A DNA stretch of 64,000 nt from Lysobacteraceae bacterium CU05-9 (GTDB lineage Bacteria > Pseudomonadota > Gammaproteobacteria > Xanthomonadales > Xanthomonadaceae): contig SWJS01000001.1 in assembly GCA_007556525.1 (NCBI GenBank), positions 464,346 to 528,345 on the forward strand, written 5' to 3'. Every line of letters begins with the position of its first letter. The first letter of the stretch is position 1. Below are positions 1-64,000 of this stretch, in pieces. The notes below the pieces were generated by a model. It was not told the DNA's origin, made no database searches, and was given only the letters and a program-made list of their open reading frames with translations. Position numbers and translations under genes: made by a program.

Positions 1-1028
1 CGGAATGCCTCGTCATTGATCCAATGCACCGAATGGGTGGAAGTCGGCAAAAAGCCCCTCGCAATTTTATGCACACCTTGAGCACCGGGTTCAAACACTT
101 TCAAGCCATTGCTCAAGCAGTATTCGATGCCTTGGTAATAGCACGTCTCGAAATGCAACCCCGCAACGTCCACATGCGATCCCCAATAACGTCCATACAA
201 CGTGTCATCCGAACGCAAGCAAACCGCTCCCGCAATCACTTCTTCGCCATGTTGCGCAAGAATCAACACCAACGACTCCGCTGCATGCTCGCGAAGATAC
301 TCAAAAAACTCAAACGTCAGCGCCGGATAGTTTCCATATTCCGCGAAGGTCTGCAGATAGAACTCGTACGCATGCTCGATGTCCGAATGAGTAATCGCAT
401 CACCTGACACAACACGGCACATAATGCCGGCGTCGGAAACTTTGCGGCGTTCCTGGCGGATGTTTTTGCGGTGTTTGTGATCCATCGACGCGAGGAAGTC
501 GTCGAACGAAGACCAAGCGGGATCGCGATGCCAGTGGTATTGGATGTCGACGCGATGAAGCCACGTCGAGGGGTAAAAGGTAAGGGCTGATGCTTCGAGG
601 AAATTCACGTGTGTCGATGAAACACCGCGGATGTCTTGCATCGCGGCGAGAAGAACGTCGAGCGAATCCGAAGAAGAAGCGAACCAGCGCGGACCGGTGA
701 CAGGCGAGTAGGGGATCGCGAACAACTGCTTCGGATAATACTCGCGACCGTAACGCTCATACGCGTGCGCCCACGCGTGATCGAACACGAACTCACCGTG
801 CGAATTCAACTTGATGTAGCCGGGTGCTGCGGCGACGAGCGATGAACCCTCCCACACACCGAGATGATGCGCAATCCAGCCGAGGTCTTGGCGGATGGAG
901 TTCGTTTTTTCGAGGCCGTTTAGAAATGCATAACTCAAAAAAGGGTTGCGATCTTCCGAACGCAACCCTTCCCATGCAGTCTCCGGGAAGTCACTGAACT
1001 GCGAATGCCAGCGGACTTCTAACGTCAT
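1..1028 (-). CDS. Predicted N-acyltransferase, COG3146/DUF482 (3' end cut by window)
   Basis: The ATG at 1028-1026 opens a frame that stays open to the window edge, about 342 codons, so the C-terminus is missing. The translation begins MTLEVRWHSQFSDFPETAW and contains AWAHAYERYGREYYPKQL, PVTGPRW and FDDFLASMDHKHRKNIRQER, followed by a GNAT-like half with AGAVCLRSDDTLYGRYWG and FETCYYQGIEYC. These are hallmarks of the COG3146 family, which resembles FemAB/GNAT acyltransferases; its substrate is not established. The gene starts 6 bp beyond the trxB stop, so the two are probably cotranscribed with trxB first. The family usually runs to somewhat under 400 residues, so little is lost. The family call is firm; the function is unknown. 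Confidence 0.85.
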   Translation of the reverse strand, partial: MTLEVRWHSQFSDFPETAWEGLRSEDRNPFLSYAFLNGLEKTNSIRQDLGWIAHHLGVWEGSSLVAAAPGYIKLNSHGEFVFDHAWAHAYERYGREYYPKQLFAIPYSPVTGPRWFASSSDSLDVLLAAMQDIRGVSSTHVNFLEASALTFYPSTWLHRVDIQYHWHRDPAWSSFDDFLASMDHKHRKNIRQERRKVSDAGIMCRVVSGDAITHSDIEHAYEFYLQTFAEYGNYPALTFEFFEYLREHAAESLVLILAQHGEEVIAGAVCLRSDDTLYGRYWGSHVDVAGLHFETCYYQGIEYCLSNGLKVFEPGAQGVHKIARGFLPTSTHSVHWINDEAF

Positions 1029-1034
1029 CGACTA

Positions 1035-2033
<999 letters not shown>

Positions 2034-2104
2034 TTATGCGCATTTTACAAGGTCTGCACGATACATATCTCTAATTGACCTCATTGAACCGGAGTATCAC
2101 AGCA

Positions 2105-3172
2105 ATGCGTATTGGCGTCCCTAGCGAAACGAAAACTCTCGAAGGCCGCGTTGCTTTGATTCCCGAAGCGGCCGGTGATCTGGTCAAGCGTGGTCATGAA
2201 GTTTGGGTGCAGAGCGGTGCGGGTGTGAAGTCGGGTTTTTCCGATGACATGTATGCGAGCCTCGGCGTCAACATCGCAAAGGATGCTGCAGAGCTTTACG
2301 AAAAATCGACGCTCATCGTGAAGGTCAAGGAACCGATTGAAGGTGACCTCGCGTTGTTGCGTAAGGATCACGTGTTGTTCTGTTACTTGCATTTGGCACC
2401 ACTGCCGGAATTGACGAAGCGCTTGCTGGATATCGGTTTGCTCGGCATCGCGTTCGAAACGGTCGAACTGGAAGACGGCACGCTGCCATTGCTGGCACCG
2501 ATGTCAATCATCGCTGGCAAAATTGCGACCCAAGTCGGCACGCATCTTCTCCATCAACCGGAAGGCGGCAAGGGCAAGTTGCTCGGCGGTCTGCCGTTTA
2601 CGGAACGCGGCAAGGTTGTCGTGTTCGGCGCAGGTTCTTCGGGACGTGCAGCAGCTGAGTTAGCTGCGGCGGGTGGATCGAATGTGGTGGTTTTTGAAAT
2701 GCGTGCCGATCGTGCAGCGCAGATGATGGACATCGCGGACAACGTCACCGTGCTGTATCCATATCACGATCTCGTCAAGCGCGAAGTTGCCAACGCCGAC
2801 CTCGTTGTCGGTGCTGTTCTCGTCACCGGTGCCGTTGCGCCGAAGGTCCTGACGCGCGACATGATCGCGGGTATGCAAGCCGGCTCCGTGTTGGTCGACA
2901 TCGCGATTGATCAGGGCGGCTGCTTCGAAACTTCGCGTCCGACGTCCTGGAAGGAACCAACTTTCGTCGAAGAGGGCGTGACCCACTTCTGCGTGACGAA
3001 CATGCCAGGCGCGGTTCCGCAAACTTCGTCACAGGCGATCTGTGCGGCCATCCTGCCATACGTTGTCAAAATCGCATCGGACAACTGGCGTGATAATGCT
3101 GAGCTCGTGAAGGGCATTAACGTCGAGGGTGGTGAAATCGTGCACCCGGCGTTGAAGGATATGAAGCTCTAA
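2105..3172 (+). CDS. ald: Alanine dehydrogenase
   Basis: It catalyses NAD-dependent interconversion of L-alanine and pyruvate plus ammonia. The start is set at the ATG at 2105 (MRIGVPSETK), because family members begin there and GGAG lies at 2091-2094; an in-frame upstream start would add ten atypical residues. Lys75 in VKVKEP and His96 in YLHLAP match the known substrate-binding lysine and catalytic histidine, and GAGSSG at 175-180 is the NAD-binding loop. At 355 residues it is slightly shorter than the usual ~370. It is transcribed away from trxB, and an inverted-repeat element follows directly downstream. Confidence 0.95.
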   Translation: MRIGVPSETKTLEGRVALIPEAAGDLVKRGHEVWVQSGAGVKSGFSDDMYASLGVNIAKDAAELYEKSTLIVKVKEPIEGDLALLRKDHVLFCYLHLAPLPELTKRLLDIGLLGIAFETVELEDGTLPLLAPMSIIAGKIATQVGTHLLHQPEGGKGKLLGGLPFTERGKVVVFGAGSSGRAAAELAAAGGSNVVVFEMRADRAAQMMDIADNVTVLYPYHDLVKREVANADLVVGAVLVTGAVAPKVLTRDMIAGMQAGSVLVDIAIDQGGCFETSRPTSWKEPTFVEEGVTHFCVTNMPGAVPQTSSQAICAAILPYVVKIASDNWRDNAELVKGINVEGGEIVHPALKDMKL

Positions 3173-3175
3173 CTT

Positions 3176-3369
3176 GCTGGAGTTGGAGTTAGAGTTGGAC
3201 AAGTGAGTCTGGCGAATTCGGGATCGCCGGAAATTCACCTTTTCAAAGGTTGAATCTGTGTCCATGGACAGAAGTTCAACCTTTGAAAGTCCACTTTTTC
3301 GCATCCGCCGCCAACGGAGCCAGAGTAGGGAGGCTTTTACTCACTCCTCTAACTCATACTCCAACTTTT
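3176..3369. repeat. Nested inverted-repeat element in the ald-ftsK gap
   Basis: The 245-bp gap holds a perfect 14-bp inverted pair, TTTCAAAGGTTGAA at 3241-3254 and TTCAACCTTTGAAA at 3275-3288. The loop between them is itself near-palindromic (CTGT...ACAG around TCCATGGA). Outside lies a looser inverted pair: the GTTGGAGTTAGAGTTGG-type block at 3181-3208 against ACTCACTCCTCTAACTCATACTCCAACTT at 3339-3367. The whole could be a palindromic REP/MITE-like unit. The inner hairpin might also terminate ald transcripts, but it lacks an immediate U-tract. Confidence 0.7.
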
Positions 3370-3417
3370 GCTGTAGTATCAATGACTAACAGTTAGTAGT
3401 TAAGGTAGTTCAGCACA

Positions 3418-5799
3418 GTGGCACAGGCGCGAATTTCTAAAGCACGGCGAGCGGCAATCCAGAACGAGGCGAAGGTTCCATCGCCGCGGAGGCAGCGCCT
3501 GACCCGAGACATGATCATTGTCGGGTTGGTGCCGATTATCGTGTTTCTGCTGGTGAGCTTGCTGACCTGGTCGCCGCAGGATCTCGGCTTCTCCCGTACG
3601 CCGGCGGTTGTTGGCGTCACGCACAACTGGTGCGGTGAGATTGGCGCGTGGGTGGCGGATGTTTTGCTGCTGCTCGCGGGTTACGTTGCGTTCTTGCTGC
3701 CATTCCTGTTGGCCGCGGTGTCGTGGGTGACGTTCTCGTCGTGGGATGTGGACGGTGATGGCGATGCGGATTTTGCACCGGCATTGCGATTGCTCGGGAT
3801 GGTTGTGTTCGTGATTGCGGCGGCGGGGATTTTGCATTTACGCTTCGGTGATGCGACGAATCTTCCTGCGCAGAGCGGTGGCGTGATTGGTGAGTTCGTT
3901 GGCAATGCTGCCCGTAAGGGATTGGGCACGACGGGTGGACCGCTGATTTTGTTGACGCTGGCTTTGATTTCGATCACGTTGGCGACGCATATTTCGTGGC
4001 TGAATGTGATGGATCGCATCGGTGGTTTTGTGCTGGCATTTGGTCCTCGCATGGGCAGCTTCCTCAACCGTTCGAACAAGAAGGCGGTGGAGTGGAAGGA
4101 AACGAAGGCGCTGAAGGTCGAGCGCGAAGAAGAGCGTAAGGTTGAAGTTGAGCGCAAGGCTGCACGTCCTGCCGTGAAAATTGAAGCGCCGGCTCCCGTG
4201 GCCGCACCGATCGAAAAGAGCGAACGCGCCAAACGCGAAACGCAGATCCCGTTGTTCACGGGTGCGACCGGTGGTGGCGATGGTGAGATTCCGCCGTTGT
4301 CGTTGCTCGATGATCCGAAGCCGCAACCTGTCGGCTACGACGAAGCGACGCTCGCGACGTTGTCGCGTCAAATTGAATTCAAGCTCAAGGACTTCCGCAT
4401 CGACGCGCAGGTCGTGGGTGCGTATCCGGGTCCGGTGATTACCCGCTTTGAGATTGAACCGGCGCCGGGTGTTCGCGCGTCGCAAATTTCGACGTTGGAT
4501 AAGGATATTGCGCGCGGTCTGTCCGTGAAGTCAGTGCGTGTGGTGGATGTGATTCCGGGCAAGTCGGTGGTCGGCCTCGAAACGCCGAATACGCATCGCG
4601 AGATGATTTACCTCAGCGAGTTGCTGCGTTCCAAGGAATACGACAAGTCGCCGTCGCCGTTGACATTGGCGTTGGGTAAGGACATTGCGGGACGTCCGTC
4701 GGTTGCAGACCTGGCCAAAATGCCTCACTTGCTCGTCGCCGGTACTACCGGTTCGGGTAAGTCGGTTGCGGTGAATGCGATGGTTTTGTCACTGCTTTAT
4801 AAGGCTTCCGCGAAAGAAGTGCGTATGTTGATGATCGATCCGAAGATGCTGGAATTGTCGGTGTATCAAGGCATTCCGCATTTGCTGGCGCCGGTCGTGA
4901 CTGATATGAAGGAAGCGGCGAATGGTCTGCGCTGGTGCGTGGCTGAAATGGAACGTCGCTATAAATTGATGTCGATGATGGGCGTGCGTAACCTTGCTGG
5001 CTTCAACAAGAAGATCAAGGATGAAGCCGCTGCCGGAACGCCGTTGATGGATCCGTTGTTCCAGCCGAATGCTGAGCTTGGCGAAGTGCCGCGTGAACTC
5101 GAACCACTGCCGCACATCGTCGTGATCATCGATGAATTCGCGGACATGATGATGATCGTCGGCAAAAAAGTCGAAGAACTCATCGCGCGTCTCGCACAGA
5201 AGGCCCGTGCGGCGGGCATGCATTTGATTTTGGCAACACAGCGTCCGTCGGTCGATGTCATCACCGGTTTGATCAAGGCGAACATCCCAACGCGCATCGC
5301 GTTCCAGGTGTCGTCGAAGATTGACTCGCGCACGATTCTCGATCAGTCCGGTGCAGAGACGTTGCTCGGTCACGGTGACATGTTGTATCAACCGCCGGGC
5401 ACATCGATTCCGGAACGTGTCCACGGTGCGTTCGTGAGTGACGAAGAAGTGCATCGCGTTGTTGAGTTCCTCAAGGCGCAGGGCGGGGAGCCGGATTACA
5501 TTGAGGGTGTTTTGGACGAGGTTCAAACTTTGTCTGATGGCACGTCGATCGGTGCAACTGGCTTGCCGGAAGCGGCTGCTAGCGTCAGTGGTTCGGAATC
5601 CGATCCGCTGTATGACCAAGCGGTTCGTGTGGTCACAGAGACGAGAAGGGCATCGATTTCGGGTGTGCAACGCCGTCTCAAAATCGGCTACAACCGCGCC
5701 GCGAATCTCGTCGAAGCGATGGAAGCGGCGGGAATCGTGTCGCCGCCGGAACACAACGGCGATCGCCAAGTGCTGGCACCGCCGCCACCGCGCGACTAG
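3418..5799 (+). CDS. ftsK: DNA translocase FtsK
   Basis: FtsK is a septum-anchored ATPase that pumps chromosome DNA and activates XerCD at dif during division. The protein has 793 residues. The N-terminal ~200 residues hold hydrophobic membrane spans, followed by a charged linker of only about 100 residues, shorter than the E. coli linker. The motor domain carries Walker A in AGTTGSGKS near residue 443 and the Walker B stretch [13 protein letters not shown]. The C-terminal gamma winged helix, [35 protein letters not shown] in family terms, reads KOPS DNA motifs. The start is a GTG; I see no better ATG. lolA follows closely. Confidence 0.96.
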
Positions 5800-5895
5800 T
5801 TGCTGAACGACATTTCAGAAAACGTGAACTGGGCGAATTCTCGTTCAGTTTCGTTACGGCACACTGAGACCATGAAAACAAAAGGTATCCCATCC

Positions 5896-6525
5896 ATGAA
5901 GTCATTCAAGCAAGTTGGTCTCGCATTGGCGGTCTCCGCCGCGTTCGTTGCTGCCCCTGCATTTGCAGGTGGTCGCGCTGAATTGGCGAAGTTCACCAAT
6001 GGATTGAACAGTGCGTCGGCGGCGTTTTCGCAGCAAGTGTTTACCTCGCAGGGCAAGCTCAAGGAGTCCACCGCCGGTGGTCTCGCGATGCAGAAGCCGC
6101 GTTTGTTCCGCTGGGTTTACACGAAGCCATATCCGCAAACGGTCGTCGCTGACGGTGCCAAAATCTGGATCTACGAACCCGATCTCAAACAAGCCACGGT
6201 CCGCAGCCAAAGCGCCGAAGAGTTGAATTCCCCGCTGGGGGTTTTGATCGATCCGGGCAAGTTGGATGCGCAGTTCAACGTCACGGAGTTGCCTGCATCG
6301 GGTGGTCTGGAATGGATCAGCCTGACGCCGAAGAAGAAAGGCGATACGGCGTTTCAATCCGCGCGGTTAGGTTTGTCGAACGGTCAATTGATCCGTTTGG
6401 ATTTCACCGATGGCCTGGGCCAAAAAACCCAAATCACCTTCAGCAATTGGAAGCGTAATTTGAAGATCGCACCGTCGAACTTCAAGTTCACACCTCCGAA
6501 GGGCGTGGATGTCATCAGCGGCTAA
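5896..6525 (+). CDS. lolA: Outer-membrane lipoprotein carrier protein LolA
   Basis: LolA is a periplasmic chaperone that accepts lipoproteins from LolCDE and delivers them to LolB at the outer membrane. The chosen ATG at 5896 gives MKSFKQVGLALAVSAAFVAAPAFAG, a clean Sec signal peptide with an AFA cleavage site. An ATG at 5872 is also in frame, but it adds an odd eight-residue extension. The mature part shows LolA features: LAKFTNGLNSASAAFSQQV, an RFRWVYTKPYPQ-type segment, and a C-terminal FKFTPPKGVDV. The product is 209 residues, normal for the family. It lies between ftsK and a terminator, an order typical of gammaproteobacteria. Confidence 0.95.
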   Translation: MKSFKQVGLALAVSAAFVAAPAFAGGRAELAKFTNGLNSASAAFSQQVFTSQGKLKESTAGGLAMQKPRLFRWVYTKPYPQTVVADGAKIWIYEPDLKQATVRSQSAEELNSPLGVLIDPGKLDAQFNVTELPASGGLEWISLTPKKKGDTAFQSARLGLSNGQLIRLDFTDGLGQKTQITFSNWKRNLKIAPSNFKFTPPKGVDVISG

Positions 6526-6550
6526 TTTGCGCTGAACATCTTCGTTCCGG

Positions 6551-6586
6551 AACCCGCAGGTTTGTTGCTCGCCTGCGGGTTTTTTG
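6551..6586 (+). terminator. Rho-independent terminator after lolA
   Basis: AACCCGCAGG at 6551-6560 pairs with CCTGCGGGTT at 6572-6581, followed by a run of T. It lies 25 bp past the lolA stop and just before rarA. Confidence 0.9.
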
Positions 6587-6609
6587 TGGAAACGGCTAAA
6601 ATATCCGTA

Positions 6610-7914
6610 ATGAACGATCTTTTCCGCCGTGAGCCCGATGCGCCGTTAGCCGAGCGACTCCGCCCGCGCACCATCGATGAAGTCATCGGGCAATCGCATT
6701 TGCTCGCTGCCGATAAGCCGTTGCGCATGGCCTTCGAATCCGGCCGTCCGCATTCAATGATTCTCTGGGGTCCTCCGGGCGTTGGCAAAACGACATTGGC
6801 CCGCCTGACCGCGGATGCCTTCGATTACGATTTCATTCCGTTGTCCGCAGTTCTCGGTGGTGTGAAAGACATTCGCGCCGCAATGGATCAAGCGCAGGAG
6901 AATTTGGATCGCGGTCGGCGCACGATTCTTTTCATCGACGAAATCCATCGCTTCAACAAGTCGCAACAGGATGCGTTGCTGCCGTTCGTTGAATCTGGCT
7001 TGGTGACGTTTATCGGTGCAACGACCGAAAACCCTTCATTTGAAGTCAATTCCGCGTTGCTGTCGCGTGCGCAAGTGTATGTGTTGCAATCGCTGTCCGA
7101 TGATGAGTTGGCGTTGTTGTTGACGCGTGCGTTGGGTGCCGTCGATTCTTCGTTGACGTTTACCGATGATGCGCGCTCGCAGTTGATCGCGATGGCGGAC
7201 GGTGATGCACGTCGTTTGTTGAATCTCGTGGAGCAAGTTGCGAATGCGGCGTTGACGCGCAAAACTTCGTCCGTTGATGTCGCGTTGTTGGAAGGTGCGG
7301 TGTCCGCTGCGGCCCGTCGTTTCGATAAGGGCGGCGAAAATTTCTACGATCAAATCTCCGCATTGCATAAGTCGGTGCGTGGCTCGCATCCCGACGCGGC
7401 GCTGTATTGGTTTACGCGCATGGTCGATGGTGGTGTCGATTTAGCCTATTTATCAAGGCGTATCGTGCGTATGGCATGGGAAGACATTGGACTTGCCGAT
7501 CCACGTGCGATGCAACTTGCGAATGATGCCGCGTCGACTTATGAGCGATTAGGTTCGCCGGAAGGTGAGCTCGCGTTGGCGCAGGCGGTAATCTATCTGT
7601 CCGTTGCCGCGAAAAGTAACGCAGGCTACAACGCATACAATGCGGCGCGTTCATTTGTCGCGAAAGACAGGAGCAGGGAAGTGCCGGTTCACTTGCGCAA
7701 TGCGCCGACCAAGTTGATGAAGGACCTCGGCTACGGTCATGAGTATCGCTATGCGCACAATGAGCCGCACGCGTATGCCGCCGGCGAAACTTACTTGCCC
7801 GAAGGCATGCAGGAGCCGTCGTGGTATCAGCCAACGGACCGCGGAATGGAAACGCAGATCGCCGCGAAGATGGCATTCCTCCGCTCCTTGGATGATGCAG
7901 AAAAAGACCGTTAA
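6610..7914 (+). CDS. rarA: Replication-associated recombination protein A (RarA/MgsA)
   Basis: RarA is a AAA+ ATPase related to clamp-loader subunits that acts at stalled replication forks. The start is the ATG at 6610, giving MNDLFRREPDAPLAERLRPR, the usual family N-terminus; the in-frame upstream extension would run through the terminator. Walker A is GPPGVGKT near residue 56, Walker B is LFIDEIHRFNK, and sensor 1 is GATTENPSFEVN. The C-terminal tetramerisation part holds YDQISALHKSVRGSHPDAALYW. The length of 434 residues matches the family. Confidence 0.96.
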   Translation: MNDLFRREPDAPLAERLRPRTIDEVIGQSHLLAADKPLRMAFESGRPHSMILWGPPGVGKTTLARLTADAFDYDFIPLSAVLGGVKDIRAAMDQAQENLDRGRRTILFIDEIHRFNKSQQDALLPFVESGLVTFIGATTENPSFEVNSALLSRAQVYVLQSLSDDELALLLTRALGAVDSSLTFTDDARSQLIAMADGDARRLLNLVEQVANAALTRKTSSVDVALLEGAVSAAARRFDKGGENFYDQISALHKSVRGSHPDAALYWFTRMVDGGVDLAYLSRRIVRMAWEDIGLADPRAMQLANDAASTYERLGSPEGELALAQAVIYLSVAAKSNAGYNAYNAARSFVAKDRSREVPVHLRNAPTKLMKDLGYGHEYRYAHNEPHAYAAGETYLPEGMQEPSWYQPTDRGMETQIAAKMAFLRSLDDAEKDR

Positions 7915-7960
7915 TTTGGGCATAATGAGGGTTGTTATTGCTTAAACGGATTTCAACCCA

Positions 7961-8131
7961 ATGCGCCTGACGCCACCGAGTTTCCCGATTTTCTTTCTGT
8001 CTGTTTTGTTTGGTGGTGCCGGCATCGCTGCGCGTCTTGGTTACTTCGCGATGGCCAAACCTTACGAGTTCTGGTTGGTCGCGATTGCCTTCTTGTTCCT
8101 GTTGATCGGCACGGTGTTCAAGGATCTGTGA
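7961..8131 (+). CDS. Small two-helix membrane protein, unknown function
   Basis: The ATG at 7961 opens a 56-codon frame that begins MRLTPPSFPIFFLSVLFGG. It has two hydrophobic helices, roughly residues 8-25 and 37-52, joined by a short loop, and ends in a lysine-containing tail. Its stop TGA shares one base with the ATG of the next gene (TGATG), a common sign of translational coupling. Short proteins beginning with a similar LTPPS motif occur as hypothetical membrane proteins in other proteobacteria, from memory. No function can be assigned. Confidence 0.7.
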   Translation: MRLTPPSFPIFFLSVLFGGAGIAARLGYFAMAKPYEFWLVAIAFLFLLIGTVFKDL

Positions 8132-8664
8132 TGAAACGTTCTGCGCTCCTGTTGCTGTGTTTGTTCGCGACGGTTTCCTATGCGCAACCTGCGCCGCAGC
8201 CGACGGTGACGAAGCAATATGTCGGGCGCTTGATGACTGGTGTGCCGACGCCGTTTCCGGAAGACTTGAAGGAGGCTAATAACGGTTTCGGCAAGGCGCT
8301 GCTGGACGGTGACATGAAGGCGCTGGAGAAATATCTGGTGCCGGATTTGATTGTCTTCGATATGGGGCGCAGTGCGTACTCCCGCGAACAATACATCAAG
8401 CAAATGGCGAGAATGGATTCTGCGATTTTGAAAACTCGCAACTTCCTTACGCAGCCGAGGATTCAAGTTTCAATCAAAGGTGATTCGGCTTTGATGACTG
8501 CGAGCTACTCTGCGGAATATCGGGCCAGTGTCGCCTTGGGCGTGACCGAGACGCTCGTCTATCGTAAGTATGGTCCTGTGTGGCAACTCCAACACTTGCA
8601 TCGTTCGTGGTTTCCGATAGCGAGCACCGCGCCCAAACCAGCCGATGGCAATGCAGTTCCTTAA
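8131..8664 (+). CDS. Exported NTF2-like (DUF4440-type) protein
   Basis: The protein has 177 residues and starts with a signal peptide, MKRSALLLLCLFATVSYAQ, supporting the ATG at 8131 over the GTG one codon earlier. The mature part has the SnoaL/NTF2-like pattern: an N-terminal helix pair (ALLDGDMKALEKYLVPDLIVFD), then a strand-rich half ending in YRKYGPVWQLQHLHRSWF. This fold serves as a small-molecule-binding or enzyme scaffold; the substrate cannot be told. It starts inside the stop of the small membrane gene and overlaps the next gene by 20 bp, so the three are probably one transcript. Confidence 0.75.
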   Translation: MKRSALLLLCLFATVSYAQPAPQPTVTKQYVGRLMTGVPTPFPEDLKEANNGFGKALLDGDMKALEKYLVPDLIVFDMGRSAYSREQYIKQMARMDSAILKTRNFLTQPRIQVSIKGDSALMTASYSAEYRASVALGVTETLVYRKYGPVWQLQHLHRSWFPIASTAPKPADGNAVP

Positions 8665-9463
8665 TTGCGAGGAAAGCCCAAGTGGTTTGGCGGAGTATTT
8701 CTGGCCCGCTGAAAATGCGATGGGCAGCGTCGTGTTGCAGCATGGTTTCGCAGAATACGCCGAACGTTACGCCACGCAATATTCGCAGTTGATTCCGCGG
8801 TTGAATCAAGCGGGCTTTGATGTCCATGCCTTTGATTTACCGGGTCATGGACGGTCGCCAGGTGATCGACGCCAAGTTGATATTGAGCAAGCGGTGCAGG
8901 CGAATTTGGCATTTCGCCGTCTCTTATTGAGCGACAAGCCGACGTTTCTGTTTGGGCATTCACTCGGCGGTGCTGTGACTGCCGCGAGCCTGCTACGGGA
9001 TTCACGTAACGTCGCTGGCGTTGCTCTTAGCGGTCCCGCGCTGATTCGGTTGCCGAGTTTCCTGGCGGCAGGTGTGAGTAAGGTGGCAAGTCGATATCCG
9101 GCGATGCCTTTCAAAAACCTCGCTCCGAATGCGATGACGAAATCTCAAGAGATTCTCGCAGCGGTCGACAACGATCCGATGATGTGCCGAGGCAAGATGC
9201 CACTGGGTTTGATTGCCAGTCTTTGTCGCGAGAATTTACGCACGTGGAAGAATGCAGGTAACTGGAGCGTTCCTACATTACTGATTCACGGCAGCAAGGA
9301 TAAGTACACGAATCCGAATGATACGAAGCGATTTTTTGAGGCGATTCATTCGTCTGACAAAACCTTGAACATCATCGACGGTGCCTTCCACGAGACGCTC
9401 AATGATCCGAATGGGGACGCCACAGCGGCGGAAATAGTTAATTGGCTGAAGAATCATGTCTAA
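8645..9463 (+). CDS. Alpha/beta hydrolase (monoacylglycerol lipase-like serine hydrolase)
   Basis: This 272-residue protein has the Hydrolase_4/lysophospholipase layout. LQHGFAEYAERY at 31-42 holds the oxyanion region, GHGRSPGDR follows, and Ser106 in GHSLGG is the nucleophile. The probable acid is Asp in HGSKDKYTNP and the probable base is His in GAFHETLNDP. These match monoacylglycerol lipases, but acyl chain and physiological substrate are unknown. The ATG at 8645 lies inside the previous gene; ATG 8651 is an equally possible start. There is no signal peptide, so it is probably cytoplasmic. Confidence 0.85.
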   Translation: MAMQFLNCEESPSGLAEYFWPAENAMGSVVLQHGFAEYAERYATQYSQLIPRLNQAGFDVHAFDLPGHGRSPGDRRQVDIEQAVQANLAFRRLLLSDKPTFLFGHSLGGAVTAASLLRDSRNVAGVALSGPALIRLPSFLAAGVSKVASRYPAMPFKNLAPNAMTKSQEILAAVDNDPMMCRGKMPLGLIASLCRENLRTWKNAGNWSVPTLLIHGSKDKYTNPNDTKRFFEAIHSSDKTLNIIDGAFHETLNDPNGDATAAEIVNWLKNHV

Positions 9464-9478
9464 ACCACATCCAGCACT

Positions 9479-9513
9479 ATTTCGTATTTTACATAATATA
9501 CATTATGCGAAAT
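9479..9513. promoter_or_regulatory. AT-rich double dyad upstream of the K+ channel gene
   Basis: ATTTCG at 9479-9484 pairs with CGAAAT at 9508-9513, and inside it CATAAT at 9492-9497 pairs with ATTATG at 9502-9507. It sits between the hydrolase stop and the AAGGAT ribosome-binding site (9515-9520) of the channel gene, so it may be an operator or promoter. This is inference from symmetry and position. Confidence 0.45.
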
Positions 9514-9525
9514 TAAGGATGTGCC

Positions 9526-10557
9526 GTGCGACGTAAACACAGCGACACTCACCTGTCCCAGTCGGCAGTCCTACAACGCCAATCCAAGGTCCGGATTGGG
9601 CATTCCTTGCTGATCCGCGCATTGATCGTCTTTGGGTTGTTGTCGATCGCGCTCATTGGCAACTGGATTCACCGCGAAGGCATCAAGGACACGCATGACG
9701 GCGTGATGAGCTTCCTGGATGTTCTGTACTTCACCGCGGTCACCACGACAACCGTGGGCTACGGCGATATTGTTCCGGTTTCGGATAGCGCCCGGTTCTT
9801 TGACACGGTCGTCGTCACGCCGATTCGAATTTTCATCTGGCTGATCTTCTTGGGGTCGGCTTATACGTTTTTGCTGCAGCACACTTGGGAAAAGGTCCGT
9901 ACCAAAATGATCCAAAAAGAACTCAAAGGCCACACCATCGTGGCGGGATTCGGTGCCGGCGGCGAATTTGCCGTTGAAGAACTTCTCAATAATGGCCGCG
10001 ATCCTTCGCAAATCGTCGTGATTGAAATGGACCGTGCGCGTGTCCAGGCCGCGCTCGCGCACAAGGTCATTGCGATGGAAGGCGATGCGACGAATAACAA
10101 AGTGCTTGAAGCCGCGAAAATCGACACCGCAGAAGCCCTGCTCGTCAGTACTAGCCGAGATGACGCGTCCGCTTTAATCGTGCTCAGTGCGCGCCATTTG
10201 AACAAGGACATTCCGATCAGTGTGACCGTGCGCGCCCAGGATAACGAAGACCTGATGTATCAGGCAGGTGCGAACTTCGTGATCAACCCAATTGGACTTG
10301 GCGGTCAGATTCTTGCGCGTTCTTCAGACAGCAAAGCGGCGGTCGAGTATCTCAAAGACCTGACCACTGCCGGCGGCACCGTCATCATGCGTCAACGCGA
10401 CATCAATGAAGACGAAGTCGGCACCCCACTCCACAGCCTCAAGTCCGGCTTCGGCATTCAGATTGTGCGTGGTGAGGAAACGATTGGGTTTTGGGAAGTT
10501 GATAAGGCCGTCTTGCAAAAAGGCGATGTCGTCGTCGAGATTCAACCGATCGCGTAA
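9526..10557 (+). CDS. Potassium channel with RCK (TrkA-N) regulatory domain
   Basis: The protein has 343 residues. A first membrane span lies at about 29-47, a pore helix leads to the selectivity filter TVGYGD at 76-81, and a second span lies at about 97-116. The cytoplasmic part starts with a Rossmann-type RCK domain, GHTIVAGFGAGG at 135-146, followed by a TrkA-C-like end. This is the two-helix MthK/Kch-like architecture, so it likely gates K+ flux in response to a bound ligand or nucleotide. The start is a GTG with AAGGAT six bases upstream. Its stop abuts the stop of the convergent DUF2058 gene with no gap. Confidence 0.92.
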   Translation: MRRKHSDTHLSQSAVLQRQSKVRIGHSLLIRALIVFGLLSIALIGNWIHREGIKDTHDGVMSFLDVLYFTAVTTTTVGYGDIVPVSDSARFFDTVVVTPIRIFIWLIFLGSAYTFLLQHTWEKVRTKMIQKELKGHTIVAGFGAGGEFAVEELLNNGRDPSQIVVIEMDRARVQAALAHKVIAMEGDATNNKVLEAAKIDTAEALLVSTSRDDASALIVLSARHLNKDIPISVTVRAQDNEDLMYQAGANFVINPIGLGGQILARSSDSKAAVEYLKDLTTAGGTVIMRQRDINEDEVGTPLHSLKSGFGIQIVRGEETIGFWEVDKAVLQKGDVVVEIQPIA

Positions 10558-11112
10558 TTACCAGATGAGATCGTCCGGAACTTGGAATTCCGGTTTCGCG
10601 TAAGGATCATCCGCAACCGGCTCGTTCGGATCCACAAGCAATGCGAGCGACGGTGCGAAAATCGCCGCCGCTTCCAACACATGTTCGCGCGACATCAAGT
10701 GGAGGTGTCCCTTGTTCTGGATGACTCCAAGCGTTCCGTCATTGAGCAATTTCAATTGCTCGGCGGACACGTAGATGCGCTTGATCGTGCCGCCGTATTC
10801 GAAGTGACGTGCGATATCGCCGCCCTCCGTCGAGATGCCCTTCCCAACCAGATACGCTTGCAATTCGGCTAGCGCTTTACGTTTCGCCGCCGCCTGCTCT
10901 TCCTTCAGACGTTTCGCTTCTTCGATCTCACGCTTTTCAGTTTGCGCGCGAATTGCATAAGCCTTCGCGAGGTCCATTTCCTCGCGCGTTTGCTTCGGCT
11001 TAATATCCTTCGAAGGTGGACGCTGCGGTGATTTCTTTCTCGAAGGCTTCGGCTTAGGGGCAGATGCCTTGAAACCAAGACCCAGCAACTGGTCCCGTAA
11101 ATTATTGCTCAT
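10558..11112 (-). CDS. DUF2058 family protein (YaiL-like)
   Basis: The 184-residue protein starts MSNNLRDQLLGLGFK, the typical DUF2058 opening. It continues with a basic, proline-rich stretch (residues 20-45), then a long charged helix likely to be coiled coil (EEMDLAKAYAIRAQTEKREIEE region), and a compact C-terminal domain with HFEYGGTIKRIYV and HLHLMSREHVLEAA. Family members are sometimes labelled nucleoprotein/polynucleotide-associated enzyme; no reaction is established. It lies 12 bp downstream of slyX on the same strand. Confidence 0.88.
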   Translation of the reverse strand: MSNNLRDQLLGLGFKASAPKPKPSRKKSPQRPPSKDIKPKQTREEMDLAKAYAIRAQTEKREIEEAKRLKEEQAAAKRKALAELQAYLVGKGISTEGGDIARHFEYGGTIKRIYVSAEQLKLLNDGTLGVIQNKGHLHLMSREHVLEAAAIFAPSLALLVDPNEPVADDPYAKPEFQVPDDLIW

Positions 11113-11124
11113 TGCTCAAAACCA

Positions 11125-11352
11125 TCAATAATGCGGTGGTGGTGGCTCGTTCGCGGCATCGCCGGTCAACGGTGCATTCGCCATCGCTAAACGTAGCTGC
11201 CTGACTTCTTCGCGCAGTTGATGCAGAATCAATGCGTTCTGCGCTTCCTGCGAACGGTAATCCGCCAAGGCATCACTCAACTCAAGGATGTGCTTTTCCT
11301 GAAACGCAACGCGCGTTTCGAGATCGATGATGCGGACATTCAAATCAGACAT
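11125..11352 (-). CDS. slyX: SlyX family protein
   Basis: This 75-residue protein is predicted to be one long coiled coil with heptads through RIIDLETRVAFQEKHILELSDAL, ending in a short proline-rich tail (PPPPHY). The pattern and size fit SlyX, a widespread protein of unknown function. Its ATG shares a single base with the stop of ugd just upstream, so it is probably translationally coupled in a ugd-slyX-DUF2058 operon. Confidence 0.88.
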   Translation of the reverse strand: MSDLNVRIIDLETRVAFQEKHILELSDALADYRSQEAQNALILHQLREEVRQLRLAMANAPLTGDAANEPPPPHY

Positions 11353-12698
11353 TACTTAAACTCACGCACGGAACGTCCGCGCCCAATGCCATAGTATGCC
11401 AGCCCATGCGATTCGACTTCTGAAGGATCGTACATGTTACGCCCATCAAAAACGACTTTATCCCCCAACGTTTCCGCCAATGCATTAAATGACGGTGCAC
11501 GGAACTGTTTCCATTCGGTCACAACGATCAAGGCATCAGCATTTTCCAGAGCTTCGTTCGCGGACGACACCATCGATAAACCTTCGCGCTCTCCGAGGAC
11601 ACGCGCAGCTTCATGCATCGCTTCCGGGTCGAATGCCTGCACCACTGCCCCACTCTCCAGCAATTGCGAAATCACGCGCAACGAAGATGCTTCGCGCATG
11701 TCATCCGTATTCGGCTTGAACGATAAACCCCACAGCGCAAACTTCTTACGTTGCAAGGACGCGTCACCGTAATGACGCTTGATCAAATCGAACAGGTGTG
11801 ATTTTTGACGGTCATTGACGTCTTCAACAGCACGCAATAACGACGCGGAGTGACCAACGTCCGACGCGATTCGCTCCAATGCTTGAACATCTTTCGGGAA
11901 ACATGAGCCGCCGTACCCTGCACCTGGATAGATGAAGTGCCAACCAATGCGTGGATCCGAACCAATGCCTTTACGCACGTCTTCAATATCTGCACCGACA
12001 AGCTCAGCGATGTTCGCCATCTCATTCATGAAACTGATTTTGGTCGCGAGCATTGCGTTCGCCGCATATTTCGTGAGCTCTGCCGAACGCACGTCCATGA
12101 CCACGAAGCGTTCGTGCTGACGGTTGAACGGTGCATACAGACGTTTCAAAACATCCGTCGCATGCGCAGAATCCGAGCCAATCACGATGCGATCCGGCCG
12201 CATGCAATCATTCACGGCATCGCCTTCCTTCAAGAACTCAGGATTCGACGACACGCTGTAATCCAACGTCACACCGCGCGATGCCAACGCATGAACGATC
12301 GTCGCGCGGACTTTATCTGCTGTACCAACCGGCACTGTTGATTTATTGACGACGACTGCAGGCGCCGAGAGATTCTCGCCAATCGTTTGCGCAACTCGCA
12401 ACACGTACTGCAAATCTGCGCTGCCATCTTCATCGGGCGGCGTACCCACTGCAATGAAAATCACATCCGCACCATCAATCGCTTCCGGTGCCGATGTCGT
12501 AAATGCCAAACGTCCATCGGCGAAATTCGCCTTGACCATTGGCTCCAAACCCGGCTCGTAAATCGGAATGATGCCGTTGCGCAACCCTTCCACCTTTCGC
12601 GCATCGACATCCACGCAGGTGACGTGATGCCCTACTTCGGCCAGACAAGTGCCTGTGACGAGACCAACGTAACCAGTGCCAAAAATCGTAACGCGCAT
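11352..12698 (-). CDS. ugd: UDP-glucose 6-dehydrogenase
   Basis: It oxidises UDP-glucose to UDP-glucuronate in two NAD-dependent steps, supplying precursors for exopolysaccharide or lipid A modification. The NAD loop GTGYVG is at residues 7-12. The catalytic Cys266 sits in [14 protein letters not shown], and KSTVPVGT and EFLKEGDAV are conserved. The C-terminal NAD-sugar domain includes [16 protein letters not shown]. The 448-residue length is standard. It leads the operon with slyX; no other sugar-nucleotide genes are adjacent. Confidence 0.96.
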
Positions 12699-12735
12699 GA
12701 AAGACTCACTTTGAGGAATGACGCTATTTTAACGG

Positions 12736-12769
12736 ACAAAAAAGAAAGGGCGGTTACATGACCGCCCTT
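12736..12769 (-). terminator. Rho-independent terminator after the FKBP lipoprotein gene
   Basis: Read on the minus strand, AAGGGCGGT pairs with ACCGCCCTT across a 6-base loop (plus-strand arms 12746-12754 and 12761-12769), followed by TTTCTTTTTT. It ends the two-gene FKBP unit. Confidence 0.9.
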
Positions 12770-12789
12770 CGCTCACCCACCAGCCGCAA

Positions 12790-13575
12790 TTATTGTGCTG
12801 GCTTGTCCTGACGTGGAAGTGGACCGGTGCCCACAACGTCGATGTCGAACAACAACGTTGCGTTCGGTGGAATTGGACCACCTGGCGTACCTTGTTCGCC
12901 GTAAGCAAGGCTCGCCGGAATGAAGACCTTGTACTTACCGCCGACGTTCATCAGGCTCAGCGCTTCACGCAGACCCGGAACAACCGCAGTTGGCTGGAAT
13001 GCCTGTGGACCACCATGTTCCGACGAGCTGTCGAACACCTTGCCATCAATCAGCATGCCTTTGTAGTTCAACTGCACGATGTCGGTTGGCTTCAACTTCG
13101 CGCCAGTACCTTCCGTCAAAACTTGATATTGCAAACCCGATGGCGTCGTAATCACGCCAGGCTTCTTGGCATTTTCGGCAAGGAACTTCGCGCCATCTTC
13201 CGCATTCTTCTTCGCGCTGGCCATCATTTCGGCGATTTGGCGACCTTGGACTTTTTGTCCGAGATTTTCGCGGATGTCCGATGCCTGTTCGTCAGTGAGC
13301 AACGACTTATCTCCGGCGAAACCAGCCTTAAGTCCCTTCACCAACGCGTCCATGTCGATGTCGTCCTTGGCAGGCTTCAGCGACTCTGCCATGTCACGTC
13401 CGATGACATAACCGAACTGTTCTTTCTCGCTGTTCAATCCGGCGATCTTCGTCGTCGTACCGGCAGGCGCCGCATCGGTGCCCTTCTTCGCCGTGCCTGG
13501 CAAGTTGTCACACGCAACGAGTGCACCGCACATCAGCAGCGAAACGGCACCCACTTTCAAAATCGATAACTTCAT
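12790..13575 (-). CDS. FKBP-type peptidyl-prolyl isomerase, lipoprotein (Mip/FkpA-like)
   Basis: The protein has 261 residues. The leader MKLSILKVGAVSLLMCGALVAC ends in the lipobox LVAC with Cys22, so the mature protein should be lipid-anchored. An N-terminal helical dimerisation domain (EKEQFGYVIGRDMAESLKPAKDDID onward) leads to a C-terminal FKBP domain containing VQLNYKGMLIDGKVFDSS, GLREALSLMNVGGKYKVFIP and LAYGEQGTPGGPIPPNATLLFDI. It would catalyse proline isomerisation during envelope protein folding. A second FKBP gene lies 24 bp upstream on the same strand, and a terminator follows. Confidence 0.93.
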   Translation of the reverse strand: MKLSILKVGAVSLLMCGALVACDNLPGTAKKGTDAAPAGTTTKIAGLNSEKEQFGYVIGRDMAESLKPAKDDIDMDALVKGLKAGFAGDKSLLTDEQASDIRENLGQKVQGRQIAEMMASAKKNAEDGAKFLAENAKKPGVITTPSGLQYQVLTEGTGAKLKPTDIVQLNYKGMLIDGKVFDSSSEHGGPQAFQPTAVVPGLREALSLMNVGGKYKVFIPASLAYGEQGTPGGPIPPNATLLFDIDVVGTGPLPRQDKPAQ

Positions 13576-13599
13576 TTACTTGTCCCTGTTTACAGCGTA

Positions 13600-14595
13600 T
13601 TAGTTTGGCAGGATCGCCAGCAATTCCACATCAAACACCAGCACCGCATTCGGGCCGATGATACCGCCCGGACGCGGGTTCGCGCCGTAGGCCAATTCGC
13701 TTGGAATGAAGAAGCGGTACTTGCTTCCGACCGGCATCAATGCGACGCCTTCCGTCCATCCCTTGATGACTTGATTCAAGCCAAATTCCGCAGGTTGATT
13801 GCGCTTGTAGGAACTGTCAAAAACCGCACCATTCAACAAACGACCTTCGTAATGCACACGCACTTTCTGCGTTGCGGTTGGACGTTGGCCATCACCTTCG
13901 CGAACCACAACGTATTGCAGGCCGGATGCCGTTGTTTTCACACCATCGGCATTCTTATTCCTCGCGAGGAATGCAGCACCTTCGGCCTTATTGGCTTCGG
14001 CTTGCTTCGCACTGCGTGCGGCCGCTGCTTGTTGATGACGCGCGTTGAACGCTTGCAAATTCGTGCGCAGCGTTGCGTCGTCCATCGCACCCTTGCCGTT
14101 GCTCAACGTTGACTGCATCGCCTTGAACAAAGCATCCGTATCCACGTCGTCCTTAATCGCATTCAAGCTTGGACCGATGTAATACGCCGCCATGGCTTCC
14201 GTGACATCGGCTTTCGTGATGCCTGCCGGAAGTGCGGCGCCAGCTGCGAGCTGCGATGCCGTGTTCAAAACGGCTTCCGCACGCTCTGGCTTCATGACGG
14301 GATCTTTACCCGCAATTGCTGCACGCAAACCCTTCTCGAGCAATGGACCATCGATGAATGGCTTCATTGGGCCGAAGTTGGATGCGATATTTTGGCCAAT
14401 TGCCTGGCTTTGGGTCAGCGCGGTGCTTGGTGCGGCTTGTTGCGTCACCGGGGTACTCCCTGTCTTGGTGGCTGGTGCGGAAGCCGCTGATTTCGCGGCG
14501 GGTTTCTTGGCGGGTGGCGCTGCAAATGCAGACGTGGCGCCGAATGCGCACAACGCGATGAGCGCCGTGGCCAAGGTTGCGGAACGAACCTTCAT
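13600..14595 (-). CDS. FKBP-type peptidyl-prolyl isomerase, periplasmic
   Basis: The ATG at 14595 gives MKVRSATLATALIALCAFGATSAFA, a signal peptide with an AFA cleavage site; upstream in-frame codons would put residues ahead of the signal. After an Ala/Pro/Lys-rich stretch comes a helical dimerisation part, then an FKBP domain with VRVHYEGRLLNGAVFDSSY, GWTEGVALMPVGSKYRFFIP and LAYGANPRPGGIIGPNAVLVFDVELL. The product is 331 residues. It is a paralogue of the downstream lipoprotein FKBP, with a different N-terminus. The unusual linker near the start is low-complexity and may tether the foldase away from the membrane. Confidence 0.92.
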   Translation of the reverse strand: MKVRSATLATALIALCAFGATSAFAAPPAKKPAAKSAASAPATKTGSTPVTQQAAPSTALTQSQAIGQNIASNFGPMKPFIDGPLLEKGLRAAIAGKDPVMKPERAEAVLNTASQLAAGAALPAGITKADVTEAMAAYYIGPSLNAIKDDVDTDALFKAMQSTLSNGKGAMDDATLRTNLQAFNARHQQAAAARSAKQAEANKAEGAAFLARNKNADGVKTTASGLQYVVVREGDGQRPTATQKVRVHYEGRLLNGAVFDSSYKRNQPAEFGLNQVIKGWTEGVALMPVGSKYRFFIPSELAYGANPRPGGIIGPNAVLVFDVELLAILPN

Positions 14596-14756
14596 CAAAG
14601 TCAAAAACTCCAAATTCAACCGACGCCACCTGGCGCCAGACATAGTTTTCCATTCTCGCCTGCCACGGCATATTTCGGCAATAGTTGCGGCGCACGGGTG
14701 TTCAGCGAATATTTTTGCAAAAACATGACTTCTGGGCTATTTTCATCATCCGACAT

Positions 14757-14780
14757 GGTGTTATAGTTACCTACAACACC
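14757..14780 (+). promoter_or_regulatory. GGTG-N16-CACC operator of the YtrA-type operon
   Basis: GGTG at 14757-14760 and CACC at 14777-14780 are 16 bases apart, within a larger dyad GGTGTT...AACACC. A possible -10 (TATAGT, 14762-14767) lies inside it, with TTTTCA at 14740-14745 as a weak -35. From memory, the YtrA regulator of Xanthomonas citri recognises a GGTG-N16-CACC box. The site lies just ahead of the operon that encodes such a regulator, so autorepression is likely. Confidence 0.75.
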
Positions 14781-14799
14781 TAACCGATAGGGCGCTTAG

Positions 14800-15003
14800 A
14801 TGAAACGCCAAAAGAACCTCGCAATTTCGTTCGCCATTGTGGCACTGGGACTCCTCAGCGGCTACTGGGTGAGCAACGCGTACGGCAACCCGGACAATGC
14901 GCTCCTGTCGGATGGGAATTCGGCCTGGCAATTGGTTCGCCAGGTCAGTCACGGTGGATCGTCGGTGGCGATGCCGTTTTTTGATTATCGGAAAGGACCT
15001 TAA
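14800..15003 (+). CDS. Small membrane-anchored protein heading the ABC operon
   Basis: The 67-residue frame starts MKRQKNLAISFAIVALGLLSGYWV, a basic stub followed by one hydrophobic span (about 7-24). The rest would lie in the periplasm and includes FFDYRKGP at the C-terminus. I do not recognise the family. It begins 20 bp after the operator and stops 3 bp before the GntR gene, so it is the first gene of the operon. The region AMPFFDYRKG is the only distinctive motif. A role in the transporter or in signalling is inference from position. Confidence 0.65.
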   Translation: MKRQKNLAISFAIVALGLLSGYWVSNAYGNPDNALLSDGNSAWQLVRQVSHGGSSVAMPFFDYRKGP

Positions 15004-15006
15004 TTT

Positions 15007-15390
15007 ATGAATGCGGTGACATGGAATGAAAGCGTTCCAATTTTCCTGCAGCTTAAGCAGCGCATCGTGTCGATGATGCTGGATGGTGAGCTCAAGCCGG
15101 GCGATGCCCTGCCCTCAGTTCGCCAGATCGCGGCGGAATATCAACTTAACCCAATTACGGTCAGCCGTAGTTATCAGGAACTTGCCCAGGAGGGTCTCGT
15201 GGAAAAGCGTCGTGGCGTCGGAATGTTCGTAACGGATCAAGCAGCACAGAAGTTGTTGACGGCCGAACGTGCCCGCTTCCTGACAGAGGAATGGCCGCAA
15301 GTCCTCGAGCGCATCCGCCAGCTGGGTCTCGATCCGGCGCAACTGATTGCCAATGACCAACAACGTTTCGGAGCAAAGTCCAATGACTAA
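15007..15390 (+). CDS. GntR family transcriptional regulator, YtrA subfamily
   Basis: The protein has 127 residues, matching the short YtrA subfamily that has a winged helix and only a small C-terminal dimerisation helix pair. The DNA-binding part is PIFLQLKQRIVSMMLDGEL, then LPSVRQIAAEYQLNPITVSRSYQELAQEGLVEKRRGVGMFV at about residues 37-75. YtrA-type repressors usually control their own operon with ABC transporter genes, and a GGTG-N16-CACC box sits upstream. Its last 8 bases overlap the ATPase gene. Confidence 0.93.
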   Translation: MNAVTWNESVPIFLQLKQRIVSMMLDGELKPGDALPSVRQIAAEYQLNPITVSRSYQELAQEGLVEKRRGVGMFVTDQAAQKLLTAERARFLTEEWPQVLERIRQLGLDPAQLIANDQQRFGAKSND

Positions 15391-16252
15391 TCTCGCCCCA
15401 CTCATTTCGGCGCGCAACGTCAGCAAGCGTTACCGCAAATTCCTCGCACTCGATAATGTGTCGTTCGACGTCGCACCGGGTCGCATCGTCGGTTTGATCG
15501 GTCCAAACGGCGCCGGCAAAACCACCATCCTCAACTCGATCCTGGGCTTGAGCGATTTCGACGGTGATTTGCAGGTGTTCGGAATGGATCCGCGCAAGTC
15601 GCGCGACGAACTCATGAATGATGTGTGCTTCATCGCGGACGTCGCAGTGTTACCTCGTTGGATCCGCACGCGTCAGGTCATCGATTATGTGGAAGGTGTG
15701 CATCCGCGTTTCGACCGCGCAAAGTGCATGCGTTTCCTCGATCAAGCAACGATCCGGCAGGACATGAAAATCGGCGAAATGTCGAAGGGCATGATCGTGC
15801 AGTTGCATCTTGCATTGGTCATGGCGATTGATGCGAAGGTACTGGTGCTTGACGAGCCAACGTTGGGCCTCGACATCCTGCACCGCAAGCAGTTCTATCA
15901 GCGCCTGCTCGAAGACTATTTCGATGAGTCCAAGACAATCATCATCACCACGCATCAGGTGGAAGAAGTGGAACATATTTTGACCGACCTGATTTTCATT
16001 GATCACGGCAAGATCGTTCTGTCGTCGTCGATGGAAGAACTCGGTGACCGGTACACGCAAGTGTTGGTCGGTGCGGATCAAGCCGCCGCTGCCCGTGCAT
16101 TGAATCCGATCAGTGAACAGACGCTGCCGTTTGGCAAAACGATCTTCGTTTACGACGGCCGTGACCGTGAAGAATTGCAATCCCTGGGAGAGCTGCGCAC
16201 GCCAAGTGTTGCGGATCTTTTTGTCGCCACCATGAAAGGAGAAGTGGCATGA
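15383..16252 (+). CDS. ABC transporter ATP-binding protein (YtrB-like)
   Basis: The start is set at the ATG at 15383, which overlaps the regulator's stop and gives MTNLAPLISARNVSKRY, a natural ABC N-terminus. Walker A is GPNGAGKTT, near residue 46. The signature motif is the degenerate MSKGM instead of LSGGQ, normal for YtrB/CcmA-like ATPases. Walker B is VLVLDEPTLGLD, and the H-loop His is in IITTHQVEEVEH. The protein is 289 residues. It would energise the permease encoded next, with which it shares a 4-bp ATGA overlap. The substrate is unknown. Confidence 0.93.
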   Translation: MTNLAPLISARNVSKRYRKFLALDNVSFDVAPGRIVGLIGPNGAGKTTILNSILGLSDFDGDLQVFGMDPRKSRDELMNDVCFIADVAVLPRWIRTRQVIDYVEGVHPRFDRAKCMRFLDQATIRQDMKIGEMSKGMIVQLHLALVMAIDAKVLVLDEPTLGLDILHRKQFYQRLLEDYFDESKTIIITTHQVEEVEHILTDLIFIDHGKIVLSSSMEELGDRYTQVLVGADQAAAARALNPISEQTLPFGKTIFVYDGRDREELQSLGELRTPSVADLFVATMKGEVA

Positions 16253-17307
16253 ACGCCGTAATGATGAACAGTGAAGCGGTGAAGCCGCGTCTGCAAGGCA
16301 AAAACAAACTCCGCGAATTCGGCATGCTCGTCCGTCGCGAAATCTGGGAAAACAAGGGCGCCATCGTCTGGACGCCGATCGTCCTCGCCGCATTGCAAGT
16401 CATTGCGACGCTCGGTTTCCTGGCCGTCATCCTGTACAAGTCTTCCACCGGTTCTCTCGGTCGCATGATCATCAACGGTCAGGAAGTGCCTATTGGCAAT
16501 GCGAACCTTCATACAGCGCTTTCTCAAATGTCGACCGAGGATGTGATTAGCGGTGGACGGGTTGCAGACATATTTATGTATATGGCGACGACCTGGCCAC
16601 TGTTGATTGCTGGCATCGTTGCGTTCTTCTATTGCCTCGGAGCCTTGTATGACGAGCGCAAGGATCGCAGCATCCTGTTCTGGAAATCCATGCCGGTTTC
16701 TGACCTGCAAACGGTTGCCAGTAAGGCATTCGTTGGACTTGTGGTGATTCCGGTGTTTGCAGTCGTGATCAGTGTTGTTCTGATCCTCATTTACACGTCA
16801 ATATTTGGATTGGTCGCTACATGGCAAGGCGGTAACGCCGCTGCGACATTCGCGAATGCCAATCCGCTCAAGGTCGTCGGAAGCGTTATTTCCGGGCTGC
16901 CATTGCATTTCATTTGGGCATTGCCTGCTGCAGGTTGGTTGTTGCTTTGCAGCGCCTTCGCGAAGCGCATGCCGATCCTTTGGGCCGTCGGCATTCCGTT
17001 GGCGATCGGTGTGTTGATTGCCTGGGTCGAAGGTGGCGCAAGCCTCGGACGTGACATCTCGTTGTCGGCCGCATACTTCCGCGATGTGGTGTATCACATC
17101 TTGCCAAGCATTGTTCCCGGTAGCTTCTTTCCGGAGATGGGTAATGTCGATATCGATTTCGGGCGCAACTTGATGCCGTATTCCTCGCCTGTCATCGCAT
17201 CGATGTACAGTGTCCTTCTGAAGCCTGCTACGTGGATTGGTGCGATTGCCGGCATCGCCATGCTGTGGGGTGCCGTCCAACTTCGCCGCCGTAACGGCGC
17301 CATCTGA
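16249..17307 (+). CDS. ABC transporter permease
   Basis: The 352-residue membrane protein starts with a cytoplasmic stretch LREFGMLVRREIWENKGA. About six hydrophobic segments follow: near 44-62, 119-136, 162-184, 218-238, 244-258 and a last one before LRRRNGAI. A large extracytoplasmic loop sits between the first two. The layout fits ABC-2-type export permeases. It overlaps the ATPase gene by 4 bp and precedes the lipoprotein gene by 20 bp. What it transports cannot be told from sequence. Confidence 0.88.
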   Translation: MNAVMMNSEAVKPRLQGKNKLREFGMLVRREIWENKGAIVWTPIVLAALQVIATLGFLAVILYKSSTGSLGRMIINGQEVPIGNANLHTALSQMSTEDVISGGRVADIFMYMATTWPLLIAGIVAFFYCLGALYDERKDRSILFWKSMPVSDLQTVASKAFVGLVVIPVFAVVISVVLILIYTSIFGLVATWQGGNAAATFANANPLKVVGSVISGLPLHFIWALPAAGWLLLCSAFAKRMPILWAVGIPLAIGVLIAWVEGGASLGRDISLSAAYFRDVVYHILPSIVPGSFFPEMGNVDIDFGRNLMPYSSPVIASMYSVLLKPATWIGAIAGIAMLWGAVQLRRRNGAI

Positions 17308-17997
17308 CTTCCCCGGAGATTCAGTCAATGAAAACTCAACAATGCGCTCTCATTGCTGCGGTGGCACTCGCCCTGACAGCATGTAACCGCCCCGCTCCGG
17401 CACCGACAACGACCAATGCGCCATCGAACGCACCCGCACCGCAGGATGGCGCACTCGCCAAGGTGATTCGCGACAAAATGGGCAAGAACATGACCTTCGG
17501 CAATGACAACATGCGCATGCGTGACGGCAAGTTGCTGTTGCTGACCAAAGACGGCAAGGACATTGGCACCGTCGCAGAGGATGGCACGTTGGTGATCGAC
17601 GGCAAGGAAGTAGCATTGACGCCAGCCCAACGCGAATTGACGGTTAAGTTGCATGCCCAAGCATTACAAGTCACGCAGGATGCGATCGCCATTGCCGGTG
17701 ATGCAGCCAACGTTGCAACGACGGCTGTATCGGAAGGTATGAAACTCGCGATGGGTTCGATCTTGCGCAATGACAACTCTGCTCAGGAAGCGGAGTTCGA
17801 GAAGAAAATCGAAGCGACTGTCCGTGACAAAATCAAACCAGGCGCACTGAAGATCTGCAACAGCAGCAACCAGATGGAAGAAACCAAGCGCCAACTCGCG
17901 AATGTGGTTCCTGAGTACAAGCAGTATTACACTGCAGATAAGCCGTGCGACGTTGCCGAAATGACCAAGGAGTTTGCCGGCGACGTCGCGGACGAAG

Positions 17998-19392
<1,395 letters not shown>

Positions 19393-19510
19393 GTGCGGAA
19401 AATTCCCACCAGTGATCATTCAATCCAGAATAGCGCACCGCAGTGAACGCCGTGAGACGGTTACAATAGTGAACTCCACTGCGCATCATCGAACGTTAAG
19501 GATCCTCTGA

Positions 19511-20896
<1,386 letters not shown>

Positions 20897-20899
20897 TCG

Positions 20900-22084
20900 A
20901 TGCTGATCGAAATTGATGCCAAGGGTGAATCGCTTCTCGGGATGTCGCCCGAAGAATTCCTAAGGGATTATTGGCAAAAACGCCCTCTCCTCATCCGCAA
21001 CGCGTGGCCCAACATCCAACCGCCAATTGAACCGGAAGATCTCGCGGGTCTCGCTTGCGAAGAAATGGCGTTGTCGCGTTTGATCTCGCACGACCCAGCG
21101 ACCGATGAATGGAACGTTGAAACAGGTCCGTTCCCTGAAGAGAAGTTCCCCGACATGCCGGATCACGATTGGACGCTGTTGGTGCAGGATGTCGACAAGT
21201 GGGACGGTGATGTGGCGGCGATGCGGGATTGTTTTGACTTCCTGCCGCGCTGGCGCATCGATGACATCATGATTTCGTTTGCCGCAACGGGCGGTAACGT
21301 CGGCGCTCACGTCGATCATTACGATGTGTTCCTGATTCAAACCTACGGCGAGCGCAATTGGCAGATCGACGCATCGGAGTCGATGGGTCAAGGTAAGCCG
21401 AATCTCGCGTTCCGTAATGACGTCGACATCAAGTTATTGCAGGAATTCAAAGCGACGCACGATTGGATCCTCAACCCGGGTGACATGCTTTATCTGCCGC
21501 CGGAAGTCCCGCATCACGGCGTTGCGGTCAATCCGTGTCTCACCTACTCGCTCGGCATGCGTGCACCGTCGCAAGCGGACCTGATTTCCGATTTCGCGGA
21601 TGACATCGCGTCGCGCCTCGAGGAAGACCAGCGCTATGTGGATCCAGACCTTCATGCCGCTAAGGATCCTTTCGAAATTGATGGTGAGTCCATCGAGCGC
21701 GTGCGTGTGGCGATGAAATCGTTGTTCGACCAGGATCCTGCGAGCTTTGCCAATTGGTTCGGACGTTTCATCACGACGTACCGCAATCCAGGCGAAATCG
21801 CGCCGATGGATGAGCAGCCGACCGTCAAGGCCATCGATGTGGCGTTGCAGGGCGGACTCGAGTTGAGCCGTCACCCGTGGTCGAGCATGGCATGGCGGGA
21901 AGATGGGGATGAGGCGGTGGTTTTTTTCAATGGGGAAGAGATTCGCGTCTCGCCGGAAGAAGCCCGTCAACTCTGCGCCACCTCGGTTTGGAATCGTTCA
22001 AACTGGAAAGCTCTGCAAAACAAGGGTCGGGATGCCATCGCCACACTTTATGCCCGCGGACAGTACGCCCTGACAGAGCCGTAG
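20900..22084 (+). CDS. roxA: Ribosomal oxygenase, uL16 arginine 3-hydroxylase (YcfD/RoxA)
   Basis: This cupin/JmjC-type Fe(II)/2-oxoglutarate oxygenase has 394 residues. GGNVGAHVDHYDVFLIQ holds the HxD iron pair (HYD), and PEVPHHGVAV supplies the distal histidine. YGERNWQID and LNPGDMLYLPP are typical of YcfD, which hydroxylates an arginine of ribosomal protein uL16. The C-terminal winged-helix-like half is also present. It lies 3 bp after purB on the same strand, so expression is probably coupled. The fold is clear; the target protein is inferred from the family. Confidence 0.9.
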   Translation: MLIEIDAKGESLLGMSPEEFLRDYWQKRPLLIRNAWPNIQPPIEPEDLAGLACEEMALSRLISHDPATDEWNVETGPFPEEKFPDMPDHDWTLLVQDVDKWDGDVAAMRDCFDFLPRWRIDDIMISFAATGGNVGAHVDHYDVFLIQTYGERNWQIDASESMGQGKPNLAFRNDVDIKLLQEFKATHDWILNPGDMLYLPPEVPHHGVAVNPCLTYSLGMRAPSQADLISDFADDIASRLEEDQRYVDPDLHAAKDPFEIDGESIERVRVAMKSLFDQDPASFANWFGRFITTYRNPGEIAPMDEQPTVKAIDVALQGGLELSRHPWSSMAWREDGDEAVVFFNGEEIRVSPEEARQLCATSVWNRSNWKALQNKGRDAIATLYARGQYALTEP

Positions 22085-22111
22085 AATGCCCGTCTGAGCG
22101 TTAAGGTGGGT

Positions 22112-22117
22112 TATAAT
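22112..22117 (+). promoter_or_regulatory. Candidate -10 element for the sucA operon
   Basis: A perfect TATAAT lies in the 100-bp gap between the roxA and sucA genes, 67 bp before the sucA start. I see no good -35 at 16-18 bp, so it may depend on an activator, or may not be used. Confidence 0.4.
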
Positions 22118-22184
22118 TGCGGTTCTGTATGTTGCATCGCAGAATTCCCTCTAACAACTACAACAGTGACCGCAAATTTAAGAC

Positions 22185-25055
22185 GTGGACAGTCTACTCA
22201 AGCAGTTTCAGCAAACTTCGCAGCTCGGCAGCAATGCCGCCTTCATTGACGAATTGTACGAGTCCTACCTAGTCGACCCCGACTCTGTAGATCCCCAATG
22301 GAAGACCTACTTCGACAGCCTCAAAGGCCGCGAAGCCGGTGATATTCCCCACTCTGCCGTAATTGCAGAAGTCTCCGCCGCCGCGAAGTCCAAAGGAAGT
22401 GCGCAGTCGGCTGTGGGCTCCCCCGCCGGTGCCGCGAATGCGACCGGTGAAGATGCATCCCAATACAATGTTGGCCGCTTGATTCACGCCTACCGTGCGC
22501 GTGGCCATCTTTTTGCAGACATTGACCCGCTGGGTCTTTGGAAAAATTCCGAGGAGCGCGAACTGGCGCTCGGCACGCACAACCTCTCCGAAGCGGATCT
22601 GGAAACGGAATTTGCGACGGGCGGGGTTTCCGGCAAGGAACGCATGAAGCTGCGTGAACTCGTTGATTTCATGAAGAAGACGTATACCGGTTCCATCGGT
22701 GCCGAGATCATGCATATCGACGATCCGGATCAGCGTTTTTGGTTGATTGAACAAATGGAGAACGGTGGCGGTCAAGGCCGATACCAGCGCACTGCTGAGC
22801 AGAAGAAGCGCATTCTCGAGCGTTTGATTGCCGCTGATGGTCTCGAGCGTTATCTCGGTACCAAGTATGTTGGCCAGAAGCGTTTCTCGCTTGAAGGCGG
22901 CGACGCACTGATCCCAATGATGGATAACATCATCCAACGCGCCGGCACGAAGGGCGTCAAGGACATCGTCATTGGCATGGCTCACCGTGGTCGTTTGAAT
23001 GTCCTCGTGAACACCTTGGGCAAGCCACCTCGCCGTTTGTTCGACGAGTTCGAAGGCAAGTTTGAACACGACGAACGCGCTGTTGCCGGCGACGTGAAAT
23101 ATCACATGGGCTTCTCGGCTGACATCGGCACGGACGCAGGTCCCGTGCACTTGGCGTTGGCGTTTAACCCATCACACCTGGAAATCGTTAACCCAGTCGT
23201 CGCAGGTTCGGTACGTTCGCGTCAGGACCGCCGTGGCGAAAATGGTGTAAAGCAAGTTTTGCCAATCCTGATTCACGGTGACGCGGCGTTTGCCGGTCAA
23301 GGCGTGAACATGGAGTTGTTCCAGATGTCGCAAGCCCGTGGTTTTAAGGTCGGTGGCACGGTGCACATCGTGATCAACAACCAGATCGGTTTTACGACTT
23401 CGTATACCGAAGACGCACGTTCGACGCCTTACTGTACAGACGTTTCGAAGATGGTCAGCGCACCGGTCTTCCATGTCAACGGTGATGATCCGGAAGCTGT
23501 CATGTTCGTTGCAGAGTTGGCATTGGACTACCGCGAAAAGTTTAACCGCGACGTCGTCATCGATCTCGTGTGCTACCGCCGTAACGGTCATAACGAAGCA
23601 GACGAGCCGGCGGCAACGCAACCGGTCATGTACCGCATCATCCGTGCGCACAAGCGTCCGAATGAGTTGTATGCGCAGTCGTTGATTGAGCAAGGTGTTT
23701 TGACGGATGCTGAATTCAAGCAAATGTCGGACGCATACCGCGACCTGCTTGATAAGGGTGAATTGACCACAACGGTTGTCGAAGATCACCACGACGAATT
23801 CGACATCGACTGGAAGCCTTACATCGAAGGCAATGCACTCGACAAGTTCGATGCGTCCGTTGATAAGGCGAAGCTCGTTGAACTGGGTACGGTCATCAAC
23901 GCAGTTCCGGATAACATTTCGTTGCATCCGCGCGTTGCGAAAATTTACGAAGACCGTCGCAAAATGACGACCGGTGAGTTGGCGGGTGACTGGGGCTTTG
24001 CCGAAAACTTGGCCTACGCAACATTGATTGACGGTGGCTACAAGCTGCGTCTGGTCGGTCAAGATTGTGGTCGCGGCACCTTCTTCCATCGCCATGCGAT
24101 TTTGCACGAGCAAACGAACGACGAGTACATCCTGCCGTTGCGCCGTTTGGTCAGCAATCCGATTGACGTTACGATCATTGACTCGCTTTTGTCTGAAGAA
24201 GCCGTCATGGCATTCGAATACGGTTATTCAACGACGGATCCAATGACGTTGGATATCTGGGAAGGTCAGTTCGGTGACTTCGCCAACGGTGCGCAAGTCG
24301 TCGTCGATCAGTTCCTGTCGTCGGGTGAAGCGAAGTGGGGTCGCATCAGCGGTCTCGCCCTCTTCCTGCCGCATGGTTACGAAGGTCAAGGTCCGGAGCA
24401 TAGCTCGGCGCGTCTCGAACGTTACCTGCAGTTGTGTGCATTGGACAACATGATCGTCTGCACGCCAACGACGCCGGCACAGGCATTCCACATGATTCGC
24501 CGTCAGATGTTGATGAAGACGCGCAAGCCATTGGTGGTGATGACGCCGAAGTCCCTGCTCCGCCACAAGCTTGCTGTCTCGTCGCTGGATGAAATGGCGA
24601 ACGGTTCGTTCCAGACGGTCATCAGTGACTCGCTGGTTGCGGATACTGCTGCGGCCCGCAAGAAGGTCAAGCGCGTTGTTGTGTGCGGTGGCAAGGTCTA
24701 TTACGACTTGCTGGCAGCCGCCCAAGCACAAGGTATCAAGGATCTCGCCATCGTCCGCGTGGAACAGCTGTATCCGTTCCCACGTGAAGAATTGACGGAA
24801 GAATTGAAGAAGTATCCAGCGGCCAAGGAAGTCATCTGGTGTCAGGAAGAACCGATGAACCAAGGTGCGTACTATCAAATCCGTCATCATCTGAATGCGT
24901 GCAAGTCGGATGCGCAGACGCTCGGTTATGCCGGACGTAAGCGCTCCTCGTCGCCGGCTGTGGGTCACTTGAGTGATCACATCGTTGAGCAGGAAGCGTT
25001 GATCGCCGCAGCATTGACGGGACCGGTGAACGAAGACGACGTCGATGGACATTGA
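22185..25055 (+). CDS. sucA: 2-oxoglutarate dehydrogenase E1 component
   Basis: This thiamine-diphosphate enzyme decarboxylates 2-oxoglutarate and succinylates the lipoyl group of E2. The protein has 956 residues and starts at a GTG (MDSLLKQFQQTSQLGSNAAFIDELY). The usual N-terminal segment includes DPDSVDPQWKTYFDSL. The cofactor region has LIHGDAAFAGQG and VINNQIGFTTS near residues 365-410, and the C-terminal half has VNLEEALMAFE-type and GYEGQGPEHSSARLERYLQL motifs. It is followed by sucB and lpdA in the standard order. Confidence 0.97.
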   Translation: MDSLLKQFQQTSQLGSNAAFIDELYESYLVDPDSVDPQWKTYFDSLKGREAGDIPHSAVIAEVSAAAKSKGSAQSAVGSPAGAANATGEDASQYNVGRLIHAYRARGHLFADIDPLGLWKNSEERELALGTHNLSEADLETEFATGGVSGKERMKLRELVDFMKKTYTGSIGAEIMHIDDPDQRFWLIEQMENGGGQGRYQRTAEQKKRILERLIAADGLERYLGTKYVGQKRFSLEGGDALIPMMDNIIQRAGTKGVKDIVIGMAHRGRLNVLVNTLGKPPRRLFDEFEGKFEHDERAVAGDVKYHMGFSADIGTDAGPVHLALAFNPSHLEIVNPVVAGSVRSRQDRRGENGVKQVLPILIHGDAAFAGQGVNMELFQMSQARGFKVGGTVHIVINNQIGFTTSYTEDARSTPYCTDVSKMVSAPVFHVNGDDPEAVMFVAELALDYREKFNRDVVIDLVCYRRNGHNEADEPAATQPVMYRIIRAHKRPNELYAQSLIEQGVLTDAEFKQMSDAYRDLLDKGELTTTVVEDHHDEFDIDWKPYIEGNALDKFDASVDKAKLVELGTVINAVPDNISLHPRVAKIYEDRRKMTTGELAGDWGFAENLAYATLIDGGYKLRLVGQDCGRGTFFHRHAILHEQTNDEYILPLRRLVSNPIDVTIIDSLLSEEAVMAFEYGYSTTDPMTLDIWEGQFGDFANGAQVVVDQFLSSGEAKWGRISGLALFLPHGYEGQGPEHSSARLERYLQLCALDNMIVCTPTTPAQAFHMIRRQMLMKTRKPLVVMTPKSLLRHKLAVSSLDEMANGSFQTVISDSLVADTAAARKKVKRVVVCGGKVYYDLLAAAQAQGIKDLAIVRVEQLYPFPREELTEELKKYPAAKEVIWCQEEPMNQGAYYQIRHHLNACKSDAQTLGYAGRKRSSSPAVGHLSDHIVEQEALIAAALTGPVNEDDVDGH

Positions 25056-25112
25056 TGAGTTGTTTTTGCAGTAAGAACTAGCCAAAAAATTAAAACAGGA
25101 CCATTCCTAATT

Positions 25113-26339
25113 ATGAGTATCGAAATCAAAGTTCCCGTTCTCCCTGAGTCGGTTTCGGACGCGACCATCGCAACGTGGCACAAGAAGGCCGGTGAATCGG
25201 TCAAGCGCGACGAAAACATCGTGGATCTCGAAACGGATAAGGTTGTTTTGGAAGTTCCGGCGCCAGCAGATGGCGTGATCAAGGAAATCAAGTTCGAAGA
25301 AGGCGCGACCGTGAATTCGCAGCAAGTCATTGCGATTCTGGAAGAAGGCGCAGTTGCCGCTCCTGAAGCACCGGCTGCCGGCGCGGAAGAAGTGAAGCCG
25401 AAGGCTGAAGCGGCCGCGGCCCCTGCTCCAGCGGCTGCGGCACCGGCACCTGCTGCTCCTGCAGCGCCTGCTCCTGCGGCGGCTGGCGTGAACACGCTGC
25501 CACCGGGCGCACGCTTCGAAGCGATCACCTCGGGCACCAACCCGGCTGACGTTCAAGGCACCGGCCGTCGCGGCATGGTCACGAAGGAAGACATCGTGAA
25601 CTTTGCAGCGGGCAAGACGCCAGGGGTCAAGGGCGGCGCACGTCCGGAAGAACGCGTACCGATGACCCGCATGCGCGCACGCATCGCTGAGCGCTTGATG
25701 GAATCGAAGAACTCGATCGCGATGTTGACCTCGTTCAACGAAGTGAACTTGTCGAAGGTCATGGCGATGCGCAAGGCGCTCGGCGAACAGTTCGAGAAGG
25801 ACAATGGCGTGAAGCTTGGCTTCATGAGCTTCTTCGCGAAGGCTGCCGCGAACGCATTGGCGAAGTATCCAATCGTCAACGCATCGGTTGATGGCAACGA
25901 CATCATTTATCACGGTTATGCAGACATCTCGATCGCGGTTTCGACCGATAAGGGTCTGGTCACGCCAGTTCTGCGCTCGGTCGAAAGCATGTCGTTTGCA
26001 GAAATCGAAAAGGCCATCGGCGACTACGCGAAGAAGGCTCGCGACGGTAAGCTGACGCTCGACGATCTGCAGGGTGGTACGTTCACCATCACGAATGGCG
26101 GTACTTTTGGCTCGTTGATGTCGACGCCAATCGTCAACCCGCCACAATCGGCGATCCTGGGCATGCACACGATCAAGGAACGCGCGATTGTCGAGAATGG
26201 TCAAGTCATCGCGGCTCCAATGATGTATCTGGCGATCTCGTACGATCACCGCATCATCGACGGTAAGGACGCGGTGCTGTTCCTGGTCGACATCAAGAAC
26301 CAACTCGAAAATCCGGAGCGCATGCTCCTGGGCATGTAA
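25113..26339 (+). CDS. sucB: Dihydrolipoyllysine succinyltransferase (E2 of 2-OGDH)
   Basis: It transfers the succinyl group from the E1-loaded lipoyl arm to CoA. The 408-residue protein starts with a single lipoyl domain, [15 protein letters not shown], with the lipoylated Lys near residue 43. A long Ala/Pro linker (about 85-128) follows, then a peripheral-subunit-binding domain ([14 protein letters not shown]). The catalytic domain ends with [12 protein letters not shown], the acyltransferase His/Asp motif. The linker, built of repeated AP units, is the only compositionally odd part. Confidence 0.97.
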
Positions 26340-26357
26340 TTGGTAAAAGGAAAACAA

Positions 26358-27800
26358 ATGTCTGAAGTACAACAATTTGATGTCATCGTCATCGGTGGTG
26401 GTCCAGCCGGTTATCACGCAACGATCCGTGCCGCGCAACTCGGTCTGAAGACCGCGTGCGTTGATGCGGCGCTCGGCAAGGACGGTAAGCCTGCCCTCGG
26501 TGGTACGTGCTTGCGCGTCGGTTGTATCCCGTCGAAGGCGCTGCTCGATAGCTCGCGTCAGTTCTGGAATTTGGGACATATTTTTGGTGAGCATGGCATT
26601 ACGACCAAAGACGCGAAGATGGACATCCCAACGATGATTGCCCGCAAGGACAAGATCGTGAAGCAATTCACCGGCGGTATCGCGGCTTTGTTCAAGGCGA
26701 ACAAGGTCAGCCCGTTTTACGGCTTTGGTACGTTGCACAGGGGTAACGTCGTCACCGTCAAGCAACACGATGGCACGGAAGTTTCATTGAAGGCGGCGAA
26801 CGTCATTCTTGCTGCGGGTTCGGATTCGATCGAACTGCCATTCGCGAAGTTTGACGGCGAGTACATCATCGACAACGTCGGTGCATTGGACATCGAAACC
26901 GTGCCGGAGCGCTTGGGCGTGATCGGTGCGGGCGTGATTGGCTTGGAACTGGGTTCGGTCTGGAACCGCCTTGGCTCGAAGGTCACGATTCTCGAAGCGA
27001 TGCCTTCATTCCTGGCTGCTGCAGACGGTGAAGTGTCCAAGCTCGCTGCCCGTGAGTTCAAAAAGCAAGGCCTCGACATCCAACTCGGCGCCAAGGTTTC
27101 GAACGTCGAAATCGTCGGCAAGGGCAAGAAGAAAGAAGTCAAACTGACCTACACCGATGCCAAGGGCGAACAGACGCTCGTCGTTGACAAGCTGCTCGTC
27201 GCAGTTGGTCGTCGTGCGGCAACGAAGGGTCTTTTGGCCGATGATACGGGTGTTAAGGTCAACGAACGCGGCCAGATCGAAGTCGATGATCATTGCCACA
27301 CCGGCGTGAATGGCGTTTGGGCAGTTGGCGATTGCGTCCGCGGTCCGATGCTCGCACACAAGGGCTTTGAGGAAGGCATCGAAGTTGCTGAGTTGATCGC
27401 CGGCCTGCCAGGTCACGTCAATTACGACACGATTCCCTGGATCATTTACACGGAACCTGAAATTGCATGGGTCGGCAAGACCGAAGAGCAGTTGAAGGCT
27501 GACGGTGTTGCATACAAGACCGGTACTTTCCCGTTCGCGGCAATCGGCCGTGCAGTTGCAATGGCTGAGCCAGCAGGCTTCGTCAAGGTGATTGCAGACG
27601 CCGAAACTGATCGCGTGCTGGGCATGCATTTGGTTGGTGCGTTGGTTTCCGAGTTGGTGCACGAAGGTGTGCTGACGATGGAATTCAGCGGTTCGGCGGA
27701 TGATCTGGCGCGTATCTGCCACGCTCACCCAACCATGTCTGAAGCAGTGCATGACGCGGCGATGGCTGTCGCCAAGCGCGCCATTCACAAGGTCAACTGA
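26358..27800 (+). CDS. lpdA: Dihydrolipoyl dehydrogenase (E3)
   Basis: It reoxidises the E2 lipoyl group using FAD and NAD. The start is the ATG at 26358 (MSEVQQFDVIVIGGGPAGYHA), which has AAAGG at 26346-26350 in front. The FAD loop is GGGPAG, the redox-active disulfide lies in GGTCLRVGCIPSKALL, and the NAD loop is GAGVIGLELGS. The C-terminal dimer domain has the catalytic His-Glu pair in HAHPTMSEAVHDA. The length is 480 residues. The downstream antiporter gene overlaps the stop by one base. Confidence 0.97.
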   Translation: MSEVQQFDVIVIGGGPAGYHATIRAAQLGLKTACVDAALGKDGKPALGGTCLRVGCIPSKALLDSSRQFWNLGHIFGEHGITTKDAKMDIPTMIARKDKIVKQFTGGIAALFKANKVSPFYGFGTLHRGNVVTVKQHDGTEVSLKAANVILAAGSDSIELPFAKFDGEYIIDNVGALDIETVPERLGVIGAGVIGLELGSVWNRLGSKVTILEAMPSFLAAADGEVSKLAAREFKKQGLDIQLGAKVSNVEIVGKGKKKEVKLTYTDAKGEQTLVVDKLLVAVGRRAATKGLLADDTGVKVNERGQIEVDDHCHTGVNGVWAVGDCVRGPMLAHKGFEEGIEVAELIAGLPGHVNYDTIPWIIYTEPEIAWVGKTEEQLKADGVAYKTGTFPFAAIGRAVAMAEPAGFVKVIADAETDRVLGMHLVGALVSELVHEGVLTMEFSGSADDLARICHAHPTMSEAVHDAAMAVAKRAIHKVN

Positions 27801-28882
27801 TGCGACTGGCGGGAATCGATTCTTCCAAAGTCGCACCTCTCGCAGCAGCCGTATTTATGGGGCTGTCCATGGCTATGCCAGGACAGCCCTTTCTGTTGGG
27901 GCTGGTTGCGCTTGGATTGTTGGGCAGTGTGCTCGCGGCAGTGCATCACGCTGAAGTGATTGCTCACCGTGTCGGTGAACCGTTCGGAACGTTGGTGCTT
28001 GCACTTGCCGTGACCGTCATCGAAGTGTCGCTGATTGTCTCGATGATGATTGCCGGTGGTGAGAGTACGGCTGCCCTGCCCCGCGACACGATTTTTGCGG
28101 CGGTGATGATCATCCTCAACTTGATTGTGGGTGTGTGCTTGCTGGTCGGTGGACGACGCCATGGTGAGCAGCAGTTTCAGTTGAGCGGCGTGTCGGCTGC
28201 ATTAGCCGTGATCGTCAGCATCGTTATCCTAACGATGGTGTTGCCGAACTTTACGTCGACTGAGCGCGGACCGTATTACTCGCGTTCGCAGTTGAACTTC
28301 ATCGCGATCTTGACGTTGGTGTTGTATGTGGGCTTCACGTTCGTGCAGACGATCCGTCACCGTGATTACTTTTTGCCGCCACCGGATTTGGCTGCCGACG
28401 GTGATCTGCATGCTGAGCCACCATCGACGCGCGATGCGGTCTGGAGCTTTGTGTTCCTGATGATTTCGCTGGTGATTGTTGTTCTCTCAACGAAGCAACT
28501 TTCGCCGACGTTTGAAGCAGGGATTGTTTCCGCCGGTGCACCAAAGAGCGTCATTGGTATTGCGATTGCAGGCTTGGTGTTGTTGCCGGAGATGCTCGCG
28601 GCTGTGCGTGCCGCGTCCGCAAACCGCTTGCAAACCAGCATGAATCTGGCAATGGGCTCCGCGGTTGCTTCGATTGGCTTGACGATTCCGACCGTCGCCG
28701 TTGTTGCGGCCATCATGGATTGGAAGTTGATGATGGGACTCGATGAGAAGTCGACGGTCCTGTTGATGCTGACGATTTTCGTGTCTGTGTTCTCGTTGGG
28801 CACTGGTCGCACGACAGTCTTGCACGGCATCGTCCACGTAGTCCTGTTTATGACGTATTTGTTCCTGAGTATCGTTCCTTGA
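27800..28882 (+). CDS. Ca2+/H+ antiporter-type cation exchanger (ChaA-like)
   Basis: The 360-residue protein consists of about ten or eleven hydrophobic segments arranged in two repeats. HHAEVIAHRVGEPFGTLVLALAVTVIEVSLI is a typical first alpha repeat of ChaA-like CaCA exchangers, and LPEMLAAVRAASANRLQTSMNLAMGSAVASIGLTIP is the second; both carry the acidic residue that binds cation. It should exchange Ca2+ or Na+ for protons. Its ATG overlaps the lpdA stop (TGATG), an odd partner for a TCA-cycle gene, and the following gene starts 4 bp inside its end. Confidence 0.88.
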   Translation: MRLAGIDSSKVAPLAAAVFMGLSMAMPGQPFLLGLVALGLLGSVLAAVHHAEVIAHRVGEPFGTLVLALAVTVIEVSLIVSMMIAGGESTAALPRDTIFAAVMIILNLIVGVCLLVGGRRHGEQQFQLSGVSAALAVIVSIVILTMVLPNFTSTERGPYYSRSQLNFIAILTLVLYVGFTFVQTIRHRDYFLPPPDLAADGDLHAEPPSTRDAVWSFVFLMISLVIVVLSTKQLSPTFEAGIVSAGAPKSVIGIAIAGLVLLPEMLAAVRAASANRLQTSMNLAMGSAVASIGLTIPTVAVVAAIMDWKLMMGLDEKSTVLLMLTIFVSVFSLGTGRTTVLHGIVHVVLFMTYLFLSIVP

Positions 28883-29475
28883 AATCAGTTGCGGTTTATT
28901 GCGGCTCCAATCCGGGGCTGGATGTTGTTTATGCCGATCAGGCGATTGCGTTAGGCCAAGCCATTGCGGCGCGTGGCATGCGGTTGGTGTTCGGCGGTGG
29001 CAATGTCGGTTTGATGGGCATCATTGCAGATGCTGTTTTGCAAAAAAGTGGCGAAGTCATCGGCATCATTCCTCAGCAACTGATGGAATGGGAAGTCGCG
29101 CATACGGGTCTCACCGAATTGGAAGTTGTGTCGAACATGCACGAGCGCAAGATGCGCATGTTTGATCTATCCGATGGTTTCATTGCGATGCCCGGTGGTT
29201 TCGGGACGATGGATGAAATGTTCGAGATGCTGACGTGGCGGCAGATTGGGATTGCGGATAAGCCGTGTGCGTTTTTTAACGTCAATGAATTCTATTCGCC
29301 GCTGGTGCAGATGATGGATCAGATGGTGTCGCAAGGTTTCCTGCATCGCGAGCAGCGCAATGATTTGCATGTCGGTGCGGACATCGATGTGATGCTCGAT
29401 TGGATGGAACGCTACGAACCCGTTAAAGTGGATAAGTGGCTTGACGAAAAGCGTCGTCCGGAGAATTTGCGTTGA
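28879..29475 (+). CDS. LOG/TIGR00730 family Rossmann protein (cytokinin riboside 5'-phosphate phosphoribohydrolase-like)
   Basis: The 198-residue protein has the LOG signature pair: MHERKMRMFDLSDGF, then MPGGFGTMDEMFE. The N-terminal KSVAVYCGSNPG and VFGGGNVGLMG complete the nucleotide-binding Rossmann fold. Family members remove ribose-5-phosphate from cytokinin nucleotides or other nucleotides; the bacterial substrate is often unclear. The start is taken as TTG at 28879, overlapping the antiporter stop by 4 bp, since the first conserved residues follow immediately. Its own stop overlaps the next ATG. Confidence 0.88.
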   Translation: MKSVAVYCGSNPGLDVVYADQAIALGQAIAARGMRLVFGGGNVGLMGIIADAVLQKSGEVIGIIPQQLMEWEVAHTGLTELEVVSNMHERKMRMFDLSDGFIAMPGGFGTMDEMFEMLTWRQIGIADKPCAFFNVNEFYSPLVQMMDQMVSQGFLHREQRNDLHVGADIDVMLDWMERYEPVKVDKWLDEKRRPENLR

Positions 29476-30470
29476 TGTTGGACCAGGAATTTACTGCGTT
29501 TCGAATTCACAGCGATGAGCAAGGCTATCGCAGTGGTTTGGAGTCGATGAAAATCGATGCCTTATCGCCCGGTGAAGTCATCATCCGCAACGAATATTCT
29601 TCGGTGAATTTTAAGGATGCCCTGGCTGGAACTGGCAAAGGCAAAATCCTCCGTAAATTTCCATTGAACGGCGGCATCGATGTCGCTGGCTATGTGGTCG
29701 CGTCGAGTGATCCTGCGTTCAAGGAAGGCGATGCGGTGTTGTGCACGGGTTCGGGCTTAAGCGAAACGCACGATGGCGGTTATGCGCAATATTCGCGTTT
29801 GGATGCAAAGTGGAACATTCCCCTGCCCGCCGGGTTGTCTCTGCGCGAGTCGATGATTCTCGGCACTGCCGGATTCACGGCAGCGTTGGCTTTGTATCGT
29901 ATGCGCGAAAATCGCCAGTCACCCTCGTTAGGCCCTTTGTGCGTCACAGGTGCAACCGGTGGTGTTGGATCGTTGGCGTGCGCGATTTTCAGCAAGGCTG
30001 GGTTCGACGTGCATGCCGTCAGTGGTAAGACGGACCAACATGAGTATCTGCGCTCGTTAGGTGCGTCCGAGATTCTTGATCGTGCTGCGTTGAGCACGAC
30101 GCGTCCGATGGAGTCTGCCCGCTTCGGCGGTGGCTTGGATAACGTTGGCGGGCCGATGCTGGCATCGTTAATCGCTCAGACTGCACCTTACGGCAACGTC
30201 GCCTCCGCTGGCTTGGCGGCGACGGCAGATTTACCGATGACGGTGATGCCTTTCATCATCCGCGGCGTGAGCTTGTTGGGTGTTGCGTCGGCAGGCACGG
30301 CTCGCGATATCCGCGAGGATGTCTGGGCGTTGCTCGCTGACGAGTGGAAGCCGACGCAACTCGATGCGATTGCAACGGATGAAGTGACTTTGGAAGGATT
30401 GCCGGCGGTTTTTGACAAGATGCTATCCGGTGGTTCGCTGGGTCGCACCGTCGTCAAGATCAATCACTGA
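29475..30470 (+). CDS. acuI: YhdH/AcuI family quinone oxidoreductase (acrylyl-CoA reductase-like)
   Basis: A zinc-free medium-chain dehydrogenase of 331 residues. EYSSVNFKDALAGTGKGKI and FPLNGGIDVAGYV are the family N-terminal signatures. The NADPH loop is TGATGGVGSLA, near residue 157, and GGGLDNVGGPMLA follows. Homologues reduce acrylyl-CoA to propionyl-CoA with NADPH; the substrate here is inferred. The ATG at 29475 overlaps the stop of the LOG gene. The end overlaps the convergent aldo/keto reductase by 11 bp. Confidence 0.85.
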   Translation: MLDQEFTAFRIHSDEQGYRSGLESMKIDALSPGEVIIRNEYSSVNFKDALAGTGKGKILRKFPLNGGIDVAGYVVASSDPAFKEGDAVLCTGSGLSETHDGGYAQYSRLDAKWNIPLPAGLSLRESMILGTAGFTAALALYRMRENRQSPSLGPLCVTGATGGVGSLACAIFSKAGFDVHAVSGKTDQHEYLRSLGASEILDRAALSTTRPMESARFGGGLDNVGGPMLASLIAQTAPYGNVASAGLAATADLPMTVMPFIIRGVSLLGVASAGTARDIREDVWALLADEWKPTQLDAIATDEVTLEGLPAVFDKMLSGGSLGRTVVKINH

Positions 30471-31368
30471 TCGCGCAGATCTCACGGATGTGTTCGGGGC
30501 GTGTCGTTCCGAAGATGGCGCTGCTGATTGCAGGGTTTTCCAAAACAAACTCAAAGCACTGCTGAGCCGGCGTCAAATCCGTTCGCTTCAGAAGTTCTTG
30601 CTTGGCTTGTGCACTCGCACGTTGCAATGCTCGTGCGGATGGTTTGAGATTCGCACGCGCCCAATACCAGGCACCGCGCACTGTCGTCGGGCGATATTTC
30701 GCGTTCGGCAGTAAATGACCCTGCGCCAAAACCGTTCCTGCAATAACGCCAAGTCCTGCATTTCGCATCTCATCGATGTACGGTTCGCGATCTTTCGCGA
30801 TGAGGTTGTAATCAATCAGCCCGACATCAAACAAATCGTTGCGCGATGCGATGTACGACATGTCGGCGGGCGTATGAGTGTTGACGCCGACGGCTCGAAT
30901 CACACCGTCGCGCTTTAATTTCTCTAGGGACGTCAGCAGCTCATCCGCCGCATCTTGTTGCGTGAATCCATGCAGGAAGAAGATATCTAAGTATCCGCAT
31001 CCGAGTCGCTTAATGGATTCGTTGATGGACTGACGGATATGATGCGGCGAAAAATCTTTTTTCTCGCGAGTCAGCAACCGCATCGGCGAACCGGCGGCGC
31101 TGAGTGTTCCACCTTTGGAAGACAGCACCCATTGATCGCGTGGTACGTCGGAGAAAAGCTGCTTCAAGCACTTTCCGAGTCGCGGTTCCGCATTGAATCC
31201 GGAGTAGTTCGCGCCGGTATCAACGAAGCGAATCCCCTCCTCCATCGCCGTGCGCAACACGTTCAATGCATCGCGCTCATTGAACAGGCGATCACCCCAA
31301 AAACCCGACGCACCAAAGCCAATCTCCGTGACCTCAATGCCTGTCGAGCCGAGCAATCGCTTGCGCAT
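30460..31368 (-). CDS. Aldo/keto reductase
   Basis: A TIM-barrel NADPH oxidoreductase of about 302 residues. GIRFVDTGANYSGFNAEPRLGK carries the catalytic Asp and Tyr, LSSKGG holds the catalytic Lys, and YLDIFFLHGF the His region. The first segment [19 protein letters not shown] is typical. The ATG at 31368 shares a base with the stop of the yjdM gene (TGATG), favouring it over the TTG one codon earlier. The natural substrate is not known. It ends 11 bp inside the convergent acuI gene. Confidence 0.9.
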   Translation of the reverse strand: MRKRLLGSTGIEVTEIGFGASGFWGDRLFNERDALNVLRTAMEEGIRFVDTGANYSGFNAEPRLGKCLKQLFSDVPRDQWVLSSKGGTLSAAGSPMRLLTREKKDFSPHHIRQSINESIKRLGCGYLDIFFLHGFTQQDAADELLTSLEKLKRDGVIRAVGVNTHTPADMSYIASRNDLFDVGLIDYNLIAKDREPYIDEMRNAGLGVIAGTVLAQGHLLPNAKYRPTTVRGAWYWARANLKPSARALQRASAQAKQELLKRTDLTPAQQCFEFVLENPAISSAIFGTTRPEHIREICAISD

Positions 31369-31709
31369 CAATCGACCTTGCGGACGTATTCGGACTTAAG
31401 TTGCATCGAGCCAAAACCATCAATCTTGCAATCAATGTCGTGATCACCATCGATGATACGGATGCGCTTGACCTTCGTCCCGACCTTGACCGAACTCGAG
31501 GATCCCTTGATCTTCAGATCCTTGATGACGACAACCGAATCGCCGTCCTGGAGCAAGTTTCCGTTCGCATCCCGCACTTCACGTGCACCTTCGGGCGCCA
31601 GCGTCGACGCGAACGTAAACTCATGCGCACATTCCGGACAAATCAACAGTTCACCATCCTCATAAACATATTCGGATTGGCATTCAGGGCACTTCGGCAA
31701 ATTACTCAT
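31368..31709 (-). CDS. yjdM: Zinc-ribbon protein YjdM (formerly PhnA)
   Basis: The 113-residue protein has a zinc ribbon [25 protein letters not shown] at residues 8-32, then an SH3-like part with [20 protein letters not shown] and [15 protein letters not shown]. This is the YjdM/PhnA family; despite the old name, it is not the phosphonoacetate hydrolase. The function is unknown. It is translationally coupled with the downstream aldo/keto reductase. Confidence 0.92.
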
Positions 31710-31726
31710 ACAAACGATTATCCCAG

Positions 31727-31761
31727 CAAAAAGCCCGCCATGCCTCAGACACAGCGGGCTT
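31727..31761 (-). terminator. Rho-independent terminator after acnB
   Basis: On the minus strand AAGCCCGC pairs with GCGGGCTT (plus arms 31731-31738 and 31754-31761), followed by a T-run formed by AAAAA at 31728-31732. It separates acnB from yjdM. Confidence 0.88.
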
Positions 31762-31780
31762 CGTTAAAGCAAACAACTAA

Positions 31781-34384
31781 TTACGCAGCGGATTCCGCAA
31801 CTTTGTTCGCAGCTTCCTGATACTCAGGCAACTGATCGAAGTTCATGTAACGGTAGATTTCTGCGCCGTGTTCGTTCACGACACCGATTTCCGCCATGTA
31901 CTCTTCGCGTGTTGGAATGCGACCCAGACGCGAACAGATCGCGGCGAGTTCCGCCGAACCCAAGTACACGTTCGTGTTTCGACCCAAGCGGTTCGGGAAG
32001 TTACGCGTCGATGTCGAGAACACCGTTGCGCCTTCGCGTGCCTGTGCCTGGTTACCCATGCACAACGAACAACCCGGCATTTCCATGCGTGCGCCTGCGG
32101 TACCAAACGTCGCGTACACGCCTTCAGCCGTCAGTTCGCTGGCATCCATCTTCGTTGGTGGAGCAACCCACAAACGCGTTGGAATATCGCGTTCACCATT
32201 CAACAGCTTGGCTGCTGCACGAAAGTGACCGATGTTGGTCATGCACGAACCGATGAAGACTTCATCGATCTTGTTACCGGCAACCTCGGACATCGTCTTG
32301 ACGTCGTCCGGATCGTTCGGGCAAGCAACGATTGGTTCGATGATTTCGTTCAAATCGATTTCGATCACGGCTGCGTAATCTGCATCCGCATCACCTTCAA
32401 GCAACTGTGGATTGGCAACCCATGCTTCCATCGCGTTGATACGGCGTTGCAACGAACGTGCATCGGCGTAACCTTCCGAGATCATCCAACGCAGCAACGT
32501 GATGTTCGAGTTCAAGTACTCGATGATCGGTTCCTTATCGAGCTTCACCGTACAACCGGCGGCCGAACGTTCTGCAGACGCGTCGGTCAGTTCGAACGCT
32601 TGCTCGATCTTCAACTGCGGCAGACCTTCGATTTCGAGGATGCGACCGGAGAAGATGTTTTTCTTACCTTGTTTCGCAACCGTCAACAGACCTTGCTTGA
32701 TCGCGTACAACGGAATTGCATTGACCAAATCACGCAACGTAACGCCCGGCTGCATTTCACCCTTGAAGCGAACCAAAACCGACTCCGGCATATCCAACGG
32801 CATCACGCCAGTTGCCGCCGCAAATGCAACGAGACCCGAACCCGCTGGGAACGAGATGCCAATCGGGAAACGCGTGTGCGAGTCACCACCGGTGCCGACC
32901 GTATCCGGCAGCAACATGCGGTTCAACCACGAGTGGATGATGCCGTCGCCCGGACGCAGCGAAATGCCGCCAAGGTTCGAGATGAAGTCCGGCAGCGTGT
33001 GATGCGTGACAACGTCGACTGGCTTCGGATAAGCCGCGGTGTGACAGAACGATTGCATGACCAAGTCAGCCGAGAAGCCCAGGCATGCCAAGTCCTTCAA
33101 CTCGTCACGCGTCATTGGACCCGTCGTATCTTGCGAGCCCACCGACGTCATGCGCGGTTCGCAGTATGTACCTGGACGAACGCCCTTGCCTTCTGGCAGA
33201 CCGCATGCGCGACCGACCATCTTCTGAGCGAGCGTATAACCCTTACCCGTATCTTCCGGATTGTGCGGCAGACGGAACAGCGTCGATGCTTCCAGACCCA
33301 GTGCTTCGCGTGCCTTCGCAGTCAAGCCACGGCCGACGATCAATGGAATACGACCACCTGCACGGACTTCGTCCAGCAACACGTCGGACTTGAGGGTGAA
33401 GTCAGCGATTTTGACACCGTCCTTCAATGCAACGCCTTCATAAGGACGCAGCTCAACGACGTCGCCCATGTTCATTTGCGAAACATCGAGTTCGATTGGC
33501 AGCGCGCCTGCGTCTTCCATGGTGTTATAAAAAATCGGCGCAATCTTCGAGCCCAGGCAAACACCGCCGAAGCGCTTGTTCGGAATGAAAGGAATGTCTT
33601 CGCCTGTGAACCACAGCACCGAGTTGGTGGCCGACTTACGCGATGAACCCGTACCGACAACGTCACCGACGTAAGCAACCAAGTTGCCCTTATCCTTCAA
33701 CGAGTTGATGAAATTGACTGGGCCGCGGACGCCGTCTTGTTCCGGCTCGATACCATCGCGCTTGTTCTTCAACATTGCCAATGCGTGCAAAGGAATGTCA
33801 GGACGCGTCGTTGCATCCGGCGCCGGCGACAGATCGTCGGTATTCGTTTCACCGGTGACCTTGAACACCGTAATCGTCATCGACTCAGGCACTTCCGGCT
33901 TCGACGTAAACCATTCCGCATCCGCCCACGATTGCAGCACCGACTTTGCATTCTCGTTACCGGCCTTCGCCTTCTCTTCGACGTCATGGAACGCATCAAA
34001 AACCAACAACGTATGCTTCAACGCATCCGCTGCGATCGTGCCAACCGTTGCATCATCCAATAGATCCACGAGTGGCATCACGTTGTAACCACCGAGCATG
34101 GTGCCCAACAACTTCGTCGCTTCTTCGCGCGAGATCAGCTTGTTGACTTCAGCGCCCTTCGCGATGTCGGCAAGGAACGCGGCCTTTACACGTGCCGCGT
34201 CATCGACGCCCGCTGGAACGCGTTCGCGCAACAAGTCAAGCAGGAAACCTTCTTCGCCGGTCGGTGGATTCTTGAGAAGCTCCACCACATCCGCAGTTTG
34301 CTGCGCGTTCAAAGGCAGTGGTGGGATACCCAGAGCGGCGCGATCGGCGACGTGCTGGCGGTAATTCTCAAGCATTGATGACAT
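31781..34384 (-). CDS. acnB: Aconitate hydratase B
   Basis: The main TCA-cycle aconitase, converting citrate to isocitrate with a [4Fe-4S] cluster. The protein has 867 residues. The AcnB-specific N-terminal HEAT-like domain starts [25 protein letters not shown], and a swivel domain with [21 protein letters not shown] follows. The cluster cysteines lie in [12 protein letters not shown] and [10 protein letters not shown] towards the C-terminus. GAGGA lies seven bases before the ATG. It is divergent from acnA, so both aconitases share one control region. Confidence 0.97.
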
Positions 34385-34471
34385 GCAAAATCCTCAGTTG
34401 AATTGAAAGCGCGAACTGCCCGCGCTTAGCCCCATAATTGTGCCAAAAATGACCGTTTTTTTCAAGTCAAG

Positions 34472-34520
34472 CACCCCACTTTCGCATGGGTTAAACATGA
34501 ATTTCGTATGATAGTGGGTG
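34472..34520. promoter_or_regulatory. Imperfect inverted repeat in the acnB-acnA divergent control region
   Basis: CACCCCACT at 34472-34480 and AGTGGGTG at 34513-34520 form an 8-9 bp imperfect dyad with a 32-base spacer. It lies between the divergent starts and 25 bp before the acnA ATG. It could be an operator or an RNA stem in the acnA leader. No known motif was recognised. Confidence 0.35.
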
Positions 34521-34545
34521 AAGTTATCGTGCAAGGAGAAACACC

Positions 34546-37311
34546 ATGTTGGACACATTCAATACCAAGCGAAAACTCGACGTCCAGGGAAAGTCGTTGA
34601 GCTACTACTCGCTGCCGGCGTTGGGCGAGAAATTTGATATCTCCCATCTGCCGTTTGCCATGAAGATTCTCCTGGAGAACTTGCTGCGCCACGAAGATGG
34701 TGGGCAGACCGTTGGACCGGAACATATCGAAGCGGTCGCGAAGTGGGATTCATCGAAGGCATCCGACCAGGAGATTGCGTTTATGCCTGCGCGTGTTTTG
34801 CTGCAGGACTTTACCGGCGTTCCGTGCGTCGTCGACCTCGCCGCAATGCGCGATGCCGTGACCAACCTCGGTGGCAATGCAAGCCAGATCAACCCATTGA
34901 TTCCGTCGGAGCTCGTCATTGACCACTCCGTGCAAGTTGACGTGTTTGGCCGCAACGATGCGTTGGACTTGAACGCCAAGATTGAATTTCAGCGCAACGG
35001 TGAGCGTTATGCGTTTTTGAAATGGGGTCAAAACGCTTTCCAAGACTTCAAGGTCGTCCCACCGGAAACCGGCATCGTGCACCAAGTAAACCTTGAGCAT
35101 CTCGCGCGTGTCGTTATGGAACGCGAGATTGATGGTGAAGCGTTTGCTTATCCGGACACCGTGTTTGGTACGGACTCGCACACCACGATGATCAACGGCA
35201 TCGGCGTCCTCGGTTGGGGCGTTGGTGGCATTGAAGCGGAAGCGGCGATGTTGGGACAACCTTCCTCGATGCTCATTCCTGAAGTCGTCGGCTTCAAACT
35301 CACGGGCAAGTTGCCGGAAGGCAGCACCGCGACGGATCTCGTACTCACGGTGACGCAGATGTTGCGGACGCATGGTGTGGTTGGAAAGTTTGTGGAGTTT
35401 TTTGGCGAAGGCTTGCAGCACTTGCCGTTGGCAGATCGCGCGACGATTGCAAACATGGCGCCGGAATATGGCGCGACGTGCGGTATTTTCCCGGTTGATG
35501 ACGAGTCGCTTCGTTACATGCGCTTGTCCGGTCGCAGTGAAGAAAATATCGCCGTTGTCGAAGCGTATGCGAAGGCGCAAGGTCTGTGGCATGAGCCAGG
35601 ACAAGCTGCCGCGAAATACAGCGCTGTTCTTGAGTTGGATATGTCGACGGTCGTTGCATCGCTGGCCGGTCCGAAGCGTCCGCAGGATCGCGTTTTGCTG
35701 TCGGACATGAAAAAGAACTTCGAAGAGACAATCTGCGATCACATCGTCAGCCGTTTGCCGAAACCAAGTTCGGTTGAGCGTTTGCTCGATGAAGGTGGTG
35801 GTCAACATCAATCCGAACGCTTGGCCGCGAAGCCAGCCGTCAGCAAGGTCACACTGGACGAGGTCGAATGCGAACTGACCGACGGCTCGGTTGTGATTGC
35901 GGCAATTACTTCCTGTACGAATACGTCGAACCCTGCCGTGATGTTGGCGGCCGGTTTGCTTGCTCGTAATGCGAATGCGAAAGGCATCAAGTCGAAGGCA
36001 TGGGTCAAGACTTCTTTGGCACCGGGCTCCAAGGTGGTCACCGACTACTTGAAACAAGCGGACCTGCTTGATGATTTGGAAGCATTGGGTTTCTACCTCG
36101 TGGGTTACGGTTGCACAACTTGTATCGGTAACTCGGGCCCACTTGCACAACCGGTGTCGGCTGCGATTGCGCAGAATGATTTGGCGGTGGCGGGTGTTTT
36201 GTCAGGGAACCGCAACTTCGAAGGCCGCATCCATCAGGAAGTGAAATTGAATTTCCTCGCGTCCCCTCCTCTCGTGGTGGCATACGCGATTGCCGGCACG
36301 CTCGATATCGACATGACCAAGGATCCGATCGCAAAGGATCGCGATGGCAACGATGTTTACTTGAAGGACATTTGGCCGACCTCAGCGGAAATTGCGGATA
36401 TGATCCGTCAAACGATTTCGCCTGAAATGTTTGCCAAAAACTACTCCGATGTCTTCAAGGGCGACGAACGCTGGAACAATATCGATGCACCGAAGGGTGA
36501 GCGCTTCGAATGGAATGGTGATTCGACGTACATCAAGAATCCACCTTACTTCGACGGCATGACGATGGAAGTCGGCAAGATCAACGACATCTCCGGCGCA
36601 CGCGTCCTCGGTTTATTTGGTGATTCGATCACGACGGACCACATCTCACCTGCGGGGAACATCAAGGCAGACTCGCCTGCTGGATTGTTCCTGCAAAGCC
36701 GTGGCGTGAAGCCGGTGGATTTCAACTCCTACGGTTCCCGTCGTGGCAATGATGACGTGATGGTGCGCGGTACTTTTGCAAATATCCGTATCAAAAACTT
36801 GATGATGGACGGCAAGGAAGGCGGCTACACGAAGTACTTCGCCGACAAGGATGCTGCGGGCGAAGACATGTCGATCTACGATGCTTCGATGCGCTATCAA
36901 TCCGAAGGCACGCCACTGATTGTCATGGCAGGCAAGGAATACGGCACGGGCTCGTCACGTGACTGGGCTGCGAAGGGCACCAACCTTCTCGGCGTCAAGG
37001 CGGTGATCACCGAGAGCTTCGAACGCATTCACCGTTCGAACTTGGTGGGAATGGGCGTGTTGCCGCTGCAATTCCAGGATGGCATCAATGCCATTACGCT
37101 CGGACTCGATGGTTCGGAAACGTTCGACATTACGGGGCTCGATGATGGCGCTTCCAAAACTGCCACCGTCACCGCCACCCGCCGCGATGGATCGACGAAG
37201 GAGTTTACGGTCAATGTGTTGTTGCTGACCCCGAAGGAAGTGGAGTATTTCCGCAACGGTGGCATTTTGCAGTACGTGCTCCGACAGCTTGCCAGCAAGC
37301 ACGCGGCGTAG
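34546..37311 (+). CDS. acnA: Aconitate hydratase A
   Basis: The IRP1-like aconitase of 921 residues. It starts MLDTFNTKRKLDVQGKSLSYYSL with AAGGAG ahead of the ATG. GTDSHTTMINGIGVLGWGVGGIEAE, ITSCTNTSNP (first cluster cysteine) and GYGCTTCIGNSGPL (the other two) are all present. The C-terminal swivel domain has YGTGSSRDWAAKGTNLLGVKAV. In relatives AcnA works under oxidative or iron stress, and it also acts in the methylcitrate cycle in some. It is transcribed away from acnB. Confidence 0.97.
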   Translation: MLDTFNTKRKLDVQGKSLSYYSLPALGEKFDISHLPFAMKILLENLLRHEDGGQTVGPEHIEAVAKWDSSKASDQEIAFMPARVLLQDFTGVPCVVDLAAMRDAVTNLGGNASQINPLIPSELVIDHSVQVDVFGRNDALDLNAKIEFQRNGERYAFLKWGQNAFQDFKVVPPETGIVHQVNLEHLARVVMEREIDGEAFAYPDTVFGTDSHTTMINGIGVLGWGVGGIEAEAAMLGQPSSMLIPEVVGFKLTGKLPEGSTATDLVLTVTQMLRTHGVVGKFVEFFGEGLQHLPLADRATIANMAPEYGATCGIFPVDDESLRYMRLSGRSEENIAVVEAYAKAQGLWHEPGQAAAKYSAVLELDMSTVVASLAGPKRPQDRVLLSDMKKNFEETICDHIVSRLPKPSSVERLLDEGGGQHQSERLAAKPAVSKVTLDEVECELTDGSVVIAAITSCTNTSNPAVMLAAGLLARNANAKGIKSKAWVKTSLAPGSKVVTDYLKQADLLDDLEALGFYLVGYGCTTCIGNSGPLAQPVSAAIAQNDLAVAGVLSGNRNFEGRIHQEVKLNFLASPPLVVAYAIAGTLDIDMTKDPIAKDRDGNDVYLKDIWPTSAEIADMIRQTISPEMFAKNYSDVFKGDERWNNIDAPKGERFEWNGDSTYIKNPPYFDGMTMEVGKINDISGARVLGLFGDSITTDHISPAGNIKADSPAGLFLQSRGVKPVDFNSYGSRRGNDDVMVRGTFANIRIKNLMMDGKEGGYTKYFADKDAAGEDMSIYDASMRYQSEGTPLIVMAGKEYGTGSSRDWAAKGTNLLGVKAVITESFERIHRSNLVGMGVLPLQFQDGINAITLGLDGSETFDITGLDDGASKTATVTATRRDGSTKEFTVNVLLLTPKEVEYFRNGGILQYVLRQLASKHAA

Positions 37312-37325
37312 TTTTTCGCCATACG

Positions 37326-37354
37326 AAAGCCCCATTCAGCGAATGGGGCTTTTT
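37326..37354 (+). terminator. Rho-independent terminator after acnA
   Basis: AAAGCCCCATTC pairs with GAATGGGGCTTT across a short AGC loop, running straight into a T-tract, 15 bp after the acnA stop. Confidence 0.93.
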
Positions 37355-37462
37355 CAGCTGAATTCTTGATAAATCAGGGAAGTTCTAATACGCTGAATAG
37401 ATACGTATGCAGTGGCGCAATCGTGCGCCCAAGCACCAACCTTTCAGGGAAGTACGAAGCAG

Positions 37463-39145
37463 ATGTCAGAATCAATGCCGTGGTTAGATAGCTATCCAGA
37501 AGGTGTTCCGGCCGAAATCAATCCGGATGCCTATTCGTCCATCAACGCGGTATTCGACGATGCCATCGCGAAGTACGGGAATCGACCTGCTTTTCACAGC
37601 ATGGGCACGACGATCACCTACTCCGAACTCAATGGTTATGTGGATGAGTTTGCTTCGTATTTGATCAATGTTTTGAAATTGCAGAAAGGTGACCGCATCG
37701 CCATCATGATGCCGAACTGTTTGCAGTATCCGATTGCGATTTTCGGCGCCCTGCGTGCTGGCTTGATCGTCGTCAACACGAACCCGATGTACACGCCGCG
37801 TGAGTTGAAGCATCAGCTCTGCGACAGTGGCGCTTCCGCAATTGTCGTTCTCGACAACTTCGCATCGACGGTTGAGAAGGTTCTCTCTGAGTGTCCGGTG
37901 AAGACCGTGATCACCACCGGACTTGGCGATCGCTTGAGCGGTTTGAAAAAGCCAATCGTCAACTTCGTCGTCAAGTACGTCAAGAAGATGGTCCCTGCTT
38001 TCAACATTCCAGGCGCGATCCGTTTCAATGATGCGTTGGCTCAAGGTAAGGGCAAGTCGTTCACGCGTCCGGAAGTGACGAATGACGATACGGCGTTTTT
38101 GCAGTACACCGGTGGTACCACGGGTGTTGCGAAGGGCGCTGTGCTTCTGCATCGCAATCTCGTTGCGAACATGGAGCAAGCTTCTGCGTGGGTTGGCAAG
38201 GACGTCCGCCTCGGTCAGGAAATCATCATCACTGCCCTGCCGCTGTATCACATCTTTGCGTTGACGGCGAACTTGTTGGTCTTCATGAAGTTCGGTGCAT
38301 TGAACTGGCTGATCACGAATCCGCGCGATATGCCTAATTTCGTGAAGGAATTGGCGAAATCGAATTTCACCGCGATCACCGGCGTCAACACGTTATTCAA
38401 CGGTCTATTGAATACCGAAGGTTTCGACAAGCTCGATTTCTCCAAGTTGCATCTGGCTCTCGGCGGCGGCATGGCTGTGCAACGTCCAGTCGCTGATCGC
38501 TGGAAGAAAGTCACCGGCGTCACTCTGGTTGAAGCCTATGGTCTGACCGAAACTTCACCTGCTGCAATGATCAACCCGATCACGTTGCAAGACTATAACG
38601 GTGCGATTGGTTTGCCACTGCCATCCACCGATGCGAAGGTCATCGATGATGACGGCAACACGCTTGCCCGCGGCGAAGTTGGTGAGCTGTGCATCAAGGG
38701 TCCGCAAGTCATGAAGGGTTACTGGCGTCGTCCCGATGAAACCGCGAAGGTTCTCGATGCGGATGGTTGGTTGAAGACGGGTGACATTGCGAAAATGGAT
38801 GAGCAAGGCTACCTGTACATTGTCGATCGCAAGAAGGACATGATTCTCGTCTCCGGCTTCAACGTCTATCCAAACGAAATCGAAGACACGATGGCAGCGA
38901 TGCCGGGCATTGCGGAAGTTGCCGCAATCGGTGTCGACGATGAGCATTCGGGTGAAGCGGTGAAACTGTTTGTCGTTCGTAAGGACCCTGCCCTGACGGA
39001 AGCTCAGGTCAAGGAATTCGCGCATGCCAACTTGACGGGCTACAAGCGTCCACGTCATGTGGAGTTCGCAGATGAGTTGCCGAAGACGAACGTCGGTAAG
39101 ATCCTGCGCCGTGAATTGCGCGACAGAGAAAAGGCGAAAGGCTGA
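37463..39145 (+). CDS. fadD: Long-chain fatty-acid-CoA ligase
   Basis: It activates exogenous long-chain fatty acids to acyl-CoA at the inner membrane. The ATG at 37463 ([19 protein letters not shown]) is preferred over the longer in-frame start at 37412, which adds unconserved residues. The AMP-binding P-loop is [12 protein letters not shown], near residue 215; [10 protein letters not shown] and [23 protein letters not shown] are the adenylate motifs. The protein is 560 residues. The stop is followed by a 7-bp-period repeat and a shared terminator with lysS. Confidence 0.94.
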
Positions 39146-39169
39146 ACCTGAAACTTGAAACTTGAAATG
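39146..39169 (+). repeat. 7-bp tandem repeat after fadD (CTGAAAC type)
   Basis: Directly after the fadD stop the sequence reads CTGAAAC TTGAAAC TTGAAAT, a period of 7. The same unit family recurs at the hrcA 3' end, where it reads CTGAAAT on the coding strand. Confidence 0.65.
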
Positions 39170-39170
39170 A

Positions 39171-39200
39171 AAACGCCGCGAATTAACTTCGCGGCGTTTT
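39171..39200. terminator. Bidirectional terminator between fadD and lysS
   Basis: AAACGCCGCGAA pairs with TTCGCGGCGTTT around a 5-base TTAAC loop; flanking A and T runs make it work for the convergent fadD and lysS transcripts. Confidence 0.9.
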
Positions 39201-39209
39201 GCTTTGTAT

Positions 39210-39241
39210 AGCTTTTACCTTTTACCTCAACGCGAAGCGTC
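39210..39241. repeat. Copy 1 of a dispersed ~32-bp repeat at the lysS end
   Basis: The 32 bases up to the fifth-from-last codon of lysS nearly match 61497-61527 (one gap, about two mismatches). Both contain the heptamer pair TTTTACC/TTACCTT and the core AACGCGAAGCGTC. On the lysS strand the element encodes the last residues DASR and the TGA stop. Confidence 0.8.
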
Positions 39242-40738
39242 CGGCCGCATGTACGGAAACAGTAATACATCGCGAATCGACACCGAGCCCGTCAACAACA
39301 TGACGAAACGGTCGACACCGATGCCGAGACCGCCGGTTGGCGGCAGGCCGACTTCGAGTGCGCGGATGTAGTCCGCATCGTAATGCATGGCTTCGTCGTC
39401 ACCGGAGTCCTTCGCTTCGACTTGCGCCAGGAAGCGAGCGGCCTGGTCTTCCGAGTCGTTCAACTCCGAGAAGCCATTCGCCATTTCCTTGCCGCCGATG
39501 AACAGCTCGAAACGGTCGGTCACTTCAGGATCATGGTCGCGGGCGCGTGCCAATGGCGACACTTCAACTGGATGCTCGGTGATGAAGGTTGGTTGGATCA
39601 GCGTGTCTTCGACCGTCGCCTCAAAAACTTCCAACAACAGCTTGCCCCAACCATACGACGGCTTGAACTTGATCTTCAGGCGTTCGCAGTGAGCACGCAT
39701 TTTGGATACGTCACGGATGTCGTCAGCCGCGATCTCCGGATTCAGCTCGAGAACGGCATCAACCATCGACCAACGGCGGAATTTCGGACCCAGGTCGATC
39801 GTGTTGCCTTCCCATTCCACGGCGGTCGCACCGAGCACGGAAGACGCGACGTCGCGCATCAGATTTTCGGTAAGGTCCATGATTTCGTTGTACGTCGCAT
39901 ACGCTTCATACAGTTCCATCATCGTGAACTCAGGGTTATGACGCGTCGACACGCCTTCGTTACGGAAGTTGCGGTTGATTTCGTAGACGCGCTCGAGGCC
40001 GCCGACAACCAGACGCTTGAGATAAAGCTCAGGCGCAACACGCAGATACAAATCGAGATCCAACGCGTTGTGATGCGTGGCAAAAGGTTTCGCCGTCGCC
40101 CCACCTGGAATGTAATGCATCATCGGCGTTTCAACTTCGAGGAAGCGCCGTGAATCCAACCACTCGCGCATCGCACGGACGATCTTCGAACGCTTCACGA
40201 ACACTTCGCGTGCTTCCGGCGAAACGATGAGATCGACGTAACGCTGACGGTAACGCTGTTCGACATCGCTCAAACCATGGAACTTGTCCGGCAATGGGCG
40301 CAGTGATTTGGTCAACAAACGCAGCTTATCTGCCTTGATCGAAAGCTCGCCGGTCTTGGTGCGCGTCAAAACACCTTCCGCCGCGATGATGTCACCGACG
40401 TCCCACGTTTTGAAACGATCGTAAACATCGCCCAGTTCGCTGCCTTGCAAGTAAAGCTGCAAGGCGCCGGATTCGTCCTGGATTTTGGCAAATGATGCCT
40501 TACCCATGACGCGCTTGAACATCAAACGTCCTGCAACAACAGCGCGCTGACCCACCGATTCCAACGCCTCGGCAGTCCAGTGATCAGCATCGGCAAATTT
40601 CGCATGCAGATCACCGGCGAAATCTTCACGGCGGAAATCATTCGGAAATGCAACGCCCTCTTCGCGCATGGCCGCAAGTTTGGCGCGGCGCTCGGCGATC
40701 AGCTTGTTTTCGTCGATGGGTTGATTGGTATCACTCAT
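39227..40738 (-). CDS. lysS: Lysyl-tRNA synthetase, class II
   Basis: It charges tRNA-Lys. The ATG at 40738 ([21 protein letters not shown]) is chosen over the in-frame start at 40753. An N-terminal OB-fold anticodon domain precedes the class II core: motif 2 is [23 protein letters not shown] in family terms, near residue 265, and motif 3 is [13 protein letters not shown]. The length is 503. The family normally ends shortly after LLFPxMRP; here the tail DASR and stop come from a dispersed repeat. It follows prfB by 18 bp, the common prfB-lysS arrangement. Confidence 0.96.
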
Positions 40739-40756
40739 GGTGCATTCCCACAAAAA

Positions 40757-41885
40757 TTAAACTTGATCCGGACGCTTGGAACCCGCGTCGAGACCCATTT
40801 TCAAAGAGGCTTCAACGAACTCGTCGAGATCGCCATCCAACACCTTCTGTGTGTCAGAGCGTTCGATGCCCGTGCGCAAATCCTTGATGCGTGATTGATC
40901 CAAAACATAGTTCCGGATCTGCGAGCCCCAGCCAATGTCAGACTTCGTTGCTTCCAACGCATCCTTCGCGGCGTTGCGCTTCGACATCTCGAGCTCGTAC
41001 AACTTCGCAGCCAACATCTTCATCGCGCGATCGCGGTTCGCGTGCTGCGAGCGCTCGGTCTGACAGGCCACCACCGTGTTCGTCGGAACGTGGGTGATGC
41101 GGACGGCGGATTCGGTTTTGTTAACGTGCTGACCACCGGCGCCCGATGCGCGGTAAACGTCCGTCTTCAAGTCTGCAGGATTGATGTCAATCTCGAAGCT
41201 ATCGTCAACTTCCGGCGAGACGAACACCGAGGTAAAACTCGTATGGCGCTTGTTGTCCGAATCGAACGGCGACTTACGCACCAAACGGTGCACGCCAATT
41301 TCGGTCTTCAACCAGCCGTATGCGTACTCGCCTTCAACGCGGAACGTTGCAGATTTAATGCCAGCGACATCGCCGCCCGAGGCTTCCATCAACTCAACCT
41401 TCCAGCCGCGGGACTCGCCCCAACGCAGATACATACGCAAAAGAATTTCCGCCCAATCCTGCGCTTCCGTTCCACCGGCGCCCGCTTGAACATCTACGAA
41501 TGCGTTTGCTGAATCCATTTCACCGCTGAACATACGGCGGAATTCGAGTTGCTCGATGTCCTTCGTGAAACGTCCGAGATCATCGACGACGGACAAAGCG
41601 GTGTCTTCGTCATCTTCCATTTCGGCGAGCTCGAGCAACTCTTCCGCGCCAACTAGGCCTTCGCCAAGATTGGTTAAGCCAGAGACAACTTTATCGAGGC
41701 TGGAGCGTTCACGGCCAAGCGCCTGGGCCCGCTCGGCGTCGTTCCAGACGTCGGGGCTTTCCAGCTCGCGGTTTACTTCTTCAAGACGTTCGACTTTGCT
41801 GTCAAAGTCAAAGATACCCCCTCAGCGAATCGACGCGCTCACGCAGGTCATCGATTTGCTGACGGACGGGATTGAGTTCAATCAT
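40757..41885 (-). CDS. prfB: Peptide chain release factor 2, made by programmed +1 frameshift
   Basis: RF2 terminates translation at UGA and UAA. The ATG at 41885 reads 25 codons ([21 protein letters not shown], then RGYL) to an in-frame TGA at 41810-41808. A +1 slip at CTTTGAC moves into the main frame, which continues to 40757 for 375 residues in total. The catalytic loop is [16 protein letters not shown], and [14 protein letters not shown] contains the SPF anticodon-like motif. The feature spans the shift and is not a pseudogene. lysS follows. Confidence 0.97.
41807..41822 (-). promoter_or_regulatory. RF2 programmed frameshift site
   Basis: The minus strand reads AGGGGGTATCTTTGAC. AGGGGG is the internal Shine-Dalgarno-like stimulator, CTT the slippery Leu codon 25, and TGA the in-frame stop recognised by RF2 itself. 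This is the classic RF2 autoregulation signal. Confidence 0.97.
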
Positions 41886-41940
41886 GTCGCGTTACTACTT
41901 TCAAAAAGGCGAATCCGCTATTTTAGCAGATCGCACCGCC

Positions 41941-42837
41941 CTACTTTATCCAGAACTTGAAGCGGTCGGTCGGTCGAATTTGAAAAACCGTCCCGCCGAA
42001 TTGAACGTTCAACTTGCCTTTGGTGGCTTCGAACGATGGATCCAACCAGTCACGTTCGAGCGAAGCGCAGCGCGTGACATCGCGCAGATCAATCAGCACA
42101 TCCGTATCGAGCGACGCGGCCGCTGCGTCCGTGCGCATCATGGCATCACCGTCCGCCCAATCCCACATCGCCTTGAGTTCATCGTTCGGTGACATCAGCA
42201 TCGCACGCGAATTCAACTTAGGCACCGACGCCGCCGACGAACTACGCCACGGCCACATCAAGTTGATCGCATGCGCACCGCGGCGTCGACGAGCTTCATT
42301 CACCGGATGGTCGTGCAATGCAATCTGCAAGTCATTGATCACCGAACGCCACGAGCGCGAAGCCTCGTCTCGGGTTTCACCACCCGGAAAGTGCTCGAGC
42401 AAATCCTCACCCAACACATCCCAGGTCGGCGTGAATGAAGTCAATGCACGCGACGACGGCACTCCAAGATACGCGCGATCCGGCAGCGGCCAATGCAACA
42501 CCATGCCGTGTTCATCCAACACACTCTGCAATGACGCAAGTAACGACACGCGCTCGGAATCCGAAATATTGAGCATGTGCCCAAACCCCAACATCACCAC
42601 GCCATTCATATCAGGAACGACGGATGCAGGATCTAACCGCAACCACACCAAATCGGGCGAAGCCAATTCACCATGATCCAAGCGATACGTCGCTTCGACC
42701 AACGGCCACTCTGACTCGTTCAAGCCGGAGAACAACGATGGCGCCTCCACCTGCGATGCCCTCGCGAAACGCAACCGCCATGCATCGGAAAAACTCCCAT
42801 GCAACTCCGACAGTTCGGCGAGCAGCAGCGTGATCAT
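41941..42837 (-). CDS. Conserved hypothetical protein (COG4255-like)
   Basis: The 298-residue protein has no signal peptide or membrane span. It has a Trp- and acid-rich middle (PTWDVLGEDLLEHFPGGETRDEASRSWRSVINDLQIALHDHPVNEARRRRG in part) and INLMWPWRSS near residue 192. In Xanthomonas-like genomes a protein of this kind between greA and prfB is sometimes called a phosphoglycerate-mutase-like regulatory protein (COG4255), from memory. I see no mutase active-site motif, so function is unknown. It begins 9 bp after the greA stop, within the same operon. Confidence 0.75.
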   Translation of the reverse strand: MITLLLAELSELHGSFSDAWRLRFARASQVEAPSLFSGLNESEWPLVEATYRLDHGELASPDLVWLRLDPASVVPDMNGVVMLGFGHMLNISDSERVSLLASLQSVLDEHGMVLHWPLPDRAYLGVPSSRALTSFTPTWDVLGEDLLEHFPGGETRDEASRSWRSVINDLQIALHDHPVNEARRRRGAHAINLMWPWRSSSAASVPKLNSRAMLMSPNDELKAMWDWADGDAMMRTDAAAASLDTDVLIDLRDVTRCASLERDWLDPSFEATKGKLNVQFGGTVFQIRPTDRFKFWIK

Positions 42838-42846
42838 CTCAATGCA

Positions 42847-43326
42847 TCAATCGCGGTATGACACTTCAACGATTTCGTATTCGCTGACACCGCCCGGTGC
42901 TTCGATGGCGACGGAATCGCCTTCGTTTTTGCCGATCAAAGCTCGTGCCACCGGCGAAGAAATCGCGATCATGCCTTGACGGATATCGGCTTCGAGATCG
43001 CCGACGATTTGATAAGTTTTTTCCTCGTCCGTATTCACATCCGCCAAAACCACATGCGCACCGAACACAACGCGCGAACCTGCATTCAACGACGCCGTGT
43101 CGATCACTTGCGAGTGCGACAACTCGGATTCCAGCTGTTTGATGCGACCTTCGATGAAACCTTGTTGCTCACGCGCCGCATGATATTCGGCGTTTTCCTT
43201 CAAGTCGCCGTGATCACGCGCTTCCGCGATCGCCGCGATGACCGCAGGACGTTGCACCGACTTCAGTTCTTCCAGTTCAGCGCGCAAGCGTGCGGCGCCT
43301 TTCGCAGTAATGGGGGCTTGTGCCAT
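42847..43326 (-). CDS. greA: Transcript cleavage factor GreA
   Basis: GreA enters the RNA polymerase secondary channel and stimulates cleavage of backtracked RNA. The 159-residue protein has an N-terminal coiled coil with the acidic tip in [20 protein letters not shown], about residues 36-55, and a C-terminal FKBP-like domain ending in [15 protein letters not shown]. The carB gene lies 65 bp upstream and the COG4255-like gene 9 bp downstream, so it is probably in the car operon. Confidence 0.96.
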
Positions 43327-43391
43327 GACAAAAAAATCTCCCGGACGCGAACCTCCCGATTCGCATCACTTCAATCCAATAATCCAGTTGT

Positions 43392-46300
43392 TTATGCGTG
43401 CAGCTGGCTATGCAATTCCTGCAGCGAGTGCACCGTACCTGTACCACGGTACTCCATCGAGTCCACAAAGGCTCGTGCGCCGCTCACCGTCGTCGAATAA
43501 GTCAGTCGGTGTTGCAACGCTTCACGGCGGATCGAGAACGAGTCGTTGATCGCCATGCGGCCTTCTGTGGTGTTGATAATGTACACAATTTCGCCGTTCT
43601 TGATGAGATCGACGATATTCGGACGACCATCCGTCACCTTGTTGACGTACTCACACTCAACGCCATTCTCCGACAGGAACGTTTGCGTGCCCGACGTTGC
43701 GACGATGTCGTAGCCCATTTGACGCAACTTCTTGGCAACCACCAAAACACGCTTCTTATCCGGATCGCGCACCGAGATAAACACCTTGCCGGAGGATGGA
43801 ATCGCCTTGATGCCTGCCGCTTCCTGCGCACGTGCAATCGCCGCCGCAAAGTTCGTACCAACGCCCATGACTTCACCGGTCGAACGCATTTCAGGTCCGA
43901 GGATCGGATCCACGCCCTGGAATTTCGCAAATGGGAAAATCGCTTCCTTCACCGAGTAATACGATGGAACGATTTCCTTCGTCGCACCCTGCTCTGCCAA
44001 CGTCATGCCGGCCATGCAGCGTGCCGCAATTTTGGCAAGTGGTTTGCCGATTGCCTTGGAAACATAAGGCACCGTACGGGATGCGCGCGGATTCACTTCA
44101 ATCAAGTAGATCGTTTCGCTGCCATCTCCGTCGTATTTGATCGCGAACTGCGTGTTCATCAATCCAACGACACCGAGTGCCTTCGCCAATGCACGGACTT
44201 GCTCGCGCAACTTATCCTGCGTGCGCGGAGACAAAGAATACGGTGGCAGCGAACACGACGAGTCACCGGAGTGAACGCCGGCTTCTTCGATGTGCTCCAT
44301 GATGCCGCCGATCAGAACGTTGCCGTCCTTGTCCGCAATCACGTCGACGTCGACTTCAACGGCGTTATCGAGGAATCGATCCAACAAAACCGGCGAATCA
44401 TTCGACACCTGCACCGCATCGCGGATGTAACGCGTCAAATCCGCATCGGAATGCACGACTTCCATCGCACGACCACCAAGGACGTACGAAGGACGCACAA
44501 CCAGCGGATAGCCAATTTGCGATGCCAGGGTCAATGCTTCATCCGGATTGCGCGCGGTACGGTTCAGCGGTTGTGCCAAACCAAGCTCTTCCACCAACTG
44601 CTGGAAGCGCTCACGATCTTCCGCCAAGTCGATGCTGTCCGGCGTTGTGCCGATCACAGGCACACCATTCGCTGCCAACGCACGCGCGAGTTTCAACGGA
44701 GTCTGACCACCGTACTGCACGATCACGCCCTTCGGCTTCTCCAAATGCGCAATTTCCAGCACATCTTCCAACGTCAACGGTTCGAAGTACAAACGATCCG
44801 ACGTGTCGTAATCGGTGGAAACAGTTTCAGGATTGCAGTTGACCATGATCGTTTCATAGCCATCTTCGCGCAACGCCAAAGATGCATGCACACAGCAATA
44901 GTCGAATTCGATACCCTGACCGATGCGGTTAGGACCGCCGCCGAGGACCATGATCTTTTCACGGTCCGTTGGATTAGATTCGCACTCATCTTCGTACGTC
45001 GAATACATGTACGCGGTTGCCGTTGCGAATTCACCTGCACAGGAATCGACGCGCTTATAAACAGGACGCACTCCGAGTGCCTGACGCAACGTACGCACTG
45101 CAGTCTCATCAGACTTCGTCAACGCAGCAATGCGGGCATCACTGAAGCCCATGCGCTTGAGTTGACGCATGCGTACCTTATCCATGCCGGCAAGGCCCTG
45201 CACTTCAACGTCGCGTTCAACTTCAATGATGTGCTCGATTTGATCGAGGAACCAAGGATCCACAAACGAAAACCTATGCACGTCTTCCAACGACATGCCC
45301 GCACGGAATGCATCCGCAATATAAAAAATCCGTTCAGGACCCGGCGCCTTCAATTCATAACGCAGCGTGTCGAGGTCTTCGAATGATTCGAGGTCCAGCT
45401 CAATTGGATCCAAGCCAACCTTGCCAATTTCCAGTCCACGCAATGCTTTCTGCAACGACTCCTGGAACGTGCGTCCCATCGCCATCACTTCACCAACCGA
45501 CTTCATCTGCGTCGTCAATCGCGCATCGGCCTGCGGGAATTTCTCGAACGCAAAACGCGGAATCTTCGTCACGACATAATCGATCGAAGGTTCGAACGAT
45601 GCCGGCGTTGCACCGCCCGTGATGTCATTGCGTAGTTCATCAAGCGTGTAACCGACGGCCAACTTCGCAGCGATCTTCGCAATCGGAAAGCCCGTTGCTT
45701 TCGATGCCAGCGCAGACGAGCGCGAGACGCGTGGATTCATTTCGATGACGACAACGCGGCCATCGCGTGGGTTGATTCCGAACTGCACATTCGAACCACC
45801 GGTGTCCACGCCGATCTTGCGCAGGACCGCGATCGATGCATCACGCAGCCGCTGATATTCCTTATCCGTCAGTGTTTGCGCAGGAGCAACCGTAATCGAG
45901 TCACCGGTGTGCACGCCCATGGCGTCAAAGTTTTCGATGGAGCAAACGATGATGCAGTTATCCGCAGTATCGCGGACCACTTCCATCTCGAACTCCTTCC
46001 AACCGAGCACGGATTCTTCAACGAGAATTTCAGACACTGGCGAAAGCTCGAGACCGCGCTTGGCAATCTCTTCGAACTCTTCCTTGTTGTAAGCGATACC
46101 ACCACCCGTACCACCCAACGTAAAGGATGGACGGATGATTGTTGGATAACCGACCTTGGCTTGCGTCGCGACGGCTTCTTCAAACGTCTTTGCAACTTCC
46201 GCCTTCGGACATTCCAAGCCAATGTCTTGCATCGCCACGCGGAACAATTCACGGTCTTCTGCCATCCGGATCGCGTCGCGTGATGCACCGATCAATTCGA

Positions 46301-46637
46301 CGTTGTACTTCTCGAGCACACCGTTATCAGCGAGATCCAAAGCACAATTCAACGCAGTCTGACCGCCCATCGTTGGCAGCAATGCATCGGGCTTCTCCTT
46401 GGCGATGATCTTCTCGACCGTTTGCCAATTGATCGGCTCGATGTAAACCGCATCCGCCATTTCCGGATCCGTCATGATGGTCGCCGGGTTACTGTTGACC
46501 AGCACAACCCGGTAACCCTCGTCACGCAAAGCCTTACATGCCTGCGCCCCGGAATAGTCAAACTCACAGGCTTGTCCGATAACAATCGGTCCCGCGCCGA
46601 TGATGAGAATGGTCTTCAGGTCGTTACGTTTTGGCAT
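43392..46637 (-). CDS. carB: Carbamoyl-phosphate synthase large chain
   Basis: With CarA it makes carbamoyl phosphate for arginine and pyrimidines. The protein has 1081 residues. It consists of two homologous ATP-grasp halves; [37 protein letters not shown] opens the first and [25 protein letters not shown] the second. [20 protein letters not shown] and its copy [20 protein letters not shown] bind metal and ATP. The C-terminal MGS-like regulatory domain is complete. It is separated from carA by two S9 peptidase genes, about 3.9 kb. Confidence 0.97.
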
Positions 46638-46673
46638 GTTGCTCTCTTATGGATGAAACGGTGAAAAACTAAC

Positions 46674-48575
46674 TTACTTTCCGGCACCGATGTGCCGGTC
46701 GAAAAATGCCGCGGTCCTTTCGGCAGCCTTCACTTGATTCTCGTTCGATACGAAGCCGTGTCCTTCCTTAGGCTCGACGAGTACTTCTTCAGGGCCCTTA
46801 CCAGCATCCTTCAAAGCCTTGGTGAATACATTGAATTGTGACATCGGAACGCGCTCATCCATGGCGCCGTGAATAAGCATCACCGGCACTTTCAACTTGG
46901 ATACGTTGTAAACCGGTGACTGTGCACGTCGCTCTTCAACGGTTGTTGGGTAAACACGCTTCAAGTATTCACGGCCGGAATTACTCAATTGAATGTCGCT
47001 GTCCTTCGCCAGTTGGTCAAGATCATATACCCCGACATAGCCGACTGCACAGCGGTATAAATCCGGTTCGCGGATGACACTCTGCAATGCTGCGTAACCG
47101 CCGTAAGACGCACCGTAGGTGCAGATTCGATTCTTGTTGACCACACCGTCCTTGACAAGCGATTGCACGGCATCCGTCATATCGTCAATCATCGTGGTAC
47201 CCCAATTGCGGTAGCCCATTTTCTCAAATGAATTGCCGTAACCACCCGAACCGCGGAAGTTAACCTGCAATACTGCGTAGCCGCGGTTTGCGAAGTATTG
47301 CACCTCCGGGTCAAAGCCCCAGTAGTCGCGCGGTCCGTGGGGACCACCATGGGGATGCATGATCAAAGGAAGGTTTTTCCCATTTGAACCGTTTGGGACG
47401 GTAAGGAAACCATGCAGTTTCGTGCCATCACGGCCTGTAAAGGTGATCGGATTGGACTGTGACATCTGCGAAGGTTTGATCCACGGCATCGCAGCCATCA
47501 GGAAGCGAGCCTTGCCAGTGCGATGGTCATACAAATAAAAACTGCCCGGATCCGTGTCACTGTATGCTCGGAACAAGATCAGGTTCCCGTCGAGCGTTTT
47601 GCCGCGGAATTCCACTACCTTGTCATCAAACGAGTTGATCAAACCACCGAAGATGCTTGCTTCCTTCGATTTACGGTCTACGAACTCATAGTAGGGAACG
47701 CCATCCTGATAGCGGACAGCAGCCAGATTCCTTCCATCAAATGTGGAAACCGTCCCTTCAATGTCGGATGGTTTAGAGGCATAAATCACCTCATCCTTAC
47801 CGGTTGCGAGATCACGCAGCACCAAGCGTTCCGGTTCGCCGTGATCACTGACCGCCATATAGGCGTGGGTTCCATCGCTTGCCAGCTTCAATGGTCGGAT
47901 TGCGCCGTCTCCCATTGATGACTCATGAATTTTCGTCCAGTTATCCGAGTCCCGGCGGTAGACGTAGAACTTGGTGTCGTCCTTGGACCCTGTGGCAAAC
48001 GCAGCTTCTCCATTTGCATTAACGAAAAACGAACCAGGCGACAGCGGAGCTGCGGCAATCTTCGCCAAATTCGCGGAATAGACGTTCAGCTTGTAAAGCG
48101 TTGCCGTCGGTTGATTGCGCGAGACAATGATTGTGCGTGGATCCGCAGGCGTGGTATCAACGATCGTGTACGCCGCACCAAGTTCGAAATACTTCTTGTC
48201 AGTATCATCCACGTTGACCAAGAGCACATTCGGCAGCAATCGCGGACGTTCCTGACTATCTTCTTTCTTCGCCATGGTAATTGCGATGCGATTGTCATTG
48301 ACCCAAACGGTCCGTGCAATATGATGTCGCGGACCAAAGTCCCATTTACCCAATGGTTTCAAGTCCGCTGTTTGCATTGCGACTAGAATCGTGCGGTCAC
48401 CCTTGGGAACTTCGACCGTCATGAACTCCCCGGTCGGCGACAGCGTCAAGTTCTGCGCCTGCATATCCTTGAAGAAGTCCATCGTCGGAATGCGTGGTGC
48501 TTGCGCGATCGCGACCGATGCCGTTGTTGCAAACATCAGCGCGACCAAAAAACTCATTGAACGCTTAAATTTCAT
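46674..48575 (-). CDS. Secreted S9 family (prolyl oligopeptidase-like) peptidase
   Basis: The 633-residue protein starts with a signal peptide, MKFKRSMSFLVALMFATTASVAIAQ, so it acts in the periplasm or outside. A beta-propeller-like first half (repeats such as GEFMTVEVPKGDRTILVAM) precedes an alpha/beta-hydrolase domain. The nucleophile is in TYGASYGGYAALQS, the acid in IHGAMDERVPMSQF and the histidine in EGHGFVSNENQ. The domain resembles acylaminoacyl peptidases and dipeptidyl peptidases. It is a tandem paralogue of the next gene, 15 bp away; carB starts 36 bp downstream. Confidence 0.93.
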   Translation of the reverse strand: MKFKRSMSFLVALMFATTASVAIAQAPRIPTMDFFKDMQAQNLTLSPTGEFMTVEVPKGDRTILVAMQTADLKPLGKWDFGPRHHIARTVWVNDNRIAITMAKKEDSQERPRLLPNVLLVNVDDTDKKYFELGAAYTIVDTTPADPRTIIVSRNQPTATLYKLNVYSANLAKIAAAPLSPGSFFVNANGEAAFATGSKDDTKFYVYRRDSDNWTKIHESSMGDGAIRPLKLASDGTHAYMAVSDHGEPERLVLRDLATGKDEVIYASKPSDIEGTVSTFDGRNLAAVRYQDGVPYYEFVDRKSKEASIFGGLINSFDDKVVEFRGKTLDGNLILFRAYSDTDPGSFYLYDHRTGKARFLMAAMPWIKPSQMSQSNPITFTGRDGTKLHGFLTVPNGSNGKNLPLIMHPHGGPHGPRDYWGFDPEVQYFANRGYAVLQVNFRGSGGYGNSFEKMGYRNWGTTMIDDMTDAVQSLVKDGVVNKNRICTYGASYGGYAALQSVIREPDLYRCAVGYVGVYDLDQLAKDSDIQLSNSGREYLKRVYPTTVEERRAQSPVYNVSKLKVPVMLIHGAMDERVPMSQFNVFTKALKDAGKGPEEVLVEPKEGHGFVSNENQVKAAERTAAFFDRHIGAGK

Positions 48576-48590
48576 AACTGCCCCTCAGTG

Positions 48591-50495
48591 TTATGGGTTG
48601 TTCGGAGTTGGACCGAGATGCTTGCGCAGGAACGCCGCCATCTTCGGGTAAAGATTCATTTGCGCCTTGAACGCGTAGAACCCGTGACCTTCGTTCTTCT
48701 CGACAACCGTCACTTCAGGCGGCTTACCGGCCTTCTCAAGTTCGCGCTTCAGGAAGTCGTACTGCGAAATTGGCACGCGAGGATCCTTTGCACCGTGGAC
48801 CAACATCACAGGCACGTTAATCTTGTCGATGTTGAAACCTGCCGATTGCGCATTGCGTGCGCCACGATCCGACGGGAACACCAGGTCCTGGTAAGCACGG
48901 CCCGACTTGCGCTTGGCAACGTCACTGTCAGTGAGCCACAGATCCATGTTGTACATGCCGACATAACCGATCGCGCACTTGTACATGTTCGGCTCGCGCA
49001 CAATGCTCTGCAGTGCGGCGTAACCACCGTAGGACGCCCCGTACGTACAAACGCGCTTCGGATCGACGAAGCCTTGCGACACAGCCCACTTCACGCCGTC
49101 CGTCATGTCATCAATCATCTTCAGACCCCAGTTGCGGTAGCCCATTTTCTCAAAGGCATTACCGTAACCACCGGAACCGCGGAAGTTCACCTGCAATACT
49201 GCATAGCCGAGATTTGCCAGATACTGCACTTCCGGATTGAAGCCCCAGTCGTCGCGTGGACCATGCGGACCACCGTGCGGATGCAAAATCAACGGAAGGT
49301 TGCGGTGTTCTGCGTCCTTCGGCATCGTCAAATAACCGTGAATGGTCACACCATCGCGGGCTTTGTATGTAATCGGCGTCATCTCGGACATTTGATCCGG
49401 TTTGATCCAATCCATTGAGCTGACGAGAAAGTTCGCCTTATTGGTCGGACGGTCGAACAAGTAGTAGCTACCCGGATCCGTATCACTGAAGACATGCATC
49501 AAAATCTTGTTGCCATCCTTCGAGATACCGCGGAAACGAACGGCTTTGCCTTGATCCGTGAAGCTGTTGATCAAGCTTGCATATGTGCGCGCTTCAGGAT
49601 GCGTCTTGTTGATGAACTTGTATTCCGGAAAACCATCCTGGTAATACACCATCAAAATTTCCTTGCCATCCGAACTGCGCACGACACCTTCAGGGTCGAC
49701 TGTTTGCGATGGAACGAGGACCGTTTCCTTGTTCGTCTCCGGATCAATCATTGCGATGCGCGATGGTTCACCCTTGTCGCTCAATTCGAAGTAGGCATTC
49801 TTGCCATCGGGGAACATGCCAATCGGATTCTTGTTGCCTTCGCCCATGTCGAATTCGGAGATCTGCTTCCAAGCGTTTCCGTCACGGCGCAGCACGTAAG
49901 ACTTCGTGCCTTCCTTGCCACCTGTTGCATACTTCACATTGCCTTGCGAGTCCACCAAAAAGCTACCCGGACGCAGCGGCGCCGTCGCCACCACAACCGT
50001 GTTGCCGGTGTAGACATTCAACTTATACAAGTAGGCATCCGGCACTGAACGCGACACGAGAATATTCTTGTCATCGTCTTTCAACGTCGAGACGATCTGG
50101 TAATAGATGCCGTTGCCAATTTCGATGCGTTGGCTGCCATCAACGTTCGTTGCGAACGCAACGCCGTCCTGACCCGTCAAGTCGAACTTACCTTCACGGT
50201 AGCTCACGAACATGATGAAACGGTTGTCATTGACCCACAGAACACGATCAACGTGACTGCGTTCGCCCAGTTCCCAACCACCGACCTTCTTCATGTCGGA
50301 GACGCGGAAAGCGGTAAGAACCGTCTTGTTCTCGACAGGCGTCGCCACCGTAATGTATTCGCCCGTCGGCGAGAGCGAGACGCTCGTAAACTCAGGATCC
50401 TTGAAAAAATCCCCAACCGGAACAACGGCGGCAAATGCTGCATTCACCCAAACCGCCATCACTAACAACAATCCGAGTAAGCCCCTCTTCAACAT
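48591..50495 (-). CDS. Secreted S9 family peptidase, tandem paralogue
   Basis: The ATG at 50495 gives MLKRGLLGLLLVMAVWVNAAFA, a good signal peptide; the open frame extends upstream to 50636 but into the carA gene. The 634-residue protein shows the same plan as its neighbour: VGDFFKDPEFTSVSLSPTGEYI matches MDFFKDMQ...LSPTGEFM, and the active-site motifs are TYGASYGGYAALQS, VHGAKDPRVPISQY and EGHGFYAFKAQ. The two probably arose by local duplication. It starts 31 bp after the carA stop on the same strand. Confidence 0.93.
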   Translation of the reverse strand: MLKRGLLGLLLVMAVWVNAAFAAVVPVGDFFKDPEFTSVSLSPTGEYITVATPVENKTVLTAFRVSDMKKVGGWELGERSHVDRVLWVNDNRFIMFVSYREGKFDLTGQDGVAFATNVDGSQRIEIGNGIYYQIVSTLKDDDKNILVSRSVPDAYLYKLNVYTGNTVVVATAPLRPGSFLVDSQGNVKYATGGKEGTKSYVLRRDGNAWKQISEFDMGEGNKNPIGMFPDGKNAYFELSDKGEPSRIAMIDPETNKETVLVPSQTVDPEGVVRSSDGKEILMVYYQDGFPEYKFINKTHPEARTYASLINSFTDQGKAVRFRGISKDGNKILMHVFSDTDPGSYYLFDRPTNKANFLVSSMDWIKPDQMSEMTPITYKARDGVTIHGYLTMPKDAEHRNLPLILHPHGGPHGPRDDWGFNPEVQYLANLGYAVLQVNFRGSGGYGNAFEKMGYRNWGLKMIDDMTDGVKWAVSQGFVDPKRVCTYGASYGGYAALQSIVREPNMYKCAIGYVGMYNMDLWLTDSDVAKRKSGRAYQDLVFPSDRGARNAQSAGFNIDKINVPVMLVHGAKDPRVPISQYDFLKRELEKAGKPPEVTVVEKNEGHGFYAFKAQMNLYPKMAAFLRKHLGPTPNNP

Positions 50496-50526
50496 ATTTC
50501 CGCTCTCCCAAACAAATCCGATAACT

Positions 50527-51657
50527 TTAGTTCGTGCGCGCAGCCAGAACTTTCGCAAACTGTTCAAACAATCCTGCCACATCATGTGGACCTGGGCTCG
50601 CCTCCGGGTGTCCCTGGAAACTGAACACAGGCGCATCTTTCAACGCAATGCCCTGATTGGTACCGTCAAAAAGCGATCGATGCGTCACCTCCACCGACTC
50701 CGGCAACGTCGCTTCATCAATGCAGAAGCCATGGTTCTGCGAAGTGATCATGACGCGTCCAGTCTTGAGATCCTGGACAGGGTGATTCGCACCATGATGT
50801 CCGTGCGGCATCTTCATCGTCTGCGCACCAACCGCCAGTCCGATCAACTGGTGACCAAGGCAAATTCCAAACGTTGGGATCTTCTTATCAATGAACGTAC
50901 GAATCGCATCAATTGCATAATCACAAGGCGCCGGATCCCCTGGACCATTCGACAGGAAAATCCCATCCGGGTTTAACGCCAATGCTTCTTCTGCAGTCGT
51001 CGTTGCAGGCACGACCGTCAATCGACAACCGCTATCGACCAACAACCGCAAAATATTGAGCTTCACCCCGAAGTCATACGCCACAACATGGAACTTGCCG
51101 TCGCCGTGCGTGACTTCGTTCTTGTCGAGGTCCAGCGTGCCTTCGTTCCAGTCGTAGTTCTTCGGCGTCGACACGACCTTCGCGAGATCCATTCCGGACA
51201 GCCCAGGAAATCCGCGTGCCGCCGCAAGGGCTTGTTCGACATCGATGTTGTCGCCAGCCATTACCGCGCCATTCTGGTTGCCCTTCTCGCGGAGGATGCG
51301 CGTCAGCTTGCGCGTGTCAATGTCGGCGATGCCAACAACGCCGTTGTCGCGCAGCCAATCTTGCAGCGAAACTTGAGCACGCCAATTCGAATGTAAACGC
51401 GGCACATCGCGGACGATCAAACCGGATGCCCAGATGGTCGTTGCTTCGTCATCAAGTTGAGTGCAACCGGTGTTACCGATATGCGGATAAGTCAGCGTCA
51501 CCAGCTGGCGTGCATACGATGGATCGGTGATGACTTCCTGATAACCCGTCAGCGCGGTGTTGAAAACAACTTCTCCGGCCGTGAGTCCGGGTGCGCCTAC
51601 TGATACGCCCTCGAAAATGGTGCCATCTTCGAGTACGAGAATTGCGGGTTGGGTCAC
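50527..51657 (-). CDS. carA: Carbamoyl-phosphate synthase small chain
   Basis: The glutaminase subunit that feeds ammonia to CarB. The protein has 376 residues and starts at GTG ([17 protein letters not shown]). The C-terminal class I amidotransferase domain has the nucleophilic Cys in [15 protein letters not shown] and the His/Glu pair in [11 protein letters not shown]. It is the first car gene after dapB, with a 125-bp gap. carB does not follow directly because two peptidase genes intervene. Confidence 0.96.
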
Positions 51658-51782
51658 TGGTATCGCCTATCGTGAAAATGAGTGAGAATGCAGCGCTAGA
51701 ATGCGCTTTGCCACATTTCCGTCGCGTCCGAGCGTTGAGAAATGCTGCTACAGGCGAGTATCTATTTTACAGATTTCGCCCA

Positions 51783-52475
51783 TCAATTTCCAGACGGTGC
51801 ATCAAGAAAAAGCAAATCCTTCACCGAATACCGCCCCGGTGCGCATCCATCGATCAAACGACCACAACGCAAAGCACCTCTCGCAAAAATATCGCGATTG
51901 GTGGCACGGTGAATCAACTCAATCCGCTCACCTAAGCCAGCAAACTGCACCGTATGCTCTCCTACGATGTCACCAGCTCGTATCGCGCTGTATGACGCCG
52001 ATGCGCCGCCACGTGCTGCAGCATCCCCGAGTGTCAGGGCGGTGCCGCTGGGGGCGTCTTTTTTGTGAATATGATGCTGCTCGATCACGTCGCATTGCCA
52101 GTCAGCGTCGCGCAGCATTGCCGCCGCCTGCTCCACCAATTGGTCCAGCACTGCAACACCCAACGAAAAATTACTCGCCCATAGGACTGGAACTTGCATC
52201 GCCAAAGCATCGAGTGCGCTGAGGCCATTTTCGTCGAGACCGGTCGTGCCCGTCACGAGCGCGGCATTGCATTCTGCACACAACGCGGTGATGCCGGTGA
52301 TCCCTTCAGGCAGCGAAAAATCAATCGCCACATCAAACTCCGGCGCAGAAGAAAGCTCGTTACGGCGAGGTGCCGCAACGAGCTCTAAGTCCGGATATTC
52401 AGGGATCAAACGAAGCAGCGACTGTCCCATGCGGCCGGTGCCGCCGTGAATCAAAATACGTGTTTTCTTCGACAT
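51783..52475 (-). CDS. dapB: 4-hydroxy-tetrahydrodipicolinate reductase
   Basis: It reduces the dihydrodipicolinate precursor in the lysine/meso-diaminopimelate pathway. The 230-residue protein has an NAD(P) loop, HGGTGRMGQ, near residue 9, and the substrate motif EQHHIHKKDAPSGTAL near 133-148, plus TGTTGL. At 230 residues it is shorter than E. coli DapB (273), as in many Xanthomonadaceae. dnaJ lies just downstream... in reading order dnaJ precedes dapB by 20 bp. Confidence 0.93.
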   Translation of the reverse strand: MSKKTRILIHGGTGRMGQSLLRLIPEYPDLELVAAPRRNELSSAPEFDVAIDFSLPEGITGITALCAECNAALVTGTTGLDENGLSALDALAMQVPVLWASNFSLGVAVLDQLVEQAAAMLRDADWQCDVIEQHHIHKKDAPSGTALTLGDAAARGGASASYSAIRAGDIVGEHTVQFAGLGERIELIHRATNRDIFARGALRCGRLIDGCAPGRYSVKDLLFLDAPSGN

Positions 52476-52495
52476 ACCCCATAGGATAAGTCAGA

Positions 52496-53635
52496 TCACG
52501 AAGTCATGCGCTCCCAGATGCCTTTCACGCCATCCATGAAGGTCGATGTCTTCGGCGAGTGACGGCGAGCCGCTTCCTCACCCACGAACGTGGCTTCAAA
52601 CTTCTCCAGCAATTCGCGCTGTTCCGACGTCAAATTAATCGGTGTCTCGACGCTAACGTGGCAATACAAGTCACCCACGCCATACGAACGCACCGACTTC
52701 ACGCCCTTGTCGCGCAGCCGGAAAATCTTGCCGGTTTGCGTCTCCGGTGGAATGCGCAACTCTGCCTTGCCGTTCAAAGTCTGGATCGTGATCGAATCAC
52801 CGAGCGCCGCTTGCGAAAGACGCAATGGAACTTCGCAATGCAAATCATCGCCATCGCGCTTGAACAACGCGTGTTCCTTGACGTCAACTTCGACAAAAAG
52901 ATCCCCAGCCGGCGTACCTTGCGGACCCGCTTCACCCTCACCTGCCAGTCGAATGCGGTCACCCACATCCACACCTGCAGGAATCGTGACCTTCAACTTC
53001 TTCGAGGTACGGACGCGACCTTGACCGCTGCAATCCTTACATGGATTGACCACACTGCGACCACTGCCATGACATTGCGGACACGTCTGCTGCATGCGGA
53101 AAGGACCGCGCTGCATGATGACCTGACCTTGACCACGGCACTGACCGCAAGTATCGATCTTGCCGTCCGACGAGCCGGAACCATCACAAGTCTTGCACTC
53201 GTCGAGCGTCGGAAGTTCGATTTGCTTTTCGAGGCCAAAAACCGCCTCTTCCAACGTCAGCGAAACGCGATATGCGAGGTCGTTCCCGCGAACCGGCCCA
53301 CGTGCGCCACCTTGGCCAAAGATATTTCCGAACAAATCGCCAAAAATATCCCCAAAGTCCGCACCACCACCGAATCCACCAGGTCCGCCGCCGAATCCGC
53401 CGGTGCCATGCTCAAACGCCGCATGTCCATGCTGATCGTACATCCGACGCTTATTCGCATCGGACAGGACTTCGTACGCTTCGTTGCATTCCTTGAAATT
53501 CGCTTCAGCTTGAGCATCACCCGGATTGCGGTCCGGGTGATACTTCATTGCACAGCGGCGGTAGGCTTTCTTGAGGTCTTCGTCGGTCGCACTTCGCGAA
53601 ACGCTGAGAACCTCGTAATAATCGCGCTTGCTCAT
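52496..53635 (-). CDS. dnaJ: Chaperone DnaJ
   Basis: The co-chaperone that delivers clients to DnaK and stimulates its ATPase. The J-domain (1-70) has the HPD tripeptide in [10 protein letters not shown] Gly/Phe-rich linker (about 72-105) follows, then four CxxCxGxG zinc-binding repeats: [24 protein letters not shown] and CKDCSGQG. The C-terminal substrate-binding domains are intact. The product is 379 residues. It begins 3 bp after the dnaK stop, so they share an mRNA. Confidence 0.97.
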
Positions 53636-53638
53636 TGA

Positions 53639-55561
53639 TTACGACTTGTTCTTGTCGTCCTTCACTTCAGTGAATTCCGCATCGACTACGTCGTCCGATG
53701 GAGCAGCACCCGCGTCAGCACCTGCTGCGCCTGCGCCTGCCGCCGCACCTTGCGCTGCCTGCGAGAGCTCCTGGAACAACGATTCAAGTTGCTTCGACTT
53801 GGATTCAATCTGACCCTTGTCGTCGCCCTTCATGGCAGTCTCCACGTCGGCAATCGCGGTTTCAACGCGACCCAGCAGATCCGGTGGCAAGGATGAACCG
53901 TGCTCACTGATCACTTGGCGCGAACCATGGACCAACGCGTCCGCTTGGTTGCGGGCTTGCACGAGTTCATGGAACTTCTGATCTTCTTCACGGTTGGATT
54001 CCGCGTCATTGATCATGCTCTTGATTTCGTCTTCCGACAGACCCGAACCGGCCTTGATCTCGACCTTCTGTTCCTTGCCCGTCTTCTTGTCCTTCGCAGT
54101 TACGTTGACGATACCGTTGGCGTCGATGTCGAACGAAACTTCGATCTGTGGCACTCCGCGTGGTGCTGGTTCAATGCCCGACAAGTTAAACGATGCCAGC
54201 GACTTGTTGTACTTCGCCTGCTCGCGCTCGCCTTGCAGCACATGCACCGTCACTTCCGGCTGATTATCAGCAGCGGTCGAGAAGGTCTGCGAAGCCTTGG
54301 TTGGGATCGTCGTGTTCTTTTCGATGATCTTCGTGAACACACCACCCATGGTTTCGATACCCAGCGACAGTGGCGTTACGTCGAGCAGTAAAACGTCCTT
54401 GACGTCACCGGCCAGAACACCACCTTGAATCGCAGCACCCAAAGCCACTGCTTCGTCCGGGTTCACGTCCTTACGTGGTTCCTTGCCAAAAAACTCCGCA
54501 ACCGCCTGTTGGACCTTCGGCATACGGGTTTGACCACCGACCAGGATCACTTCGGTGATATCGCTCGTACGCAAGTTCGCATCGTTCAGTGCAATGCGGC
54601 AAGGTTCGATGGACTTCTTGATCAGGTCATCCACCAGCGCTTCCAACTTTGCGCGGGTCAACTTGATGTTCAAATGCTTTGGACCAGACGCGTCTGCCGT
54701 CACGTAAGGAAGGTTGACGTCCGTTTGCTGTGCGCTCGACAGTTCAATCTTGGCGCGTTCTGCAGCATCCTTCAGGCGTTGCAGTGCCAGAGGATCCTTG
54801 CGCAGGTCGATGCCGCTTTCCTTCTGGAATTCTTCGACCAAGTAATCGATGATGCGCGTATCGAAGTCTTCACCGCCAAGGAACGTATCACCGTTCGTCG
54901 CGAGAACTTCGACTTGCATTTCGCCGTCGACGTTGGCGATTTCGATGATCGATACGTCGAACGTACCACCGCCCAAGTCATAAACCGCGATCTTGCGGTC
55001 GCCGCCTTGCTTGTCGAGACCATACGCCAAAGCAGCCGCGGTTGGTTCGTTGATGATGCGCTTAACTTCAAGGCCGGCGATCTTGCCGGCGTCCTTCGTG
55101 GCCTGACGCTGCGAATCGTTGAAGTATGCAGGAACGGTGATGACCGCTTCCGTGACCTTCGTGCCGAGATAATCTTCGGCGGTCTTCTTCATCTTCGCCA
55201 AAACTTCCGCCGACACCTGCTGCGGTGCCATCTTCTTGCCATCTGCGGTTTCGACCCATGCGTCGCCGTTGTCATGCTTGATGATCTTGTACGGAACGAG
55301 GTCGATGTCCTTCTGCACTTCCGCATCGTCGAACTTGCGTCCGATCAAACGCTTCACTGCGTAGAAGGTGTTGTGTGGGTTGGTGACAGCTTGACGCTTC
55401 GCCGTTGCGCCAACTAGGACTTCGCCGTCCTTGGTATACGCAACAACGGATGGAGTGGTACGGTCGCCTTCCGCATTCTCAATGACGCGTGGCTTGCCGT
55501 CTTGCATGATGGCAACACAGGAATTGGTGGTGCCTAAGTCAATGCCGATAATTTTTGACAT
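53639..55561 (-). CDS. dnaK: Chaperone DnaK (Hsp70)
   Basis: The ATP-driven chaperone of 640 residues. The nucleotide-binding domain starts [32 protein letters not shown] and the substrate-domain linker [19 protein letters not shown] follow. The disordered C-tail ends in [19 protein letters not shown] sigma-32-like promoter lies in the 104-bp gap in front, besides the one ahead of grpE. dnaJ follows at once. Confidence 0.98.
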
Positions 55562-55619
55562 GGTTACTACCCTCTTACAATTAAAAAATATTTGGGGCGA
55601 TCATTCGCCGATGAATTCT

Positions 55620-55647
55620 TAATGGGGGTGCGCCGTCACAGTTCAAG
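55620..55647 (-). promoter_or_regulatory. Sigma-32-like promoter ahead of dnaK
   Basis: On the minus strand CTTGAAC (55647-55641) is followed after 13 bases by CCCCATTA (55627-55620). That is an excellent match to the heat-shock consensus CTTGAAA-N11-16-CCCCATNT. It lies 58 bp before the dnaK ATG. Confidence 0.85.
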
Positions 55648-55665
55648 TGATCTGTTGGCACAAAT

Positions 55666-56187
55666 TCATTGATTACGCACAACAACCAGCGCAGGACGAA
55701 TCAGGCGACCGTTGAGCAGCCATCCCTTTTGGAAAACATTCGCCACATGACCCGGCGCAACCGCATCCGTGTCGATCGTCTGGATCGCTTGGTGATGTTC
55801 CGGATTGAACGCTTCGCCGTTCGGATTTACTTCAATGAGTCCGTGATTTCCGGCAACGCGGATCAATTCCTTCAGCGTTAATTCAAGGCCACTGCGAATG
55901 CCAACGTCGCTGTCAGCAGTTGTTGCCAACCCAGCTTCCACGGCATCAATCACCGGCAAAAGATCCGCCAGCAACTTCTCATTCGCAAACTTTCGCGCCT
56001 GCTCCATATCTTTCGAGAGTCGGTTCCGCGAGTTCACCAGATCCGCTTTCTCACGCAAAATCTCATCGCGCATATTCGCAACTTGCGTTTCCAGCTCGAG
56101 GATTTTCAGGTCGCGCTCGTCCAAAGCCGCTTCCGCTGCGTCCACGTCTATGGACGGGTCTTCAACTTGATTTTCGGGTTCAGTCAT
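55666..56187 (-). CDS. grpE: Nucleotide exchange factor GrpE
   Basis: GrpE releases ADP from DnaK. The ATG at 56187 (MTEPENQVEDPSIDVDAAEAALDER) is preceded by AGGTGA eight bases away and is preferred over a GTG at 56196. An acidic N-terminus leads to a long coiled coil (about 25-75) and a compact beta-wing domain with FNPEHHQAIQTIDTDAVAPGHVANVFQKGWLLNGRLIRPALVVV. The product is 173 residues. It lies upstream of dnaK in the usual order. Confidence 0.95.
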   Translation of the reverse strand: MTEPENQVEDPSIDVDAAEAALDERDLKILELETQVANMRDEILREKADLVNSRNRLSKDMEQARKFANEKLLADLLPVIDAVEAGLATTADSDVGIRSGLELTLKELIRVAGNHGLIEVNPNGEAFNPEHHQAIQTIDTDAVAPGHVANVFQKGWLLNGRLIRPALVVVRNQ

Positions 56188-56219
56188 ATTGATCACCTGG
56201 TTTCAGTCTTGTTTAGTTG

Positions 56220-56248
56220 GAATGAGGTTGATTTGGTTCGGTTTCAAG
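56220..56248 (-). promoter_or_regulatory. Sigma-32-like promoter ahead of grpE
   Basis: On the minus strand CTTGAAA (56248-56242) and CCTCATTC (56227-56220) are 14 bases apart, close to CTTGAAA-N11-16-CCCCATNT. The -10 box ends 32 bp before the grpE start. Confidence 0.82.
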
Positions 56249-56257
56249 CCCTGCAGG

Positions 56258-56285
56258 CTTAGCACTTAGCTACTAGCTTCTAGCT
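56258..56285. repeat. 7-bp tandem repeat (CTTAGCT type) between hrcA and grpE
   Basis: Four diverged units run in a row: CTTAGCA, CTTAGCT, ACTAGCT, TCTAGCT. It sits just upstream of the grpE heat-shock promoter. Confidence 0.75.
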
Positions 56286-56337
56286 GCCGTCAATTCCCGC
56301 CAACTTTCGAAGTTGATGCAAAAAATCCGATTGCAAG

Positions 56338-56415
56338 TTCAGGTTTCAGGTTTGCTTTTCCCATTTCCTTTCTCTGCTTTTCAGATTTCAGATTTCAGAT
56401 TTTAGGTTTAAGGAT
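56338..56415. repeat. 7-bp tandem repeats at the hrcA 3' end
   Basis: Two TTCAGGT units lie at 56338-56351. Three TCAGATT units at 56381-56401, followed by the diverged TTAGGTT and TAAGGAT, run into the hrcA coding region. The hrcA stop codon (56388-56390) lies inside the second unit, so the repeat encodes the last residues of HrcA. Confidence 0.8.
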
Positions 56416-57443
56416 TCAGTCAACGCATCCGCAGTCGCCTGCACCACCGGAACGATTCGGTCGTAGTCCATTCGGCGCGGGCCAATCACGCCGAGCACGC
56501 CGAGCACTTGTCCATTCGCGTCGTGATACGGCGAACTGACCATGCTGACGGAATGAAGTGGTTCGACGCCACACTCTTCACCGATGAAAATCTGCACGCC
56601 CTCTGCCTGCTCCGTGGGTTCCAGCAACTGCAAAATACCCTGCTTATTCGCAAACGCGTCAAACAATTCACGCAGTCGGTTCACATCCGTGAGGCCATTC
56701 GGACCCATCAGGTGATGCTGCCCTTTCATCAGCAAGTCGTTGTTCGACATCTCAAGGGCGGACTCGGCGAGCTTAACGGAATCTGCCATCAAGTTATGCA
56801 TTTCATCCTGAGCCTTGCGAAGCTCATCCACCATCCGGCGACGGATCTCCGCCAGCGAACGACCCGCAAGTTCTTCATTCAGAAAATTCGTGACTTCCTG
56901 CAAATCGTCCTGGTCCAGCGGGATTGGCAGATCGATGACTCGATTTTGGACTTGGTGATCTGCAAAAACCACAATCGCCAGCACCTTGGTCGGCTCAATC
57001 GACACGAACTCGATACGTTTGAATGCCATAAGTTCGCGCTTGGGCATACTCACAACGCCGACAAATTGGCTCAATGAGCTGAGGAGATCGGATGCCGTTT
57101 CCAAGCGTCCTGCTGTGCTCGGGTTCGCCTGCAATTCGGACTTGACGCGGTATTTCTCAATGTCAGAGATCGGCGCGAGCTGCAATAGTGTGTCGACATA
57201 AAACCGATACCCTTTCGACGTTGGCACCCGACCACTTGATGTATGCAATGTACTTAGAAGTCCCTGCTCTTCCAGATCGGCAAGGATGTTACGGATCGTT
57301 GCTGGGCTCACATCCAAGTTCGCGCAGCGCGCAAGCGTCTGAGAACCCACTGGCTCGCCACTCTCGATGTAGCGCGAGATCAACGATCGCAGCAGCGTGC
57401 GCGAGCGTGTGTCGAGTAGCGGTGAGCATTCATTCGAAGTCAT
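56388..57443 (-). CDS. hrcA: Heat-inducible transcription repressor HrcA
   Basis: HrcA represses chaperone genes by binding CIRCE elements. The 351-residue protein starts with a winged helix: RTLLRSLISRYIESGEPVGSQTLAR, then SPATIRNILADLEEQGLLSTLHTSSGRVPTSKGYRFYV. A GAF-like domain follows with IGEECGVEPLHSVSMVSSPY and GVIGPRRMDYDRIVPVV. No CIRCE box lies in this window. Its final residues NLKSEI come from a tandem repeat. There is no clear ribosome-binding site, and a sigma-32-like promoter sits directly in front, so the mRNA may be leaderless. Confidence 0.95.
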   Translation of the reverse strand: MTSNECSPLLDTRSRTLLRSLISRYIESGEPVGSQTLARCANLDVSPATIRNILADLEEQGLLSTLHTSSGRVPTSKGYRFYVDTLLQLAPISDIEKYRVKSELQANPSTAGRLETASDLLSSLSQFVGVVSMPKRELMAFKRIEFVSIEPTKVLAIVVFADHQVQNRVIDLPIPLDQDDLQEVTNFLNEELAGRSLAEIRRRMVDELRKAQDEMHNLMADSVKLAESALEMSNNDLLMKGQHHLMGPNGLTDVNRLRELFDAFANKQGILQLLEPTEQAEGVQIFIGEECGVEPLHSVSMVSSPYHDANGQVLGVLGVIGPRRMDYDRIVPVVQATADALTESLNLKSEI

Positions 57444-57450
57444 ACCGCAA

Positions 57451-57479
57451 ATATCAGGTCAGCGTGTTCCGAATTCAAG
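57451..57479 (-). promoter_or_regulatory. Possible sigma-32-like promoter ahead of hrcA
   Basis: On the minus strand CTTGAAT (57479-57473) and CCTGATAT (57458-57451) are 14 bases apart, about six of eight matches in the -10 half. The -10 ends only 8 bp before the hrcA ATG. Confidence 0.5.
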
Positions 57480-57520
57480 CGTCAGTTTTTTCTGAATCCG
57501 ATGAACGGTGTCAGGAAACA

Positions 57521-57549
57521 TTCAACTCCATTAGTGCGGATGCGATAAT
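57521..57549 (+). promoter_or_regulatory. Probable recN promoter
   Basis: TTCAAC at 57521-57526 and GATAAT at 57544-57549 are separated by 17 bases, with the recN ATG 30 bp further on. I see no LexA-type palindrome here. Confidence 0.5.
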
Positions 57550-57579
57550 GCCCGAAACCCACAGGAACGCCATACACCC

Positions 57580-59259
57580 ATGCTGACCCAGCTGAGCCTC
57601 GCGAATTTTGCCGTTGTTGCTGCCGCGCAGTTGCAATTTGGCGAAGGCATGACGGTCATCTCCGGAGAGACCGGCGCGGGCAAGTCGTTGCTCGTGGATG
57701 CCATGTTGCTGCTAACGGGCGCACGTGCGGACAGCGGCGTGGTTCGCCACGGTGCGGAACGGGCTGAGATTCAAGCGGAGTTTTCGCTGGAGGATGCGCC
57801 CGCTGCTGCGGCTTGGTTGGCAGAGAATGAGCTAGACGAAGGAATGCAGTTGCAACTGCGCCGCGTCATCAAGGCGGATGGTGGTTCGAAGTCATGGATC
57901 AACGGACGTGCGTGCACCCTTTCGCAGCTGAGTTCGTTGGCGGCGTTATTGGTTGAGATTCATGGGCAACACGATCAGCAATCGCTGCTGGCGAGATCAT
58001 CGCAACTCACTTTGTTGGACGCCTATGGCCGGCATGATCACTTGTTGCAGGACGTCGCCGATGCGGCACTCACATGGACGGCAGCCATCCAGCGCAAACA
58101 GAAGTTGCTGGAGCAAGGTGATGTAACCGATCGCATTCAGTGGCTGCAACATCAGCACGCCGAATTGGAGCGTGAGAATCTCGATCCGTCCTTCTGGGAT
58201 CAATTACAGATTGACCATAAGCGTCTGGGGAATGTGGGAAATTTGCAGACAGCCTTTAGCTCTTACCTGACGCAGTTACAAGGAGACGACGACTCGCGTG
58301 GACTGCTTGGCGGCGTGCAGAGTTTACAGTCTGAAATCACACGCCATGCGGATGGAGATCCGGTGCTTGAGGGAGTGGCGGAGCTTTTGGCGCAGTCAGA
58401 AATTTCATTGGCGGAAGCTGCGTCGCAACTTGAGAATGTGCTGGACCAGTTGGACATGGATCCGGAAGCATTTGATGCGGCCAATCGCGTGCTGACGAGA
58501 ATGCATGAGCTGGGTCGTAAGCACCGTGTTGAAGTCGCGGAGCTTGGAACGAAGCGCGATTCGATTGTCGAGGAGTTGCAGTCCTTGCAAGGTGCGGAAC
58601 AGGAACTTGCGCAGTTGGACGGCAAGCTCGCCGCACTGCGTGATGAATATGCCAGCAAAGCCGCAAACCTGACGAAATCCCGTGCCAAAGCTGCCAAGGC
58701 GTTGTCTAAGGTGACGACCGAATTGATGCAAGAGTTGGGCATGGAAGGCGGAACGTTCGAAGTGGCGCTCGAGAAGCTCGATGCATTGAAACCTGATGCT
58801 CTTGGGATGGAGCGCGTTGAATTGATGGTTGCGGCGAATCAGGGGCAACCTGCGCGTCCGCTCCGCAAGGTTGCGTCGGGTGGCGAGTTGTCACGGATTT
58901 CACTGGCGATCGAGGTCGCGACGATTGGGTTGGATCCGGTGCCGACGATGGTTTTTGATGAGGTGGATTCCGGCATTGGTGGTGCTGTTGCGGATATCGT
59001 TGGGTTCCGCTTGCGCAAGCTCGCGACGCAACGCCAGGTGTTGTGCGTGACCCACTTGCCGCAGGTTGCAAGCAAGGGACACGCTCATTATCAAGTCAGC
59101 AAATTTGCGGCGGAAGGTTTGACTCAGAGCGCCGTGAAGCAGTTGCCGTCGAAGGAACGCCAAACGGAAATCGCCCGCATGTTAGCGGGCGTGGATGTGA
59201 CCAAGGAAGCTCAGGCTGCCGCGAAATCACTTCTTGCGGCGGCGATGTCGCAGGACTGA
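57580..59259 (+). CDS. recN: DNA repair protein RecN
   Basis: An SMC-like ATPase of double-strand-break repair. The 559-residue protein has Walker A GETGAGKS at residues 29-36 and a long coiled-coil middle (about 160-370). The C-terminal ABC signature is ASGGELSRISLAIEV and Walker B is MVFDEVDSGIGGAVAD, then LCVTHLPQVAS. It is divergent from hrcA, and its stop abuts the stop of fur with no gap. Confidence 0.96.
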   Translation: MLTQLSLANFAVVAAAQLQFGEGMTVISGETGAGKSLLVDAMLLLTGARADSGVVRHGAERAEIQAEFSLEDAPAAAAWLAENELDEGMQLQLRRVIKADGGSKSWINGRACTLSQLSSLAALLVEIHGQHDQQSLLARSSQLTLLDAYGRHDHLLQDVADAALTWTAAIQRKQKLLEQGDVTDRIQWLQHQHAELERENLDPSFWDQLQIDHKRLGNVGNLQTAFSSYLTQLQGDDDSRGLLGGVQSLQSEITRHADGDPVLEGVAELLAQSEISLAEAASQLENVLDQLDMDPEAFDAANRVLTRMHELGRKHRVEVAELGTKRDSIVEELQSLQGAEQELAQLDGKLAALRDEYASKAANLTKSRAKAAKALSKVTTELMQELGMEGGTFEVALEKLDALKPDALGMERVELMVAANQGQPARPLRKVASGGELSRISLAIEVATIGLDPVPTMVFDEVDSGIGGAVADIVGFRLRKLATQRQVLCVTHLPQVASKGHAHYQVSKFAAEGLTQSAVKQLPSKERQTEIARMLAGVDVTKEAQAAAKSLLAAAMSQD

Positions 59260-59664
59260 TTACTTCTTTTTGCGGACGTAGAGCACCAGCGAGTGTGAGT
59301 GGATTTCGTAGCCATATTTGGCGGCGATATCGTGCTGAATCCGTTCGATTTCTTCGGACTCGAATTCAATGACGTTACCGTTGTCGACATCGACCATGTG
59401 ATCGTGATGGTCTCCCCTGTCGAGCTCATACACCGACTGTCCCGACTCGAAATTGTGCTTGAGGACGAGTCCCGCCGTTTCGAACTGGGTCAAAACGCGA
59501 TAGACCGTCGCCAGACCGATATCCTCTCCCGCCGCGGTGAGTTCCCGGTAAATTTCTTCGGCGGTCATGTGATGATCAGTGGCATTTTCCAGCAGGGACA
59601 GGATCCTCACGCGCGGATGTGTCACCTTAAGCCCAGCATTACGCAACTCTTGCGGTTGTTCCAT
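59260..59664 (-). CDS. fur: Ferric uptake regulator Fur
   Basis: An iron-responsive repressor. The ATG at 59664 has GGAG in front and gives MEQPQELRNAGLKVTHPRVRIL; 134 residues in all. The winged helix includes TVYRVLTQFETAGLVLKH. Metal ligands lie in DRGDHHDHMVDVDNGNVIEF and SHSLVLYVRKKK. The protein has no cysteine at all, so the structural zinc site made by CxxC pairs in E. coli Fur is absent, as it largely is in Pseudomonas Fur. It is divergent from bamE. Confidence 0.95.
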   Translation of the reverse strand: MEQPQELRNAGLKVTHPRVRILSLLENATDHHMTAEEIYRELTAAGEDIGLATVYRVLTQFETAGLVLKHNFESGQSVYELDRGDHHDHMVDVDNGNVIEFESEEIERIQHDIAAKYGYEIHSHSLVLYVRKKK

Positions 59665-59760
59665 TTCGACTCCTGAACGCAAAAACTGAACGGCGCATCA
59701 GAGCGCCATTAGCAGTGTATCATTTGAGGCTGATTGTATTTTTGGTCGAATCTTCCACCC

Positions 59761-60150
59761 ATGCGTAAAACCATTCTCATCCTTGCGATCGCCGTTGTTG
59801 CCTCCGGTTGCGTTTACCGTCAGCCGATGTATCAAGGCAATTTGCTCGAAGCCAATGCGGTGCAGCAACTTCAAGCCGGCATGACGAAGGAACAGGTCAT
59901 GCTGTTGCTCGGCTCGCCATCCATCGCCGATCCCTTCAATACGGATCGCTGGGATTACACCTCCGGTCAGCGCATCGGTCGCGTTTCGAAAACGGAAGTG
60001 CACAACTTGACCGTGTTCTTCGACAACGGTGTCGTGTCGCGCTGGGACGGTACTTATTTCCCTGAGCAAGACCTTGAACTCTCGCAGAAGTCGCTGAAGC
60101 AATTCGGTCCGAACCTTGCGAAAGAGAAGAAGAAGCGCGGCGGCGGTTAA
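59761..60150 (+). CDS. bamE: Outer-membrane assembly lipoprotein BamE (OmlA/SmpA)
   Basis: A lipoprotein of the BAM complex. The ATG at 59761 gives MRKTILILAIAVVASGC with lipobox ASGC at Cys17. The SmpA/OmlA fold is seen in QLQAGMTKEQVMLLLGSPSIADPFNTDRWDY and VFFDNGVVSRWDG. The product is 129 residues with a basic tail. In Xanthomonas the homologue omlA is likewise divergent from fur. The stop overlaps the convergent rnfH stop by 3-4 bases. Confidence 0.93.
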   Translation: MRKTILILAIAVVASGCVYRQPMYQGNLLEANAVQQLQAGMTKEQVMLLLGSPSIADPFNTDRWDYTSGQRIGRVSKTEVHNLTVFFDNGVVSRWDGTYFPEQDLELSQKSLKQFGPNLAKEKKKRGGG

Positions 60151-60476
60151 TCTTCCTCGGCTTCGCCTGAAATTTCTGAGTCCGCTGGCAATTGCTGGCG
60201 GATTTTTTTGGGCATTCGGAAAGTGCGCGGCAGCGGATTGTTCTCAGCCCGGCGACGTCGAACGTCCTTCGGATCTGCAGTCAACGCCCGCAAAAATTCA
60301 ACGCGATCACCATCTTCGAGTACTTGCGACTCCGCGCACTTCTGCCCAAAAACCGCAACCCCCACTTCGCTCCATTGAATCTCCGAGCGTAAATCTGCAA
60401 TCGTCGCGCCACTGCGCAATTCGACATCGACAGTTTCTGTCTTCCCCGGCCACGCACGAATTGCAGTGACGATCAT
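60147..60476 (-). CDS. rnfH: RnfH family ubiquitin-fold protein (RatB)
   Basis: A 109-residue protein with a small beta-grasp domain: VDVELRSGATIADLRSEIQWSEVGVAVFGQKC and LEDGDRVEFLRALTADPKDVRRRRA, the family C-terminal motif. A basic/acidic tail extends beyond the domain. The start overlaps the stop of ratA by 4 bp, so translation is coupled. Despite the name, no rnf genes are nearby; function is unknown. Confidence 0.92.
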   Translation of the reverse strand: MIVTAIRAWPGKTETVDVELRSGATIADLRSEIQWSEVGVAVFGQKCAESQVLEDGDRVEFLRALTADPKDVRRRRAENNPLPRTFRMPKKIRQQLPADSEISGEAEED

Positions 60477-60919
60477 TCTTCGACTGCGTCCGTGTTGACG
60501 TGATCGGCTTTACGCACGAAATCATCAACCATGCGATCCGCGAGCGCCTGCAAACCCAGCGACATCGGCGTCGCAAGCAGACTCACCTTTGGCTCGAAGT
60601 CCAATTGAAAATTCACCTTGCACGCCGACTCATCCAGCGCATGGAAGGTCCATTTGCCGTTGAGCGATTTAAACGGTCCATCCACGAACTTCATTTCAAT
60701 GTCGTGCGGCGGATGCAACGTGTTGTCCGTTTCGAACCAAGTCTTGAACCCAGCCATTGTCAATTGCAGCTTTGCAACTTTGCGTTCCGGCGTGCTCAAG
60801 GAAACGTCCACACCTTCGCACCAGTCAAAACGCTCCGGATAATGTTCGACATCATTGACCAGGTTGAACATCTTCAGCGCGGAATGCGTAACCAAAGCTG
60901 AGCGGGAAATTGTAGGCAT
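60473..60919 (-). CDS. ratA: RatA family protein (COQ10-like START domain)
   Basis: The 148-residue protein starts at the ATG at 60919 (MPTISRSALVTHSALKMFNLVNDVEHYPERFDWCEGV). It has the START/COQ10 pattern, with LQLTMAGFKTWFETDN and FVDGPFKSLNGKWTFHAL. Family members bind ubiquinone; in E. coli RatA is reported to block ribosome subunit joining. It is translationally coupled with rnfH, and the pair is widely conserved, which argues for a housekeeping role rather than a selfish toxin. It is divergent from smpB. Confidence 0.92.
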   Translation of the reverse strand: MPTISRSALVTHSALKMFNLVNDVEHYPERFDWCEGVDVSLSTPERKVAKLQLTMAGFKTWFETDNTLHPPHDIEMKFVDGPFKSLNGKWTFHALDESACKVNFQLDFEPKVSLLATPMSLGLQALADRMVDDFVRKADHVNTDAVEE

Positions 60920-60967
60920 TTGTAACCAGTTCGGGGAAAGTGACCTGCTTATTTTATAATAGCCACC

Positions 60968-61468
60968 ATGGCAAAGAAGAACAGCACGAAAAAAGACGCG
61001 AAAAACGCATCCGGCACGATTGCGTTGAACAAGCGTGCACGCCATGAATATCATCTGGAAACGCGATACGAAGCGGGCCTCGAGCTACAGGGCTGGGAAC
61101 TGAAATCCATCCGCGCCGGACGTGCCAACATTGGTGAGGCGTATGCGGTGGTGAAGAATGGTGAGTTGTTTTTGTTCAATTCACAAATGACGCCTTTGCT
61201 CAGCGCCTCGACGCACGTTGTCGCGGAAGAACGTCGCACGCGCAAGTTGTTGCTCCACCGTCACGAGATCGATACGTTGATCGGCAAGATCCAGCGTGAC
61301 GGTTACACGATGGTCCCAACTGCGTTGTACTGGAAAGGTAACAAGGTCAAGGCGGAGATTTGTCTGGCGAAGGGCAAGCAAGCGCACGACAAGCGCAACG
61401 CGGAGAAGGATCGCGACTGGCAACGGGACAAGCAGCGGTTCATGCGGGCGCATAATAAGGATGCGTAA
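60968..61468 (+). CDS. smpB: SsrA-binding protein SmpB
   Basis: SmpB loads tmRNA on stalled ribosomes. The 166-residue protein has [35 protein letters not shown] and a [20 protein letters not shown] segment, then the basic C-terminal tail that enters the mRNA channel ([23 protein letters not shown]). The tmRNA gene lies about 1.6 kb downstream on the same strand. A hairpin-forming repeat follows the stop. Confidence 0.97.
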
Positions 61469-61472
61469 AGCA

Positions 61473-61514
61473 GGTAAGGGGTAAAAGCTACACTGCAGCT
61501 CTTACCTTTTACCC
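61473..61514. repeat. Inverted 7-bp repeats between smpB and the sensor kinase (copy 2 of the dispersed repeat)
   Basis: GGTAAGG GGTAAAA followed by AGCT (61473-61489) faces AGCT C TTACCTT TTACCC (61497-61514) around a 7-base centre, so it can fold into a stem. The right arm continues to 61527 and is the second copy of the ~32-bp element found at the lysS end. It may stop transcription from both convergent genes. Confidence 0.75.
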
Positions 61515-61525
61515 AACGCGAAGCG

Positions 61526-62950
61526 TCATACCGAAGGTACAGAAGGCAGCGTCACACGAATCGAAGCCCCCTTCCCCAGTTCACCTTGCGCGTCGAGAGT
61601 GCCGCCATGACGGTCGATGATTCGCTTGACGGATGCCAGACCGATTCCATGACCTTCAAACTCATCCAAGCGATGCAGACGTTGGAATGGACGGAAAAGT
61701 TTGCCGGCGTATTTTTGGTTGAAACCGGCGCCGTTATCACGCACTTCAATTTCATTCCAAAACTTATTGCGCGCCTTACCCGCCACGATCACTTTCGGTG
61801 ACTCCGTTTCGCGCGTGAACTTGAAACTGTTACCCAGCAAGTTTGTAAACAGGTTACGTACAAGCGCTTTATCGCCACGCACTTTCAATCCATCCTGCAC
61901 ATCGACTTCAACGTTGTGACCGGGATATTGCATCTGGACTTCCAGCACAATCTCACGGATCATTTCAGATAGATCAATCGGCTCTACATTCAAAGGCGCC
62001 GTTGTGAGTCGCGACATTTTCAGCAACGCATCGATTAACTCACCCATGCGCGTTGTTGCACCGGTGATGCGGTCGAGATAATCCAACTCCTGCGGTTCAA
62101 GCTTGGCACTGGCAGTGTGCTTGAGAACCTGTCCAAAACCATCAATCGCACGCAATGGTCCACGCAAGTCATGCGACACACTGTATGCAAAGGATTCGAG
62201 TTCCGCGTTCGCCGCTTTTAATGCTTTCGTGCGTTCTTCCACGCGCTGCTCAAGCAACCGATTGTCGTCAGCGAGGATGCGATGATGCCGAACGAGATCA
62301 GTGAGATCTTCGAATTGCACCAATGAACTGAAAGTATCTTCGACTGTATCGGGTACTGGAATGTCGGCCATCCGCACGATGCGTGAACTCATGTCAGTCG
62401 CACGAATGATCTGCCTGTACTGCCGATGTGTTTCGCCCTGGAAATCGAACGCTTCAACTTCGACAAGTTTCTCGACATCCAAATTACCGAGCAATGATTC
62501 AAGATTCGCGCCAACCAACTCAATCGGTGCGCGTGCGAGCAAATGCGCGAATGCCGGATTGGCACTGAGAATCACGCCCTGATTGTCCGTCATGACTTGC
62601 GGCACGGAAGAAAACTCCATCGCAGTCGAAAGACGTTGCTCTGAACGTTGCTGCACTTGAGCAACTTTGTCACCGAGCTCACACGCACGGGCTTCAAGCG
62701 TCCGTGTCCAGCGGGTACCAATCGCAACGGCGAACAAACCGAAGATGCCGAATACGAAAATCGTGCCGCGGATTTTCTGCATTTCGTCATATGTCAGATG
62801 GCTGTTCTGGGTCAGCAAAATCCAAGCCAACACCATCATCACCAATATCACGGCAACGATGCCCACGCGCATCGCCAACATGTAAAAGCGAATGCGCTTC
62901 ATGATGGCTTCGTCGCCTACGGGGCGTGGAGTGGTTGTTTCCTGTGGCAT
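61526..62950 (-). CDS. Orphan sensor histidine kinase with PAS domain
   Basis: The 474-residue membrane kinase has two spans (about 21-47 and 63-82) with a short periplasmic loop. A PAS-like domain follows (about 110-220; LLARAPIELVGANLESLLG), then a coiled linker. The HisKA phosphoacceptor is in AYSVSHDLRGPLRAIDGFG, near residue 265. The HATPase domain has NLLGNSFKFT, VRDNGAGFN and GHGIGLASVKRI. No response regulator or other two-component gene lies beside it, so its partner is unknown. Its stop lies in a dispersed repeat. Confidence 0.92.
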   Translation of the reverse strand: MPQETTTPRPVGDEAIMKRIRFYMLAMRVGIVAVILVMMVLAWILLTQNSHLTYDEMQKIRGTIFVFGIFGLFAVAIGTRWTRTLEARACELGDKVAQVQQRSEQRLSTAMEFSSVPQVMTDNQGVILSANPAFAHLLARAPIELVGANLESLLGNLDVEKLVEVEAFDFQGETHRQYRQIIRATDMSSRIVRMADIPVPDTVEDTFSSLVQFEDLTDLVRHHRILADDNRLLEQRVEERTKALKAANAELESFAYSVSHDLRGPLRAIDGFGQVLKHTASAKLEPQELDYLDRITGATTRMGELIDALLKMSRLTTAPLNVEPIDLSEMIREIVLEVQMQYPGHNVEVDVQDGLKVRGDKALVRNLFTNLLGNSFKFTRETESPKVIVAGKARNKFWNEIEVRDNGAGFNQKYAGKLFRPFQRLHRLDEFEGHGIGLASVKRIIDRHGGTLDAQGELGKGASIRVTLPSVPSV

Positions 62951-63008
62951 TCAAGAAGTCTAGCTAAATGGCAGGCAACAGCATAGCGGAGCAATTGTTT
63001 GCATCAGG

Positions 63009-63014
63009 TATACT
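63009..63014 (+). promoter_or_regulatory. Candidate -10 for ssrA
   Basis: TATACT lies 57 bp before the mature tmRNA 5' end, in the 121-bp gap after the divergent kinase start. No convincing -35 was seen. Confidence 0.35.
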
Positions 63015-63071
63015 GAGCGGGACAAGATGAGAACCCTGTCGATTGGGGTTCATGTTGTTTCCGAAGAATAC

Positions 63072-63425
63072 GGGGGTGCACCTGGCTTCGACGGGGGTAG
63101 CGAAATCACTTGGCGCATGTCGTGGGGGTAACTTTCCACGTAAATCCAGTTACGAAAATCTAGTTGCCAACGACGACAACTACGCTCTCGCCGCTTAAGG
63201 CGTAGCCCTGAAACAACTTGTGCCCATGCTCGTTGCGTAAGGTTATTATCATGGGATCGCTTGGGTGGGCCACCTGTCCTCCCCTTGTTAACCCTTAACA
63301 GGTTGGTCCTTCGGTGCGCTGCGCACACTGTGCTACCGCGGGACGAGATTTAACAGTGAGCTAAGCATGTAGTGCCGGGGATGGAGTGCCTTCGGACGGC
63401 GGTTCGATTCCGCCCACCTCCACCA
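63072..63425 (+). ncRNA. ssrA: tmRNA (ssrA)
   Basis: The RNA acts as both tRNA-Ala and mRNA to rescue stalled ribosomes. The ends pair as GGGGGTG (63072-63078) with CACCTCC (63415-63421), followed by ACCA, so CCA is encoded. The tRNA-like part has GGTTCGATTCC. The tag frame at 63166-63198 reads ANDDNYALAA then TAA, almost the E. coli tag ANDENYALAA. The length is 354 bases. SmpB, its partner, is encoded 1.6 kb upstream. Confidence 0.97.
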
Positions 63426-63431
63426 ATCGAG

Positions 63432-63464
63432 AACGCCTGACTTCCCGGAGTTGGGCGTTTTTTT
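63432..63464 (+). terminator. Rho-independent terminator after ssrA
   Basis: AACGCC (63432-63437) pairs with GGCGTT (63454-63459), then a run of T. It begins 7 bp after the tmRNA 3' end. Confidence 0.82.
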
Positions 63465-63528
63465 CACGTGGAAATACCATTCACAGTGCTACCATTCACG
63501 CTTCGATGTAGATGAGCTGTGTGGAACG

Positions 63529-64000
63529 ATGCGGAAGTTGACAGCGGTTTTGCTGGGGTCATTAGGGCTGGTGCTTGCGGGAGGCGGCGCGTATCTGGCG
63601 AGCTTGAGTGGGAGCTGGTACTTCCTGTTTGCGGGGCTGGGCTTTGTCGCGAGCGCGGTCGGAATCTGGAAGTGGCGGAATTGGGGGTTGCTGATTTTTG
63701 CGGTGACGTTTGCGGCGACTCTAATCTGGTCGGTGTGGGAAGTGAAGTTGCAGTGGTGGCCGCTGGCTTCGCGCATTGGCATCCCGAGTTTGTTTGCGTT
63801 GTGGTTGGTTTTGCCGGTGTTCCGCAGGGCCTGGAACAAGCAGAACGGTCGTGATATCCGCACGTTTCCTGAGCTACTCACTGTCCTGACTGGCGTTGCC
63901 CTGGTCATCAGTGCCGTCGCGTTGTTCCGCGGGGCGGATCCGATCAAGGGCGAGCTGCCAATGGTGCAGACGAAGGGTGCTGTCGATTTAGGACCTGCCG
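63529..64000 (+). CDS. gcd: Membrane-bound PQQ glucose dehydrogenase, N-terminal part (cut by window)
   Basis: The ATG at 63529 opens a frame that runs off the window, 157 codons. It encodes five hydrophobic segments: about 4-24, 30-46, 52-68, 82-99 and 115-132, and then a periplasmic start ELPMVQTKGAVDLGP. Five N-terminal spans followed by a quinoprotein domain are the plan of membrane glucose/quinate-type dehydrogenases (GCD), which oxidise aldose in the periplasm and reduce ubiquinone. The catalytic propeller lies beyond the window, so the exact substrate class is open. Confidence 0.75.
   Translation, partial: MRKLTAVLLGSLGLVLAGGGAYLASLSGSWYFLFAGLGFVASAVGIWKWRNWGLLIFAVTFAATLIWSVWEVKLQWWPLASRIGIPSLFALWLVLPVFRRAWNKQNGRDIRTFPELLTVLTGVALVISAVALFRGADPIKGELPMVQTKGAVDLGPA

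Follow-up and report, generated by a model that had tools for sequence, protein, structure and literature searches.

The closest described counterparts of the locus studied here are the carAB operons of Xanthomonas citri and Pseudomonas aeruginosa. According to PMC4619228, RT-PCR shows that carA-orf-carB-greA-rpfE of X. citri form one operon that does not include dapB; it has a single promoter, whose predicted position is 102 bp ahead of carA, and is repressed by glutamate, uracil and arginine. The same paper reports a carA-orf-carB-greA operon in P. aeruginosa, and describes the Pseudomonas and Xanthomonas orfs as dissimilar.

We analysed a 64,000-nucleotide stretch of DNA (the window) from Lysobacteraceae bacterium CU05-9, a genome of the family of Arenimonas and Lysobacter, in which the car locus comprises the following genes:

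51783-52475, minus strand: dapB, the gene upstream of carA (ORF and profile matches)
50527-51657, minus strand: carA, carbamoyl-phosphate synthase small subunit, GTG start (ORF and Pfam/NCBIfam profile matches)
48591-50495, minus strand: S9a, putatively exported S9 peptidase, 634 aa (ORF, PF00326, motifs and AlphaFold2 model)
46674-48575, minus strand: S9b, putatively exported S9 peptidase, 633 aa, tandem paralogue of S9a (ORF and PF00326)
43392-46637, minus strand: carB, carbamoyl-phosphate synthase large subunit (ORF and profile matches)
42847-43326, minus strand: greA, next in the same gene run as carB (ORF and profile matches)

The ORF calls bear out a first-pass annotation that had placed two S9 genes between carA and carB, all on the minus strand, and they reproduce exactly its gaps of 31 bp (carA-S9a), 15 bp (S9a-S9b) and 36 bp (S9b-carB); the two peptidase genes together span 46674-50495. 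The CarA and CarB proteins score above the NCBIfam cut-offs, and the order carA-insert-carB-greA on a single strand is that of the X. citri-type operon. That operon shares with the window the order dapB, carA, insert, carB, greA, an insert on the same strand and a predicted promoter some 100 bp ahead of carA, but its insert is one 444-bp orf whereas that of the window consists of S9 peptidases; in the operon reported for P. aeruginosa, which also includes greA, an orf likewise separates carA from carB. Judging from its published length and its one-base overlap with carA, the X. citri orf probably resembles the DUF6973 cargo described below. An Rfam scan of positions 41900-53700 returned no family at the gathering score.

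PF00326 (Peptidase_S9) matches S9a with E = 4.8e-47 (160.6 bits) and S9b with E = 1.1e-52 (179 bits), the curated cut-off being 22.6, and the motifs GASYGGYA, DxRVP and GHGF, which we take to be the Ser, Asp and His catalytic motifs of S9 peptidases, are intact in both. The two proteins are paralogues, as had been claimed, with 50% identity; since they are only this similar, an assembly artefact duplicating one gene is ruled out. Each starts with a hydrophobic segment that reads like a signal peptide, in agreement with the export proposed earlier, and we infer that both are probably exported. The AlphaFold2 model of S9a (mean pLDDT 89.9) combines a beta-propeller with an alpha/beta-hydrolase fold, and its best PDB match is 5l8s (TM 0.73/0.77). 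S9a and S9b have the catalytic domain and the triad motifs, and modelled S9a also the propeller plus hydrolase fold, in common with S9 acylaminoacyl peptidases and prolyl oligopeptidases (PDB 5l8s, 8wt1 and 2bkl), but differ from these in being putatively exported and in sequence, the identity of S9a to its structural matches being at most 19% among the best 50 listed. Dpp5 identity was not found with NF053518, for which S9a scores 78.9 and S9b 90.9 bits against an equivalog cut-off of 900, and both proteins lie far below the cut-off of the lasso-peptidase model.

In 24 of 31 named loci found with S9a, carA and carB flank one S9 gene, which belongs to the clade of the window pair; the other seven are five distant S9s elsewhere, one clade member elsewhere, and one S9 followed by carB on a contig that begins too near to show carA. 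When carAB loci were compared across the family, as the first-pass annotation had proposed, S9 separated the two genes in 12 of the 100 relatives fetched (about five of which also figure among the named loci), while other relatives had other cargo. That many relatives have S9 in this position rules out an arrangement unique to the window genome and, because the same clade recurs there, chance as well. It had also been considered that the whole family might have the arrangement and that it might be on record already: the carA-orf-carB type is indeed published, but S9 cargo, present in 12 of 83 family genomes, is not universal. No report of S9 between carA and carB appeared in a literature search of titles and abstract openings that covered top-ranked matches, mostly outside subscription journals.

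In the relatives, S9 is co-directional with carA and carB and starts -4 to 94 bp from the carA stop (with script-chosen S9 starts), and in a few the S9-carB spacer is long (134 and 220 bp), without recognised extra cargo. The S9s of the carA-carB gap group in a clade of their own (SH-aLRT 100) that excludes 14 further S9s sampled from relatives and other genomes, and they diverge deeply within it, identity to S9a falling to 44-45%. S9a and S9b are sisters in this tree (support 97), and two S9 genes stand at the junction in the window only, the relatives having one; therefore, on this sequence evidence, the pair is a lineage-private tandem duplication. Distances between S9s are correlated with those between the carB genes (Mantel r = 0.63, 0/5000 permutations), more weakly without the Pseudoxanthomonas clade (r = 0.55, 33/5000). 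On the carB tree (FastTree, with many open forks) S9 presence requires at least 15 changes, and S9 must therefore have been repeatedly lost or repeatedly gained.

The premise that carA and carB are normally adjacent has to be amended for this family, where they are at least 400 bp apart in 41 of 83 genomes. At this threshold two control junctions in the same family are mostly closed (carB-greA open in 3/82, pheS-pheT in 1/85), as is carA-carB elsewhere in the class (2/73); at 250 bp the controls are less clean, with 8/82 for carB-greA and 3/85 for pheS-pheT. At least five non-S9 families occupy the junction, among them DUF6973, 23S rRNA-IVP four-helix proteins, GxxExxY and two unnamed families, and every assigned cargo gene is co-directional. 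The carA-carB junction of this family is a cargo site for whole co-directional genes. A reading of the X200 cargo as DUF2059 was rejected, as no Pfam or NCBIfam match to DUF2059 was found. A hydrophobic N-terminal segment is seen in most X200, C465 and DUF6973 proteins and in one single protein, on a test that 21 of 52 background window ORFs pass too, which gives no ground for calling the cargo enriched in exported proteins; three X200 proteins without the segment are probably mis-started.

Such a site could reflect neutral tolerance, in which the junction accepts insertions, tight translational coupling of carA and carB not being needed, and S9 is there by history alone. The mixed cargo and frequent absence speak for this account, the cargo including PF05635 and GxxExxY, which are presumably families of small mobile or intervening-sequence genes; the rarity of open control junctions and of an open carA-carB pair in the wider class, together with the uniform co-direction of the assigned cargo, speaks against it, and we give it somewhat less than an even chance. 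The reading that we consider probable is that S9a and S9b are passengers in the carAB operon at a family cargo site, made on one transcript and regulated with carAB. S9 of one clade would have been retained at the junction in several genera and duplicated in tandem in the lineage of the window.

The first-pass annotation had linked the pair to peptide scavenging for nitrogen, arginine and pyrimidine supply. In the corresponding functional scheme, exported peptide hydrolysis would feed arginine, glutamine and nitrogen when carAB is derepressed, and would be kept for that reason. That S9s of a single clade are linked to carAB across so deep a divergence, the intact catalytic motifs of both enzymes and the repression of the X. 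citri carAB promoter by arginine, uracil and glutamate, as given in PMC4619228, are consistent with it. However, 47 of the 100 fetched loci carry unrelated cargo or have carA and carB under 250 bp apart, which weakens the proposed link and favours a general cargo site over it, and the genomes contain many S9 matches elsewhere, so that scavenging need not hinge on the car locus. We regard this scheme as rather unlikely, and a physiological role of S9a and S9b in peptide scavenging as conjectural.

Passage on a shared transcript turns on the gaps and on the region upstream of carA:

51764-51792, minus strand: promoter-like element, TGGAAA, 17 nt, TAAAAT, with the -10 at 51769-51764 (consensus scan and alignment)

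The -10 of the window ends 106 bp upstream of carA, and a -10-like hexamer stands at the same place in 25/25 aligned carA upstream regions. A terminator around the peptidase pair was sought, and the consensus scan found no terminator-like site in the three window gaps; the search for an internal promoter gave one promoter-like site inside S9b (47158-47130, minus strand), yet these scans perform no better than shuffles (promoter-like sites, 3 versus 6.4 expected; terminator-like, 14 versus 10.8). The shared mRNA suggested at first pass is supported indirectly by the short gaps in the window and between carA and S9 in relatives, the lack of a terminator-like site within the window gaps, the conserved promoter-like element and the RT-PCR on X. 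citri, and carA, S9a, S9b and carB are likely to be co-transcribed. That S9a and S9b are instead an independent unit with its own promoter and terminator, merely located inside the car locus, is improbable, for although the X. citri RT-PCR covers a non-S9 insert, a terminator plus promoter would hardly fit into 31 or 36 bp and the consensus scan detected no such site in either gap. In the passenger reading, the promoter ahead of carA would most likely give a single transcript, carA-S9a-S9b-carB-greA, and we infer that this mRNA would be repressed by glutamate, uracil and arginine as measured in X. citri. Peptidase levels would then track those of carbamoyl-phosphate synthase, and would be low in cells well supplied with arginine, pyrimidines and glutamate.

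The pyrC and pyrD genes of enteric bacteria are controlled by nucleotide-sensitive start-site switching, and the pyrC rule calls for pyrimidines at start positions 6-8 after the -10 and G at 9. The carA leader of the window contains two segments that may form a helix, P1:

51751-51758, minus strand: CTCGCCTG, whose first base is nucleotide 6 downstream of the -10 hexamer; predicted start region C6 T7 C8 G9 and first strand of P1 (leader alignment)
51663-51668, minus strand: AGGCGA, carA ribosome-binding region and second strand of P1, pairing with UCGCCU (leader alignment and folding)

With C6 T7 C8 G9 the window has pyrimidines at 6-8 and G at 9, as in the pyrC rule, and CTCGCCTG occurs in 39 of 65 unique leaders, with variants in most others. 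The predicted 5' end of the carA mRNA, UCGCCU, is complementary to the ribosome-binding AGGCGA in most leaders examined. We believe this observation to be new, since no pairing of the carA start with the ribosome site was found in a literature search of the same kind, again confined to titles and abstract openings of top-ranked matches, mostly outside subscription journals. P1 cells are paired in 91.5% of cases over 65 leaders versus at most 43.6% in slid registers, and in 94.5% over 55 distinct rows from which poor pairers had already been dropped, with five cells changed on both sides. Two results speak against P1: further pair types are no more numerous than in shuffles (428/500), and registers slid by +1 and +2 have covariation scores of 0.075 and 0.081, with 0.091 for P1 itself. 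RNAalifold on leader alignment A2 gives four P1 pairs only (-0.8 kcal/mol), and the window leader folded as a single sequence does not by itself reach significance (z = -1.76). A central leader hairpin, CGGAC...GTCCG, is also visible in alignment A2, its register shifting between groups. The bare pattern CTCGCCTG-N(70-99)-AGGCGA in 60 genomes was rejected as support, because the reversed-pattern control was likewise frequent among the matches listed; therefore it counts solely by its constant location between the -10 and the start codon.

The carA leader resembles pyrC/pyrD in having C, T, C, G at 6-9 after the -10, in the predicted start region, and a predicted mRNA 5' end that can pair with the ribosome-binding region. 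It differs in that the gene is another one, the start is predicted from sequence, and the predicted helix of the window is weakened, yet kept, when the mRNA lacks its first three nucleotides (8 pairs becoming 6, and -34.0 kcal/mol becoming -30.6). The UCGCCU/AGGCGA pairing suggests a pyrC-like control upstream of the peptidases, in which mRNAs begun at C6 or C8 would pair at their 5' end with the ribosome-binding site of carA and those begun at G9 would do so less. Tentatively, Lysobacterales carAB may be under pyrC-like start selection that ties the whole operon with its cargo to the pyrimidine pool, the junction serving as a plug-in site for genes that benefit from pyrimidine- and arginine-responsive expression.

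What appeared as an odd insertion in a single genome is part of a family-wide pattern. In half of the family genomes that were examined, passenger genes separate the genes for the two subunits of one enzyme, whereas two other neighbouring pairs in the family stay mostly closed; carA-carB is therefore well suited for studying why operons take up unrelated genes. The conserved pairing between the predicted mRNA start and the carA ribosome-binding region provides a hypothesis, open to direct test, on how a central pathway is regulated in an order to which plant pathogens as well as biocontrol species belong.

The minus strand of the window carries, in order, two genes that we take from the look of their sequences to be dnaK and dnaJ, then dapB, carA, S9a, S9b, carB and greA, with spacers of 31 bp (carA-S9a), 15 bp (S9a-S9b) and 36 bp (S9b-carB), as the first-pass annotation had correctly stated in placing two S9 peptidases between carA and carB on the same strand. 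Both S9a and S9b are S9 peptidases according to Pfam, sharing 50% identity, and each has a signal-peptide-like N-terminal start and the Ser, Asp and His catalytic motifs. The AlphaFold2 model of S9a (mean pLDDT 89.9) matches S9 enzymes in PDB, the best match being an acylaminoacyl peptidase (5l8s, 19% identity), and both proteins score far below the cut-offs of the named NCBIfam S9 subfamily models, e.g., Dpp5. A tmRNA gene (63072-63425, plus strand; tag ANDDNYALAA) also lies in the window. Since the carB sequences of four relatives in the same family as the window's genome are identical to records of Chiayiivirga sp., Arenimonas donghaensis, Arenimonas fontis and Lysobacter tolerans, we consider that genome (2.35 Mb in 15 contigs) a small-genome member of the family of Arenimonas and Lysobacter.

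Restricting the count to genomes in which the two genes share a contig, we found carA and carB to be separated by at least 400 bp in 41 of 83 family genomes and by at least 1000 bp in 22. The corresponding carB-greA spacing reaches 250 bp in 8 of 82, 400 bp in 3 and 1000 bp in none, and that of pheS-pheT reaches 250 bp in 3 of 85, 400 bp in one and 1000 bp in none. In a class sample from outside the order, carA-carB spacing is at least 400 bp in 2 of 73 genomes, in one of which the genes are 187 kb apart. Three genomes of one genus (G004, G079 and G107 of g5) have carA-carB, carB-greA and pheS-pheT spacers of 479-544, 421-438 and 290-417 bp, as if lengthened in general. We then classified the junctions of 100 relatives, 82 from the family and 18 from the order, the latter chosen partly for long gaps. 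The junction is shorter than 250 bp in 47; the others hold an S9 gene (12), C465 (11; 112-590 aa, with no match in Pfam or NCBIfam searches), a 23S rRNA-IVP four-helix protein (PF05635; 9), DUF6973 alone (7) or with X200 (5), X200 alone (2), GxxExxY (PDDEXK_3; 1), four further combinations (1 each) or unassigned sequence (2). X200 is a family of about 200 aa with signal-peptide-like starts and no Pfam or NCBIfam match, and some matches to it are weak. All assigned matches run in the same direction as carA. These results show that the carA-carB junction in the family is a cargo site. Non-S9 cargo, alone or combined, occurs in L036, L043, L047 and L057 and among L125-L224; the S9 gene is followed by X200 and C465 in L036 and L057, and by X200 alone in L043 and L047.

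The 12 S9-bearing junctions comprise 11 from the family and one from the order, and of the 83 family genomes that have carA and carB on a single contig, 12, the window's included, have an S9 gene there. A scan with S9a, using one genome per species and reaching close relatives only, returned 31 loci from genera including Arenimonas, Lysobacter, Luteimonas, Pseudoxanthomonas, Silanimonas and Chiayiivirga. Of these loci, 24 have the S9 gene between carA and carB; in L037 it precedes carB on a contig that starts 142 bp ahead of the match, L046 has a close relative located away from carA-carB, and the other five are distant S9s (33-36% identity) also located elsewhere. The two samples overlap, in that four of the 12 have carB identical to that of scanned loci and a fifth, L215, is apparently the same as L048. 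Among the loci examined, the window is alone in having two S9 genes at the junction. Frameshift-like breaks, either assembly errors or real, were seen in the S9 gene of Arenimonas daejeonensis (L057, 8001-9877) and in carB of G011 (L135).

In a quick IQ-TREE phylogeny, every junction S9 falls in one clade (SH-aLRT 100), separate from 14 comparison S9s drawn from relatives and from other genomes. One S9 sited elsewhere (G048:C6:17300-19138, identical to L046) belongs to this clade too and is its sole member found away from carAB in the genome and species scans. S9a and S9b are sister branches (support 97), with lengths of 0.55 and 0.85, respectively, indicating that the pair arose by duplication on the window's lineage. 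S9 and carB distances correlate across 28 loci (Mantel r 0.63, 0 of 5000 permutations; r 0.55, 33 of 5000, without the Pseudoxanthomonas clade), as would be expected from mostly vertical descent. S9 presence requires at least 15 changes on the carB tree, so the gene was lost or regained many times.

A sequence scan found no terminator-like site within the window's three gaps, and a promoter-like pair ends 106 bp upstream of carA, with a -10-like hexamer at the matching place in 25 of 25 aligned carA upstream regions. Co-transcription of carA-S9a-S9b-carB is the best reading of these features, and the shared mRNA proposed earlier is likely. In Xanthomonas citri, RT-PCR placed carA-orf-carB-greA-rpfE in one operon whose single promoter is predicted 102 bp upstream of carA and which glutamate, uracil and arginine repress (PMC4619228); that paper also gives carA-orf-carB-greA, with an unrelated orf, for P. 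aeruginosa. The further proposal, that peptide scavenging is tied to nitrogen, arginine or pyrimidine supply, is unproven; the mixed cargo counts against a specific metabolic link of peptidases to carAB. That one S9 clade has long been associated with carAB favours, on the other hand, some selection, or at least stable operon inheritance.

The carA leader contains the following elements.

51655-51769, minus strand: carA leader, comprising the conserved -10, CTCGCCTG where the start is predicted, and the complementary AGGCGA in the ribosome-binding region
51758-51751, minus strand: CTCGCCTG, from the sixth nucleotide past the -10, the expected start site
51668-51663, minus strand: AGGCGA, just ahead of the carA GTG, complementary to UCGCCU inside CTCGCCTG

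The proposed helix P1 pairs the predicted mRNA 5' end with the ribosome-binding region. Of 65 unique leaders in which a -10 could be recognised, 39 carry exact CTCGCCTG at a fixed distance from it. The helix positions form pairs in 91.5% of cells, compared with at most 43.6% when the register is slid by 1-4. Swapping ribosome-site blocks among 31 distinct combinations lowered pairing only from 86.6 to 83.8%, the observed value being reached in 14 of 2000 shuffles, and variants such as CUUGC/GCGAG, CUCGC/GUGAG and CCGCC/GGCGG keep the pairs. RNAalifold on 56 leaders returned four pairs of helix P1 and no others, weakly (-0.8 kcal/mol). In 55 distinct rows, with five poor pairers left out, 94.5% of cells are paired, five cells are altered on both sides (matched in 2 of 500 shuffles), and the covariation score of 0.091 exceeds all 500 shuffles, though relatedness inflates such counts; against the helix, shifting the register by +1 and +2 still gives scores of 0.075 and 0.081, and the variety of pair types does not exceed that in shuffles (428 of 500). 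The window RNA begun at C6, counted from the -10, is predicted to cover the ribosome site with a helix of 8 pairs (-34.0 kcal/mol, z -1.76), and with one of 6 pairs if begun at G9 (-30.6 kcal/mol, z -1.08). A second, central hairpin, CGGAC...GTCCG (alignment A2, columns ~33-62), has apparent compensatory changes and shifts register between groups.

Enteric pyrC is controlled by start-site switching, to which the window's carA leader, with its start predicted from sequence, can be likened; pyrC-like control of carA is possible. The cargo site and the conserved leader are wider and more interesting facts than the arrangement of the peptidase pair, and we hypothesize that a pyrC-like leader, if real, would put the whole operon, including the peptidases, under pyrimidine control.
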